41,875 bases of DNA, taken from positions 1-41,875 of the IMG/VR virus record IMGVR_UViG_3300044841_000105, one strand, 5' to 3'. The translations under genes were made by a program, and so were the position numbers. The notes beneath the pieces were generated by a model. That model searched no databases, had not been told where the DNA came from, and saw only the letters and a program-made list of their open reading frames with translations. Below, piece by piece: positions 1 through 41,875 of the stretch. This stretch comes from a virus. How positions within the stretch are numbered: position 1 is the stretch's first letter; each line of letters begins with the position of its first letter.

Positions 1-222
1 CACCACCGCCGGACCGGGGTCGTCACCGCCGTGCGACGCCTCGGCCTGCGCGAGCAGCGACAGCGGCAGGGCTCGCGGGGTGAGCGCGCCCGGCTCGATC
101 AGTCGGCCATCGCTGGTCGGCATGCCCTCGATGACGAGCACAGGAAAGCGGACGCGCATCTCCCCCGGCGTCTCGTCGGCGATCTCGACGGCCGGGTCGA
201 CCGCCTCCACTGGTGCGGTCAT
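1..222 (-). CDS. Capsid maturation protease, N-terminal part (cut by window edge)
   Basis: Only the first 74 residues are inside the window; the gene runs off the left edge. The visible part reads MTAPVEAVDPAVEIADETPG and then a hydrophobic strand, 'RFPVLVIEGMPTSDGRLIEPGAL', followed by LPLSLLAQ and a SHGG motif. This VxEG...T.DGR...PGAL...LPL...SHGG arrangement resembles the start of actinophage head-maturation (scaffold-cleaving) proteases, which process the capsid inside the prohead. Its place just downstream of the portal-MuF gene fits that role. The ATG overlaps the stop of the upstream gene (ATGA). The family call rests on remembered motif similarity, and the catalytic residues lie outside the window. 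Confidence 0.6.
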   Translation of the reverse strand, partial: MTAPVEAVDPAVEIADETPGEMRVRFPVLVIEGMPTSDGRLIEPGALTPRALPLSLLAQAEASHGGDDPGPAVV

Positions 223-1250
223 GAGTCCTCCACTGGTGCCTGCTGGATCCGTTCGCGGATGCGTTCGTAGGTGCGGCGCAGATCGGCCTCGGGGCCCGAC
301 GGTGCGGTTCCGAGGTCGCGGATCATCGAGTCGATAGCGTCCACGGCGGCGGCCCGGTCGTGGACCTGCAGCTGTCCGCCCTGGACGCGGGCGCCGTTGT
401 CGGCCGCGCCCTCGCCGCCGGCGAAGAGGATGACGGCGGCGTCCTGCTCGGCGCGGGGGATCTCGACCGTGGCGGCCGGCCCGGCTTGCGGTGCACGGTC
501 CGGGGAGGCGGGGCCCTGGTCGGCGCCGCCCTCCGGCTCGATCATGATGAGGTGCCGGTCGTCCCCACCAAAGCGGACCGCAGCCGCCTCGTCCGCCGGT
601 GTGACGTCCTGCCCGGCCGAGTTCGCGCGCACGTGCACGCCGGGGGTGGAGGCCATCTCCTCGAGCGCCGCGTCCACCTGCTCGCGGGAGAGGCTCCGCG
701 AGTCGAGTTCGCGGCGGAGGTCGACGAGGCCAACCCACTCGCCGGGCTGGCTCGCGACCGTGTCGTAGGCGCCGCGGATCTCGCCCTGCACCTCGGCCGG
801 CGTGAGCGTGGATGCGTCACGCTGCTCGGGCGCGGGATCGGGTGCTGCAGGTGCCCCCAGCCCGGCGACCTTGTCCCGAAGGACGCGGACGGAGCGGCGC
901 TGGCCGGCAGTGATGTCGGGGTCGGCGAGCGCCCGGTCGAGCGTCGACGATGCGGCCGACGGGTTGTCGACGTCGAGACTCACCCCGCCGCCGTGGCTGG
1001 CTCCGTTCGGGCCGGAGTCCTCACCGAAGATCCGGCCGGCGATGGCGCGCTGGGCTGGGGTGAGGCGGATGCGGGTCGAGCCGTCGGGCATCGAACGGTT
1101 CCGCACCTGCCTGCCGACGGGGATCGGGGAGCCGATCGGCACGCTGTAGCGGCGCGCGCCCGCAGCCGTGCGGACGTAGCGGATCGCGAAGGCATCCCAC
1201 GTCCACCGGTGCAGGTTGATGCGCGGAGAGAACGAGAGGGCGGCTGTCAC
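219..1250 (-). CDS. Hypothetical head-region protein with C-terminal winged-helix-like domain
   Basis: 343 residues from a GTG that overlaps the preceding stop (GTGA); earlier in-frame codons overlap the preceding gene and look spurious. The N-terminus (NLHRWTWDAFAIRYVRTAAG) resembles the short leader of actinophage head proteins. The middle is acidic and low in complexity. Residues of about 170-260 read as a compact helical domain: a PGEWVGLVDLR segment, an SREQVDAALEEM helix, then DVTPADEAAAVRFGGDDRHL. I associate that pattern with a winged-helix-like domain common in actinophage genes next to the portal, but I cannot name its function. It lies between the portal-MuF gene and the protease, so a structural or head-assembly role is likely. 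Confidence 0.6.
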   Translation of the reverse strand: MTAALSFSPRINLHRWTWDAFAIRYVRTAAGARRYSVPIGSPIPVGRQVRNRSMPDGSTRIRLTPAQRAIAGRIFGEDSGPNGASHGGGVSLDVDNPSAASSTLDRALADPDITAGQRRSVRVLRDKVAGLGAPAAPDPAPEQRDASTLTPAEVQGEIRGAYDTVASQPGEWVGLVDLRRELDSRSLSREQVDAALEEMASTPGVHVRANSAGQDVTPADEAAAVRFGGDDRHLIMIEPEGGADQGPASPDRAPQAGPAATVEIPRAEQDAAVILFAGGEGAADNGARVQGGQLQVHDRAAAVDAIDSMIRDLGTAPSGPEADLRRTYERIRERIQQAPVEDS

Positions 1251-1531
1251 TCGACACGCTCCGGCCAGTGCCAGGTGCCGCCGCGCTTCTCCGCCTCGTC
1301 CTGGATCACGCCGTGGTTGAAGAACATGCCGGTCGGGTTGAGCACGCACAGTCCGACGACGGCGGCGTCCGAGTCGATCTCCCGTGCTGTCCCTGCTGGC
1401 GGCGCCTCAGGAAGCAGGCCAGGGCTCACGTCCGTGACGACGGCGGCCCGGCACTGCGAGGTGTACTCGCCGCCCGGGGTGCCGTACGAGACATAGTGGA
1501 CGATCCGGCCGACGGTCGGCTTGCTGGTCAT
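1247..1531 (-). CDS. Conserved actinophage small protein (WHxPER motif)
   Basis: 94 residues. The N-terminus reads VGRIVHYVSYGTPGGEYTSQ and the C-terminus reads GGTWHWPERV, with an intervening VGLCVLNPTGMFFNHGV strand pair. I recognise this as a small beta-rich protein found in many actinobacteriophages, but no biochemical role is known to me. It sits between the portal-MuF gene and the next head-region gene with 4-nt overlaps on both sides, so it is translated with the head operon. There is no signal peptide or membrane segment. A related short protein lies at 31171-31359 (GRTVNYWPGFAKPERGVI), so the phage carries two members of this fold. Confidence 0.7.
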   Translation of the reverse strand: MTSKPTVGRIVHYVSYGTPGGEYTSQCRAAVVTDVSPGLLPEAPPAGTAREIDSDAAVVGLCVLNPTGMFFNHGVIQDEAEKRGGTWHWPERVE

Positions 1532-4197
1532 CGGGTTCCTCCACGGATGTATTGGTCGACGAGCCGCCTGCGCACCTCGGACTCGTTCTGCAGGCTCGTG
1601 CCCACCCGACCTGCCGCGGTGTCCTCAGCTGCGACCTCGTCGGCGAGGATGTTGCGCGGATCGGCTGCGGCCTCACGGAGGCGGCGGGCCACGATGTCGT
1701 CGTCGGGGTCGGGCTGCTCAACCACGGCCATGATCGGGACGACCCTGCACCGGCAGCCAGCGTGATCGCCCGGGAAGTAGTACGGGCCGATCCACTCGGT
1801 CTGCGGTTCTGTGTCGAGCGCAGGATCGGTGAACGTGGCGAACCGGATCTTGTCGAGCTGCGTGTGCCACGGCGCGAACCGGTCCCGCTTGATCGAGAAC
1901 CGGTACTGCCACTCCCACCCGAGCAGGACGGCGCCGTGCTCCTCGAGGAGTGCTGAGACATCGGGCCCGGTCCCATACCCGCCAGGCCCAGGCGTGTCCG
2001 CCCGCATCGGCGCCTGCGTCTGCGAGGACTCCCGAACCGGCTGCCCTCCCCCGGCGACCCGCAACACGTCCTCGACGTCGGCCGGGGAGATGAGCGTGTC
2101 GACCGGCTCGCCCGGGCCGGGGTCAGGCGTGAGCGGATCCGGCAGGAACAGGGCCACCTCCGCGGCGGCGTCGAGCTTCTCGGCCAGCGTCTGCCACGCC
2201 AGGTCAGTGCGGGACGAAAGCCGGTCCGTCACCTGCACCCGCACCCGGTCCGCCTGGGCTCCGCTCACCCGGAGGAGGTCCACGACCACGTCGGCGACCT
2301 GCGCGGCGGCCTGACCCATCCACCTGCCGAACTGGCCGCGCAACCGGCTGTAGCCGTCGGCGAGGAGGTCAGAGACCGGCACGAACGACTCGACGCGCTC
2401 ACGGCCCAGCTTCGCGGGGATGAGGTGCGCCTCCAGTCCGCCGATCGCGCCGGCCACGGCCCGGTCCTTCTGAGCCTGCGACCTGACTCGGGCGCCTGCA
2501 CGCTCAATCACTCGGGCCAGCGCCGCGTCGGCTGCGACGGTGATGCGGTCGGCGAGCTCGGCGTCGATGTCTGCCAGGCGGCGGCCGGCGTCGTCGTCCA
2601 CCACGTAGCCCGACTCCTCGTCGAGGACCGCGGCAGCGACCACCTGCGTGGGCTCGGCGGGGACTGGGTTCGTCGGGGTCACCTGGCCGGGGCCGGCCTG
2701 CGGGCGGGGCTGCTGTGTCCCGGCGGGCAACGCCGCCGGGGTCGTCTCGGCGGGCGCGATCTGCTCCTCGATCACCGCGGCCTGCTGTACCTCCTGCTGC
2801 GTCAACCCGAACAGTGCGGCGATCACACCGACCGGCAGGTTCCCGGACGCTGCGAGGCGGCGCAGGATCTCCTCGTCGGAGGGGGCGTCGTCGTCGTCGA
2901 AGCCCTTCGCCTCACGGAGCGCCGCGTCTGAGATGACGCCGGCGCCGTGGGCCTCCATGGCGTCCTGGCCGCGGTTGGGGTTCTCGGCGAGCGGTGAGGC
3001 GTCCACCGCGATCGTGATCCGCGCGAGGTCCTGAGCGGTGTAGCCGAGCGACTCCAGGGCCGGGCGCATGTACGCCTGCATGAGGCTCGCGGCGATCGTC
3101 TCGGCAGCGGGAATCACCTGGTCACGGATGGAACGGGCGTCAATCAGCCAACTTGACCAGTGGTTCCCGCTGCCCAGTCCCTCGACCTGCTCAGGCTGCA
3201 CATCCAGCCCCTTGAGCAGCCGCAGCAGGGCCGCGGACTGGCGGGCGATCAGCTGCTCGGAGTCGGCGCGCTGCAGCGTCAGGTGCTGCACCTTGTCGAT
3301 GTCCTCGGGGTCCCCGCGAATCACGATCGGGACCACCGCACCCGCGTCCCCGTCGTCGCGGATCGGGGCGAGCATCGCCGCGGTGAAGTCCTGCATGAAC
3401 GCGTCGGACATCACCGAGTCGTCCTGGTCCTCGTCCTCACGCTGCTGGACGAGGGACAGCGAGTCGGGCATCAGCAGGATCCCGTTCGCGGCGACACGAG
3501 ATCGGGCGGCGGCGCGCTGCTCCCGGCCGGCGAGGACCACGTCTTCCGCGACGTCGAGGAGGGTGCGCATCGCGGAGTCGGCGAGCTGCCCCCACTCCGG
3601 GTGAGGGCACCAGCAACGGAGAAGCGACTCGGTGGACGGGTCGAGCTGACGGGCGGAGCCGGCCACTGCGGTCGGCAGCCCGTTGATGACCACCCGACCG
3701 TCCGCCGACGCAGTCACCTCCGACGTCGACCGGACGTGGAACCGGTCGTCGGCGTCGATGTGGACCCAGGCCTCGCCGGCGCAATTGAGGTTCTCGTCGA
3801 AGCGCGCGGTGAACCCGTCGGGGTCGTGGTCGAACGGGATCCGCTCGAAGTTGTGGAGGGCGTCGGCGGCCAGCTGCGCGTCGAGCTCGTGGTCGTCGCC
3901 GTCCAGCGGTGCCGGGTCCTCGGGCCACGGCCGCACCTCGGCGATGTAGAACCGCACGCGGGCGACCGCGCGGGAGCGGAGACGCTGGGCGTAGCGGAGT
4001 TCGCCGATCAGGTCTCTGTAAGACCACGCGGTGGCTTGCCACGAGGATCTCGTCGCCACCAGCATCGCACCGGCGTCGCGTCGGGTGAGGTCGATCCGCT
4101 GCCCGTCAGCGCGGAGTACCCGCAGGTTGGGTCGGACCACGGGAGCAGGCGTGTCGGGGCCTGGCGCGCGTCGGCCGAATACAGGCAACTCGCGCAC
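1528..4197 (-). CDS. Portal protein fused to a MuF-like C-terminal domain
   Basis: About 889 residues. The first 500 residues or so carry portal features: a WQATAWSYRDLIGELRYA helix, many acidic loops, 'ENLNCAGEAWVH' and a late GSGNHWSSW...DQVIPAAETIA stretch. After an Ala/Pro/Gln-rich linker the C-terminus ends in a MuF-type domain, with W-x-Y...RFAPWHTQLD, FTDPAL and YYFPGDHAGCRCRVVP. Portals form the dodecameric DNA channel of the head; MuF proteins are minor head components. Fusion of the two is unusual, since most phages encode them as neighbours. Start is uncertain: GTG 4197 (preceded by AAAGG), GTG 4209 or ATG 4257 are all in frame. The 26-bp palindrome at 4282-4307 lies just upstream. 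Confidence 0.85.
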   Translation of the reverse strand: MRELPVFGRRAPGPDTPAPVVRPNLRVLRADGQRIDLTRRDAGAMLVATRSSWQATAWSYRDLIGELRYAQRLRSRAVARVRFYIAEVRPWPEDPAPLDGDDHELDAQLAADALHNFERIPFDHDPDGFTARFDENLNCAGEAWVHIDADDRFHVRSTSEVTASADGRVVINGLPTAVAGSARQLDPSTESLLRCWCPHPEWGQLADSAMRTLLDVAEDVVLAGREQRAAARSRVAANGILLMPDSLSLVQQREDEDQDDSVMSDAFMQDFTAAMLAPIRDDGDAGAVVPIVIRGDPEDIDKVQHLTLQRADSEQLIARQSAALLRLLKGLDVQPEQVEGLGSGNHWSSWLIDARSIRDQVIPAAETIAASLMQAYMRPALESLGYTAQDLARITIAVDASPLAENPNRGQDAMEAHGAGVISDAALREAKGFDDDDAPSDEEILRRLAASGNLPVGVIAALFGLTQQEVQQAAVIEEQIAPAETTPAALPAGTQQPRPQAGPGQVTPTNPVPAEPTQVVAAAVLDEESGYVVDDDAGRRLADIDAELADRITVAADAALARVIERAGARVRSQAQKDRAVAGAIGGLEAHLIPAKLGRERVESFVPVSDLLADGYSRLRGQFGRWMGQAAAQVADVVVDLLRVSGAQADRVRVQVTDRLSSRTDLAWQTLAEKLDAAAEVALFLPDPLTPDPGPGEPVDTLISPADVEDVLRVAGGGQPVRESSQTQAPMRADTPGPGGYGTGPDVSALLEEHGAVLLGWEWQYRFSIKRDRFAPWHTQLDKIRFATFTDPALDTEPQTEWIGPYYFPGDHAGCRCRVVPIMAVVEQPDPDDDIVARRLREAAADPRNILADEVAAEDTAAGRVGTSLQNESEVRRRLVDQYIRGGTR

Positions 4198-4281
4198 CTC
4201 ACCTTTCACCGACCTTGCTGGACGGTGGCAAGGCTCCTGCCGCCGAGGCCGGCGCATCGATCAGTCGCGTGTCGATAGAGT

Positions 4282-4307
4282 GTCTATTGTCCGTGTAGAC
4301 GACAGAC
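4282..4307. promoter_or_regulatory. 26-bp palindrome, copy A
   Basis: Left half-site GTCTATTGTCC, 4-nt spacer GTGT, right half-site AGACGACAGAC (reverse complement GTCTGTCGTCT). It is one of six copies with identical geometry. It lies between the divergent portal-MuF (minus) and HNH (plus) genes, 73-85 nt upstream of the candidate portal starts. Confidence 0.75.
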
Positions 4308-4323
4308 ATGCTCGACATAGAGA

Positions 4324-4356
4324 GGCCCCGCCGGCGGGTGCAACCGCCTCGGGGCC
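4324..4356 (+). terminator. GC-rich hairpin upstream of the HNH gene
   Basis: GGCCCCG (4324-4330) pairs with CGGGGCC (4350-4356), and inside them GGCGG pairs with CCGCC around a GTGCAA loop. No U-run follows, so it may be a structured leader or a factor-dependent stop rather than a classical terminator. It sits 25 nt before the HNH start. Confidence 0.4.
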
Positions 4357-4380
4357 GTGGCCGACTGAACAGGAGTCGAC

Positions 4381-5025
4381 GTGGCTGAGGCTACGACAGA
4401 GGAACGCTGGCTGCCCATCCCGGGGCACGGCGGCTACGAAGTCTCCGACCTCGGACGGGCTCGCAGCGTCCCTCGGATGATCCATACGCGAGACGGCAGG
4501 AGTTACCCGCATCGCGGTCAGCTCCTCCGGACATGGCCCGAGCGCGGTTACCTGTGCGTCCGCCTCGGACAGGGGCGCCAGTACGGCGTCCACCGCCTCG
4601 TCCTGCTCGCGTTCGTCGGCCCCTGCCCACCTGAGCTCGATGAGGCCCTACACCGCAACGGCGACAGGTCTGACGCTCGCCTGGTGAACCTGCATTGGGG
4701 GACCAAGTCGGAGAACATGCTCGACCGCGTCAGGCACGGGACCTGTCCGATGTCGAGCAAGACTCACTGCCCACGGAGTCACCCGCTCGTCGCCCCGAAC
4801 CTCATCCCCTCGAACCTCAGAAACGGGGACCGTGCGTGCTGGGCGTGTTCGAAGGCGAACCGCAAGATCCACTGGTGTGAGGAGAATGGGTTCGTGCCGC
4901 CCGACATCCAGGAGGAGTCGGACCGCTGGTACCGGCTGATCCTGGCTGGGAAGACCGACGGCCGGGCAGGTCGGAAGATGACGAAGTGGTTGCCGATAGA
5001 CCAGCAGCCGCGGCGGGCGTCCTAG
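4381..5025 (+). CDS. HNH homing endonuclease with NUMOD4 domain
   Basis: 214 residues on the strand opposite to all its neighbours. The N-terminal 'W-LPIPGHGGYEVSDLGRARSV' (residues 10-30) is a NUMOD4 DNA-binding module. The HNH nuclease core follows with H71, the H91-R-N-G motif and N103-L-H-W-G...N112. A C-terminal zinc ribbon is visible (CPRSHPL...CWAC). The GTG start has AGGAG five bases upstream. Family members make a site-specific cut and spread themselves into an uncut allele. The gene sits between the portal gene and a 27-aa gene, and its stop overlaps that gene's stop tail-to-tail, which suggests insertion into the late operon. It is intact as read. Confidence 0.9.
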   Translation: MAEATTEERWLPIPGHGGYEVSDLGRARSVPRMIHTRDGRSYPHRGQLLRTWPERGYLCVRLGQGRQYGVHRLVLLAFVGPCPPELDEALHRNGDRSDARLVNLHWGTKSENMLDRVRHGTCPMSSKTHCPRSHPLVAPNLIPSNLRNGDRACWACSKANRKIHWCEENGFVPPDIQEESDRWYRLILAGKTDGRAGRKMTKWLPIDQQPRRAS

Positions 5026-5105
5026 CGGGTCAGTTCCTCTTCGAGGATGGGCAGCCATGCCCAGGCTTCGGCGATCGCCACGAGCAGCTCCTCGTCGGCC
5101 GTCAT
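5022..5105 (-). CDS. Small hypothetical protein (27 aa)
   Basis: Reads MTADEELLVAIAEAWAWLPI followed by LEEELTR, an acidic amphipathic helix. The ATG overlaps the stop of the DUF1360 gene (ATGA), the coupling pattern used throughout this operon, and that is the main reason to accept such a short gene. The stop overlaps the HNH stop within CTAG. No function can be assigned. Confidence 0.45.
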   Translation of the reverse strand: MTADEELLVAIAEAWAWLPILEEELTR

Positions 5106-5395
5106 CCGCTCAGCTCCGCGAGGTACCCGGCCACAGCCGACGACGCGAGGCAGCGCGCGATCCACGGCCAGGCACGGGGGAACCGGTGCCGGGCGAGCAC
5201 CACGGCGAGCGCGACCCAGAACGAGCAGCACCACACGCAAGTCGCAAGGTCAGCGAACCGCGTGTAGCCAGCCTTCCGCAGGTACGCCTCGCGCAGCTCA
5301 CGGACCGGCCACACCTCGTCGTCCTGTGCGAGCTTCGTCAGGCGCGCCACGGCTAGGGCGTCGATGACGGCCTCGGTGGCGGAGGTGGGCTTCAC
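5102..5395 (-). CDS. DUF1360 family membrane-associated protein
   Basis: 97 residues from a GTG overlapping the preceding stop (GTGA). The order of motifs matches DUF1360: an RLTKLAQDDEVWPVRE segment, then ATCVWCCSFWVALAVVLA, where the C-x-W-C...FWVA signature leads into a hydrophobic membrane segment. A second hydrophobic stretch lies near the C-terminus (CLASSAVAGYLAEL). DUF1360 proteins are common in actinophage structural regions, but their role is unknown. It belongs to the accessory block between the terminase and portal genes. Confidence 0.75.
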   Translation of the reverse strand: MKPTSATEAVIDALAVARLTKLAQDDEVWPVRELREAYLRKAGYTRFADLATCVWCCSFWVALAVVLARHRFPRAWPWIARCLASSAVAGYLAELSG

Positions 5396-5724
5396 GCCCC
5401 CACCGCCACACTCGTCGCCCAAACGGGCCCGCTCCAGTGCCCGAGCGCCCCACACCGGCACCCCTGATTCAGCGTGACGACCGCGGCCGAGCCGTCGGCG
5501 AGGTGCACCTCGAACCCGTTCCGCGCCTGCCTCTGCGGCGGCACGACGGTGCGCCCGAAGTCGACCGGGGCGTGCCAGTCCGCGACATCACCGGGCCGGG
5601 CCCACACGTGCAGGCCGCTGTGGTCGCCGCTCTGGGCGAGGACGACGTAGACGCGGCGGCGGGGCTTGGGCTCGCCGGGGATCTGGATGGTGGCCGGGAA
5701 CCAGCGGCCGAGGGTGGTGGTCAT
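5392..5724 (-). CDS. Hypothetical protein (110 aa)
   Basis: Begins MTTTLGRWFPATIQIPGEPK and contains RRRVYVVLAQSGDHSGLHVW, then an alternation of short strands (FEVHLADGSAAVVTLNQGC, CGALGHW). The pattern suggests a small beta-sheet protein with a C-x-C...G motif. The start was chosen because ATG at 5724 overlaps the stop of the HIT gene (ATGA). I do not recognise a named family. Confidence 0.6.
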   Translation of the reverse strand: MTTTLGRWFPATIQIPGEPKPRRRVYVVLAQSGDHSGLHVWARPGDVADWHAPVDFGRTVVPPQRQARNGFEVHLADGSAAVVTLNQGCRCGALGHWSGPVWATSVAVGA

Positions 5725-6290
5725 CGGCTGACCGCTGCCCGGATAGTGACGTTCGCCTGTGCGAGCTGGCCCTCCAGCGCGACCATGCCCTTGCAGCGGT
5801 GCGGGTCCTGCGGGTTCTCCCCGTGCAGGGTTCCCCACGGCACCATCAGCTGGTCACCGAAGGCTCTTGGCACTACGTGGACGTGGAGATGCCAAACACT
5901 CTGGGTCGCTGCCGCGCCGACGCTGGTGATGATGTTCGAGGACGGGTAGCGGAGCGCGAACTCCGCTGCGCGGTACATCGTCATGGCAGTGATGTCGCGG
6001 TCCTGCAAGGCATCGCGGACGTGCTCGCGGGGGATGACCAGGACGTGCCCGTCCACGACCGGGCCGAGCGGGACGATCGCGATGGCCTCGGGCCACTCGG
6101 CGACCACGGTGGCCGGCGATCTCCCGGCGACGATCTCGCAGAACACGCAGTCGGTCATCGGCATCCCTTTCCGCAGCAGCACCCGGTCGGGCGTGGAGCC
6201 GGTGGAGGCGGAGGCGGTGTCGTCGGCTTCACCGGTACGTACACGTGCCGGGCCGTTCCCCTCGCGGTCGGGGGTGGGCTTCCTGGTCAT
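5721..6290 (-). CDS. HIT-family (histidine triad) nucleotide hydrolase
   Basis: The core begins at MTDCVFCEIVAGRSPATVV and runs through IVPLGPVVDGHVLVIPREH to the histidine triad WHLHVHVVPR. HIT proteins hydrolyse nucleotide phosphoramidates or dinucleotide polyphosphates. C-x2-C near the start and the histidine residues suggest zinc-bound HIT folding. Two starts are possible. ATG 6290 has a strong GGAGG but adds a low-complexity 44-residue leader; ATG 6158 has AAAGGG and gives the usual HIT length of 145 residues. A HIT gene between terminase and portal is an accessory (moron-like) feature; its phage role is unknown. Confidence 0.85.
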   Translation of the reverse strand: MTRKPTPDREGNGPARVRTGEADDTASASTGSTPDRVLLRKGMPMTDCVFCEIVAGRSPATVVAEWPEAIAIVPLGPVVDGHVLVIPREHVRDALQDRDITAMTMYRAAEFALRYPSSNIITSVGAAATQSVWHLHVHVVPRAFGDQLMVPWGTLHGENPQDPHRCKGMVALEGQLAQANVTIRAAVSR

Positions 6291-6337
6291 GCATTCCTCC
6301 ATGGCGGCGTGATGAGGTCGTACGGGCGAGCGGTCGG

Positions 6338-6661
6338 TCAGATCGCCGTGGCGCGGACCGGGCCGTCGTCGGGACGAACGTGGCGCCAGCACGCCCACTG
6401 CTCACGACGACGAACGCGACCGGCGGGGTTCTGCAGAGGCGGCGCCTCGATCGAGGGAAGCTCCGTAACGGCGTAGCACTCCTCGTTCTCGGCGAGCAGT
6501 TCGTCGCACTGCGGCTCCGCGCACGGGTCGTTGACCATCGGGCTGTGGTCGTGCGTCGCCGAGATGCAGCCCGTCTCCCGGGCGAGGCAGTTCCACGGGA
6601 GCGTGGACGCCCACGCGCCGTAGATCGCGAACGTCTTCGTGTAGGTCCGGGTGATGGTCAT
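6338..6661 (-). CDS. Hypothetical protein (107 aa)
   Basis: Starts MTITRTYTKTFAIYGAWAST after GGAGG. It carries scattered cysteine and histidine residues (NCLARETGC, CAEPQCDELL, ECYAV, ACWRHV) that could bind a metal. No transmembrane segment or known domain is seen. Its stop is 47 nt before the longer HIT start, so the two are probably cotranscribed. Confidence 0.55.
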   Translation of the reverse strand: MTITRTYTKTFAIYGAWASTLPWNCLARETGCISATHDHSPMVNDPCAEPQCDELLAENEECYAVTELPSIEAPPLQNPAGRVRRREQWACWRHVRPDDGPVRATAI

Positions 6662-6759
6662 GCGTTCCTCCAGAGCGGTTCGAGCATGGAGTGCAGGCGA
6701 GCAAGCAGGCGGCCGACGATGACGCCGCAGGTGAACGCGGTCAGCTCGATGGCGGTCAC
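6658..6759 (-). CDS. Small membrane protein (33 aa)
   Basis: Reads VTAIELTAFTCGVIVGRLLA, then RLHSMLEPLWRNA: one short hydrophobic segment and a basic tail. GTG start overlaps the preceding stop (GTGA) and the stop overlaps the next ATG, so the gene fits the coupled chain at both ends. Function unknown. Confidence 0.45.
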   Translation of the reverse strand: MTAIELTAFTCGVIVGRLLARLHSMLEPLWRNA

Positions 6760-6854
6760 CGTGTCGGCCAGGCGGCGAGTAGGGCGAAGGACACGGCGAC
6801 CAGCGCGGCCATGAGGCCGAGGGCTTCCAGGGCGGTGCGGGTGCGGGTGGTCAC
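6756..6854 (-). CDS. Small membrane protein (32 aa)
   Basis: Reads VTTRTRTALEALGLMAALVA and VSFALLAAWPTR: a basic N-terminus and a single transmembrane helix. The GTG overlaps the upstream stop and the stop overlaps the GTG of the next gene. With the 33-aa neighbour it forms a pair of coupled tiny membrane proteins. A lysis-related role is conceivable but unsupported. Confidence 0.45.
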   Translation of the reverse strand: MTTRTRTALEALGLMAALVAVSFALLAAWPTR

Positions 6855-7159
6855 GGGAGCCGGTCCAGCGTGGCCTGAACGTCGGGGTCGATCCGGACGA
6901 ACTCGGCACCCACCCAGCCGGGTACGTCCTGCTCGTGGAACGTGGCCCGCCAGCCGTGTCGCATCGCCAGCAGGTCGGCCTGCTTCTGGTTGTCCGTGCG
7001 GAGAACGCGGTGCACCCGGCCGAACGTGTAGGCGTGGCCGAGCAGTGCGTCGAGGAGTCCCACCTCGTAGCCGGCGGTATAGGCGTCGTCGTCGTGCGGG
7101 CCGCCCTTCGACTGGACGGGCAGGAACGGCATCACGAGTGCGTACTCGTCGTCGGTCAC
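6851..7159 (-). CDS. Hypothetical protein (102 aa)
   Basis: Starts VTDDEYALVMPFLPVQSKGG at a GTG overlapping the preceding stop. A 'DDDAYTAGYEVGLLDALLGH' helix is followed by RVLRTDNQKQADLLAMRHGW and a closing VRIDPDVQATLDRLP. The look is that of a soluble alpha/beta protein conserved in actinophages, but I cannot name a family. It belongs to the accessory block downstream of TerL. Confidence 0.6.
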   Translation of the reverse strand: MTDDEYALVMPFLPVQSKGGPHDDDAYTAGYEVGLLDALLGHAYTFGRVHRVLRTDNQKQADLLAMRHGWRATFHEQDVPGWVGAEFVRIDPDVQATLDRLP

Positions 7160-7854
7160 GCGGTCTTCCCTCGTCTCGGCTGCTGACTGGTCGTGTGGAC
7201 CCGCCGCGCAGTCATCGACGTCACGGACGCCGGAGGCTGCTCGACGGCCGGGACGGGCTTGCCCTGTCTGGCCAACTGGGCGATCACCCGCTTCACCACC
7301 TGCCGCTCCTCGGGGTAGCGGAGGCCCTTGGGGGAGATCCAGATGTTCGGGCTGTCCGGGTCGCGTCGCCACTCGCTGGCCTCATACACATCGCAGCGCT
7401 TCCGGGATCTCGCCTTGGGCTTGTGCCGCTTGTAGGAGGGCACGCTGGCGTCATAGGCGTGGCCGCGCCAGTCGCTGTACGCCGCCACCTGCGCCTCCGT
7501 GAACGCCGCCCGGATCGCCTGGATGACCTCCGGCGGCCGACCGGCCACCCACCCAGCCCCCGGCGCCCTCGGCATCGTGAACCGCCACTTCCCGTCGTCG
7601 AGCTGCTCCACCATCAGCGGCACATGCCGCACCTGCCTCGATGTCGGGGCCGCACCGTGGAGCTCGCCGGGCTGCTGCCGTGTGCGGGTCGGGCCGTGCG
7701 GTCGGGGCTGAGGACGGGGCGCGACCTGTGCCCGCGTCGAGTGCGTCGGGATCCGCGCCGGCGGCTGCCTCCGCTTCACCGGCGGGCGAGGCACGACCTG
7801 GCCGATCTCCGGGAGGAGATGCATCTGGCCGGGGCCCGGCGACCTGTGCTTCAT
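7156..7854 (-). CDS. Hypothetical protein next to terminase (232 aa)
   Basis: The ATG overlaps the TerL stop (ATGA). The first 90 residues are basic and Pro/Arg-rich (MKHRSPGPGQMHLLPEIGQV...PRPQPRPH). The rest is folded-looking: KWRFTMPRAPGAGWVAGRP, then EVIQAIRAAFTEAQVAAY, RCDVYEASEWRRDPDS and WISPKGLRYPEERQVV. The coupling to TerL suggests a packaging or head role. No catalytic motif is evident. Confidence 0.6.
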   Translation of the reverse strand: MKHRSPGPGQMHLLPEIGQVVPRPPVKRRQPPARIPTHSTRAQVAPRPQPRPHGPTRTRQQPGELHGAAPTSRQVRHVPLMVEQLDDGKWRFTMPRAPGAGWVAGRPPEVIQAIRAAFTEAQVAAYSDWRGHAYDASVPSYKRHKPKARSRKRCDVYEASEWRRDPDSPNIWISPKGLRYPEERQVVKRVIAQLARQGKPVPAVEQPPASVTSMTARRVHTTSQQPRRGKTA

Positions 7855-9527
7855 CGGCGAGTGCTCCTTGTAAGGCGGTTGCTCGAGCCGTTGCGCAGGG
7901 AGGTGGAGGTGGTCGGGACGCGGTCGTTGGCGCGGCCCAGCGACGACACCCCGGACAGGCCGCCGAGCAGAGCGCACGCATGCGCGAAGGCGTCCGCCCG
8001 GTCCGGCGAGTCCTGGCCAACAGCCCACGTCGCCAGCTGGTGCTCGAGCTGCGGGAACTTCCCGACCAGCACGGCCCGCCCGGTCTCGACCATCGGGGCG
8101 ATCAACTGCATGCGCAGCTGCTTCGAGCCCTTCGCCACGATCGGCTTGAGCCGCGGCCCGGTAGAGCCGAACCCGAGGATCGTGTCGACATCGGCTGCGA
8201 TCTCGGCGACGGCCTGCTCGTGCTGGGCGCGGACATCCGTGCCGTCGTCGCGGCGCATGAGTCGCTGCACCGCAGTCTCCTGGTCGCCGTTCGCGCGGTG
8301 CAGCGCCGTCGCCTCACGGTGCAGACCCGACCACGCCTCCCGGATCCGCTGCGGCAGCTGCGACAGCGACCGCTCGTAGGCGATCGTCGGGGCGCCGCGG
8401 CGGACGCAGGTGAGCATCGCGATCCGCGCCCACCTCGCCACGGTCATCGGCGCGGACGCGTCGTCGAGGATGAACACCCTGCCCGTCTCCGGCTGCGACG
8501 TGGCCACGATGATCCCCGCCTCGTCGCCGTCGCCGGCGTTGTCAGCAGGGTCGATGATCACCGTCGGCGGGAGGCAGCCGGCCGGGAGCGCAGGCACGCG
8601 CCAGGTGTCGAACCACGAGCGCTGGAACGCGCCACCCTCGAGCGGTGCGGGGCGGCCCTGGTAGAGGGCGGCCCAGGTGCGTTCCCCCACCGCCTTCCGC
8701 TTGGCTTCCCAGTCCGCATCGGTGCGGCCCCGCGCGGACAGGAGCCACTCCCCTGGTTCGCGCTCAAGCGCGTCCGACGTCTTGCCGTCCGCCTGGGCTG
8801 GGATGTTCACCACCGGCCAACCCTCGGTTTCGAGCCGGCCAGCGAGGTCGTCCTCATGCCACCTCGTCTGGATTACGACAATCGGGGCGCCAGGGGCGAG
8901 ACGAGTCAACGCGACCGCCTCCCACCACTCGTGGAGATTCCCTCGGATCGTGGGCGAGTCCGCCGCAGCCTGATCCTTGATCGGGTCATCCACGACCAGT
9001 ACGTCGACCGGCTGCCCAGTAAGGCCACCGCCCACCCCGACCGCCCTCAGTCCGCCGACGTGACCTTCGATCTGCCAGTCGGAGGCGTCGGCGTGGGAAC
9101 GGTCCACCCCTAGGCCGACCCGCTCGCCGTAGGTCTCCACCAGGGTCCGCACGATTCGCCCTGACGTCTTCGCCAACGACGCCGCGTAGGAGGTGACCGC
9201 AATCCGCCTGTCCGGGTCGTCGATGAGCAGCCACAACATCGTCCAGCGGATCAGGCTGCTCTTGCCCTCCTGAGGCGGCAGGGACAGAACGAGCCTGCCG
9301 TCGCGCGTCTGCACTGTCTCGATCACGCGCCGTGCCACCAGCTCCAGGGCGGGGGTGCGCACGGTGCGCGAGTCGAGCTGGGCGGCGAGGTCGAGCGAGG
9401 TGGGAAGGTCGTTGACGACGGCGAGCCGCTTGGCCTTGGCGCGCACCTTCGCCACCAGCACGGCGACGTCCTCCGGGGGGAGGGCCGTCGTGTACTGGCG
9501 GGCGAGGGTGTCAATCCGAGGAGGCAC
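7851..9527 (-). CDS. terL: Terminase large subunit
   Basis: 558 residues from a GTG. The ATPase half shows the Walker A-like loop LPPQEGKSS (about residues 83-91), Walker B VDVLVVDDPIKD (174-185) and the coupling motif QTRWHEDDL (220-228). The nuclease half begins near PPTVIIDPADNAGDGDEAG and ends with DRADAFAHACALL. TerL pumps DNA into the prohead through the portal and cuts it at the end of packaging. It is full length for the family and follows TerS with a 3-nt gap. Confidence 0.93.
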   Translation of the reverse strand: MPPRIDTLARQYTTALPPEDVAVLVAKVRAKAKRLAVVNDLPTSLDLAAQLDSRTVRTPALELVARRVIETVQTRDGRLVLSLPPQEGKSSLIRWTMLWLLIDDPDRRIAVTSYAASLAKTSGRIVRTLVETYGERVGLGVDRSHADASDWQIEGHVGGLRAVGVGGGLTGQPVDVLVVDDPIKDQAAADSPTIRGNLHEWWEAVALTRLAPGAPIVVIQTRWHEDDLAGRLETEGWPVVNIPAQADGKTSDALEREPGEWLLSARGRTDADWEAKRKAVGERTWAALYQGRPAPLEGGAFQRSWFDTWRVPALPAGCLPPTVIIDPADNAGDGDEAGIIVATSQPETGRVFILDDASAPMTVARWARIAMLTCVRRGAPTIAYERSLSQLPQRIREAWSGLHREATALHRANGDQETAVQRLMRRDDGTDVRAQHEQAVAEIAADVDTILGFGSTGPRLKPIVAKGSKQLRMQLIAPMVETGRAVLVGKFPQLEHQLATWAVGQDSPDRADAFAHACALLGGLSGVSSLGRANDRVPTTSTSLRNGSSNRLTRSTRR

Positions 9528-9530
9528 CGG

Positions 9531-10040
9531 CTACTCCTGCGGAACCGGTCGGCCAGCGGCGCGCCTGCGCATCTGCTCCTCGAGCTCCCGCAGCGCGGCG
9601 TCGAGGTCGGTCTCCCCCTGCGTGATCTGGATCTTCTCCGGGCGGTTCGCGCCGTGCAGCTTCGCCTGCGCTTCGAGGACTCGGGCGGCGCGGTCGACGG
9701 CGAGCCACTTGCCGCGGAGCACGTCAGGCCACAGGGCGCGGAGCATCGCGTCGTAGCGGTCGGAGATGGTGTTGCGCCACGTGTCGACGTCCTCGCGGGG
9801 ATACTCCTTCATCACGACCATGAACCGCTGGTAGGCGTGGCCCGTGTCGGAGTAGCCGAGCTGGTCGGTGATGGCCTGCCACGACGCGCCGGCCTTCCGC
9901 AGCTCAACGCACTTGAGGTCCCGTTCGCGGCGCTCGATGTCCTCGGGCTTGGTCGCGACGGTGCGGCCCTTGTTCCCGCCCTTGCGGCGCGGCTTCGGGG
10001 ACGCCGGCATTTGGTCCGGCGTGTCTTGGTCGCGTGTCAT
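9531..10040 (-). CDS. terS: Terminase small subunit
   Basis: 169 residues. A basic N-terminus (KPRRKGGNKGR) is followed by a helix-turn-helix: LKCVELRKAGASWQAITDQL, GYSDTGHAYQRF. After that come coiled helices (NTISDRYDAMLRALWPD, AVDRAARVLEAQAKLHG) and an acidic C-terminus (LDAALRELEEQMRRR). TerS recognises the packaging site and recruits TerL. The identification rests on the HTH plus oligomerisation layout and its position directly before TerL. Its ATG overlaps the methyltransferase stop (ATGA). Confidence 0.85.
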   Translation of the reverse strand: MTRDQDTPDQMPASPKPRRKGGNKGRTVATKPEDIERRERDLKCVELRKAGASWQAITDQLGYSDTGHAYQRFMVVMKEYPREDVDTWRNTISDRYDAMLRALWPDVLRGKWLAVDRAARVLEAQAKLHGANRPEKIQITQGETDLDAALRELEEQMRRRAAGRPVPQE

Positions 10041-11242
10041 GCGTCGGCCGTGAAGTCGTGGGGCTGCCCGTCGCGGGCGGGCTTCGTGCCGGTCATCTCC
10101 TGGTAGCGGCGGCAGATCACGTCCGCGTACCGGGAATCGAGTTCGACGACGCGGGCCCGACGGCCGGTGAGGTGGCAGGCGATGAGGGTGGACCCCGAGC
10201 CCCCGAACGCGTCGGCGACGAGCGCGTTCCGTTCGCTGGCGGTCTCAAGAGCGCGCTGGATCAGCTCGACGGGCTTCGGGGTCGGGTGGTCGGGCTTGAA
10301 GTCGCGGGCGAACGGCCAGACGTCGGTGCCGACAGTGGGCTGCCCGCCGTAGGGCCCGGCGTAGAGGATGAACTCGTGCTGCTTGGCGTAGCGGTCAAGG
10401 TTCTGCACGCGAGACTGCTTGTCCCAGACGATGCACGCCTTGGGCTCAAGCGCGGCGGCGAGCATCGCGTCAAGGATCGTGGGGAGGCTGCGCCAGTCGC
10501 AGCAGACGAAGTGGGCCTGCGCGTCGTGTAGCAGGTTCAGCGCGTCGCGCGTGACCCGCTCGGCGGAGGCTTCGTCGCCGTCGTTGGCGATCGCGTCGCC
10601 GCCTCGCATCGCCTTGTAGTCGATGCCGTACGGCGGGTCGGTGAAGACGAGCGCGGGCCGTTCCCCGTCGAGGATGCTCTCCCAAACGTCCGGGTCAGTG
10701 GAGTCACCGACGGCGAGCCGGTGGGGCCCGAGCTGCCACACGTCGCCCGGCTTGCAGTAGGCCTCGGCAGGCGGCTCGGGAATCTCGTCGGGGTCCGTGA
10801 GCGCCGCCGGGATCTCTTCGACGCCGCCCTCGAGCAGCGCCTCCAACTCGTCCAGGTCTCCGGGGTCGTAGCCGGTGCCGTCGAGGTCGGGAAGGTCAGA
10901 GAGCAGCTCGAGGAGCAGCCGGTCGTCATGGGTTGCGAGGTCTGCGGTGCGGTTGTCGGCGAGGACGATGCGCGCGGCCTGGTCGTCGTCGACATCGACG
11001 GTGACGGCTGCGATGTCGTCCCACCCGAGGTCGCGGGCAGCCTTGAGCGTGTGGTTCCCGGCGAGCACCTCGTGGGGGCGGCCGGTGTGGCTGCCGATGT
11101 TCACGACGACGGGCTTGTACTGGCCGTTGACGCGCAGGCTCTCGGCGATGCGGTCGACGTTCCCGACGCGGGGGTTGCGGTGGTAGATGCGCAGTTCTGC
11201 GACGGGGTAGCGGGTGACGGCGAGCTGGTGCACGTCGCTCAC
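10037..11242 (-). CDS. ParB-domain DNA adenine/N4-cytosine methyltransferase
   Basis: 401 residues from a GTG that overlaps the preceding stop. Residues 1-100 form a ParB/sulfiredoxin-like domain (YHRNPRVGNVDRIAESLRVN, HEVLAGNHTLKAARDLGW). The catalytic part has motif IV TDPPYG (201-206) and the later AdoMet motif DAFGGSGSTL (344-353). That order, DPPY before FGGSG, is the beta class that methylates exocyclic amines. No partner restriction enzyme is nearby, so it is probably a solitary modifier protecting phage DNA or marking the packaging substrate. This gene preceding TerS is a common arrangement in actinophages. Confidence 0.9.
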   Translation of the reverse strand: MSDVHQLAVTRYPVAELRIYHRNPRVGNVDRIAESLRVNGQYKPVVVNIGSHTGRPHEVLAGNHTLKAARDLGWDDIAAVTVDVDDDQAARIVLADNRTADLATHDDRLLLELLSDLPDLDGTGYDPGDLDELEALLEGGVEEIPAALTDPDEIPEPPAEAYCKPGDVWQLGPHRLAVGDSTDPDVWESILDGERPALVFTDPPYGIDYKAMRGGDAIANDGDEASAERVTRDALNLLHDAQAHFVCCDWRSLPTILDAMLAAALEPKACIVWDKQSRVQNLDRYAKQHEFILYAGPYGGQPTVGTDVWPFARDFKPDHPTPKPVELIQRALETASERNALVADAFGGSGSTLIACHLTGRRARVVELDSRYADVICRRYQEMTGTKPARDGQPHDFTADA

Positions 11243-11424
11243 TGGGCCGCCGCCTGCTGAGTGGTCGAGTCGCGTGTGATGTGCGCTCCCCCGCACTCCC
11301 CGCAGGGACTGGCAACACGCTCAACAGGACTGGGGCTCCCGCTCAGCGAGGCACGCGCTCGTCGTTCGAGGAGCGCGGCCTCAGCTGCTTCGACGGTGGG
11401 GAACGCTTCGACGGGGCAGGTCAC
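11239..11424 (-). CDS. Small zinc-ribbon protein (61 aa)
   Basis: Reads VTCPVEAFPTVEAAEAALLE and then a basic helix, with a C-terminal SPCGECGGAHITRDS knuckle (C-x2-C-x3-H). The same layout, a helical repeat plus CGxCGGxH, occurs at 22523-22774, so these are two copies of one actinophage family. GTG start overlaps the preceding stop (GTGA). Probably a nucleic-acid or protein-binding adaptor; function unknown. Confidence 0.6.
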   Translation of the reverse strand: MTCPVEAFPTVEAAEAALLERRARASLSGSPSPVERVASPCGECGGAHITRDSTTQQAAAQ

Positions 11425-11864
11425 TGAGACATCGGCGACCTCACGTCCGAGGTGAGGGTCATGGGCGCCTCCGGGAAGCGGCGTTGGGGAGTCGCGTGTC
11501 TGCTGTCCATGCGGACAGTAGACGAGGCGAGCATGGCGGGGCGCGCAGGCAGGTCGACACGCCGCGGGTTGACCATCCGGTCGATCTCGCGATCGAGCCG
11601 CAGGACGTCTTGGGCGACGAGCCCGAGGGCGGCGAGGGTGCCCCATTGGAGCGCGCCGAACCCGTTGCCGGCGGCCACGGAGAGGACCCCGAAGGCGCCA
11701 GCGACGACGGTGGTGAGCCACCAGAACGCGCGGCCAATCACGTAGTGGGGGCGGCCGAGGTCGATGCGGGCGAGTCTCGCGCGGAGCGGCCCACGGTCCG
11801 GCGGCTCGGGTGGGAGTTTCGGGCGGGCGTTCGGGTCGGGGTCGGGGCCCCACGAGTAGCTCAC
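11421..11864 (-). CDS. Membrane protein with two transmembrane segments
   Basis: 147 residues from GTG (VSYSWGPDPDPNARPKLPPE), overlapping the preceding stop. A proline-rich basic region leads to two hydrophobic helices, FWWLTTVVAGAFGVLSVAAG and LQWGTLAALGLVAQDVL. The last 45 residues (MLASSTVRMDSRHATPQRRF onward) are encoded across palindrome copy B and look less protein-like. Inside this tail lies GGAGG followed by an ATG (11462) in the same frame, giving a possible 13-codon leader that ends on the next gene's GTG. The true C-terminus therefore deserves caution. Function unknown. Confidence 0.55.
   Translation of the reverse strand: MSYSWGPDPDPNARPKLPPEPPDRGPLRARLARIDLGRPHYVIGRAFWWLTTVVAGAFGVLSVAAGNGFGALQWGTLAALGLVAQDVLRLDREIDRMVNPRRVDLPARPAMLASSTVRMDSRHATPQRRFPEAPMTLTSDVRSPMSQ
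11498..11523. promoter_or_regulatory. 26-bp palindrome, copy B
   Basis: GTCTGCTGTCC, 4-nt spacer ATGC, GGACAGTAGAC. It is the most symmetrical copy, with one mismatch between half-sites. It lies within the 3' end of the membrane-protein frame, 74 nt before the zinc-ribbon gene that leads into the methyltransferase-terminase block. Confidence 0.75.
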
Positions 11865-12088
11865 CGCGAACACCTGGCGGCGTGCACGTAGCCGTCTCCG
11901 TCGGCGACGCGGACGATCGTCTGGCCAACAGTGATCGCCTGGTCGCAGCGCTCACACCGTCCTGGGTGCATCGCCGAGAACGGCGGCCCCATGGTGTCGA
12001 CGTCAGGCAGATCTCCGCCTCGGTGCTTCGGGCACGTGCACTGGCTGGCTGGGAGTTCGGACAGTGGGCACTCGGCCTCGAGCGTCAC
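11861..12088 (-). CDS. Zinc-binding hypothetical protein (75 aa)
   Basis: Two cysteine clusters are visible: CPLSELPASQCTCPKH near the start and RCERCDQAITVGQTIVRV...ARC at the end. The second resembles a treble-clef zinc finger, in which C-x2-C is followed by a GQ.IVR strand and an H...C pair. The ATG overlaps the stop of the FDXHR gene (ATGA). Similar short zinc proteins are frequent in actinophage early and middle operons; their partner is not known. Confidence 0.6.
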   Translation of the reverse strand: MTLEAECPLSELPASQCTCPKHRGGDLPDVDTMGPPFSAMHPGRCERCDQAITVGQTIVRVADGDGYVHAARCSR

Positions 12089-12384
12089 GAGGACTCCCTC
12101 GCCCCGAACCGCGCGAGCTTCTGCTCGTCGGTCATCTCAGGGAACCGCCACAGGCCGTCGCGGTGCTCGCAGATCTGGTTGCCGTTCGCGTCGGCGAGGG
12201 TGGCGGGGTCGAGGCAGGAGCCGTGTTCGCCGCCGGTCTTGCTGCGGTGGCGGTCGAACAGCGTCGGGCTGGAGAACGTCCTGCAGCAGCCGGAGCAGTG
12301 CGCGGCGCTGACGCCGTTCCATGTGGCTCCGCAGGCGCCGTGCGTGATGCGCGGGACGGGATTGCGGGTGCGGTCGTCGCTCAC
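12085..12384 (-). CDS. FDXHR-type putative zinc-binding protein
   Basis: 99 residues from a GTG. The sequence ITHGACGATWNGVSAAHCSG, CCRTFSSPTLFDRHR and then CLDP...GLWRFPEM matches the actinobacterial family named after its F-D-x-H-R motif: C-x2-C-C knuckle, FDRHR, and a late C. I recall this as a putative zinc finger with no established function, widespread in phages and prophages of actinobacteria. A 97-nt gap upstream holds palindrome copy C, so it probably begins a transcription sub-block. Confidence 0.85.
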   Translation of the reverse strand: MSDDRTRNPVPRITHGACGATWNGVSAAHCSGCCRTFSSPTLFDRHRSKTGGEHGSCLDPATLADANGNQICEHRDGLWRFPEMTDEQKLARFGARESS

Positions 12385-12453
12385 GATGGGGTCTCTTTCG
12401 TTTATGGGTAGCCCGCAGAGCGGTTTTCGGGCCGAGGGCGGTGCGTGCGGATG

Positions 12454-12479
12454 GTCTGCCGTCTGCGCGGACGACAGAC
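12454..12479. promoter_or_regulatory. 26-bp palindrome, copy C
   Basis: GTCTGCCGTCT, spacer GCGC, GGACGACAGAC. It occupies the only sizeable gap (12385-12481) between RusA and the FDXHR gene, 70 nt before the latter's start. Confidence 0.78.
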
Positions 12480-12481
12480 GC

Positions 12482-13060
12482 TCAGGGCGCGCGAAGGTGT
12501 GGACGGGCGCGGCGGGATCCCCCCGACGTTGCTGGCCGGCGCCGTCGCGGCCTGGGCGGGAGCGCGGGCAGCGGATGCAGGGTGAGTTCGATGCGCGGGT
12601 CGGGGTCGGCCTGGATGATGCGGGTCGTGGTCGACTCGACGATGCCTGCGTGGTCGTCGGGGATGATCCCGGCGCCGAGCTTCGCAGCCTTGGGGCGCTG
12701 CCGCGGGGTGCCGGACTTCGTCAGCACACCTTTCGGGATCGCGGCCTGCGGCGGGGTGAGCGCGTCGAGGACTGCTTTGAGCATCGGGTAGAGGCCGTCG
12801 CAGTCGCGGGTGCCGTAGTCGGGGGCGTACCAGGTAAGGGTGACGGCCACCCGGTCGAGACAGGGCACGCGTGCTTGGCGGACCAGCGTCAGGACGGCTT
12901 GAGCGACCGTTCGCTTGGCGGTGTTCTGATCGGTCCAATGCGCTGCCGCGCCGCGGGCCTCGTTCGCCGTGACCGGTGGGCGGGTGAACGGGAGCCTGAT
13001 GATGATCGGCTCGGCCGGCTGCGGGACCGACGGCGCGCAGGTCGTCTCCGCGGCGGTCAT
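12482..13060 (-). CDS. rusA: RusA-family Holliday junction resolvase
   Basis: 192 residues. The RusA fold is recognisable from IIIRLPFTRPPVTANEARG, TLTWYAPDYGTRDCDGLYPM, LKAVLDALTPPQ and IIPDDHAGIVES, where the D-x-DG...K...DD pattern supplies the metal-binding aspartates. RusA cuts four-way junctions made during phage recombination and replication. The C-terminus is an Arg/Pro-rich tail of about 35 residues beyond the fold. The ATG overlaps the preceding stop (ATGA). It stands between the replication block and the methyltransferase block. Confidence 0.87.
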   Translation of the reverse strand: MTAAETTCAPSVPQPAEPIIIRLPFTRPPVTANEARGAAAHWTDQNTAKRTVAQAVLTLVRQARVPCLDRVAVTLTWYAPDYGTRDCDGLYPMLKAVLDALTPPQAAIPKGVLTKSGTPRQRPKAAKLGAGIIPDDHAGIVESTTTRIIQADPDPRIELTLHPLPALPPRPRRRRPATSGGSRRARPHLRAP

Positions 13061-13473
13061 CGCTTCCTCCCCGCCATCAGCAACGCCGACACGAGCAGGC
13101 ACCCGTGATGCAGGGCCTGGTCAGCCAGGTACATCCCGTGCAGCGGCGTGGTCATCTCGGCGAAGTTGGGCGACCCGGTGGCCTGTAGCGCCTTCCGCAC
13201 AGGCCAGCGCCGGTCGAGGAACGCGTGAGTGACCGCGGAGAACGCGGCACCGACGACGACCCGGCGCCAGTCGAGGCGCTCCCCCGTCACTGCGGCGACG
13301 ACCGCCAGTGCCCCGGCCTGCGTGGCCTGGTAGCTGCCGACGTGACCGGCCATCGCCGCCCAGCTGGTGGTCTTCGCGGCGGCCTGATGATCGGTCTGGA
13401 CGATGTGGTCGGCGACGTTGTGCGCGACGAGGAGCGTCGGCAGGACGACGGCGAACCTGCGGGCGGCGCTCAC
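13057..13473 (-). CDS. DUF3307-like integral membrane protein
   Basis: 138 residues from a GTG overlapping the preceding stop. An H-x3-D-H-x2-Q-T segment (AHNVADHIVQTDHQAAAK) is followed by hydrophobic helices (AGALAVVAAVTG, VVVGAAFSAVTHAFLD) and ends with ADQALHHGCLLVSALLMAG. Conserved His/Asp residues within membrane helices are typical of DUF3307. The family is common in actinophages and has no known activity. Confidence 0.75.
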   Translation of the reverse strand: MSAARRFAVVLPTLLVAHNVADHIVQTDHQAAAKTTSWAAMAGHVGSYQATQAGALAVVAAVTGERLDWRRVVVGAAFSAVTHAFLDRRWPVRKALQATGSPNFAEMTTPLHGMYLADQALHHGCLLVSALLMAGRKR

Positions 13474-13637
13474 ACCGGCCACCCGAACTGCCGACGGACG
13501 GTCTCGATCCGAACAACGGTCGCCCCGCCGGCGTGCGCCCGGTCGAGAAGCTCGCGCAGCCCCTCGCGCTCGGCGAGCAGCTTGCGGACGAGCTGGTCCT
13601 GGTCGGTGCTGGCGGGCCGGTCGGTCGTGATGGTCAT
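13470..13637 (-). CDS. Small hypothetical protein (55 aa)
   Basis: MTITTDRPASTDQDQLVRKL is followed by LAEREGLRELLDRAHAGG and VVRIETVRRQFGWPV. A central charged helix is flanked by short extended parts; a coiled coil is possible. The stop overlaps the GTG of the DUF3307 gene and the ATG overlaps the stop of the next upstream gene, so it is fully embedded in the coupled chain. Confidence 0.55.
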   Translation of the reverse strand: MTITTDRPASTDQDQLVRKLLAEREGLRELLDRAHAGGATVVRIETVRRQFGWPV

Positions 13638-13864
13638 GCGGTCCTCCTGGTGGTGTCGTAGCGGCGGCGGCGGCGTTGGCGGCGGTCGCGTTGCTGCTGG
13701 GTGACCCTGTCGGGGTTGGCCTGCTTCCAGGAGCGGTTGCTGGCGCGGTTGCGGGTGGCACGGCAGGTGTCGCAGAACTTCCGAGGCGCACCCATGCGCT
13801 GCTGCTGGATCGCGGTATCGCAGCCGTCGCCCTGGCAGCGGACGACGTCGGGGCGGGTGGTCAC
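13634..13864 (-). CDS. Zinc-finger-like basic protein (76 aa)
   Basis: Starts VTTRPDVVRCQGDGCDTAIQ and contains the cysteine set RCQGDGC...RKFCDTCRATRNR, a treble-clef-like knuckle. It ends in a very basic tail (RDRRQRRRRRYDTTRRTA) that should bind nucleic acid. The GTG overlaps the preceding stop (GTGA). It may be a DNA- or RNA-binding accessory protein of the replication block. Confidence 0.6.
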   Translation of the reverse strand: MTTRPDVVRCQGDGCDTAIQQQRMGAPRKFCDTCRATRNRASNRSWKQANPDRVTQQQRDRRQRRRRRYDTTRRTA

Positions 13865-14139
13865 CACCGGCTCATCACGAGGGTGATGCGACGCCACCAC
13901 GGCAGCTGGGCCTCGGCCTCGGCCCGCTCACGTTCGGCGGCCAATCCTTTGTTGATCTGCGCCGAGATCCGGGCGCGCTCCTCGAGCTCCAGCTGGTGGT
14001 CGTAGCGGTCGCGGTCCTGGGAGCGGAGTTCGGCGCGGCGCTTCGGGGTCTCGGCGAGCAGGTTCTCGGGCCAGTTGTCGGCGGTAGTCATGGGTGGTTC
14101 TCCGTTCGTGGCGTGGTGGCGGGCGATGTCGGCGGTCAT
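13861..14139 (-). CDS. Hypothetical charged-helix protein
   Basis: 92 residues from ATG 14139, which overlaps the preceding stop (ATGA). A second ATG at 14091 is preceded by GGAGAACC and would give 76 residues (MTTADNWPENLLAETPKRRA). A long charged helix, LELEERARISAQINKGLAAE, dominates, and it ends in an aromatic PWWRRITLVMSRW. A peripheral membrane contact through that tail is possible. Unnamed. Confidence 0.5.
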   Translation of the reverse strand: MTADIARHHATNGEPPMTTADNWPENLLAETPKRRAELRSQDRDRYDHQLELEERARISAQINKGLAAERERAEAEAQLPWWRRITLVMSRW

Positions 14140-14336
14140 GCCGGATCCCAGACGTCGTCGGCGTCGGCGGCGTGCGGCGGGCAGAGGCCGTCGATGCGGC
14201 GGCACAGGATGGACTCGTCGAGCGGGTGGGGCTCGGCGCAGAAGATCGCGGCAGGCGGGCTCTGGCCGGTCTCCGTCGCCCACGTGGCGAGCACGTCGGT
14301 GATGGCGGCGTCGAGGCGCTGAGGGGTGGCTGTCAT
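14136..14336 (-). CDS. Small hypothetical protein (66 aa)
   Basis: MTATPQRLDAAITDVLATWA leads to a cysteine-containing part: IFCAEPHPLDESILCRRIDG, LCPPHAADADD. The C...H...C...C-x2-H set could hold one zinc. ATGA overlap with the gene upstream. No family recognised. Confidence 0.55.
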   Translation of the reverse strand: MTATPQRLDAAITDVLATWATETGQSPPAAIFCAEPHPLDESILCRRIDGLCPPHAADADDVWDPA

Positions 14337-14641
14337 GCGGTTCTCCGATCGAACGCCTGGCGGGCGTGGGCAATGACGCGGTCGGCTGCCCGGCCGAGGT
14401 ACAGCACGGCGAGCTGTTCCCCGCGCATCCACTCGGGGCAGGGCCACGGCTGCCGGCAGTCGGCGCAGCGTCCGTAGCGGCCGCGGTGGTCGGGCTCGTC
14501 GACGAGGGTCAGGTGCGTCTCCTCGATGGCTTCGAGGACGGCGGCGATGTCGTCTTCCTCGTCGGTGGGGCCGACCCAGGGGAAGCGGGAGTCGCGGGTG
14601 CGGAGCGCGGCGACGGTGGTGGCGAAGCTGGGGCGGCTCAT
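14333..14641 (-). CDS. Hypothetical protein with Cys cluster (102 aa)
   Basis: MSRPSFATTVAALRTRDSRF, then DDIAAVLEAIEETHLTLVDE and a cysteine group RCADCRQPWPCPEW that could bind zinc. It ends in a helix AADRVIAHARQAFDRR. Its ATG overlaps the DnaB stop (ATGA), so it is coupled to the helicase, but no role is established. Confidence 0.55.
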   Translation of the reverse strand: MSRPSFATTVAALRTRDSRFPWVGPTDEEDDIAAVLEAIEETHLTLVDEPDHRGRYGRCADCRQPWPCPEWMRGEQLAVLYLGRAADRVIAHARQAFDRRTA

Positions 14642-15936
14642 CCGATGGCCCCGTATCCGCCGTGCCACCGCAGCTTGATCTCGCCCTTGGGTCCATGCCG
14701 GTTCTTGTCCACGATGAACGTGACCTCGCCGGTGGGCTGCCCGTCGTTGAGCTGGTGCCACAGCAGGATCACGGCGTCGGAGTCCTGCTCGATCTGCCCG
14801 GAGTCACGCAGGTCCGACATGGTGGGCTTGGAGTCCTGGCGTCCGGCTGGGCCGCGGTTGAGCTGAGCGGGGACGACGAGCGCGAGCCCCAGCTCCATCG
14901 CCAACGCCTTGAGCTCGCGGGAAACCCGCCCGACCTCCTGCTCGCGGGTTCGGCCCGGGCTGTCGGTGTGCACGAGCTGCAGGTAGTCCACGACGAGCAC
15001 ATCCAGCCCGTGGCGGTGGTGATGCGCGCGGGTCAGGGTCTTGATCCCGGACAGGTTCACCGGCGAGGCGTTGACGTGCAGGTGCGGCGTACCGACCCGC
15101 TTGAGGTACTCGCGGACCCGGGCCATCTGCACGTCGTCGATGGGGTGGTGGTTGATGGCGCGCAGGTCGACCTGGGCGCCGCGGGCGATGAACCGGCCGG
15201 TGACGTCGACGGTCGGCATCTCCTTGGAGAACACCAGGACGTTGCGGCTCGACTCGGTGGCCGCGTGCTCGGCAATCACCAGTGCAGCCGTGCTTTTGCC
15301 CGCGCCCGGCCTTCCGCCAATGGTGTACATCCGCCCGGGATGCAGCCCGCCGAGGATCTCGTCGAGCTCGAACCACGGCGACGGGATGCCGGGCGTGGCG
15401 TTGCCGGGTGCGTGGGCCTGCTCGAACTCGTCGACCAGCTGCGGCCAGGACAGGGTGCCCGCGGTGGGCTTGTCCTCGGTGTCGCGGTCGAGGTCGTCAA
15501 GCCCGGAGCGGGTAGCGGCGAGGACGTCGGACGCGTCACCGGGGTGGGTGGCGACGAGGACGCGGGCGTGGGTGAGGGCGCGCAGGATCTTCCGCCGCTC
15601 GGCGAGGTCGGCGACGGCGTCGGCGTGCTTCGACGCGAACACGGCGGACGCAGAGTTCGGCATCTCCATCTGCACGACACGCTGCGTCCCGGCCGACCAG
15701 TTGCCGTCCGAGAGGAGACGCCGGGCGACGGTGGTCGGCGTGATGGGCTGCCGCTCCGACGACAGCGCCCGGCACGTGTCCCAGACGATGCCGCGAGGGA
15801 GGTCGTAGAAGTCGGATCCGGGGAGCCGGGCGAGGATGCCGGCCAGGGCGTCGGGGTGGAACGCGACCGCCCCGATCAATGCCTGCTCGGAGTCGGGGGC
15901 CTGGAGCTCGAGCTCGGTGATGTTCTCGGGCTTCAT
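14638..15936 (-). CDS. dnaB: Replicative DNA helicase, DnaB-like
   Basis: 432 residues. The N-terminal helical domain (APDSEQALIGAVAFHPDALA...) matches DnaB-N. The RecA-type motor follows with Walker A GGRPGAGKST (207-216), FSKEM, Walker B LDVLVVDYLQLV (311-322) and QLNRG, then a DLRDSGQIEQDSDAVILLW segment diagnostic of DnaB. It unwinds DNA ahead of the replisome as a hexamer. The DnaC-like loader lies three genes upstream, so the phage controls its own helicase loading. The start overlaps the preceding stop. Confidence 0.93.
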   Translation of the reverse strand: MKPENITELELQAPDSEQALIGAVAFHPDALAGILARLPGSDFYDLPRGIVWDTCRALSSERQPITPTTVARRLLSDGNWSAGTQRVVQMEMPNSASAVFASKHADAVADLAERRKILRALTHARVLVATHPGDASDVLAATRSGLDDLDRDTEDKPTAGTLSWPQLVDEFEQAHAPGNATPGIPSPWFELDEILGGLHPGRMYTIGGRPGAGKSTAALVIAEHAATESSRNVLVFSKEMPTVDVTGRFIARGAQVDLRAINHHPIDDVQMARVREYLKRVGTPHLHVNASPVNLSGIKTLTRAHHHRHGLDVLVVDYLQLVHTDSPGRTREQEVGRVSRELKALAMELGLALVVPAQLNRGPAGRQDSKPTMSDLRDSGQIEQDSDAVILLWHQLNDGQPTGEVTFIVDKNRHGPKGEIKLRWHGGYGAIG

Positions 15937-16322
15937 CGGGCCACCTCGCCCCAAACCTTGCAGCGCTCTACGCGGACACCGTTGAGGTGCTCAAGCCACG
16001 CCACCGCGTCGTCGTCCTCGGCCTGCACCGACCACGTCCAGGGGCGATCGTGGTTGAGCCGGTGGCCCGGGTTCCTGCGGCACCCACCGGGGTAGGCGCC
16101 GCCGTCGGCGGGCGGGGTCATCCGGCAGATGTGCAGGTCGCCGTAGTCGTAGACGTTCAGCGGGCCGAGCGGGGTGCCAACCATCCACTCTGCGTGGCAC
16201 TTCTCGCCGTCCCACGGGGATGTCAGAGCGCCGAGATGGCGGAGGAGCGTGTCGTAGCTCGCGAAGGCGTTGGCGCGCTTGCGCAGGCGTACGGGGCGGG
16301 AAGGGAGCGCGGTGACGGTCAT
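15933..16322 (-). CDS. Hypothetical protein of the replication block (129 aa)
   Basis: Starts MTVTALPSRPVRLRKRANAF and continues SYDTLLRHLGALTSPW, KCHAEWMVGTPLGPLNVYDY, then a GDLHICRMTPPADGG segment and WTWSVQAEDDDAVAWLEHL. Spaced Cys/His residues suggest metal binding. ATGA junctions on both sides place it in the helicase operon. No family identified. Confidence 0.55.
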   Translation of the reverse strand: MTVTALPSRPVRLRKRANAFASYDTLLRHLGALTSPWDGEKCHAEWMVGTPLGPLNVYDYGDLHICRMTPPADGGAYPGGCRRNPGHRLNHDRPWTWSVQAEDDDAVAWLEHLNGVRVERCKVWGEVAR

Positions 16323-16747
16323 TCGGCGTTCCTCGCCGGGAGGACCCACTCGCCGTCGACCTGGTCGCGCCACCGTAGTTGGCGCTCCCACGCCTCATCG
16401 GTCTTGCGGCGCTCGATCTCCGCGGCGACGGCCTCCTCGACGGCTTGGTCCGCGGCAACCCCGGCACGTTCCTGTACGGGCTCCCAGAAGCGCAGCAGAC
16501 GGTGCACGTCGTAGAGCTCGCGCTGGATGTCGTCGAGCCGCGTGCCGTCCTGCTCGATGAGCCGAGCGACACGGCCCGCGCCGAGGCGGGCCTGCCGGGC
16601 GACGTGTGCCAGTTGCGCGCGCTCGTCCGTGTCGGCCCAGTTGGCCACCTGATCGGACACTCGCTCGCGCGGGTAGCAGGCCTGGCGCACGGACTTCTCG
16701 GCGTCGGCCTGCCACTGCTCACGGGACGGCCACTCTCGGGTGCTCAT
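16319..16747 (-). CDS. Hypothetical alpha-helical protein (142 aa)
   Basis: Almost entirely helical and charged: MSTREWPSREQWQADAEKSV, DERAQLAHVARQARLGAGRV, ARLIEQDGTRLDDIQRELYD and AVEEAVAAEIERRKTDEAWE. A coiled-coil or helicase-adaptor role would fit its place between DnaB and DnaC, but this is inferred from position alone. ATGA overlap with the DnaC-like gene. Confidence 0.55.
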   Translation of the reverse strand: MSTREWPSREQWQADAEKSVRQACYPRERVSDQVANWADTDERAQLAHVARQARLGAGRVARLIEQDGTRLDDIQRELYDVHRLLRFWEPVQERAGVAADQAVEEAVAAEIERRKTDEAWERQLRWRDQVDGEWVLPARNAE

Positions 16748-17406
16748 CGAGCCGCCTGCTCAGCTGCCGCGGTGGTGCGCCGGTCGGACCCCTTGAGGAC
16801 GACGGGTGCGCCGGCCATCTCGACGAGGCGGGACGCGACCCGGTCGCCGAGGACGCGGGCGAGTTCCTTCGGCGGGACGTTCGACGTGATGAACGTGGGG
16901 AGCTTCCGCTCGTACCGGTAGTTGACCAGCCGGTAGTTGACCTCCTCGTTCCACTCGCTGGGCTTGGCCGCCCCGAGGTCGTCGAGCGCGAGGACGGGGA
17001 CGTGGGCGTGCCGGGCGAACTCCTCCTCGGAGTCGATCCCGAACCGGGGCCGCATCGCGGCGTACAGGTCGGCGGCGGTGGTGACGACGGCGGAGCAGCG
17101 GATGCCGGACGTGAGCAACGCCCGGACCGCGGCGTAGGCCAGGTGAGTCTTTCCGGTGCCGGTCGCCCCGACGAGGAGTAGCGACGGGCCCTCGACGATG
17201 ACGGGCTCGCGCCAGTCGGAGGCCGCGGACACTGCCGTCCCCATGACGGTGGTCACCCACACGTCGACGTCGGGGTGGTCGATGGTGGCGCTGGCGAAGC
17301 GAGCCGGGATCCGAGCGAGGTCGCGCGAGGCGACAGTGATCGCCTGGGAACGCCAGAACGCGCGCTGCTCGTCGGACGGCAGGAATCGCCGGGGGGTGTC
17401 GGTCAC
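16744..17406 (-). CDS. DnaC/IstB-like ATPase, helicase loader
   Basis: 220 residues from a GTG overlapping the preceding stop. AAA+ features: Walker A LLVGATGTGKTHLAYAAV (about residues 78-95), Walker B VPVLALDDLGAAKPSEW, sensor-1-like TFITSNVPP and the arginine motif GDRVASRLVEM. Those are the signatures of DnaC-type loaders, which place DnaB onto DNA. The match with DnaB and an initiator in one operon makes the role secure at family level. Confidence 0.9.
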   Translation of the reverse strand: MTDTPRRFLPSDEQRAFWRSQAITVASRDLARIPARFASATIDHPDVDVWVTTVMGTAVSAASDWREPVIVEGPSLLLVGATGTGKTHLAYAAVRALLTSGIRCSAVVTTAADLYAAMRPRFGIDSEEEFARHAHVPVLALDDLGAAKPSEWNEEVNYRLVNYRYERKLPTFITSNVPPKELARVLGDRVASRLVEMAGAPVVLKGSDRRTTAAAEQAAR

Positions 17407-18359
17407 GAGGTCTCCTGGGTCGGGTACATCGGCTCGTCGTAGACGGACTGGTCGGTCGGGTTGCTGTACGGGGTCGCGCCGCCGCCAGTGAGGGGGACCG
17501 AGGCGAGATGCCGGCCGCCCTCGGCCTGCGCGCGGAGCCGCAGCGAGTCGTACTGCTTGCGGAACTTGGGCATCCCGCCGATGTTCGAGCGCCAGAACCC
17601 GTCGTCCTGGCACCAGTCGATGAGGCGGTGAGCTTCGGCGGGGTCGCGCTTGTCGCGGTCGAGGAGGAGCCGCGCCTGGTTGCGCCAGCCGTTCGCTTCG
17701 GAGGACGTCGGCGCCTTGCGGCCGTTCGCGACGATGCGGTCGCGGAGGTGCTTGCAGAGTTCTTCGACCTCGGGCCTCGCCTTGTCGGCGGCCGCGCTAG
17801 CGGGCGTTGACGAAGAGGTCTCTTCTTCTTTTCGGGTCGGGTCGGGTCGGGTCGGGTCGGGAAGAGCGGACCCCGGCCGTGACTCCTCCCGTGACACGTC
17901 ATCGGTGTCACGCCGTGACTCTTCGCGTGACTCCTGCCGTGACTCGGAGGGTGACGGTTCCGTGAATCCGGCCGGCGTCCCGCCGTTACGTCGAGCGTCG
18001 CGCCACCGTGCGCGCCGCTCCGCGTCCGCCTTGCGGCGCTGGATGACCTGCTCCTTCGTCGGCTGCCAGTCGTCCCAGTCGTGGAACCGGATTCCCAGTT
18101 CGCCGTCGTGCTCGGTCTCGAACCAGAGTGCGACCTCGATCAGGCGCGCGGCCCAGCTCCGATCCTGATCCCAGTCCTCGACGACCTCCCACGGGACGAA
18201 CCCGTCGGTGAGGTTGTCGGCGGACCAGTCGCCGCAGAGCGTCCAGAGCCCGACGCAGCAGACGCGGTCCGCGCCGAGCCGCCGCACCTTGCGGCTGCGG
18301 TAGAAGGAGTCGTCGACCTTGAACCAAGTTATGACGTCCACCCCCTTCGACTCGGGCAC
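17403..18359 (-). CDS. DnaD-like replication initiation protein
   Basis: 318 residues. The N-terminal ITWFKVDDSFYRSRKVRRLG, VGLWTLCGDWSADNLTDGFV is the winged-helix start seen in phage replisome-organiser proteins of actinobacteria. The C-terminal third (EVEELCKHLRDRIVANGRK...HRLIDWCQDDGFW) fits a DnaD-type domain that contacts helicase loader or DNA. Between them lies a low-complexity linker (SRQESREESRRDTDDV, PDPTRPDPTRK) encoded by short tandem DNA repeats. The start is GTG 18359 or GTG 18341; neither has a clean ribosome site. It is the first large gene of the replication operon. Confidence 0.8.
   Translation of the reverse strand: MPESKGVDVITWFKVDDSFYRSRKVRRLGADRVCCVGLWTLCGDWSADNLTDGFVPWEVVEDWDQDRSWAARLIEVALWFETEHDGELGIRFHDWDDWQPTKEQVIQRRKADAERRARWRDARRNGGTPAGFTEPSPSESRQESREESRRDTDDVSREESRPGSALPDPTRPDPTRKEEETSSSTPASAAADKARPEVEELCKHLRDRIVANGRKAPTSSEANGWRNQARLLLDRDKRDPAEAHRLIDWCQDDGFWRSNIGGMPKFRKQYDSLRLRAQAEGGRHLASVPLTGGGATPYSNPTDQSVYDEPMYPTQETS
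17834..17861 (+). repeat. GGGTC pentanucleotide tandem repeat, G-quadruplex-like
   Basis: Six GGG runs separated by exactly TC (17834-17861) lie inside the linker of the initiator gene. On the plus strand this satisfies a three-layer G-quadruplex pattern with 2-nt loops. The repeat encodes PDPTR units, so gain or loss of three units would keep the frame and other changes would break it. Confidence 0.8.
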
Positions 18360-18375
18360 TCGCGCTGCGCGGCCA

Positions 18376-18423
18376 CTACCGGCCCGCCTTCCTGGCCTGC
18401 TGGTGGATGCGGGGAGCGTGCAC
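18376..18423 (-). CDS. Possible 15-codon leader ORF
   Basis: GTG at 18423 has a near-perfect AGGAGG six bases upstream (18430-18435) and encodes VHAPRIHQQARKAGR, ending at TAG 17 nt before the initiator start. The ribosome site directly abuts palindrome copy D. It may be a translated leader that couples ribosomes to the initiator gene, which lacks a good site of its own. There is no codon evidence that the peptide itself matters. Confidence 0.35.
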   Translation of the reverse strand: MHAPRIHQQARKAGR

Positions 18424-18435
18424 GTGAGGCCTCCT

Positions 18436-18461
18436 GTCTGTCGTCTGTGCGGTCGGTAGAC
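18436..18461. promoter_or_regulatory. 26-bp palindrome, copy D
   Basis: GTCTGTCGTCT, spacer GTGC, GGTCGGTAGAC. It lies between the leftward replication promoter candidate and the AGGAGG of the leader ORF, i.e. in the 5' UTR of the replication operon. Confidence 0.76.
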
Positions 18462-18513
18462 GGTAGGGGGGAGCGGTGACTCGACGAGCAGGGGCGTGAC
18501 GCTCCGCCGTGTT

Positions 18514-18542
18514 ACGATCGTACAGCAAACGTACTACGTCAA
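18514..18542 (-). promoter_or_regulatory. Candidate leftward promoter of the replication operon
   Basis: Read leftward: TTGACG (-35), 17-nt spacer, GATCGT (-10). The spacer overlaps the first of two CGTACAGC-type repeats (18519-18540), and a 10-bp palindrome TACGATCGTA sits at 18513-18522. The -35 is good, the -10 is weak. Confidence 0.4.
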
Positions 18543-18601
18543 GAGCCCGGGAGTCCCGAGAGTCACGGAGGTCCAGTGCTGCAAACCGACCCACGCCTGC
18601 A

Positions 18602-18631
18602 TTGCCGGACGTACAGCGAACGCGCTACCGT
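18602..18631 (+). promoter_or_regulatory. Promoter and operator of the RHH gene (leaderless)
   Basis: TTGCCG (18602-18607), 18-nt spacer, TACCGT (18626-18631), then seven bases to ATG 18639, the spacing of a leaderless actinobacterial transcript. The spacer holds CGTACAGCGAACGCGCTACC, a second copy of the repeat at 18519-18540, so a protein bound here would block the promoter. Self-regulation by the RHH product is the simplest reading. Confidence 0.6.
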
Positions 18632-18638
18632 CCGACGC

Positions 18639-18854
18639 ATGGCGCGTATCCCCATGAAGCCGCGGAACTTCCGCGCATCTGACCAGGCCTGGGACGACGC
18701 CATCGCCACCGCCGACGCGGCCGGAGAGAACCTCGCCGACCGGCTCCGTGAGTTCCTCGAGTGGTACAGCCGCCAGCACGGAGCACGCGCACCCCGACGG
18801 CCGGACAAGGCGGTGCGCGCGGCGGAGCTGACCGACGACCAGGCTGCGCGCTGA
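18639..18854 (+). CDS. Ribbon-helix-helix DNA-binding regulator
   Basis: 71 residues, MARIPMKPRNFRASDQAWDD then AIATADAAGENLADRLREFL: a short strand followed by two helices, the Arc/CopG RHH layout. The C-terminal tail is basic and then acidic. It is the only plus-strand gene between 5.0 and 35 kb and has its own leaderless promoter and a strong terminator, so it forms an independent unit in the middle of the leftward operon. The matching repeats at both the divergent promoters make it a candidate switch for replication genes. Confidence 0.7.
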   Translation: MARIPMKPRNFRASDQAWDDAIATADAAGENLADRLREFLEWYSRQHGARAPRRPDKAVRAAELTDDQAAR

Positions 18855-18876
18855 CGCCCGCCTGACCCCCAACCCA

Positions 18877-18911
18877 AACCGCCGGCCCCCCACTCAAGGA
18901 GGCCGGCGGTT
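18877..18911 (+). terminator. Hairpin after the RHH gene
   Basis: AACCGCCGGCC (18877-18887) and GGCCGGCGGTT (18901-18911) are perfect 11-bp complements around a 13-nt loop. It begins 22 nt after the RHH stop and 17 nt before the end of the opposite gene at 18928, so it can separate the converging transcripts in both directions. Only a short T-containing tail follows. Confidence 0.7.
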
Positions 18912-18927
18912 CCGTGTGTGCAGGGCA

Positions 18928-19155
18928 CTACAGCCGCCCCCGGTAGTCGGCATGCACGCCACCGGCGTGGACCTGGTTGCCCCAGGTGAGGTCGACAACG
19001 GGCGGGATCCCACCAAGCGTGGAGCGCCGCTCGTGCTCGGCGACCTCCCCGCGGAGCTGGAGGACCTCGTCGGCGAGGACGTGCCCGACCTCGGTCTGCT
19101 CCCAGCGGGTGGCGAGTGGGTCGCGGGCGATGTTGAGGGCTGTGTCGACGTTCAT
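18928..19155 (-). CDS. Small hypothetical protein (75 aa)
   Basis: MNVDTALNIARDPLATRWEQ, then TEVGHVLADEVLQLRGEVAE and GGIPPVVDLTWGNQVHAGGV. Helix-rich N-terminus and an extended Gly/Pro end. Its ATG overlaps the Dcm stop by one base (TGATG), so it is translated with the methyltransferase. Last gene of that leftward block before the terminator hairpin. Function unknown. Confidence 0.55.
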   Translation of the reverse strand: MNVDTALNIARDPLATRWEQTEVGHVLADEVLQLRGEVAEHERRSTLGGIPPVVDLTWGNQVHAGGVHADYRGRL

Positions 19156-20525
19156 CAGGCGGCCGCCTCTCGCGCCTCAGTGGCGAGGAGCCAGCGCAGC
19201 GCGGCCTCGGCCTGCTGAGACACGACCCCGTTCCCGAGGAGCTTGAGCTGCTCGTTGCGAGTCAGGCCGGGAACGGCGGTGACGTGGCCCTCGGGGAGGC
19301 CTTGCATCCACTCGACGAACGGCGGGGAGAGCTGCTGCCCGCCGCGCTGCCCGGTCTGGGTGGGTGCTGGTGCGGGTCGTCCGAGGATCAGCTCCCAGCG
19401 TCGGATGGCGGGCTCGTAGTCGCCCCAAGAGACTGGATGAGACGGCGCGTTGCCTCCGGCATCTCCTCGTCCGCCGGCAGGTGCGCTGGCCGCTCGCCCA
19501 TCACCAGCAGCGCGATCTCGTCCAGCCCCGGCGGGCTCGACTGCCCCCCGCCCGACCGGCGACCGTTCTCCCTCGAAGCCGTCATCGCTCGGGTGCTCTT
19601 GCCGTTCGCCATCGCTCGCGGCGTCGGAAGCAGCGCTTCGTCGGCCCGCTCCGGTGGTGCCCAGAACACGTCGAGCAGCGTCTCGCCCGAGTGGTGTTGG
19701 CTGCCCGGCTTCCTGCCTGAGGTCGCGTTCCGGGTGCCCTTCGCGTCCGTCGCGCACGGCGTCGGCAGTAGGGAGATCGTGGTCCGGAGATCCTGGCCGC
19801 CGTCCCCGTGCTGCCCCGCCCCGAACCGGTCCGACGCCGTCGGGGTCGGGAGCAGCGAGTGCACCGCCGACGGGAGCATCTGGTCCCCCGAGGAGCCGCG
19901 CTGGTTCGGGCCGCCCTTCTCCCCGTCCGATGCTCGCGGTGTCGGAAGCAGCAGGCCAGGCGGTGATGAAGATGCGGTAGCGGCCGTGTGGTGCCCCCAC
20001 GTCGGCAGCGCGTAGGCCGTGCCACCTCGCGTCATACCCGAGGTCGGCCAGGTCTCCGAGTACAGCTCCAAGTGCCCGCAGAGGGCGGCCTTCGTCGTCT
20101 CCCAGACACCACGGGCAGGGTTCCACGTCGCAAGCGGCGTCGGCACTGGTCAGACCTCGCACGTTCTCGATGACGACCAGGTCCGGGCGGAGCTGGTCGA
20201 TGCCGTAGGCCATGTGGGTCCACAGCCCGGAGCGGGTGCCGGGCCGTAGACCGGCACGACGGCCTGCGCTGCTCACGTCCGTGCACGGGAACCCGCCAGC
20301 AACGATGAGCCGCCGCCGGAAGTCGCGCTCGACGGCCGCCCAGTCGACCTGGGTGATGTCACCGAGGTTCGGGACGCCGGGGTGGTGGTGCTCAAGCAGC
20401 CTGCAAGCGGCGGGCTCGATCTCGGAGTAGGCGATCAGGCGCCCGCCGAGCGCATCGCCGACCGCCATCGTGAGGCCGCCGTAGCCCTCGAACAGGCCGA
20501 TGATGTCCGGGCCCTGGTGGCTCAC
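19155..20525 (-). CDS. DNA (cytosine-5) methyltransferase, Dcm-like
   Basis: 456 residues from a GTG overlapping the preceding stop. Motif I is GLFEGYGGLTMAVG (10-23), the catalytic motif IV GGFPCTDVSS has C81, motif VI is ENVRGL (120-125) and motif VIII is APHGRYRIF (178-186). The last motif is LLGNGVVSQQ near the C-terminus. Between VIII and the end lies about 180 residues of Gly/Arg/Asp-rich sequence that would hold the target-recognition region. No restriction partner is nearby. The same DNA has a second open frame of 252 codons (see 19388-20146). Methylation would protect phage DNA from host restriction. Confidence 0.88.
   Translation of the reverse strand: MSHQGPDIIGLFEGYGGLTMAVGDALGGRLIAYSEIEPAACRLLEHHHPGVPNLGDITQVDWAAVERDFRRRLIVAGGFPCTDVSSAGRRAGLRPGTRSGLWTHMAYGIDQLRPDLVVIENVRGLTSADAACDVEPCPWCLGDDEGRPLRALGAVLGDLADLGYDARWHGLRAADVGAPHGRYRIFITAWPAASDTASIGRGEGRPEPARLLGGPDAPVGGALAAPDPDGVGPVRGGAARGRRPGSPDHDLPTADAVRDGREGHPERDLRQEAGQPTPLGRDAARRVLGTTGAGRRSAASDAASDGERQEHPSDDGFEGERSPVGRGAVEPAGAGRDRAAGDGRAASAPAGGRGDAGGNAPSHPVSWGDYEPAIRRWELILGRPAPAPTQTGQRGGQQLSPPFVEWMQGLPEGHVTAVPGLTRNEQLKLLGNGVVSQQAEAALRWLLATEAREAAA
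19388..20146 (-). other. Overlapping alternative frame with LLPTPxASD repeats
   Basis: A stop-free 252-codon frame lies inside the Dcm gene in a shifted frame. It reads PLATWNPARGVWETTKAAL, HLELYSETWPTSGMTRGGTA and then four LLPTP units: LLPTPRASDG, LLPTPTASDR, LLPTPCATDA, LLPTPRAMAN. I recall LLPTPxASD...GGPNQRGSSGD repeats from other actinophage and bacterial methyltransferase-associated proteins, so the frame may be a protein in its own right or a frameshift product. The Dcm frame is also continuous and ends in proper motifs. Not a confirmed gene. Confidence 0.4.
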
Positions 20526-21145
20526 GCCGCCACCCCGTCCAACTGCGCCCGCTCGACCCGCCGCGCCTGCCTCCGCCGTGCCTGCCTGATGGATTCCGCG
20601 TCGACCCGGTACAGGACGGCGGCTTCCTCGACGGTGAGGTTGAGGTAGGTGATCTCGTCGAGGTCGACGACCTTGGCGGGCTGAGCGGGCGTCGGCGCGG
20701 GCTCGTCCACGGCGGGCCGTGCAGCCGGGTCGTCGATGTTGATGCCGTCCCAGAGCAGGGGCGGCGCCCACCCGGCGCGGTGTGCCCGGATCCGCGCGGA
20801 CGACGACGGCCCTGGCGTCCCGGACAGCTCGTTGTAGAGGCGGGCTACGGCTTCGGCGGTGGTGCGGTAGGCGCGCCCGGTCGGGTGTCGGAGGTCGGCG
20901 ATGCGGGTGCGGGCCTGCCGGGGGGTGTAGCCGAGGCGGGAGGCGAGCTCAGTGGCGGGCCAGCCGATCGCGGCGAGTGCCTGCAATCGACGGGCGGTGC
21001 CGGTGGCGTCGACGCGGCCGGCCGGCTGACGGCCGGTGCGGCAGCGTTTGCGGTAGAGGCGTTGCGCTTCGCGGGCTTCGGGGCAGCGGCAGCGGTCGAC
21101 CTGGTAGGCGAGGGCGGTGCCGTGGCGGGGGGCGGGGCAGGTCAT
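20522..21145 (-). CDS. HTH DNA-binding protein with N-terminal Cys knuckle
   Basis: 207 residues. It begins MTCPAPRHGTALAYQVDRCR with C...H...C-x-C, a small metal knuckle. The HTH follows: RRLQALAAIGWPATELASRL, GYTPRQARTRI. The middle has the GPSSSARIRAHRAGWAPPLL motif known from actinophage HTH proteins, and a second HTH-like end reads TVEEAAVLYRVDAESIRQAR. Likely a transcription or DNA-processing factor. Junctions on both sides are 4-nt overlaps. Confidence 0.75.
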   Translation of the reverse strand: MTCPAPRHGTALAYQVDRCRCPEAREAQRLYRKRCRTGRQPAGRVDATGTARRLQALAAIGWPATELASRLGYTPRQARTRIADLRHPTGRAYRTTAEAVARLYNELSGTPGPSSSARIRAHRAGWAPPLLWDGINIDDPAARPAVDEPAPTPAQPAKVVDLDEITYLNLTVEEAAVLYRVDAESIRQARRRQARRVERAQLDGVAA

Positions 21146-22134
21146 GGCGTGACCGCCGCGGGGAACTCGTCCCAGGTGCGGCCGTCGAGCTCGCGGCCGG
21201 CATCGTCCTTGCTGACGTTCCAGACGCCCTGCCAGGAGCCGCCCGCAAGTGCGGTCTTCTCGTCAGCGACCTGGCCGTCCGTGTTGACGTAGACGGACGG
21301 CTCGAACGGCGCGCCCGGGGTGGCGGACCACGTCCAGGAGCCACGCTGCTTGAAGTGGAACGCGACGCCCGCGGCCTGGCCCTGGTCGCGGAGCTGACGG
21401 GCCCAGTCCGGGTGCATCGGGCGGGCGCCCTGGCCGGACTCCCCACCCGCGATCAGCCAATCGATTCCCCTCAGCAGCGCACCGTCGCAGTAGCCGTCGC
21501 ACGGCCCATGGAAGTTCGGGCGCACGTTCCCGCAGGTGAGATCGACCGGACCGAGCAGCGGTTCGCAGGACAGGAACCGCACGGCGGCCGGACTGTCGAG
21601 CAGCGCCGGGATGCGGAGATCCGCCGCCTTCTGGTCCTCGACCGAGACTCCGACCCAGACGTTCGGAAGCGGCCAGCCGACCAACTCGCGCGAGTACACC
21701 TCTCCGGAGACAGCGACCTTCTCCGCGACGGCCGCGAAGAACGCGTCGGACGAGAGCAGCGACCGCATCCGGCCATGCCGCTTCGTGAGCACCTGGTAGG
21801 TGTGCTGCGGCGTGACGGCCATGGTTGCGAATACAGACTCGATGAATGAGGTGGGCACGCCCTTGTGGAACAGGTCGGACATCGAGTTGACGAACACCTT
21901 GCGGGGCTTCCGCCAGCTCAGCGGGGTCGCGAGCGTGTCCGGGTGGACCGTCAGCCCGAAGCCCGGCCCGCTGGTGCGGGGGTCGCCGTCGTTCTGGTAC
22001 TTCGCGGAGCCCATGCCCTTGAGCCGGCGGGCCATGGTGAGGGCGTAGCAGTGATCACATCCTGCAGAAACTCGGTCACACCCAGTAGTCGGATTCCACG
22101 TGGTGTCGGTCCACTCAATCTTCGTGTCGCTCAT
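21142..22134 (-). CDS. Phage Gp37/Gp68 family protein (DUF5131)
   Basis: 330 residues. The start MSDTKIEWTDTTWNPTTGCD and the cysteine motif GCDRVSAGCDHCYA define this family (PF07505-type), as do KPRKVFVNSMSDLFH, YQVLTKR, PNVWVGVSVEDQ and FLSCEPLLGPVDL later on. The clustered cysteines recall radical-SAM enzymes, but the activity is not established. It is common in actinophages. Start overlaps the preceding stop. Confidence 0.9.
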   Translation of the reverse strand: MSDTKIEWTDTTWNPTTGCDRVSAGCDHCYALTMARRLKGMGSAKYQNDGDPRTSGPGFGLTVHPDTLATPLSWRKPRKVFVNSMSDLFHKGVPTSFIESVFATMAVTPQHTYQVLTKRHGRMRSLLSSDAFFAAVAEKVAVSGEVYSRELVGWPLPNVWVGVSVEDQKAADLRIPALLDSPAAVRFLSCEPLLGPVDLTCGNVRPNFHGPCDGYCDGALLRGIDWLIAGGESGQGARPMHPDWARQLRDQGQAAGVAFHFKQRGSWTWSATPGAPFEPSVYVNTDGQVADEKTALAGGSWQGVWNVSKDDAGRELDGRTWDEFPAAVTP

Positions 22135-22526
22135 ACCTCACGCTCCGGCAGCTGCACGGCGACGATCTGAGCCTGCGGGGCCATCTCGCGCAGCTCGGCG
22201 ATCGGCTCCCGGCCGACGTACATCCCGAGCGGCATCGCCTGCACCTCGTGGAACGAGCCGACGCTCTTCGTAGCGACAGCCAGCCACGACATCGCGGCTT
22301 CCTTGCTGTTCAGGCCGGCCGGGACCGCGATGTCCGCCAGCCACGGGTGCTGCTCCAGGAGCCACGGCTTCACGACGCCCGCGGCCCTGGGGAGCTGGTG
22401 GGTCATGTGCTTCTCGCCCGTGACGAAGTCGATGACGTTGTAGACGCCGCCGATGTGGTCCGGGGAGACGAGCTTCCCGTCCGTGATGGACAGGAGGTCG
22501 CCGAGGTGGAAGGTCTTGGTGGTCAC
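22131..22526 (-). CDS. DUF7736-like conserved phage protein
   Basis: 131 residues from a GTG. The opening TFHLGDLLSITDGKLVSPDH, then IGGVYNVIDFVTGEKHMTHQ, is a pattern I remember from a phage family annotated as a DUF. The rest (PWLLEQHPWLADIAVPAG, FHEVQAMPLGMYVGREPIAE) is a mixed alpha/beta protein. No activity is known. It sits between Gp37/Gp68 and a zinc-ribbon gene in the same coupled block. Confidence 0.65.
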   Translation of the reverse strand: MTTKTFHLGDLLSITDGKLVSPDHIGGVYNVIDFVTGEKHMTHQLPRAAGVVKPWLLEQHPWLADIAVPAGLNSKEAAMSWLAVATKSVGSFHEVQAMPLGMYVGREPIAELREMAPQAQIVAVQLPEREV

Positions 22527-22774
22527 GAGGTGCTCCGTTCAGATGCCCGGCCGCGGCCGGGCCACATCAGGTACTGGGCTTTGGATTGCGAGGTGAGGTG
22601 AAAGCCGCCGCAGACCCCGCACGGGTAGATGCGCCGCGGCGTCTTGCGGTGGCGGCGTTCGTCCGCTGACTCGCGGGCGGCGGCGAGGGCCGCGCGGGCG
22701 GTGGCCCGGTCGGGGTGACGGACTTTCCCGCAGGCCCGGGGCAGCACCGCACCGCGCGGCTCCTCGTTGGGCAC
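22523..22774 (-). CDS. Zinc-ribbon actinophage protein (CGVCGGFHLT)
   Basis: 83 residues from GTG. Basic helical region PDRATARAALAAARESADER, then the knuckle PCGVCGGFHLTSQS (C-x2-C-x3-H). It is the larger relative of the 61-aa gene at 11239-11424. The overlap at 22523-22526 couples it to the DUF7736-like gene. Probably binds nucleic acid; not shown. Confidence 0.65.
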   Translation of the reverse strand: MPNEEPRGAVLPRACGKVRHPDRATARAALAAARESADERRHRKTPRRIYPCGVCGGFHLTSQSKAQYLMWPGRGRASERSTS

Positions 22775-22776
22775 AG

Positions 22777-23376
22777 CTAGGGCGTCCGCTGGACGACGGC
22801 GAGCCCACGCTTGGTGAGCTCGGCCGCGATCCGCTCGGCGTCGGCCCAGAGCAGCGGGTGCCCGGCCGGCGTGTTCTGGTAGGTGGGCGCGATGGCGTCA
22901 GCGAGGTGTGACGTGAGCGTGGTGCCGTCGACCTCAGCCGGGTCGCGCCAGCCGATCGCCCAGGCCCATGCGGTCACCTGCTCGTCGTCGCCCATCATCC
23001 GAGCGACCTGCGACATGGCCTGGGCGGCAGCGCCCGCGAGGGTGGCGTGGACCTGAGCGGTGGCCGCGGTGACCTCCGCGATGCGCATGTCGCCTGGGTG
23101 CTCGGTCGTGTGCCGCTGCGCGATCTCCGCCAGACGTTCGGCCTCGCGGTAGTGCTCGACTCCGGTCGCCGGGGCAGGCCTGGGCTGCTCTGGGATGGCT
23201 GACCCCCCGTAGCCGAGGAGCCCGTCTTCGGCGAGCTCGGACACTGCCCGGCACGCCCGGTGCTCGCAGCGCCGCTCGGGGCCGCCGCAGTAGTAGCCGA
23301 GCGGGTGCCCGTTGCCGTCGAGCTCCGGGTTGGTGCGCTGCAGAGCGCGGACGGCGCGGTCGTAGATGGTGGACAT
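22777..23376 (-). CDS. Hypothetical protein (199 aa)
   Basis: MSTIYDRAVRALQRTNPELD opens a helical protein with a Cys-rich patch YYCGGPERRCEHRACRAVSE and long alanine-rich helices (EVTAATAQVHATLAGAAAQA). The C-terminus is soluble alpha/beta. The ATG overlaps the exonuclease stop by one base (TGATG). No family is recognised. Confidence 0.55.
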   Translation of the reverse strand: MSTIYDRAVRALQRTNPELDGNGHPLGYYCGGPERRCEHRACRAVSELAEDGLLGYGGSAIPEQPRPAPATGVEHYREAERLAEIAQRHTTEHPGDMRIAEVTAATAQVHATLAGAAAQAMSQVARMMGDDEQVTAWAWAIGWRDPAEVDGTTLTSHLADAIAPTYQNTPAGHPLLWADAERIAAELTKRGLAVVQRTP

Positions 23377-24362
23377 CAGTCGTCGTCCTCTTCGGACTCA
23401 GGCGTGACGAGGGTGAGCGTCACGGAGGTGGAGGGTTTGGTCGGCGCCGCCGCTTCGGCTGCCTTGTAGTCGGCGCGCACCCGGTCGCCATCGAGCTTGT
23501 TGCTGGTGGAGACGGTCCAGCGGAGGTGCTTGGGTGCGCCGACGTCGAGGACGAAGGTGCCGCTGGTGTTGGGGCGGAGCGCGTCAAGCGCGCCCTTGGC
23601 TTCGGCCTCGCGCTTGACGGCGGCGGCCTTGTCCGCGCGGGCTTCCTCGAGCTTCGCGATCCACTTGGCGGCGTCGGGGTCTTCCTGGAAGAGGACGGCC
23701 CGGCGGTCGCGGTGCGGTTCGCCTTCGGGCCAGCAGATGTCGAGGAACGCGCATCCCTTGCAGAACTGGGAGTCGGGTTCGAACTCCCGCGGCAACCAGG
23801 CGAGTTCGGTGTCGCGGACCTCTTTCAGCCAGACGAGCGCCTCGCGTACCTGCCGGGGGTCGGGCTGCCCGGTCCACCGGAACTCCTCGCCGGTGTCCCG
23901 TGCGATGTAGTCGAGGATCACCCTGCGCACGGGCCGGCCGGAGGCGATGAGCGCGGCGGCGTACCCGTTGATCTGCCACAGGTTCGACTTCGGGGGGCCG
24001 TCCCGTTTGATGGTCTGCAACCACCGTGACGATGTGCTCTTCGTGTCGATGACGTCGCCGTCTTCGTACCGGTCGAGGTGGCCGAGGATCCCGGCGAAGG
24101 TGACCTCTTCCTCTGTGGACGCCTCGGGGACGTACCGGTTGAGGGCCTGCTCCTGCACCATGTGAATTGCGGTGCCCATGACGGCCTGGATGGAGCCGCC
24201 GGCGTTCGTCGGCTCGACATCTGCGAGCCGGTAGCCGACGCGGCGACGGCACACCCCGAGGTCCGACCAGCCGAGCTCGCGTTGGAGCGAGCGCGGCCGG
24301 TCAGCGTCCCACCGGAGCAGCAGCTCCGACGTGGTCAGTGGCTCGTTGGCTGTGGCAGTCAC
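23376..24362 (-). CDS. PD-(D/E)XK nuclease, Cas4/RecB-like
   Basis: 328 residues from a GTG overlapping the preceding stop. The nuclease core is FAGILGHLDRYEDGDVIDTK, matching G-x-x-D...D-V-I-D-x-K. A C-terminal cysteine trio (QFCKGCAFLDIC) with an upstream cysteine at GVCRRRVGY would bind a 4Fe-4S cluster, as in Cas4 and AddB-type exonucleases. The tail is coiled coil and then a beta domain. It lies two genes from RecT and is the likely exonuclease that makes the ssDNA RecT anneals. Confidence 0.82.
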   Translation of the reverse strand: MTATANEPLTTSELLLRWDADRPRSLQRELGWSDLGVCRRRVGYRLADVEPTNAGGSIQAVMGTAIHMVQEQALNRYVPEASTEEEVTFAGILGHLDRYEDGDVIDTKSTSSRWLQTIKRDGPPKSNLWQINGYAAALIASGRPVRRVILDYIARDTGEEFRWTGQPDPRQVREALVWLKEVRDTELAWLPREFEPDSQFCKGCAFLDICWPEGEPHRDRRAVLFQEDPDAAKWIAKLEEARADKAAAVKREAEAKGALDALRPNTSGTFVLDVGAPKHLRWTVSTSNKLDGDRVRADYKAAEAAAPTKPSTSVTLTLVTPESEEDDD

Positions 24363-24946
24363 AGCGGAGTACCGGCCTTGAGCATCAGCTTGGTGAAGCA
24401 GATGCCCGTCGCGGTGACGTCCGCCTCGGCGCTGTGATCTGGCGCCGGGACGTCGAGCAGCTCGCACACCGTGGCCAGGCCGGGCAGTGTGTCGAGGCCC
24501 AGCACGCCGGCGGCGTACGCGGACAGGTCCCACAGTCGGTGGTGCCAGGGCTCGGGGTTGTCGATGTACTCGATCTGGCCGAAGAGCTTCGTGAGGAAGC
24601 GGGCGTCGGATGCCGGGTTGCTTCCGGCGAGCGCGTGGCGAACCCGGGCGGGGGCGTGCTCGTCGTAGTCGCCAGCCTCGTCGTACCTGACGAGCTGGTC
24701 GTGGAGCCGGAGCAGCTCCGTGTGCGCGAGATCCTGGGGGTGACCGGCGACCCGGTCGATGTACCGGTTGACCCGCAGGGCTTCGATGTCGGCGGCGCCG
24801 AGCACTCTCTGCACGTCGTGGTGCGGGATGAACAGGCCGCGCTCGTCAGTGTTGAGGTTCCACCAGGCGACCTCGACGGCCTGGTGGCGGTCGTGGTCGA
24901 GGCCGTTGGTCTCGACGTCGACCACGATGATCTGCCGGCCGCTCAC
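24359..24946 (-). CDS. DnaQ-like 3'-5' exonuclease
   Basis: 195 residues from GTG. Exo I is IIVVDVETNGLDHD (D and E of DEDD), Exo II is GSNPASDARFLTKLF and Exo III is HSAEADVTATGICF. These give the DEDDh arrangement of proofreading-type nucleases. The gene overlaps both the RecT and the Cas4-like nuclease, so it probably belongs to the recombination module. A second, longer DnaQ-like gene is at 26102-26926. Confidence 0.85.
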   Translation of the reverse strand: MSGRQIIVVDVETNGLDHDRHQAVEVAWWNLNTDERGLFIPHHDVQRVLGAADIEALRVNRYIDRVAGHPQDLAHTELLRLHDQLVRYDEAGDYDEHAPARVRHALAGSNPASDARFLTKLFGQIEYIDNPEPWHHRLWDLSAYAAGVLGLDTLPGLATVCELLDVPAPDHSAEADVTATGICFTKLMLKAGTPL

Positions 24947-25665
24947 GACTCGCCGCCGGGCGAGCCGAAGAGGGCGCCGTTCTCGTCGACGATGTCGGCG
25001 TAGTCGTCGGCCGTCGGCGCGGGCTGCGCGGGGGCGGGCTGCTGCTGCACGACTGCTGCGAGCGGCGACCCCGGGTTGACGGGTGCGGGGACGTCGTTGA
25101 GCTCGTACTCGTCGGAGAACCCCATGGCGACCTCGGGGCACGCCTGCCGGATCGCGGTCGAGGCGGCGCGGGCGTACAGCATCGCCTTCGGGTTCTTCTG
25201 GTAGTTCGCGTTCGTGGTGAGCCCGGCGAGCTTGGCGTCGGCCATCGTGTAGGTCGCGGTGACCGGGCCGTCGGGGTCGTCGTGGCGGACCACGGTGACG
25301 GTGCACGAGTCGGCGGTGGACTCCATGATCCGGACCTTGTGCCCGGCCTTGCGGGTGAGCGCGACCCACAGGTTGGCGCGCAAGGTGGGGCGGCCCTTGA
25401 CGACGTCAATGACCTGCATGGCCTGCATCGGGGGGAGGTTCAGCTCCTGCCCGTACAGGGTGATGACGAGGATGTCCGACGGCTTCCCGCGCAGGGACTC
25501 GGGGACGAGCTGGGAGTGCGCGAGGGCCTGGGCGAGGCGGTAGGCCTGGTCGAGGTCGCCCTGCGGGCCGACGAGCTGCACGGGCGTCTTCGCCGGGGCG
25601 GACTGCTGGACGGCGGGGACGCTGCCGTTGTCGCGGGTGGCGATCTCGGCGCCGGGGTTCGTCAC
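24943..25665 (-). CDS. recT: RecT-family single-strand annealing protein
   Basis: 240 residues from GTG 25665 (preceded by AGGAGA). RecT features: QAYRLAQALAHSQLVPESLR, GKPSDILVITLYGQELNLPP, MQAMQVIDVVKGRPTLRANL and the later NPKAMLYARAASTAIRQACP. The C-terminal 60 residues are Pro/Ala-rich and acidic, as usual for RecT. It pairs complementary strands during phage recombination. An ATG at 25716, overlapping the preceding stop, would add 17 basic residues. Confidence 0.93.
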   Translation of the reverse strand: MTNPGAEIATRDNGSVPAVQQSAPAKTPVQLVGPQGDLDQAYRLAQALAHSQLVPESLRGKPSDILVITLYGQELNLPPMQAMQVIDVVKGRPTLRANLWVALTRKAGHKVRIMESTADSCTVTVVRHDDPDGPVTATYTMADAKLAGLTTNANYQKNPKAMLYARAASTAIRQACPEVAMGFSDEYELNDVPAPVNPGSPLAAVVQQQPAPAQPAPTADDYADIVDENGALFGSPGGES

Positions 25666-25712
25666 GGGGTGTCTCCTCTGAGTCTGCGGTTTGGGGCGGC
25701 GGGTGGGGCGGG

Positions 25713-26105
25713 TCATGGCGCGGTCCGCATGGCGGCGACCGGCTGGCGGCACGCCTCGCACGGGCCGCCGCTGTCGCATGCCTCGTCGTGGATCTCGGCG
25801 TCGACCACGTCGTCGCGGACGGGGATGTCGGTGCGGGTGATCCAGCCGAGTTCGGTGAGGAGGTCGGCGATGTTGTCGGCGAGCAGCTCGTGCTGATAGG
25901 GCCCGCGTCCTGCGTCGCTAGCAAGCTGCGGGACCTGGTACAGAACGCCGCACAGATCCCCGACGAGCGCCCGCCGGAAGTGCTCGCGGCGCGCATTCAC
26001 GACTGCCTGGGCAGTGGCGTCGGTCATCTGCAAACGGAGGTCTCCGGGGAGATCGCCGGCTTCCTCACGGAGCACCTGTGCGATCCGGTATGCGAGCTCG
26101 CTCAC
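25713..26105 (-). CDS. Hypothetical protein (130 aa)
   Basis: Starts VSELAYRIAQVLREEAGDLP at a GTG overlapping the preceding stop. Helical body: LRLQMTDATAQAVVNARREH, LADNIADLLTELGW, and a C-terminal CDSGGPCEACRQPV knuckle that might bind zinc. It sits between RecT and an exonuclease gene, so a recombination accessory role is plausible but unproven. Confidence 0.6.
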   Translation of the reverse strand: MSELAYRIAQVLREEAGDLPGDLRLQMTDATAQAVVNARREHFRRALVGDLCGVLYQVPQLASDAGRGPYQHELLADNIADLLTELGWITRTDIPVRDDVVDAEIHDEACDSGGPCEACRQPVAAMRTAP

Positions 26106-26926
26106 GACGCACCCCGCATCGGCCACTCGCGCTGGACGTCGTCTCGCTTGCCCTTGCTGACGAGGTACTCACCCATCCCGTCGGCCCATTCGCGGTGCCA
26201 TCCGATCTGCCGCTCGTGCAGATCGGTGAGTGCGACGAGCCCGACCTCGTCGGGGTAGGCGTGGGCGATCTTCCATGCGACGCGGGCCGCAGCGAGAGCG
26301 TCAGCGTCGGCGGAGTGGGCGTCCTCGGCGGTGAGAGTGATGCCGTAGTGCCGGGCGACGTCGACGAGCTTCCGGCTGCCGCGCCGCCACTTGTCGACTT
26401 TCCTGTCGATCACCAGAGGGTCAACCACGGGGCCGGCCATCGGCAGCGCGCGGTCGTGGTGGCGGCGCAGCTCGGCGTCGAGGATCGACAGATCGAAACC
26501 GACGTTGTAGCCGATAAGAGGAGACGCGGGACTCCAGTGCTCGGCCAGCGCGGCAGCGATCTCGGCGACGACATCAGCGGCGGGGCGGCCGTGCTCGCGC
26601 GCCTGCTCCGTGGTGATGCCGTGCACGGCGGCCGCGCCCTCGGGGATCTCCACGCCAGGGTCGGCGAGCCACGACAGCACGGTCTGCTGCCGACCAGGTC
26701 GGTGCACGATCGCCGTGGCGGTCACGATGCGATCGGTGGAGGTGTCGACCCCCGTGGTCTCGGTGTCAAATCCGACCCAGGCGCCGTCGGCCCACGAGCT
26801 CGGCTGCCGAGGAGTCTTGCCGTGCTCGTCCCGGCAGGTGCACCGGGTCGGGTCGGCGTGCTGGCCGGGGTTGGTGAGCTCGGGGCAGCGGAGGTCGTGG
26901 TCGTGGCGCGGTTCGGTTGTGGTCAC
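26102..26926 (-). CDS. DnaQ-like exonuclease with N-terminal Cys extension
   Basis: 274 residues from a GTG. The first 45 residues carry a Cys/His stretch (HDLRCPELTNPGQHADPTRC) outside the fold. The DEDDh core follows: GFDTETTGVD, a ADPGVEIPEGAAAVHGI segment, GYNVGFDLSILDAELRR, and HSADADALAAARVAW. The module resembles DNA polymerase epsilon proofreading subunits. It overlaps the 44-aa gene by four bases. Two DnaQ genes within 3 kb is notable. Confidence 0.85.
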   Translation of the reverse strand: MTTTEPRHDHDLRCPELTNPGQHADPTRCTCRDEHGKTPRQPSSWADGAWVGFDTETTGVDTSTDRIVTATAIVHRPGRQQTVLSWLADPGVEIPEGAAAVHGITTEQAREHGRPAADVVAEIAAALAEHWSPASPLIGYNVGFDLSILDAELRRHHDRALPMAGPVVDPLVIDRKVDKWRRGSRKLVDVARHYGITLTAEDAHSADADALAAARVAWKIAHAYPDEVGLVALTDLHERQIGWHREWADGMGEYLVSKGKRDDVQREWPMRGAS

Positions 26927-27057
26927 GGCCGGACCCCGCTCGCCCAGGCGACGAGCATCTGCTCGACCTCGTCGGCAGGAGCGTGTTCACCCGCGGCGAT
27001 GCGTTCGACGAGCTGGTCGTCGGCACGGAGGGCGCTGATGTCGATTGGCGCGCTCAC
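26923..27057 (-). CDS. Small acidic protein (44 aa)
   Basis: VSAPIDISALRADDQLVERI then AAGEHAPADEVEQMLVAWAS and GVRP. Acidic, helical, no cysteines. GTG overlaps the preceding stop and its stop overlaps the exonuclease GTG, which supports it as a coupled gene in the chain. No function recognised. Confidence 0.5.
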   Translation of the reverse strand: MSAPIDISALRADDQLVERIAAGEHAPADEVEQMLVAWASGVRP

Positions 27058-27428
27058 TTCTCACCGCCGAGGTGCTCGACGATGTGCCGGGCGAGGTCGT
27101 GGATGTGGTCCGGACCCAGGAGCGCGGTGCCGGCCGGGTGGCCGTCGGCGATCCGCCGGGCCAGCAGCCCGCTGGGCAGCGCTGCGGCGATCCGCTCGGC
27201 GGCCTCCTCCGTAAGCCAACAGTCCCCGTAGTCCGCGCCGTCGACCTCGTAGAGGACGAACGTGCGGTTCGAGTGGAAGTCCGGGGAGTCTCCGTCCTCG
27301 TCCTCGTCGGGCGTCAGCTCGTCGTGGACGGCGGAGACGGGCACGCACAGGTGCTTCGCGAGGGTGACGATCGACCAGCGGGTGTCGCCGTTGGGCGGTG
27401 CGGGCAGGACGATGGTGGACGCGGTCAT
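27054..27428 (-). CDS. Hypothetical protein (124 aa)
   Basis: MTASTIVLPAPPNGDTRWSI, TLAKHLCVPVSAVHDELT, a very acidic loop (PDEDEDGDSPD), then FHSNRTFVLYEVDGADYGDC and GPDHIHDLARHIVEHLGGEK. Alternating strands and helices suggest a small soluble domain. It overlaps its neighbours by four bases. Not recognised. Confidence 0.55.
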   Translation of the reverse strand: MTASTIVLPAPPNGDTRWSIVTLAKHLCVPVSAVHDELTPDEDEDGDSPDFHSNRTFVLYEVDGADYGDCWLTEEAAERIAAALPSGLLARRIADGHPAGTALLGPDHIHDLARHIVEHLGGEK

Positions 27429-27724
27429 GCGACGGCTCCGTTCGTGGTGGTAGGTGCGGCTGTCGGGGCGGTGAACCGGAAGACGAGCCGCTCCTGGCGC
27501 AGCGCGGACGTGGAGACGGCCCGGCTGTCGAGGTGGCCGTCGAGGCCCGTGTCGAGGCCGTAGCGGGAGGCGGCGCTCTTCCAGGTGCGGATCTGTGCCC
27601 GCGCGCCCTGCACGCTCAGGGACGGGTCGACGTCGCGGAGCTGGTCAACGGCGGCGTCGAGGGTGATGTCGCCGGCAGACCAGGCGGCGCCGAGCCGGGC
27701 GATGGTGTCGCCGATGGCGGGCAT
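27425..27724 (-). CDS. Hypothetical protein (99 aa)
   Basis: MPAIGDTIARLGAAWSAGDI, TLDAAVDQLRDVDPSLSVQG, then ARAQIRTWKSAASRYGLDTG and a basic Thr/Ala-rich tail. The first half is helical. The ATG overlaps the preceding stop by one base (TGATG). No named domain. Confidence 0.55.
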   Translation of the reverse strand: MPAIGDTIARLGAAWSAGDITLDAAVDQLRDVDPSLSVQGARAQIRTWKSAASRYGLDTGLDGHLDSRAVSTSALRQERLVFRFTAPTAAPTTTNGAVA

Positions 27725-27906
27725 CAGGCGACCTGGTCGCGGCAGCACGGCCCGAGGCAGGCGTAGTCCACGGGCCCGTCCTCTGTGGGGACGGTGATGA
27801 GCCCGTCAACGCACCCGAGCGGCGACGCGCCGTCTGCTGTCTGCGCAGTCGGCAGACAAGGTGTTGAAGGTGAGGCGCCATAGACTGGCAATGGCCGTCC
27901 TTTCAC
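27724..27906 (-). CDS. Small Cys-containing protein (60 aa), first gene of the block
   Basis: GTG start with GGAACC upstream, reading MKGRPLPVYGASPSTPCLPT and ending GPVDYACLGPCCRDQVA. The C-terminal C-x3-CC may bind a metal. Palindrome copy E lies inside the coding region, so the true start could be later, but no good in-frame start codon follows. Promoter PL lies about 100 nt upstream. Confidence 0.4.
   Translation of the reverse strand: MKGRPLPVYGASPSTPCLPTAQTADGASPLGCVDGLITVPTEDGPVDYACLGPCCRDQVA
27832..27857. promoter_or_regulatory. 26-bp palindrome, copy E
   Basis: GTCTGCTGTCT, spacer GCGC, AGTCGGCAGAC. Lies 150-170 nt downstream of the leftward promoter at 28002-28030 and overlaps the start of the first small gene of the 19-28 kb block. 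Confidence 0.75.
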
Positions 27907-28001
27907 GAGGTTCCGCGGCCGTGGGGTCGTCCCGGAGTGGTGTCCGGGTGGCCCGTGGCCCCGTCGAGTTCACGCTCGGCGGGGCCTGACCGCGTTCCCC
28001 T

Positions 28002-28030
28002 ACCCTACAGCAATTGCCTCTGGTTGTCTC
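28002..28030 (-). promoter_or_regulatory. Leftward promoter PL with repressor-type operator
   Basis: Read leftward: GAGACA (-35), 17-nt spacer, TAGGGT (-10). The plus-strand motif CAATTGCCTCTGGTTGTCTC (28011-28030) matches 17 of 20 bases of the motif covering the repressor promoter at 35063-35082, and a GTTCCACAAC box follows at 28036-28045, also shared with the immunity region. The 281-bp gap 27907-28187 otherwise holds a CCCGGA/TCCGGG hairpin (27931-27948) in the leader and no convincing gene. Repressor binding here would silence the recombination block in the lysogen. Confidence 0.65.
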
Positions 28031-28187
28031 GCCGCGTTCCACAACCGAGCCCGTTTGTTCTACCACCGACCCTTGGGCATGCGAAGGGCGCCGCACCCTT
28101 CTCAGGTTGCGACGCCCGACGTGCAGGTCACGGCTTAGAGGCCGACGGGCGCCGGCGGGGCAGCCAGTCGTCAATGCCGCTATCGGC

Positions 28188-28280
28188 TCACGGGTCGAGC
28201 ATGAGCCACCGGGACATGGCCGCTAGACCGAATCCGGCGAGGACCCAGCCCCACCACGGCACCTCGTACCACCACGGCAT
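28188..28280 (-). CDS. Small tryptophan-rich membrane protein (30 aa)
   Basis: AGGAG sits six bases before the ATG, and the peptide reads MPWWYEVPWWGWVLAGFGLA then AMSRWLMLDP. The strong ribosome site and single hydrophobic segment make it a likely real membrane miniprotein. Six tryptophans in 30 residues is unusual. It overlaps a lower-confidence frame (28223-28381). Confidence 0.5.
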   Translation of the reverse strand: MPWWYEVPWWGWVLAGFGLAAMSRWLMLDP

Positions 28281-28381
28281 GTCAGGCTCCTGTCCATTTG
28301 AGTTGGGCTACAGCGCGGCAGGGTCCATGTAGCGGCCCAGCCTGGGTGCCGGCCAGCGACCGGGGAGTAGCGGTCAGCCAT
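28223..28381 (-). CDS. Doubtful 52-aa ORF
   Basis: ATG overlaps the upstream stop by eight bases (ATGGCTGA), exactly as at 29633 and 32630, which supports it. The product (MADRYSPVAGRHPGWAATWT, then a Cys/Arg/Gly-rich end) has no recognisable domain, and it overlaps the better-initiated 30-aa membrane protein in another frame. One of the two may be spurious. Confidence 0.3.
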   Translation of the reverse strand: MADRYSPVAGRHPGWAATWTLPRCSPTQMDRSLTCRGGTRCRGGAGSSPDSV

Positions 28382-29006
28382 GGCCGGGCTCCCCCAGCGT
28401 CTCCCGTAGCCGGGCCACGATCGGCTCGGCGAGCCCGGCGAACGTGTAGCCGTCGGGGTGTCGGGCCTTCTCACGGATCAGCGCGGGCGCCTCATCGGCC
28501 AGGTCGGTGACCGCTGCACGCACCCGGACCAGCTCGGCGGTGGCCTGGTCGCGCTCGCTCTCCGCCCGCTGCCGCGCCTCGTGCGGGGTCAGCCGCCCAG
28601 CCCGCTGCACTGTGAACACGTACCGCTCGACCTCGCCCGCAGCCTTGACCTCCATCGACGCGGCCGGGAAGTCGATCCGGGTCTCGCTGTAGTTCGGGGC
28701 GTCGCCGAGCATCTTGCGTGCCGCGTCGACCCATGCGATCACCAGCTCTCGCGGGGGGCCGAGCTGGAGTACCGCGGCGCCCTCCTCGACGGTCATGCCC
28801 TTGAGCGTCGTCTGCTGGACGAGCGCGTCCGCGGCTTCCTCGTGCAGCCGGGCCAGTTCGGCGCGCGCCTCGGCGAGCGCGTTGTACAGCTCGATCCCCA
28901 CGTAGGCAGGCAGGTCTCCGGCCGCGCCGGTGTGCTCGACGCATTCGAGGGCGGACAGCAGGCCCGTGTCGGCGGGGATCGTCTCGGACAGCAGCGGCTC
29001 AGCCAT
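28374..29006 (-). CDS. Hypothetical coiled-coil protein (210 aa)
   Basis: MAEPLLSETIPADTGLLSAL leads into ELYNALAEARAELARLHEEA, an LKGMTVEEGAAVLQLG segment, a beta stretch around FPAASMEVKAAGEVERYVF, and a helix HEARQRAESERDQATAELVR. It ends YTFAGLAEPIVARLRETLGE. An 8-nt overlap joins it to the preceding gene. Early-region location; no domain named. Confidence 0.6.
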   Translation of the reverse strand: MAEPLLSETIPADTGLLSALECVEHTGAAGDLPAYVGIELYNALAEARAELARLHEEAADALVQQTTLKGMTVEEGAAVLQLGPPRELVIAWVDAARKMLGDAPNYSETRIDFPAASMEVKAAGEVERYVFTVQRAGRLTPHEARQRAESERDQATAELVRVRAAVTDLADEAPALIREKARHPDGYTFAGLAEPIVARLRETLGEPGHG

Positions 29007-29358
29007 CGGTGGTCTCCGCTCCGAGAGCCAGGAGCACGATCTTCGCGAGCTGCGGCGCGGTGATCGCCGAAGAGTCGTGCCGAAGCAGGTCGAGGGCGGC
29101 GGCCCGCTGCGCGCGGAGCTGCTCATACTCGGCGTAGACCTTGCCGTGCAGCTCACCCATCTCGCGCTGCAACCGGAGCTGGCCCTCGATCTCCCGGCGT
29201 GCGATGTCCAACTCGCCCACCGCGAGGTCACGTTCGCCCTGGAGCTGCTCGACGTACCGGGCGAGATCCTGTGCTGCGCGGTAGAGCTTGATGACGTCCT
29301 CGTCGGCCCACCGGTCAGCGTCGCGGCACGTCTTCCACGCCTCGTAGACGTCGGTCAT
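28999..29358 (-). CDS. Hypothetical coiled-coil protein (119 aa)
   Basis: Nearly all one long coiled coil: MTDVYEAWKTCRDADRWADE, LYRAAQDLARYVEQLQGERD, LAVGELDIARREIEGQLRLQ, REMGELHGKVYAEYEQL. Short C-terminal helix (APQLAKIVLLALGA). The ATG overlaps the upstream stop. One of several coiled-coil proteins in this early block, which may interact with one another. Confidence 0.6.
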   Translation of the reverse strand: MTDVYEAWKTCRDADRWADEDVIKLYRAAQDLARYVEQLQGERDLAVGELDIARREIEGQLRLQREMGELHGKVYAEYEQLRAQRAAALDLLRHDSSAITAPQLAKIVLLALGAETTDG

Positions 29359-29633
29359 GACGACTCCACCCCGAGGATGCGTCGAGCGACGTCCCCCTCG
29401 AACCACCGAACGCGCGGGCCAGCCGCGATCTCCCGCACCCGCTGCTCCATCGCTCGCAGCCGCTCCAGCTCGACGCCGCGCCGGTCGTACTCGGCCATGA
29501 GTACGCGCAGGTCACCGGTGTCCATGTCGGTGATGTAGCCAGCGCCGCGACCCACGATCTCCTTGCGTGCCACGCGCTCGACTGCAGTGAGGTCGGGGGC
29601 GTCTGCCGCCACACCCGGGGACGGGTCAGCCAT
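29355..29633 (-). CDS. Hypothetical protein (92 aa)
   Basis: MADPSPGVAADAPDLTAVER, then RVLMAEYDRRGVELERLRAM, EQRVREIAAGPRVRWFEGDV and ARRILGVESS. Helical with a short folded end. ATG overlaps the upstream stop by eight bases. No function seen. Confidence 0.55.
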   Translation of the reverse strand: MADPSPGVAADAPDLTAVERVARKEIVGRGAGYITDMDTGDLRVLMAEYDRRGVELERLRAMEQRVREIAAGPRVRWFEGDVARRILGVESS

Positions 29634-29850
29634 CGCTGGCCTCCGCAGTGGAGCGGGCATGGTTCATCAGGATCTGGATCGAGTGCACCGTCGCCGACCC
29701 GACCGAGCGGGCGCCGATCGGAAGCCACTCCTCCATGTAGCGGACCGCGCGGGCCACGTCCTCCGGGTCCGGGTTGGCGGGGATCACGACAGGCTTCGCC
29801 GCGAACTCCTCGTAGGTCATGTACTCGTCGCCTTGCTCATCGGTCGGCAT
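29626..29850 (-). CDS. Hypothetical protein (74 aa)
   Basis: MPTDEQGDEYMTYEEFAAKP then VVIPANPDPEDVARAVRYME, EWLPIGARSVGSATVHSIQI and a short tail. A second ATG (MTYEEF) is possible. The overlap with the ASCH gene end is 14 bases, longer than usual here. Unnamed. Confidence 0.55.
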   Translation of the reverse strand: MPTDEQGDEYMTYEEFAAKPVVIPANPDPEDVARAVRYMEEWLPIGARSVGSATVHSIQILMNHARSTAEASDG

Positions 29851-30244
29851 CGTTCGGGGTCTCCTCGGTGGTGTCGGGTGCGGCCACAGCCGCGCAGGCC
29901 GCCGAGACGTAGGCCCATTCGATCCGCGTCACCGGGTCGGCGGGCTGGATGCCCTGCGGCTCAATGAAGAAGCGGCGGATGAACTCGCCCGGCGACATGC
30001 CCGGGAACCCTTCGCGGGCCACCTCGTCGGCGGTGATCGAAGACAGGGGTTCGCGACGCACGGACACGACCTCGACGTCGACGATCCGGACGAGCGGCTC
30101 CCCCTTCTTGCGACCCATGACCTTGCGGCACAGCGTGAGTCGCTCCCCGGGGCGCAGGTGCGCCCAGCCTTTGCGGCGGGTCACGGTCTTACGGCGGTCC
30201 CGGACCGCCTGCTCAGTGAAGGCGACGGACATGAGGCGCGGCAT
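29837..30244 (-). CDS. ASCH-domain protein
   Basis: 135 residues. RLMSVAFTEQAVRDRRKTVT is the start of an ASCH (PUA-like) fold, followed by GWAHLRPGERLTLCRKVMGR, VRIVDVEVVSVRREPLSSIT and ADEVAREGFPGMSPGEFIRR. The RKTVTRR motif and strands match ASCH proteins that bind RNA or modified nucleotides. In phages they may sense or process modified bases. The ATG overlaps the preceding stop by one base. Confidence 0.82.
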   Translation of the reverse strand: MPRLMSVAFTEQAVRDRRKTVTRRKGWAHLRPGERLTLCRKVMGRKKGEPLVRIVDVEVVSVRREPLSSITADEVAREGFPGMSPGEFIRRFFIEPQGIQPADPVTRIEWAYVSAACAAVAAPDTTEETPNDADR

Positions 30245-30591
30245 CAGGTCTCCGTGGTTTCGGGTGCGGCCACAGCCGCGCGGGCCAGAACGTCCGCCGC
30301 CATCAGCCCGGCGTATTCCACGTGCGGGGCCTTGTGACGAGCCATCCCAAGCGCGGTCTCCAGAGCGAAGTAGTGGGCCGCCATCCACCAGTCCGAACGT
30401 GAGGACGGCGACGGCTCGAAGTCCCACGTTCCGTCGTAGGCCATGGCCTCCCCGTCGCGCAGGACGACCCACCGGTCCTGGCCGCGGTACTCCACGATGA
30501 GGGACCAGCGGTGCCAGGAGCGGACCGTTTCCGGGAGGCAGCAGACGACGTACTTGGTTGGCGTGACGATCGCGGCCAGCTCAGCGGCCAT
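30244..30591 (-). CDS. Hypothetical protein (115 aa)
   Basis: MAAELAAIVTPTKYVVCCLP, then HRWSLIVEYRGQDRWVVLRD, GEAMAYDGTWDFEPSPSSRS and DWWMAAHYFALETALGMARH. Three or four strands then a helix: a small alpha/beta domain. The C-terminus (VAAPETTET) resembles the end of the ASCH gene (VAAPDTTEETPNDADR), a sign of gene-end duplication. Function unknown. Confidence 0.55.
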   Translation of the reverse strand: MAAELAAIVTPTKYVVCCLPETVRSWHRWSLIVEYRGQDRWVVLRDGEAMAYDGTWDFEPSPSSRSDWWMAAHYFALETALGMARHKAPHVEYAGLMAADVLARAAVAAPETTET

Positions 30592-31174
30592 TGGTCTCGC
30601 CCTCCTCGGTGCGGCGGGCAAGCACAGCCCGCAGTTCGGCGAGCGCCTTCACCTCGTTCTGGAGGGCGGTCCGCTCCGACGAGCACGACACCTCGATGCC
30701 AGTAGGCACGTGCCGCAGCACCACGCCGGCCAGGTTCTCGTTCACGAGCTGCCCTGGGGCCGGGAACCGGACCACTCCCAGGTCGTGCCCGTCGATCTCG
30801 ATCTCGTCGGTTGGGGTGGTGGCCGCAGCCGGGACGAGCCGCACCGCATCCGAAGGCAGCTCTTTGATCGATTCCCAGTCCTCGCCAGACCAGTGCGCGT
30901 ACGTCGTCGGCAACGGCACTCCCGGCAGTGCTTCGTAGACGTCCTTCTCGATGAGCCCGAGCGTCGGGGACCACCACACGGCTGGCACGTCGTCGGCGGG
31001 TGGGGTGTCGGGAGCCCCAGCCTCCCCGGCCAGAGCACGCAGCACCTCCGGGTTCGCGAGAAGCGCGTCCACAGCGTTGGAGGCGGTCGATTCGCCTGCG
31101 TACATCGGCCGGTGGATGGCAGCACGCACCGCCTCGATGGCGCGGTCACGGGCGGAGGAGTCGACGCCGGTCAC
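30581..31174 (-). CDS. Hypothetical protein (197 aa)
   Basis: GTG start overlapping the upstream stop. MTGVDSSARDRAIEAVRAAI and NAVDALLANPEVLRALAGEA are helical; a central DDVPAVWWSPTLGLIEKDVY / HWSGEDWESIKELPSDAVRL region is beta-rich; the end is a coiled coil (ERTALQNEVKALAELRAVLA). Modular but not recognised. Confidence 0.6.
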   Translation of the reverse strand: MTGVDSSARDRAIEAVRAAIHRPMYAGESTASNAVDALLANPEVLRALAGEAGAPDTPPADDVPAVWWSPTLGLIEKDVYEALPGVPLPTTYAHWSGEDWESIKELPSDAVRLVPAAATTPTDEIEIDGHDLGVVRFPAPGQLVNENLAGVVLRHVPTGIEVSCSSERTALQNEVKALAELRAVLARRTEEGETNGR

Positions 31175-31359
31175 CGGGACACCGCCGTGGTCAGAGACAG
31201 CGTCTCCGGCATCGTCGCCTTGGCGTGCTCGTCCGAGCCGTACCGAACGAACACGTACTGGCTCCCGACCTCGGCAATCACGCCGCGCTCAGGCTTGGCG
31301 AAGCCGGGCCAGTAGTTCACAGTCCGGCCGATGGCTGCGCGGCATTCGTCGAGAGTCAT
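31171..31359 (-). CDS. Small conserved phage protein (62 aa)
   Basis: MTLDECRAAIGRTVNYWPGF and AKPERGVIAEVGSQYVFVRY are the same fold as the 94-aa gene at 1247-1531 (VGRIVHYVSYG...). AGGAGG lies in the 19-aa ORF upstream. A barrel-like small protein; unknown role. Confidence 0.6.
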   Translation of the reverse strand: MTLDECRAAIGRTVNYWPGFAKPERGVIAEVGSQYVFVRYGSDEHAKATMPETLSLTTAVSR

Positions 31360-31362
31360 AGC

Positions 31363-31422
31363 TCAGCCCTCCTGGGGCGTGGTTGGGGTGGCTGCCCGCT
31401 GTACGGCGCGCGCCTCACTCAT
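31363..31422 (-). CDS. Possible 19-aa ORF carrying the next ribosome site
   Basis: ATG overlaps the upstream stop by eight bases (ATGAGTGA), and the ORF MSEARAVQRAATPTTPQEG contains the AGGAGG used by the gene at 31171-31359. It may serve only to couple translation. Confidence 0.35.
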   Translation of the reverse strand: MSEARAVQRAATPTTPQEG

Positions 31423-31627
31423 CTGGCAATGCCTCCCAGCACGTGTCGCAGATGTAGCCGTACTCGTCGGCCAGCGACACCGTGGAGGTGGCCGGGTCGA
31501 CCTGCCAGCGGGCCCGGCCGGTCGGGATCGTGTGGTAGATGCGGTCCGGGTCAATCCGCTCGGCGTGACCACACCCGCACGTGACGGTGGACCACGTGCG
31601 GGCAGGGGCGGAGGAGGCGTCAGCCAC
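31415..31627 (-). CDS. Zinc-ribbon protein (70 aa)
   Basis: MADASSAPARTWSTVTCGCG, HAERIDPDRIYHTIPTGRAR then LADEYGYICDTCWEAL. Two C-x(1-2)-C pairs (TCGCG and CDTC) form a zinc ribbon. ATG overlaps the upstream stop by eight bases. Likely nucleic-acid adaptor. Confidence 0.65.
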   Translation of the reverse strand: MADASSAPARTWSTVTCGCGHAERIDPDRIYHTIPTGRARWQVDPATSTVSLADEYGYICDTCWEALPDE

Positions 31628-31763
31628 GGCCCTTCCTCCGCTCGCGCCGCTCCCGCTCGGCCGCGTCCAGGACCCGGTTCGCGGCCATGATCGGGTACCA
31701 GATCGGGGAGGTGAGGAACGCGATCACGCCGATCGTCAGCGCGGCGTTCAGCAGATCAGTCAT
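31620..31763 (-). CDS. Small membrane protein (47 aa)
   Basis: MTDLLNAALTIGVIAFLTSP then IWYPIMAANRVLDAAERERR: one transmembrane helix near the N-terminus and a basic cytoplasmic tail. ATG overlaps the upstream stop (ATGACTGA). Possible holin-like or sensor role is a guess. Confidence 0.55.
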   Translation of the reverse strand: MTDLLNAALTIGVIAFLTSPIWYPIMAANRVLDAAERERRERRKGRG

Positions 31764-32355
31764 CGGTGCCCTCCACTGGGGGTGCAGACGAGGCGCGGGC
31801 AGCTTCAGCGGCGACGAACACCACGTCGGCGAGATCAGGCAGGTCACCGTGGCCGGCATCGCGGAGCGCGGTCTCGATCGCGTCCTGAACGGCCATGTGC
31901 GCGGCGGTGTCGTCTACTGGTGCGGAGCCACCAGCTGCGCCGCACGAGCAGTCGTCGACCTCATCAGAGTCGCAGCGCGCCGCGGGTGTTGCCGCAGCGT
32001 CCCCGTCGAGCGCAGCCACCGCGTCGTGCAGGTCGGCTGCCTCGGTGATGCTCGACTTCTCCGGCACCGGGGCGCGCCGTGGGCGCGGCCAGCCCAGGCC
32101 GTCGCGCTTCGCCTTCCACGCGCGGGCTGCGTCGACCACGGGACGGACACGAGCCAACTCCGCCCGCAGCGCATTCCGCTCGGTTCGTACCTCGCGCAGC
32201 GAACGCACCTCGGTGGCGAGGATGACCTCCGCCCGGGCGGCGGAGCCACCGCGCTGATCGACGTAGCTGAGGGCCTTGTCGACGAGGTCATCGGAGTAGG
32301 GCGGCAAGCCATCGGTGGGCGCGGGGTCCGGGGTGGTGGTCTGCTCGGTGCTCAC
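31756..32355 (-). CDS. Hypothetical coiled-coil protein with Cys motif (199 aa)
   Basis: Starts at GTG (MSTEQTTTPDPAPTDGLPPY). AREVRSLREVRTERNAL- and AELARVRPVVDAARAWKAKR-type helices form a coiled coil; a CDSDEVDDCSCGA stretch may bind metal. The end is alanine-rich and helical (DLADVVFVAAEAARASSAPP). Coupled through GTGA to its neighbour. Confidence 0.55.
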   Translation of the reverse strand: MSTEQTTTPDPAPTDGLPPYSDDLVDKALSYVDQRGGSAARAEVILATEVRSLREVRTERNALRAELARVRPVVDAARAWKAKRDGLGWPRPRRAPVPEKSSITEAADLHDAVAALDGDAAATPAARCDSDEVDDCSCGAAGGSAPVDDTAAHMAVQDAIETALRDAGHGDLPDLADVVFVAAEAARASSAPPVEGTDD

Positions 32356-32630
32356 AGCGCCTCCAGGGCAAGCTGGTTCGGGTCGACGACTGGCTCGTCC
32401 TTCGCAGGCTCGATCCTCCGGACCTGCACGCCGAGCAGATCGACCTGGTACAGGTCACCGGTAGCGGGCTCGATCACGACGAGCGTCTCGTCGTCGATAC
32501 CCGGGGCCTCCTCCAGATAGGCGAGGCGGAACCGGCGGTCCCCGATCCGGATGCTGGAGTCGTCGTTCTGGAACGACTCGATCATGTGGTCCTCGATCAC
32601 GGTGCCGAGTAGGTGCGCAATATCAGCCAT
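32352..32630 (-). CDS. Hypothetical protein (92 aa)
   Basis: MADIAHLLGTVIEDHMIESF, QNDDSSIRIGDRRFRLAYLE, DDETLVVIEPATGDLYQVDL, LGVQVRRIEPAKDEPVVD: a helix then a run of strands, like a small single-domain beta protein. ATGGCTGA 8-nt overlap at the start. Unnamed. Confidence 0.55.
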   Translation of the reverse strand: MADIAHLLGTVIEDHMIESFQNDDSSIRIGDRRFRLAYLEEAPGIDDETLVVIEPATGDLYQVDLLGVQVRRIEPAKDEPVVDPNQLALEAL

Positions 32631-33210
32631 GGGTGATGCCTCCGTCCCGGCCCGCCAGCTCGGCCGCCTCGTCCTCGACCGGCACCCATGGGCTGGTGCG
32701 CACCTCGCGTCGGACCAGGCGGTCCCCCTCGACCAGGGTGGAGCTCAGGTACTCGCGGGTGGCGTCCTCGTGCTCGCCGTAGGAGTAGATCCGTGCGTCA
32801 CGGGCCTGCACGCCCCACTCGGCGCGGGTCTCGCCCGCCTCCAAGACGGACGGTCGGGCACGCGTCTCGTCACGAACAGTCATCGCCGCGTCCCGCTCCC
32901 GTCGTGCCGAATCCCGCTCGGCCACAACCTCGGCGTATGCGACGTCGTATCGCACCAGCTCGCGCGAGTTCTCGGCGCGCAGCGCCCGCACCTCAGCGCG
33001 AGCCTTCTCTAGGCGCTCGATCAGCTCGTCACTCGCGGACTTCGCGGTGGTGTCAGTGCCCATTGGGGTCTCCTCCTTGCCGCACGCCGCGGCCTCACGG
33101 AGGGCCTGGTTCTCGACGCGGAGCTGCGCGGCCTCCGCAGCCTGGTAGCTCCGCCCCTCCCGGATCGCCGCCCAGAAGGCGCTCGCGGGGGTGGTCTGCT
33201 CAGTGCCCAT
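32623..33210 (-). CDS. Hypothetical coiled-coil protein with duplicated start region
   Basis: 195 residues from ATG 33210 (MGTEQTTPASAFWAAIREGR). A second in-frame ATG at 33063 (MGTDTTAKSASDELIERLEK) is preceded by GGAGGAGACC. The DNA around both ATGs is nearly identical (GGAGACCCC...ATGGGCACTGA), so the gene start was duplicated and a short upstream segment may be a fused remnant. The rest is coiled coil (ARAEVRALRAENSRELVRYD) and a short folded end. Confidence 0.5.
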   Translation of the reverse strand: MGTEQTTPASAFWAAIREGRSYQAAEAAQLRVENQALREAAACGKEETPMGTDTTAKSASDELIERLEKARAEVRALRAENSRELVRYDVAYAEVVAERDSARRERDAAMTVRDETRARPSVLEAGETRAEWGVQARDARIYSYGEHEDATREYLSSTLVEGDRLVRREVRTSPWVPVEDEAAELAGRDGGITHG

Positions 33211-33457
33211 TGGGGGTCTCCTCAGGTTCGGCCAGAGCGGCTGTCAGGGAGTCGCGCAGCTCGGCGGCCTTGGCCGGCGACAGGGCGATCGTCGTGGTGC
33301 CGATCGCGGCGGCGTGTCGGTCGCGGCGGAGCAACGGCCCCACCACCAGCGCGGTCCGGGTGGCGACTGCCAGCCAGACGAGGGCGGCGGCGGTGATCGC
33401 CAGGGTGAGGCCGTCCAGCCATTGGAACGTGTAGATGACGACCAGCAGCCCGATCAC
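33200..33457 (-). CDS. Membrane protein (85 aa)
   Basis: Starts VIGLLVVIYTFQWLDGLTLA at a GTG overlapping the upstream stop, and continues ITAAALVWLAVATRTALVVG: two transmembrane helices. The cytoplasmic tail IALSPAKAAELRDSLTAALA is helical. The last residues EETPNGH mirror those of the neighbouring gene. Confidence 0.6.
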   Translation of the reverse strand: MIGLLVVIYTFQWLDGLTLAITAAALVWLAVATRTALVVGPLLRRDRHAAAIGTTTIALSPAKAAELRDSLTAALAEPEETPNGH

Positions 33458-33720
33458 GCCGCACGCTCCACAGCCGGGCGGGGCAGCAAGATCCGCGCGT
33501 TGTAAGCGGCCACGACCAGCGAAGTGCGGTTGTCGACGCCGAACCGCGCGCACATCACCCGGATATGCGTCCGGATCGTCTCCGCCGAGCGGTGCGTCCG
33601 GCGCCCGATCGAGTCGTTCGTCAGCCCATCGGCAACGCCCACGAGAGCGGTGAGCTGCGACAAGGTCAGGCCAGCCTCGGTGGCGGCGGCCTCGTCGACC
33701 CAGGCGGGGAAGTCGGTCAC
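33454..33720 (-). CDS. LuxR-type HTH regulator
   Basis: 88 residues from GTG. SQLTALVGVADGLTNDSIGR, RTHRSAETIRTHIRVMCARF, GVDNRTSLVVAAYNARILL is a clear LuxR/FixJ-type four-helix HTH, with T-x2-S-I-G-R and THIRVM in the recognition helix. No sensor domain is present, so it may act as a small DNA-binding regulator. Placed early after the repressor, a regulatory role is likely. Confidence 0.85.
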   Translation of the reverse strand: MTDFPAWVDEAAATEAGLTLSQLTALVGVADGLTNDSIGRRTHRSAETIRTHIRVMCARFGVDNRTSLVVAAYNARILLPRPAVERAA

Positions 33721-34004
33721 GGGTTGCGCCTCGCGGTCTCTGCGGCCAGGGCCGTTCCGATCGGGCAGGCCATCGGGTCACCGTCGGCTGGTGTCCACTT
33801 GATGCCGGCCGCCGTCAACGGCTCGGCGAGCTCGAAGCCCAGGGCGCCGGGGACGGGGGCGCGCACCGTCGACTCGAAGCAGCGCGGGCAGGTGTCCAGC
33901 GAGTCGAGGTCGTCGGCGGTGCCGGCCCAGTCGCAGACCTCGTAGTTCTCGCACTCGACGGGTGTCAGGTCACGGTTGTCGTCGAACGCGCGCGCGGCGG
34001 TCAT
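33717..34004 (-). CDS. Hypothetical Cys-rich protein (95 aa)
   Basis: MTAARAFDDNRDLTPVECEN, YEVCDWAGTADDLDSLDTCP, RCFESTVRAPVPGALGFELA. Cysteines at VECENYEVCDW and DTCPRC could bind zinc (C-x5-C...C-x2-C). ATGA overlap with the next gene. Unnamed. Confidence 0.55.
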   Translation of the reverse strand: MTAARAFDDNRDLTPVECENYEVCDWAGTADDLDSLDTCPRCFESTVRAPVPGALGFELAEPLTAAGIKWTPADGDPMACPIGTALAAETARRNP

Positions 34005-34252
34005 CGGGTCCACCGGCCCGTCAGCCCTGTCATGGTGCGGATGTACTGCGACTCCTCGTCTTCAAGGTGCGTGAGGCAGTGGCCGCACGGCGCGGACAGG
34101 TGGCACGAGCAGCCACCGCAGTCGAACCCCTCGGGGATCGTGTCGTCGGTGGTGTCGCCGAAGAGGCAGCTGTGGGCGATTGCGCGCTCCGCGTAGCCGC
34201 GGCTGTTCTCCGCGCGCAGCTCGTCCAACTCGTTGGGGACGTCGGCGGCCAT
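34001..34252 (-). CDS. Cys-rich hypothetical protein (83 aa)
   Basis: MAADVPNELDELRAENSRGY, then a Cys-rich core CLFGDTTDDTIPEGFDCGGC, SCHLSAPCGHCLTHLEDEES. Seven Cys/His residues suggest one or two zinc sites. The ATG overlaps the preceding stop by one base (TGATG). Confidence 0.55.
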   Translation of the reverse strand: MAADVPNELDELRAENSRGYAERAIAHSCLFGDTTDDTIPEGFDCGGCSCHLSAPCGHCLTHLEDEESQYIRTMTGLTGRWTR

Positions 34253-34557
34253 CACGCACCCGCGCCAACGAAGGAGGCAAGGTCGAACCCGTACCAGGCG
34301 ATCAGCACGGCGACGGTGGCGAGGGCGCCCGCTGCGACCCGGAAGGCGTCCAGGTTCCGGCCCTGCCGCGCTGCGCGGTGGCGGGGCTTCGCGGTTCGGG
34401 CGCCGGACACCCGCAGGCACGGCTGGTGCCGGCGCGCGGCGTGCCGCGGCTGCTTCGGCTCCGGGGTGAACGGGGTAACGAAGAACGCGATGGAGGCCAG
34501 GAGCGCGGCGAGCAGCACTTCGAGCCGCGGGGCGGCGATGGCGCGGATGGTGGTCAC
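34252..34557 (-). CDS. Small membrane protein (101 aa), first gene of leftward block
   Basis: Starts at GTG with AAGGAA eight bases before. Two membrane helices: VLLAALLASIAFFVTPF and VAAGALATVAVLIAWYGFDL. Between them a very basic loop. It directly follows palindrome copy F, so this is the first gene downstream of the repressor terminator. Function unknown. Confidence 0.6.
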   Translation of the reverse strand: MTTIRAIAAPRLEVLLAALLASIAFFVTPFTPEPKQPRHAARRHQPCLRVSGARTAKPRHRAARQGRNLDAFRVAAGALATVAVLIAWYGFDLASFVGAGA

Positions 34558-34567
34558 GAGGTTCCTT

Positions 34568-34593
34568 GTCTGTCGTCCGGTGAGACGGTGGTC
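34568..34593. promoter_or_regulatory. 26-bp palindrome, copy F
   Basis: GTCTGTCGTCC, spacer GGTG, AGACGGTGGTC. It lies ten bases upstream of the GTG at 34557 and abuts its ribosome site; its end overlaps the repressor-end hairpin. Confidence 0.72.
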
Positions 34594-34616
34594 AGGGCGG
34601 GCATGGCTCCGCCCTG
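34593..34616 (-). terminator. Hairpin after the repressor gene
   Basis: CAGGGCGG (34593-34600) pairs perfectly with CCGCCCTG (34609-34616) around an 8-nt loop, 18 nt beyond the repressor stop. It could stop repressor transcription from running into the early genes. No clear U-run. Confidence 0.5.
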
Positions 34617-34633
34617 GGGTGGATCAAGAACGG

Positions 34634-35050
34634 TTAGGCGACCCTGCCGCCGGGCCGCCCCAGCTGCGGGGTGATGGCCTCGACGGGGCAGCCGAGCCGG
34701 GCCGCGAGGACCGCGGCGAGGTCGGGGTCGGGGATGTCGGTGCCCTGCTCGATGCGCTGCAGCCGGGCGATGGTGAGCCCGCAGCGCTGGGCGAGGTCGT
34801 GGACGGAGAGACCCTCGATGGTGCGGAGGGTCTCGATCGGGGGGATCTCGCCGGTGAGGACCTTCGGGTCCACGTCGAGGGCGGCGGCGAGCTGGCGGGT
34901 GACTTCAGGGAGGGGGAAGCGGCGGCCCGCTTCGACATGACAGAGGTAGCCGGCGGAAACCGGTGCCTCCATGGCGAGGTGGTCTTGGCGGATGCCGCGG
35001 GCCCGCCGGATGGCGCGGACGGTGTGTCCGTTGGTGCGCGGCTGACTCAT
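34634..35050 (-). CDS. Immunity repressor candidate with two HTH domains
   Basis: 138 residues. Two XRE-type helix-turn-helix domains follow each other: VRAIRRARGIRQDHLAMEAP...SAGYLCHVEAGR (about residues 11-45) and GLSVHDLAQRCGLTIARLQR...IEQGTDIPDPD (79-110). No cleavage or sensor domain is visible. It is transcribed leftward from a leaderless promoter (see 35058-35086) and faces the rightward Cro-like gene, as in a CI/Cro switch. It is the best candidate for the lysogeny repressor, but this depends on position. Confidence 0.78.
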   Translation of the reverse strand: MSQPRTNGHTVRAIRRARGIRQDHLAMEAPVSAGYLCHVEAGRRFPLPEVTRQLAAALDVDPKVLTGEIPPIETLRTIEGLSVHDLAQRCGLTIARLQRIEQGTDIPDPDLAAVLAARLGCPVEAITPQLGRPGGRVA

Positions 35051-35057
35051 GGGGGAA

Positions 35058-35086
35058 CCATAAAGGCAACTAGAGGCAATTGTCTA
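35058..35086 (-). promoter_or_regulatory. Repressor promoter with operator motif
   Basis: TAGACA (-35), 17 nt, TTATGG (-10), then seven bases to ATG 35050: a leaderless transcript. The spacer contains the motif CAATTGCCTCTAGTTGCCTT (read leftward, 35082-35063), shared with PL at 28011-28030. Two TTGCC half-boxes 10 bp apart lie in it, one helical turn, as expected for a dimer site. Confidence 0.65.
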
Positions 35087-35091
35087 GCTCC

Positions 35092-35195
35092 GTTGTGGAA
35101 CACACGGTCGCCCAGAAGCACGACCGGGTGACAACGACCACCACAACGTGGCGTTGACCTGCGGATTCCACAACCCGACCTGCCACACTTCCACA
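35092..35195. promoter_or_regulatory. Divergent control region between repressor and Cro-like gene
   Basis: GTTGTGGAA (35092-35100) and TTCCACAAC (35166-35174) are inverted copies of one 9-mer, a third copy sits at 28037-28045, and a shorter TTCCACA ends at 35195, next to the Cro-like GTG. TTGACC at 35153-35158 could serve as a rightward -35. The boxes probably bind one of the HTH proteins. Confidence 0.5.
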
Positions 35196-35196
35196 T

Positions 35197-35532
35197 GTGA
35201 GCCTTGACCAAGACCTCGGCGAGCGCATCCGCTCCGCCAGAGAAGCCCATGGCTGGACGCAAGACCAGCTCGCCGAAGCGGTAGGCGTCGTGAAGCGCAC
35301 CGTCGGAAACTGGGAGCGCGGCCGACCTCCGAAGCAACACATCGGCGCCATCGAGCACGCCCTCAACACCCGACTCCGCGGCACCCCGACCGACCCCACC
35401 GACGACGGACCCACCGTCCGCCAGGCCGAGGACGCCGAGCTCCTCGCCGAATTCGCCAGCAGGCTCGCCGCGAGCCGACGGCGTGTCCGCGAGCTCGAGC
35501 AGCAGCTCGCCGGCAGCAGCCGCCATGACTGA
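35197..35532 (+). CDS. XRE-family Cro-like regulator
   Basis: 111 residues from GTG. An XRE HTH is clear: LGERIRSAREAHGWTQDQLA, EAVGVVKRTVGNWERGRPPK. A long acidic region and helix (AEDAELLAEFASRLAASRRR) follow. It is divergent from the repressor across a 146-bp region with shared operators, the Cro position. Its start may be leaderless; the GTG directly follows TTCCACAT. Confidence 0.8.
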   Translation: MSLDQDLGERIRSAREAHGWTQDQLAEAVGVVKRTVGNWERGRPPKQHIGAIEHALNTRLRGTPTDPTDDGPTVRQAEDAELLAEFASRLAASRRRVRELEQQLAGSSRHD

Positions 35533-35884
35533 GCCGACCACGCAGCCCACCACCCTCGCCGAGTACGTGCGCGGCCGCATGACCGAACTGGGCCTCACCA
35601 CGCTCCGCGACCTGCAGTCCCGGACCGGGCTCGCGCTCGAAACCGGCAGGCGCGTCCTCGACGGCCGCGGCGTCAGCGAGGTCACCCTCAAACGGATCTC
35701 CGACGGGCTCGGGCTACCGCTCCCCCGGCTGCGGGAACTGGCCGGCCAACCCCGCGGGGAGGCCGAGCCCTTCGAGCTCCCCATCCGGGCGAACCAGCTC
35801 AACGATCGGCAACGCCGCGCCATCGTCGAGCTGATCGACTCGTTCCTCGACGGCTACGGGCCGACTACTCCTGATCAGAGCTGA
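35525..35884 (+). CDS. XRE-family HTH protein
   Basis: 119 residues, ATG overlapping the preceding stop by eight bases (ATGACTGA). HTH: LAEYVRGRMTELGLTTLRDL, QSRTGLALETGRRVLDGRGV, SEVTLKRISDGLGLP. The C-terminal helix (NDRQRRAIVELIDSFLDGYG) is common in actinobacterial XRE proteins. Cotranscribed with the Cro-like gene; the last 20 bases overlap the opposite gene. Confidence 0.75.
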   Translation: MTEPTTQPTTLAEYVRGRMTELGLTTLRDLQSRTGLALETGRRVLDGRGVSEVTLKRISDGLGLPLPRLRELAGQPRGEAEPFELPIRANQLNDRQRRAIVELIDSFLDGYGPTTPDQS

Positions 35885-36185
35885 TCTGCCGGTAGCGGGC
35901 GAACACGGCCTCCAGGCGCTGGATGTCTCCCGCGCCCAGGAGGACGTCGGCGTGGAGCGGGGTGCCGTCCACGTGTAGACGCAGCGTCACACCGTGCACT
36001 TGGAGCCCCTCCTCGTAGTCGTCCCGGTGTACCGCCGCCTGTAGCTCGACCTCGTCCTCGGCCGCGATCCACACCTCCGGCGCGGAACTGTGGCGGACGT
36101 CGGCGTGACCGGCGGCGGCGTCGCAGTGGGCGGGGCTGCACCACTCGGGGTGTTGGACGGCGGGGCGGGTGTCGCTCAGGTGCAC
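35865..36185 (-). CDS. DUF6907-like small protein
   Basis: 106 residues from GTG with GGAG upstream. HPEWCSPAHC is a motif known from actinobacterial DUF6907 proteins, followed by VELQAAVHRDDYEEGLQVHG, VTLRLHVDGTPLHADVLLGA and a helix. Convergent with the XRE gene, so the two transcripts overlap tail to tail by 20 bp. Function unknown. Confidence 0.65.
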   Translation of the reverse strand: MHLSDTRPAVQHPEWCSPAHCDAAAGHADVRHSSAPEVWIAAEDEVELQAAVHRDDYEEGLQVHGVTLRLHVDGTPLHADVLLGAGDIQRLEAVFARYRQISSDQE

Positions 36186-36310
36186 GAGTTCTCCAGATCA
36201 TCGGGGGAGTAGACGAAGAGCAGGCCCGGGGGCGACCGCAGGGGAGTTGGCCGCCGGGGCCCCATGACTTGTCACAGCTGGCGGGGGGAGTGAGCGCCAG
36301 GCGCGGGAGG

Positions 36311-36526
36311 TCAGGCGGGGCGGGACACGGGCAGGCTGGGGCTGCTCAGCAGCCACTCGTCCAGCCACTCGCGGCGGTAGCGGCGGCCTCGTCCCCGCCC
36401 GGCCTGCGTCGAGCGCAAAGTCTCGGCGGCCGCGTGACGGCGGATCGTGACCGTGGCCCGGCGCGTGTAGATCGCGGCCTCGCCAGTGGTGAACCACGCC
36501 TGCTCGGTCAGGCTGCCGGCACTCAC
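36311..36526 (-). CDS. xis: Excisionase-like MerR/HTH_17 protein
   Basis: 71 residues from a GTG overlapping the preceding stop. TEQAWFTTGEAAIYTRRATV and TIRRHAAAETLRSTQAGRGR make a winged HTH in which the second helix and 'RGRRYRREWLDEWL' wing are typical of phage excisionases. Xis proteins direct integrase towards excision. The integrase lies 1.5 kb to the right on the other strand; the name rests on fold and position. Confidence 0.65.
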   Translation of the reverse strand: MSAGSLTEQAWFTTGEAAIYTRRATVTIRRHAAAETLRSTQAGRGRGRRYRREWLDEWLLSSPSLPVSRPA

Positions 36527-36771
36527 CCGGCCGCCCGCTGGTTGTCGTCGATCTGCTCGCTGCTTGACCCGGCGTCCGTGAAGAGCTCGTCGACGGGGCG
36601 GCGGAGCACCCTCGCGAAGCGGCGGGCCAGGCGGGGATTGAGCGGCTTTCCGGCGAGGACGAACCGCACGGTGCCGTCCGAGCACTCGGCGAGAAGCCCC
36701 ATCTCACGGTAGGTGAGCTCGCGGGCGGACATGGCCTTACGGATCAGGCTGGGGTCACGCGCTCTTTTCAT
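36523..36771 (-). CDS. XRE-family HTH regulator
   Basis: 82 residues. LIRKAMSARELTYREMGLLA, ECSDGTVRFVLAGKPLNPRL, ARRFARVLRRPVDELF form a classic XRE HTH (helix, turn, recognition helix, then third helix). AGAGGACC precedes the ATG. It is divergent from the gene at 37058 across a region of repeated GCTGCTTG boxes, so it may control both genes and the xis operon. Confidence 0.75.
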   Translation of the reverse strand: MKRARDPSLIRKAMSARELTYREMGLLAECSDGTVRFVLAGKPLNPRLARRFARVLRRPVDELFTDAGSSSEQIDDNQRAAG

Positions 36772-36790
36772 GGTGGTCCTCTGTGATGTT

Positions 36791-36868
36791 GCTTGCTGCT
36801 TGACGCGGCGCAGCCTGTCACTGCTCGCCGGAGGCGTCAAGCGACAGTCGCCGTCGTGCTGCTTGCTA
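36791..36868. promoter_or_regulatory. Repeated boxes in the divergent xis/HTH control region
   Basis: GCTTGACGC (36798-36806) and GCGTCAAGC (36834-36842) are perfect inverted 9-mers. GCTGCTTG occurs at 36795-36802 and 36858-36865, each flanked by GCTTGCT. These boxes lie just upstream of the leftward XRE gene and look like operators for it. Confidence 0.5.
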
Positions 36869-37057
36869 CTACGCGCCGGTTCGGGCCTCATTCCGGCGGC
36901 CATTGCAGGTGAGTACGGTCGTTGCCAGCGAAGCCACTGCGCACAAATCGCGCTGCTGCGGCAAGCGGCATGCAGCCGGAGGTGCTGCGCGAGTAGCTGC
37001 TGACGAGTGAGAGGCTGGCCGTTGACGGACCATGACTTGACAGGTGACGGTGAGCAG

Positions 37058-37546
37058 GTGTTGACGCTCCAGCAGCTGATTCGCGCTCGCATGGACGAGC
37101 GCGGATGGTCCTATGGCGACCTGGAGCGTAGGTCTGACCACCGGCTCACAAAGGGCCGATGGCAGCAACTCGGGTCCGGCGTGCGGCAGCGAGTCTTTCC
37201 CGAGCCGCCGACGATCGACGTCATGGCGAAGGTGCTCGAGGTCGACGTCACGACGGTCGTGCTCGCCGCCGCGCAGTCCCTCGGCCTCGACGCCCGCCGG
37301 CGCGGCCCCGATCTCGCCCAGCTCCTCCCCACCGGAACGGACAGGCTGTCGGATCGCATGCGCGAGGCCATTCTCACGCTCATCAGAGCTGCAGTTGCCG
37401 ACACGCTGAGCCATCCAGATGACGACGATGAGCTGCACGGCGGCATCGGGGGGCCGAACGGCGGAGACCTCACGCTGGACTGGGCTAAGTCCGATGCTCC
37501 ATCACGGCGTAACACTCCCGCCCGAAATGTCGACAATCGAGCGTGA
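37058..37546 (+). CDS. XRE-type regulator upstream of integrase
   Basis: 162 residues from GTG 37058 (an in-frame GTG at 37007 would add 17). VLTLQQLIRARMDERGWSYG, DLERRSDHRLTKGRWQQLGS, and EPPTIDVMAKVLEVDVTTVV form a variant XRE domain in which the insert between helices is long. The family is common beside integrases in actinobacterial mobile elements. The C-terminus is acidic and disordered. TTGAC repeats (37022-37045) precede it. Confidence 0.7.
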   Translation: MLTLQQLIRARMDERGWSYGDLERRSDHRLTKGRWQQLGSGVRQRVFPEPPTIDVMAKVLEVDVTTVVLAAAQSLGLDARRRGPDLAQLLPTGTDRLSDRMREAILTLIRAAVADTLSHPDDDDELHGGIGGPNGGDLTLDWAKSDAPSRRNTPARNVDNRA

Positions 37547-37766
37547 CACACTGCGCGGTTTCGCCTACCGTCTGCGATCGAATCGATCCGCTCCCTCACC
37601 CTGGTTGACGAACACCAACGCCCTGGCGCGACGGCGGTGAAGCAGTGGGTGCAGGGGAGGTTCCACTCGTAGCGGGGTTTCGCTCTACTACTGCATCTGG
37701 GTCAACCGAGCGTTCCGACGGGCATCGGCCCCGCACGCTCCCCCAGATGAACGGACCAACCGAGAT

Positions 37767-38051
37767 ATGGCCCGCCTCCGATCTGCCGTCGCCGCCGACA
37801 CCCTCGCCCAGGGACTCGGGCAGCTGGCCGACATCGTCTACGTAGCGATGCCCGACTCCGTCGCACGCCTGGAGCCCGCAGGCGGCCGTCCCATCCTCTA
37901 CCTCGACGCAGGAAGCCCGGCCGAAGATCTAGCCTGGGCCATGATGGACGCGCTGCGGGCCCTCGCCCTCGGCGCCGACGCCGCAACGTCAGCGCGCACC
38001 GTTCCGCGGCGCCTGCACTCCGTGCCACTCCCGCGCGCCGCCTCGGATTGA
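37767..38051 (+). CDS. Hypothetical protein upstream of integrase (94 aa)
   Basis: MARLRSAVAADTLAQGLGQL, ADIVYVAMPDSVARLEPAGG, RPILYLDAGSPAEDLAWAMM, DALRALALGADAATSARTVP. The I-x-Y-L-D...W-x-M...L-R-x-L pattern vaguely recalls ImmA-type proteins but the HExxH metal motif is absent. The stop ends 15 nt before the integrase ATG. The 220-bp gap 37547-37766 shows no gene. Confidence 0.5.
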   Translation: MARLRSAVAADTLAQGLGQLADIVYVAMPDSVARLEPAGGRPILYLDAGSPAEDLAWAMMDALRALALGADAATSARTVPRRLHSVPLPRAASD

Positions 38052-38066
38052 AGCGGAGGACTAGGC

Positions 38067-39332
38067 ATGCCCTCAGCCGAGCGCTACCGCGACGAGTCGC
38101 GTGGGATCTGGCGCTACCGCGGCCGCTACTACGACGCTGCCGGGCGGAAGCGGTCGCGCACCTTCGACACGAAAGCCGCGGCATTGCGCTGGGCTGGCGA
38201 GGAGGAGGCGAAGGTCCATCGCGGCCAGCGCACCGACCCGGTCGCCGCCCGGATGAAGTGGGGCGACTGGTGCGATAGCTGGCTCGCGGCGAAGCGATCG
38301 GAGCCGCGCACCCGGCGCACCGACGAGTCGACTGTCCGCGCGCACGTCCGGCCACGGTGGGGCCAGACTCCGCTGATCGCCATCTCGAGGATCGACGTGC
38401 AGGCGTGGGTGAACGACCTGGCCCGGCGCAGATCGGCGAGCACCACCCGCAAGGCCCTGTACGCGCTCTCGAACTCGCTGAACGTCGCCGTCGGCGAGGG
38501 GATCATCGCGGCCAACCCGTGCACCGGCATCGAGGTCCCCACCGTGCCGACAGGGCAGGAGCGGTTCCTGGAGGACGCCGAGGCCGGCCGCATCCTCTAC
38601 CACCTCTCGGATCGGTGGCGGGTGTTCGCCGAGCTGATCCTCGGCACCGGCCTGCGAACGTCGGAGGCCTCCGGACTGCACGCCGCGCGCGTCGACCTGG
38701 ACGCGCTGCGCCTGCACGTGATCGAGACCTACGACGCGCCCGAGGGCGAGATGCGGGGCTACCCGAAGTCGAAGCGGCGCCGCACCGTGCCGCTGTCCCC
38801 CGAGCTCGGCGCCCTGCTGCAGGAGTGGATCGACCGGCACCCGGCGCCCCGCTCGTGCGGGAAGACCCACCGCGCGGGCCGGTGCCCGGGCGGGCTCCTG
38901 ATCACCGGGCCGCAGGGGGCGCCGATCGACGCGCACAACTTCGCCGAGCGGCAGTGGCGCCAGGCCGTCGAGCTGGCCGGGTTCTTCGACGAGGTGCCCG
39001 ACGGCAAGAAGGACGCGAAGGGGCGGGCGAAGACGAAGCGCGTCCCGACGGTGCACCTTCACGACCTCCGGCACACCTACGCTTCGCGGCTCGTGCAGCT
39101 GGGCGTGCCGCTCGAGCGGGTGCAGCTGCTGCTGGGCCACGAGGACCTGAAGACGACGGCCCGGTATGCGCACCTTCGGCCCGAGGACGATTGGGACGAG
39201 GTGCGGGTTGCGTTGTCGATGTCGCTCACCGCGGCGCGCGCCGCCATCCAGGATGGGCCGGAGGATGGGCCGGCGGGTGGGTCCAACTCGGCACAGCGGG
39301 ATACAACTCGGCGTCGCCTGCGGGCGCTCTGA
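38067..39332 (+). CDS. int: Tyrosine integrase
   Basis: 421 residues, ATG with GGAGG upstream. The N-terminal arm-binding domain (WRYRGRYYDAAGRKRSRTFD) and core-binding domain precede the catalytic part: R197 in GTGLRTSEASGL, the SKRRR lysine region (about 236), H332-x-L-R335 in LHDLRHTYAS, H358 in LLGHED and the nucleophile Y367 in ARYAHL. Site-specific recombinase that integrates the phage at tRNA-Arg. The gene ends 61 nt from the tRNA fragment, the usual int-att arrangement. The C-terminus (DGPEDGPAGG) is a low-complexity tail. Confidence 0.95.
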   Translation: MPSAERYRDESRGIWRYRGRYYDAAGRKRSRTFDTKAAALRWAGEEEAKVHRGQRTDPVAARMKWGDWCDSWLAAKRSEPRTRRTDESTVRAHVRPRWGQTPLIAISRIDVQAWVNDLARRRSASTTRKALYALSNSLNVAVGEGIIAANPCTGIEVPTVPTGQERFLEDAEAGRILYHLSDRWRVFAELILGTGLRTSEASGLHAARVDLDALRLHVIETYDAPEGEMRGYPKSKRRRTVPLSPELGALLQEWIDRHPAPRSCGKTHRAGRCPGGLLITGPQGAPIDAHNFAERQWRQAVELAGFFDEVPDGKKDAKGRAKTKRVPTVHLHDLRHTYASRLVQLGVPLERVQLLLGHEDLKTTARYAHLRPEDDWDEVRVALSMSLTAARAAIQDGPEDGPAGGSNSAQRDTTRRRLRAL

Positions 39333-39365
39333 CCTGCCGAAACGGTCCGGGTGATACAAGTCGAC
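39282..39365 (+). repeat. Candidate integrase arm-type sites
   Basis: Three 11-mers TCCAACTCGGC (39282-39292), TACAACTCGGC (39302-39312) and TACAAGTCGAC (39355-39365) share the consensus TMCAASTCGRC and sit between the end of int and the att core. The first two lie inside the int coding end. Direct repeats next to the core match arm-binding sites. Confidence 0.5.
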
Positions 39366-39392
39366 TCACCTGGATTCAAGGCGACGATGGGA

Positions 39393-39436
39393 TTCCTAAA
39401 CCGTGTGTCGGGTGTTCGAATCACCCCGGGGGCACC
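39393..39436 (+). other. Attachment site: 3' portion of tRNA-Arg(CCT)
   Basis: The segment is a tRNA from the anticodon loop to the end: loop TTCCTAA (CCT anticodon at 39395-39397), half of the anticodon stem ACCGT, variable loop GTGTC, T-arm GGGTG-TTCGAAT-CACCC, acceptor strand CGGGGGC, discriminator A and CC. The 5' half is missing: preceding bases do not pair with it. That is what an integrase leaves at the right-hand junction, with the intact tRNA at the far left end outside this window. Confidence 0.8.
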
Positions 39437-39448
39437 GCGCTTGACCAG

Positions 39449-39937
39449 CTAGAACGCTCGACCAGAGATCAGCCCGTCAAGGTCAATGGGCCGGGGATGG
39501 GCCGAAGGGCCCGAAAATGGGCCATGGCGACGTCCCGCTGGGCCGCGCCAGGACTGGCGGGCGGGGTTTGGCGTGTCCTCCCAGCGCAGGGCTCCGTTCT
39601 GGACGCTTCCGATCTCCCGCCACTCGTCCCCGTCGTCGACGAGGATCCGGTCCGGCCTGGCTCCGCTGAACGATCCGTCGTAAATCCGAGTCCTGACGAC
39701 CCGCTCCCGGTCGACCGAGACATGCTCGTCGGAGCCGACGCCCGGGAAGCCCAGCGGCCGATGCCACGGCTCCCGGTAGCCGACGAGCGGCTCACCCTGC
39801 GTGCGATGCCAGCTCGCCGAGCACTCGTCGTCGCAGAAGTACAGCGACGGGCCGGCCGGGTCGAGCGGCTCCGTGCACGTCCCACATGCCGGGGCGGTGA
39901 CAGCGTCGATCGCGTCGAGGATGTCCACGGTGGTCAT
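39449..39937 (-). CDS. Hypothetical zinc-finger protein right of att
   Basis: 162 residues. MTTVDILDAIDAVTAPACGT then C-x2-C...C-x3-C: CGTCTEPLDPAGPSLYFCDD, ECSASWHRTQGEPLVGY. This zinc finger followed by YREPWHRPLGFPG is a motif I associate with actinophage accessory or structural proteins. The rest is beta-rich (RERVVRTRIYDGSF, GDEWREIGS). It lies 12 bp right of the tRNA fragment and is transcribed towards it, so it may be a neighbouring element's gene rather than part of this prophage. Confidence 0.55.
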   Translation of the reverse strand: MTTVDILDAIDAVTAPACGTCTEPLDPAGPSLYFCDDECSASWHRTQGEPLVGYREPWHRPLGFPGVGSDEHVSVDRERVVRTRIYDGSFSGARPDRILVDDGDEWREIGSVQNGALRWEDTPNPARQSWRGPAGRRHGPFSGPSAHPRPIDLDGLISGRAF

Positions 39938-40146
39938 TCTCCTGCCTGCTGGGTGCGCTGCAGCCGGAGGAGCCGCCGGCGTTCGGCGTCGAGGAGGCGC
40001 TTGACGACGTCGGTCATGGTCTCGCCGCTGATGTCGCGGGCGAGGCGCTCGACTTCGTCCCAGATGGCCCCGACGCGGAGGTACCGCTTTGGGGTAATGC
40101 CAGTGGGTGGACGTCCTCGGCGGCGGGGTTGGGACGGCTCTGACAT
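39934..40146 (-). CDS. Ribbon-helix-helix regulator
   Basis: 70 residues, MSEPSQPRRRGRPPTGITPK, RYLRVGAIWDEVERLARDIS, GETMTDVVKRLLDAERRRLL. A basic arm, one strand (RYLRVGA) and two helices fit CopG-type RHH. It has a leaderless promoter (TGGACA, 18 nt, TAACCT, seven bases to ATG). Its stop overlaps the next gene's ATG. Likely represses its own divergent promoter. Confidence 0.7.
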   Translation of the reverse strand: MSEPSQPRRRGRPPTGITPKRYLRVGAIWDEVERLARDISGETMTDVVKRLLDAERRRLLRLQRTQQAGE

Positions 40147-40153
40147 GGGTGTC

Positions 40154-40235
40154 AGGTTACCGGAAACCGCTGTTTTCTGTCCACCCAAAAAACTTGCCCA
40201 GACCTCTTGCTCCCGACCCATCCGTCAACCATTAT
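40154..40235. promoter_or_regulatory. Divergent promoters of RHH and 40275 genes
   Basis: Leftward: TGGACA (40178-40183, read minus), 18 nt, TAACCT (40154-40159), seven bases to ATG 40146. Rightward: TTGCTC (40207-40212), 17 nt, CATTAT (40230-40235). Related inverted copies of an ACAGAAAA box occur at about 40173-40180 (minus) and 40242-40249 (plus), likely operators of the RHH protein. Confidence 0.6.
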
Positions 40236-40274
40236 GTGGGTGACAGAAAAGGGCGGCCCGCAGGAGGAACCCAG

Positions 40275-40589
40275 ATGCCCACCACGACCACCCGCTCCGC
40301 CCACCACAACACCGACCGCTCCAACGCCTACTGCTACTGCGCCATTGGCGCCGACCACGGCAACCTGCCCGCCCAGATCCGCGAGGGTCTGCTGCGCCAC
40401 CTGCTGGCCGCCCACGAGGTCGAACTCGAGTCCACCACCGACTACACGATGATCCGCGCCGATCGGCGCGAACCCCTCGCCAAGATCAGCAAGACGCTGC
40501 GCCAGTTCGGCTTCGACCCGCAGACCCGCATCAGCAGTGACGAGGGCGGCCGCGGCCTCCGCATCTCCGCCGCGGCGTTCACCCGCTGA
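40275..40589 (+). CDS. Hypothetical protein (104 aa)
   Basis: AGGAGG precedes the ATG. MPTTTTRSAHHNTDRSNAYC, YCAIGADHGNLPAQIREGLL, RHLLAAHEVELESTTDYTMI then GFDPQTRISSDEGGRGLRIS. A histidine/cysteine cluster near the N-terminus may bind metal. Followed by a strong terminator. No known family. Confidence 0.55.
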   Translation: MPTTTTRSAHHNTDRSNAYCYCAIGADHGNLPAQIREGLLRHLLAAHEVELESTTDYTMIRADRREPLAKISKTLRQFGFDPQTRISSDEGGRGLRISAAAFTR

Positions 40590-40610
40590 CCGGAAGGCGC
40601 CAGAACGAGA

Positions 40611-40645
40611 GAGGGCCCGAGACCATCCCCCGGTCTCGGGCCCTC
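40611..40645 (+). terminator. Strong rho-independent-type hairpin
   Basis: A 14-bp stem, GAGGGCCCGAGACC paired with GGTCTCGGGCCCTC, around ATCCCCC, starting 22 nt after the stop at 40589. A short T-containing tail (CCGCTTT) follows. It also lies between two converging transcripts. Confidence 0.85.
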
Positions 40646-40672
40646 CCGCTTTGAACGCTCAAGTATTGGTCG

Positions 40673-40940
40673 TCACCCGAGCACCGCCGGAACGAGCAGC
40701 GCCCCGGACAGGACCAGTCCGCGGAACACCCAGTACTCGAACCGTCCGCCTGCACGGAACCGGAGCCGAAATGGGCCTTGGCGGGTCCCTGCAGCACGGA
40801 CTCGACCAGGGCCACGACCTCTTCCTCGGTGACCTCGATCGTCAGCGGCCGGCCGATGTCGTTGCCGACCGGCGGCAGGCTGTCCTGCCACTCGGACACG
40901 ATCTGCCCGGCCAGCTTTCGTTCGGGGGCATCCCCGCTCG
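40673..40940 (-). pseudogene. Frame-disrupted small protein
   Basis: Two adjacent minus-strand frames look like parts of one protein. Upstream: KLAGQIVSEWQDSLPPVGND, IGRPLTIEVTEEEVVALVES and LQGPAKAHFG. Downstream, in another frame: FRAGGRFEYWVFRGLVLSGA, LLVPAVLG and a stop at 40673. The switch lies near 40765-40790. The first frame continues into nonsense through the terminator hairpin. No standard start codon is obvious at the 5' end. Either a decayed gene, a sequencing indel or a programmed shift. Confidence 0.35.
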
Positions 40941-41522
40941 TTACTCGCCCGGCTTGAGGTAGGGCTGCGCCCACCCGTACGCGGTCGACTGGTCTACGCC
41001 GACCGCCTTCCCGATCCGTGGCCAGGTCCAGCCCCGTCGGCGTAGCTCCGCCGAGTGAGTGCCCAGCACATGCTTGCGGCGGTCGCGGAGGTCCTTCACC
41101 AACGCGATGATGTGCTCCGACGGCAGTTCTGCGCGCGCAGCATCGCTCATCGCCAGGAACACCCGCACGTCTTCGGGGCTCGTCGATCCCTCCGGAATGT
41201 CGAGCGTCTCGGGGAACGGGCTTGACCGTCGAGGGCGGGGCGACTGCCGGGTGGGTAGCAGCGGCGCCTCGTAGATCATGCGCATGCGTGCGATGTGATC
41301 GAGCAGCTCAGGTTCGGGCGCGTACCACTCCCGGCCCTCGCCGTGCGGGACGCGGAAGGCCTCGAACTGGTGATGCCTCCCCGTCTCCAGCGGGATGTTG
41401 CCGGGTTCGACGGCGAGCAGCTCGTCCGGGCGGAGCGCGCGCATGCGGTCGGCGAACCTGGCCGTGTACCCGATTTTGATCAGGCCGTTGCGACGGAGGT
41501 AGTAGACGAGCGGGGCGCCTAC
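40941..41522 (-). CDS. GIY-YIG-like nuclease domain with C-terminal HTH
   Basis: About 193 residues are recognisable: LVYYLRRNGLIKIGYTARFA is the GIY-YIG/T5orf172 start, ELLAVEPGNIPLETGRHHQF and 'REWYAPEPELLDHIARM' complete the family. The end is a separate HTH (WTWPRIGKAVGVDQSTAYGW, AQPYL). No ATG, GTG or TTG is in frame before the VYYL motif, and the frame continues back through the overlapping gene at 41519-41806 in a -1 register. It may need frameshifting or a rare start. Function: probably a DNA-binding or cutting protein of the mobile element. Confidence 0.55.
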   Translation of the reverse strand, partial: VGAPLVYYLRRNGLIKIGYTARFADRMRALRPDELLAVEPGNIPLETGRHHQFEAFRVPHGEGREWYAPEPELLDHIARMRMIYEAPLLPTRQSPRPRRSSPFPETLDIPEGSTSPEDVRVFLAMSDAARAELPSEHIIALVKDLRDRRKHVLGTHSAELRRRGWTWPRIGKAVGVDQSTAYGWAQPYLKPGE

Positions 41523-41806
41523 AGGTACGGCTGCGCGCGCCGGATCAGCGTCGCCTTCGGCACGCCGGTCAGTTTTTCCAGCACTGGCCAGGACAGGTCG
41601 TGGTGCTGCCTCAACGCAGCCACCAGCCTCCCGCTCCAGTGCTGCGCCTCGTCGAACACCAGTTCCGCGTTCTGCACCCCTCGGATCAGGGTCTCTCGGC
41701 CCGCCGCGCTCAGGTCGCTGGCAAGAAGCTCCTGTAGGTCGATCAAGGCGTTCTGCTCCTCGCGGCTGGTCACAGTTGGACAGGTTATCGCCGTGCTTGT
41801 CCACAT
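41519..41806 (-). CDS. Small HTH protein (95 aa) upstream of GIY-YIG gene
   Basis: MWTSTAITCPTVTSREEQNA, LIDLQELLASDLSAAGRETL, then LRQHHDLSWPVLEKLTGVPK, ATLIRRAQPYL: an HTH at the C-terminus. The same AQPYL end occurs in the GIY-YIG gene's HTH, so the two share a duplicated domain. Its stop overlaps the GIY-YIG frame. The ATG lies four bases from the -10 of the symmetric promoter; a later GTG (41773) is an alternative start. Confidence 0.6.
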   Translation of the reverse strand: MWTSTAITCPTVTSREEQNALIDLQELLASDLSAAGRETLIRGVQNAELVFDEAQHWSGRLVAALRQHHDLSWPVLEKLTGVPKATLIRRAQPYL

Positions 41807-41849
41807 CTGGACAGTAGTGGGTCCGCCCAGTACTGTCCAGATGTGGACA
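41798..41849. promoter_or_regulatory. Perfectly symmetric divergent promoter pair
   Basis: TGTCCACATCTGGACAGTA (41798-41816) and its exact inverted copy (41831-41849) are separated by 14 nt. Each arm supplies TGGACA as -35 for one direction and TACTGT as -10 for the other, with 17-nt spacing both ways. A protein bound to the arms would control both transcripts at once. Confidence 0.7.
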
Positions 41850-41875
41850 GGGCAGGAGCCCGCCCGCCCGCTGAC
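41841..41875 (+). CDS. Start of a divergent ORF (cut by window edge)
   Basis: ATG at 41841 opens a frame MWTGQEPARPL to the window edge. The symmetric promoter supports a rightward transcript starting here, but 11 codons are too few to identify a gene. Confidence 0.25.
   Translation, partial: MWTGQEPARPL

Follow-up and report, generated by a model that had tools for sequence, protein, structure and literature searches.

An Arc-like RHH gene facing a leftward phage operon, and an operator-like repeat in two divergent promoter-like spacers

A small gene for an Arc-like RHH regulator is placed against the leftward operon that surrounds it in a virus record from IMG/VR of 41,875 bases and 70.6% GC, analysed here over its full length and hereafter called the window, and a 19-bp element occurs twice in the 279-bp intergenic upstream of this gene, one copy in the spacer of a promoter-like site that precedes the RHH gene and the other in the spacer of a divergent promoter-like site that precedes the replication genes. 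The RHH gene is flanked by a methylase unit and a replication initiator gene, its product is homologous to the Arc-like proteins of mycobacteriophages, and relatives of it recur in counter-oriented cassettes of other phages. On this evidence from sequence, we lean slightly towards a local RHH repressor that would bind at two promoters, its own and the divergent one of the replication genes, and would be distinct from the immunity repressor.

The window and its counter-oriented gene

The window carries an integrase gene (38067-39332), terminase and portal genes, several HTH repressor-like genes at 34.6-37.5 kb, and a series of leftward genes that runs from about 34.6 kb to 0.2 kb, which together mark it as a temperate tailed phage; relatives of its genes suggest an actinobacterial host. 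The main immunity switch is apparently located away from the RHH gene, at 34.6-35.9 kb. Close to the end of the record, the sequence TGTCCACATCTGGACAGTA...TACTGTCCAGATGTGGACA forms a large inverted repeat (41785-41850), and both strands have promoter-like hexamers there.

The first gene of the leftward replication block encodes a replication initiator or replisome organiser (17403-18359, minus strand; phrog_2447, E=1.6e-49), and a DnaC-like helicase loader (16744-17406, minus strand; phrog_50, E=1e-41, IstB_IS21) and a DnaB-like replicative helicase (14638-15936, minus strand; DnaB_C, E=9e-62) are encoded further along. Structure in the leader 5' of the initiator gene is at chance level. The initiator gene itself contains six TCGGG units and about six copies of a 12-bp repeat, CCGTGACTC, at 17832-17945; these repeats (iterons at 17877-17945) are a candidate replication origin. 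On the other side of the RHH gene, and convergent with it, lies a gene for 75 amino acids to which no function is assigned (18928-19155, minus strand), followed by a C5 cytosine methyltransferase gene (19155-20525, minus strand; PF00145), which is an orthologue of the methylase that adjoins the RHH gene in other phages. The leftward operon also includes a gene for a DUF5131 protein (21142-22134, minus strand; PF07505, E=7e-100).

The RHH gene itself (18639-18854, plus strand, 71 aa, with an ATG start at 18639) is alone on the plus strand throughout the interval from an HNH endonuclease gene (4381-5025) to the immunity region (about 35.2 kb), and its product belongs by family profile to PHROG 6506, "Arc-like repressor" (E=1.5e-8, residues 4-44), and is 38-46% identical to the Arc-like proteins of mycobacteriophages. 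Thus, the gene map and the homology both agree with the first-pass annotation, which had described an RHH-type product encoded by the only plus-strand gene in the middle of the leftward operon. Pfam and NCBIfam gave no match with the 71-aa product, and sequence searches of the PDB gave no significant match (AvtR, E=0.33); in the alignment of the RHH family, 10 of the 12 sequences match Pfam RHH_1. The AlphaFold monomer (mean pLDDT 76, pTM 0.43) has helices at residues 15-27 and 32-47 and no strand. The top Foldseek rows are RHH proteins, including the CopASO antitoxin and Arc, and these matches are weak, none being below E 0.38, while a structural second look (VIA) returned many RHH antitoxins, all of them at low Z (<4.5). 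We therefore take the RHH assignment from the sequence, with which the AlphaFold model is only compatible. A second and more distant Arc-like gene is located at 39934-40146 on the minus strand (phrog_6506, E=0.0015); it looks leaderless and is preceded by the promoter-like site that ranks second in the window.

The repeat, the promoter-like sites, and the hairpin

Copy 1 of the operator-like element (18519-18537, plus strand; CGTACAGCAAACGTACTAC) and copy 2 (18610-18628, plus strand; CGTACAGCGAACGCGCTAC) form a direct repeat, D5, with 16 of 19 positions identical (84%) and a start-to-start distance of 91 bp, and a one-base gap lengthens the repeat by a few bases (CTAC-GTC / CTACCGTC). D5 is the best direct 19-mer pair within the 279-bp intergenic, and a 16/19 pair was reached in 14 of 2000 dinucleotide shuffles of this intergenic (p about 0.01). 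Nevertheless, since an equally good pair is present in about 5% of 279-bp pieces taken arbitrarily from the window, the repeat by itself is only moderately surprising and has to be considered suggestive rather than compelling. A third site with the consensus is absent throughout the window at up to three mismatches, and the exact operator pattern has no occurrence in IMG/VR. Multiple operators spread over the genome, as in the case of an immunity repressor, are not found, there being two sites in the window. Neither copy contains a significant palindrome.

The promoter-like site of the RHH gene (18602-18631, plus strand) reads TTGCCG-N18-TACCGT and is followed by 7 nt to the ATG, a layout that is also found in relatives. 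Because this -10 element ends 7 bases before the ATG at 18639, the RHH transcript is probably leaderless or nearly so. The promoter-like site of the leftward replication block (18514-18542, minus strand) reads TTGACG-N17-GATCGT and has a weak -10 element. With a generic promoter matrix of the actinobacterial SigA type (TTGACA, 15-20 nt, TANNNT), whose weights were assumed and unfitted and which was applied only once the sites had been read by eye, the plus-strand site at 18602 is 7th and the minus-strand site at 18542 is 8th in a ranking of about 83,700 window positions; a stricter scan for sigma-70 promoters of the E. coli type found neither site. Copy 1 coincides with the leftward spacer, and copy 2 covers the rightward spacer and the first bases of the -10 element. 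The element thus recurs as had been claimed on first reading, and the further claim that one copy lies over each of the divergent promoters is confirmed, with both spacers filled and both sites highly ranked by the generic matrix. Moreover, the two promoters are divergent and the two copies are direct repeats, and a shared promoter consensus therefore cannot explain the repeat.

Between the convergent RHH gene and the unit formed by the 75-aa and methylase genes, there is a GC-rich, 14-bp hairpin (18877-18911), with a predicted free energy of -29 kcal/mol on the plus strand and -38 kcal/mol on the minus strand. This hairpin is not followed by a U-run, and a scan for terminators of the E. coli type lists none there. 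It is likely a two-way terminator; of the earlier statement that the RHH gene ends in a strong terminator, the strong hairpin holds, but the U-run is missing.

Cassettes and operators in other phages

A direct tblastn of the window RHH protein against phages and plasmids, a pattern scan for this protein on viral and genome contigs, and a scan of genome contigs with the mycobacteriophage alignment gave no relatives; a query with a family consensus, which was composed by hand, retrieved 55 phage records. Relatives of the RHH gene were found to recur in counter-oriented cassettes of several mycobacteriophage genera, of the Gordonia phage GMA1, and of metagenomic phages, an observation that is new here. 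Short cassettes of this kind amid leftward genes are present in Cheoctovirus (F1), Babsiella, Majeke, Philonius, M. abscessus prophages, and GMA1, and in most mycobacteriophage cases the RHH gene is convergent with a DNA methylase gene and overlaps its end; MrSmee is an exception in orientation. The window RHH gene likewise opposes its flanking operon and is convergent with the C5-methylase unit. DillTech15 has the same gene order as the window, namely methylase, counter-oriented RHH gene, and replication initiator; its methylase is orthologous to that of the window (41-42% identity over nearly the full length for the DillTech15 and prophi104-2 methylases) and its replication initiation protein is related to the window initiator (33% identical), and with the DotProduct initiator no relatedness of the window initiator is detectable. 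In two metagenomic relatives, L038 (3792-4652) and L045 (3759-4132), a counter-oriented RHH cassette is located between portal and terminase genes, and thus the cassette can occur apart from replication genes; L038 additionally carries a DUF1232 gene. Philonius and Aggie (L012, L021) lack the operator as well as the first genes of the cassette, and have an MPME mobile element nearby. Searches for relatives of the phage through its initiator, helicase loader, and helicase yielded distant loci only or none, including no phage near enough for comparing the operator pair, and none of the 21 loci with the helicase loader in common contains an RHH gene according to the RHH profile.

The sequence GTATATACNNNNGTATRTAC is found just upstream of the RHH cassettes in 26 fetched loci, near-duplicates included, and in 10 of the 13 genomes that were scanned whole it is a single site per genome, located in the cassette promoter. 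In F1 phages, the promoter is leaderless and its spacer is occupied by this operator (TTGCGC-GTATATACGTTTGTATG-TACAGT). GMA1 and L041 have different palindromes at similar positions, and L045 also has another sequence at its cassette promoter. In a comparison of ten families, the DNA upstream of the cassette is enriched in inverted repeats (combined p about 2e-5), with individual significance in only about half of the families.

In the whole window, the best match of the F1 operator is copy 1, TACGTTTG-CTGTAC, a match that was reached by 1 of 500 local shuffles and by 11 of 200 shuffles of the whole window. The putative site of L038, whose RHH protein is among the closest found to the window protein, matches the same place (local p 0.042), and no match better than chance was obtained in the window region for the operator types of the M. 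abscessus prophage, T46-2, GMA1, L041, and L039. The palindromic operator GTATATAC-N4-GTATRTAC is absent from the window promoter, in which a related, imperfect, and non-palindromic site is present instead, and the copies aligned to the F1 operator have a half-site spacing of 11 bp, not 12 bp. The proposal in the first-pass annotation that the repeat is the operator of the RHH protein is therefore upheld in one part, since the F1 operator finds its best match at copy 1, but it is weakened in another, since the window copies are not clean palindromes.

Proposed regulation and known RHH systems

According to the reading that we favour, the RHH protein, made from a leaderless transcript, would bind copy 2 and shut its own promoter, and would bind copy 1 and block the leftward promoter that feeds the genes for the initiator, the helicase loader, and the helicase. 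Transcription of the RHH gene would stop at the hairpin at 18.9 kb, as would probably, on the opposite strand, much of the transcription that comes leftward from the methylase; if the hairpin does stop leftward transcripts in this way, expression of the replication block would then require the controlled promoter at 18.54 kb. We infer the binding of dimers at both copies, repression, the dependence of the replication genes, and any effect on timing in lysogeny or early infection. As the direct repeats are 91 bp apart, or about 8.7 turns, looping between them could also take place. The RHH protein would be a local and secondary regulator, since the immunity switch appears to be located elsewhere. 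The weak leftward -10 element (GATCGT), the 11-bp half-site spacing, and the lack of a clean palindrome in the copies count against a repressor that acts in this manner, as do the negative result of the RHH profile in the 21 helicase-loader loci and the fact that the second operator copy, on the replication promoter, is not conserved, the relatives showing one operator per genome.

That last point, together with the presence of cassettes at unrelated places, such as between portal and terminase in L038 and L045, and with the promoter-like site and terminator-like hairpin that the RHH gene has of its own, would also suit an autoregulated, moron-like passenger gene that controls its own promoter only, copy 1 being decayed or spare and the replication block being driven from far upstream; we regard this as rather unlikely, given that the F1 operator fits copy 1 better than copy 2, that copy 1 is exactly within the spacer of the leftward promoter-like site, and that leftward transcription meets a hairpin of -38 kcal/mol, which speaks for a new promoter beyond it. 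It is improbable that the repeat is part of a replication origin or a product of chance and has no relation to the RHH protein: more origin-like iterons are located inside the initiator gene (17877-17945), and such an origin or coincidence would leave the placement in two promoter spacers and the likeness to the F1 operator unexplained, even though the repeat adjoins the initiator gene and its statistics alone (the shuffle p value, and the share of window pieces that do as well) are modest. Least of all do we expect a solitary or degenerate, autoregulating type II antitoxin, in spite of the many low-Z RHH antitoxins in the structural second look, as the RHH gene stands alone in the window with no adjacent toxin-like gene and neither Pfam nor PHROGs assigns a toxin family to the partner genes in the cassettes of relatives.

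Beyond the local repressor, we put forward only tentatively, and with less than even confidence, that unrelated actinophage genera may share a mobile, counter-oriented, and self-limiting RHH cassette, which would act as a second, local lock on adjoining lytic genes and whose operator would here have been duplicated onto the replication promoter, apart from the immunity repressor. Genes that read against long phage operons are common and mostly unexplained. If the window gene does encode a local repressor, the small, annotated, and apparently unstudied Arc-like genes would acquire a concrete and testable role, and the replication genes of temperate phages could be held by a second switch beside the immunity repressor. 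As M. smegmatis supports the growth of mycobacteriophages that have the predicted operator, testing should be straightforward.

RHH proteins that repress their own promoter and another viral one are already known (Arc, AvtR, and SvtR), and for the Arc-like cassettes of actinophages our literature search found no study and no experimental work. Arc of phage P22 is a small RHH phage repressor that acts alongside the main immunity repressor, controlling divergent promoters as well as its own expression. Its likeness to the window protein is at the level of the fold only (Arc chains in Foldseek at E 0.38 or worse), and its target genes are different. In archaeal viruses, the RHH proteins AvtR and SvtR each repress their own gene as well as another promoter of the virus, and AvtR covers the DNA between two promoters (PMC5569661); however, these are archaeal promoters with other targets, and no close sequence relation to the window protein emerged (AvtR, E=0.33). 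The nearest counterparts are the Arc-like repressors of PHROG 6506 in F1, N, and P mycobacteriophages and in Babsiella (DillTech15 gp67, Majeke gp56, and Babsiella gp56), which have a homologous RHH core (38-46%) and share with the window the counter-orientation in a leftward operon and an operator-like site in the promoter, which in F1 phages is also leaderless. In these phages, the RHH gene is mostly convergent with a methylase, 41-42% identical to that of the window where compared, but one or two genes usually precede it and a single palindromic operator lies between close divergent genes, whereas the window has a lone RHH gene and two separated, imperfect sites 91 bp apart.
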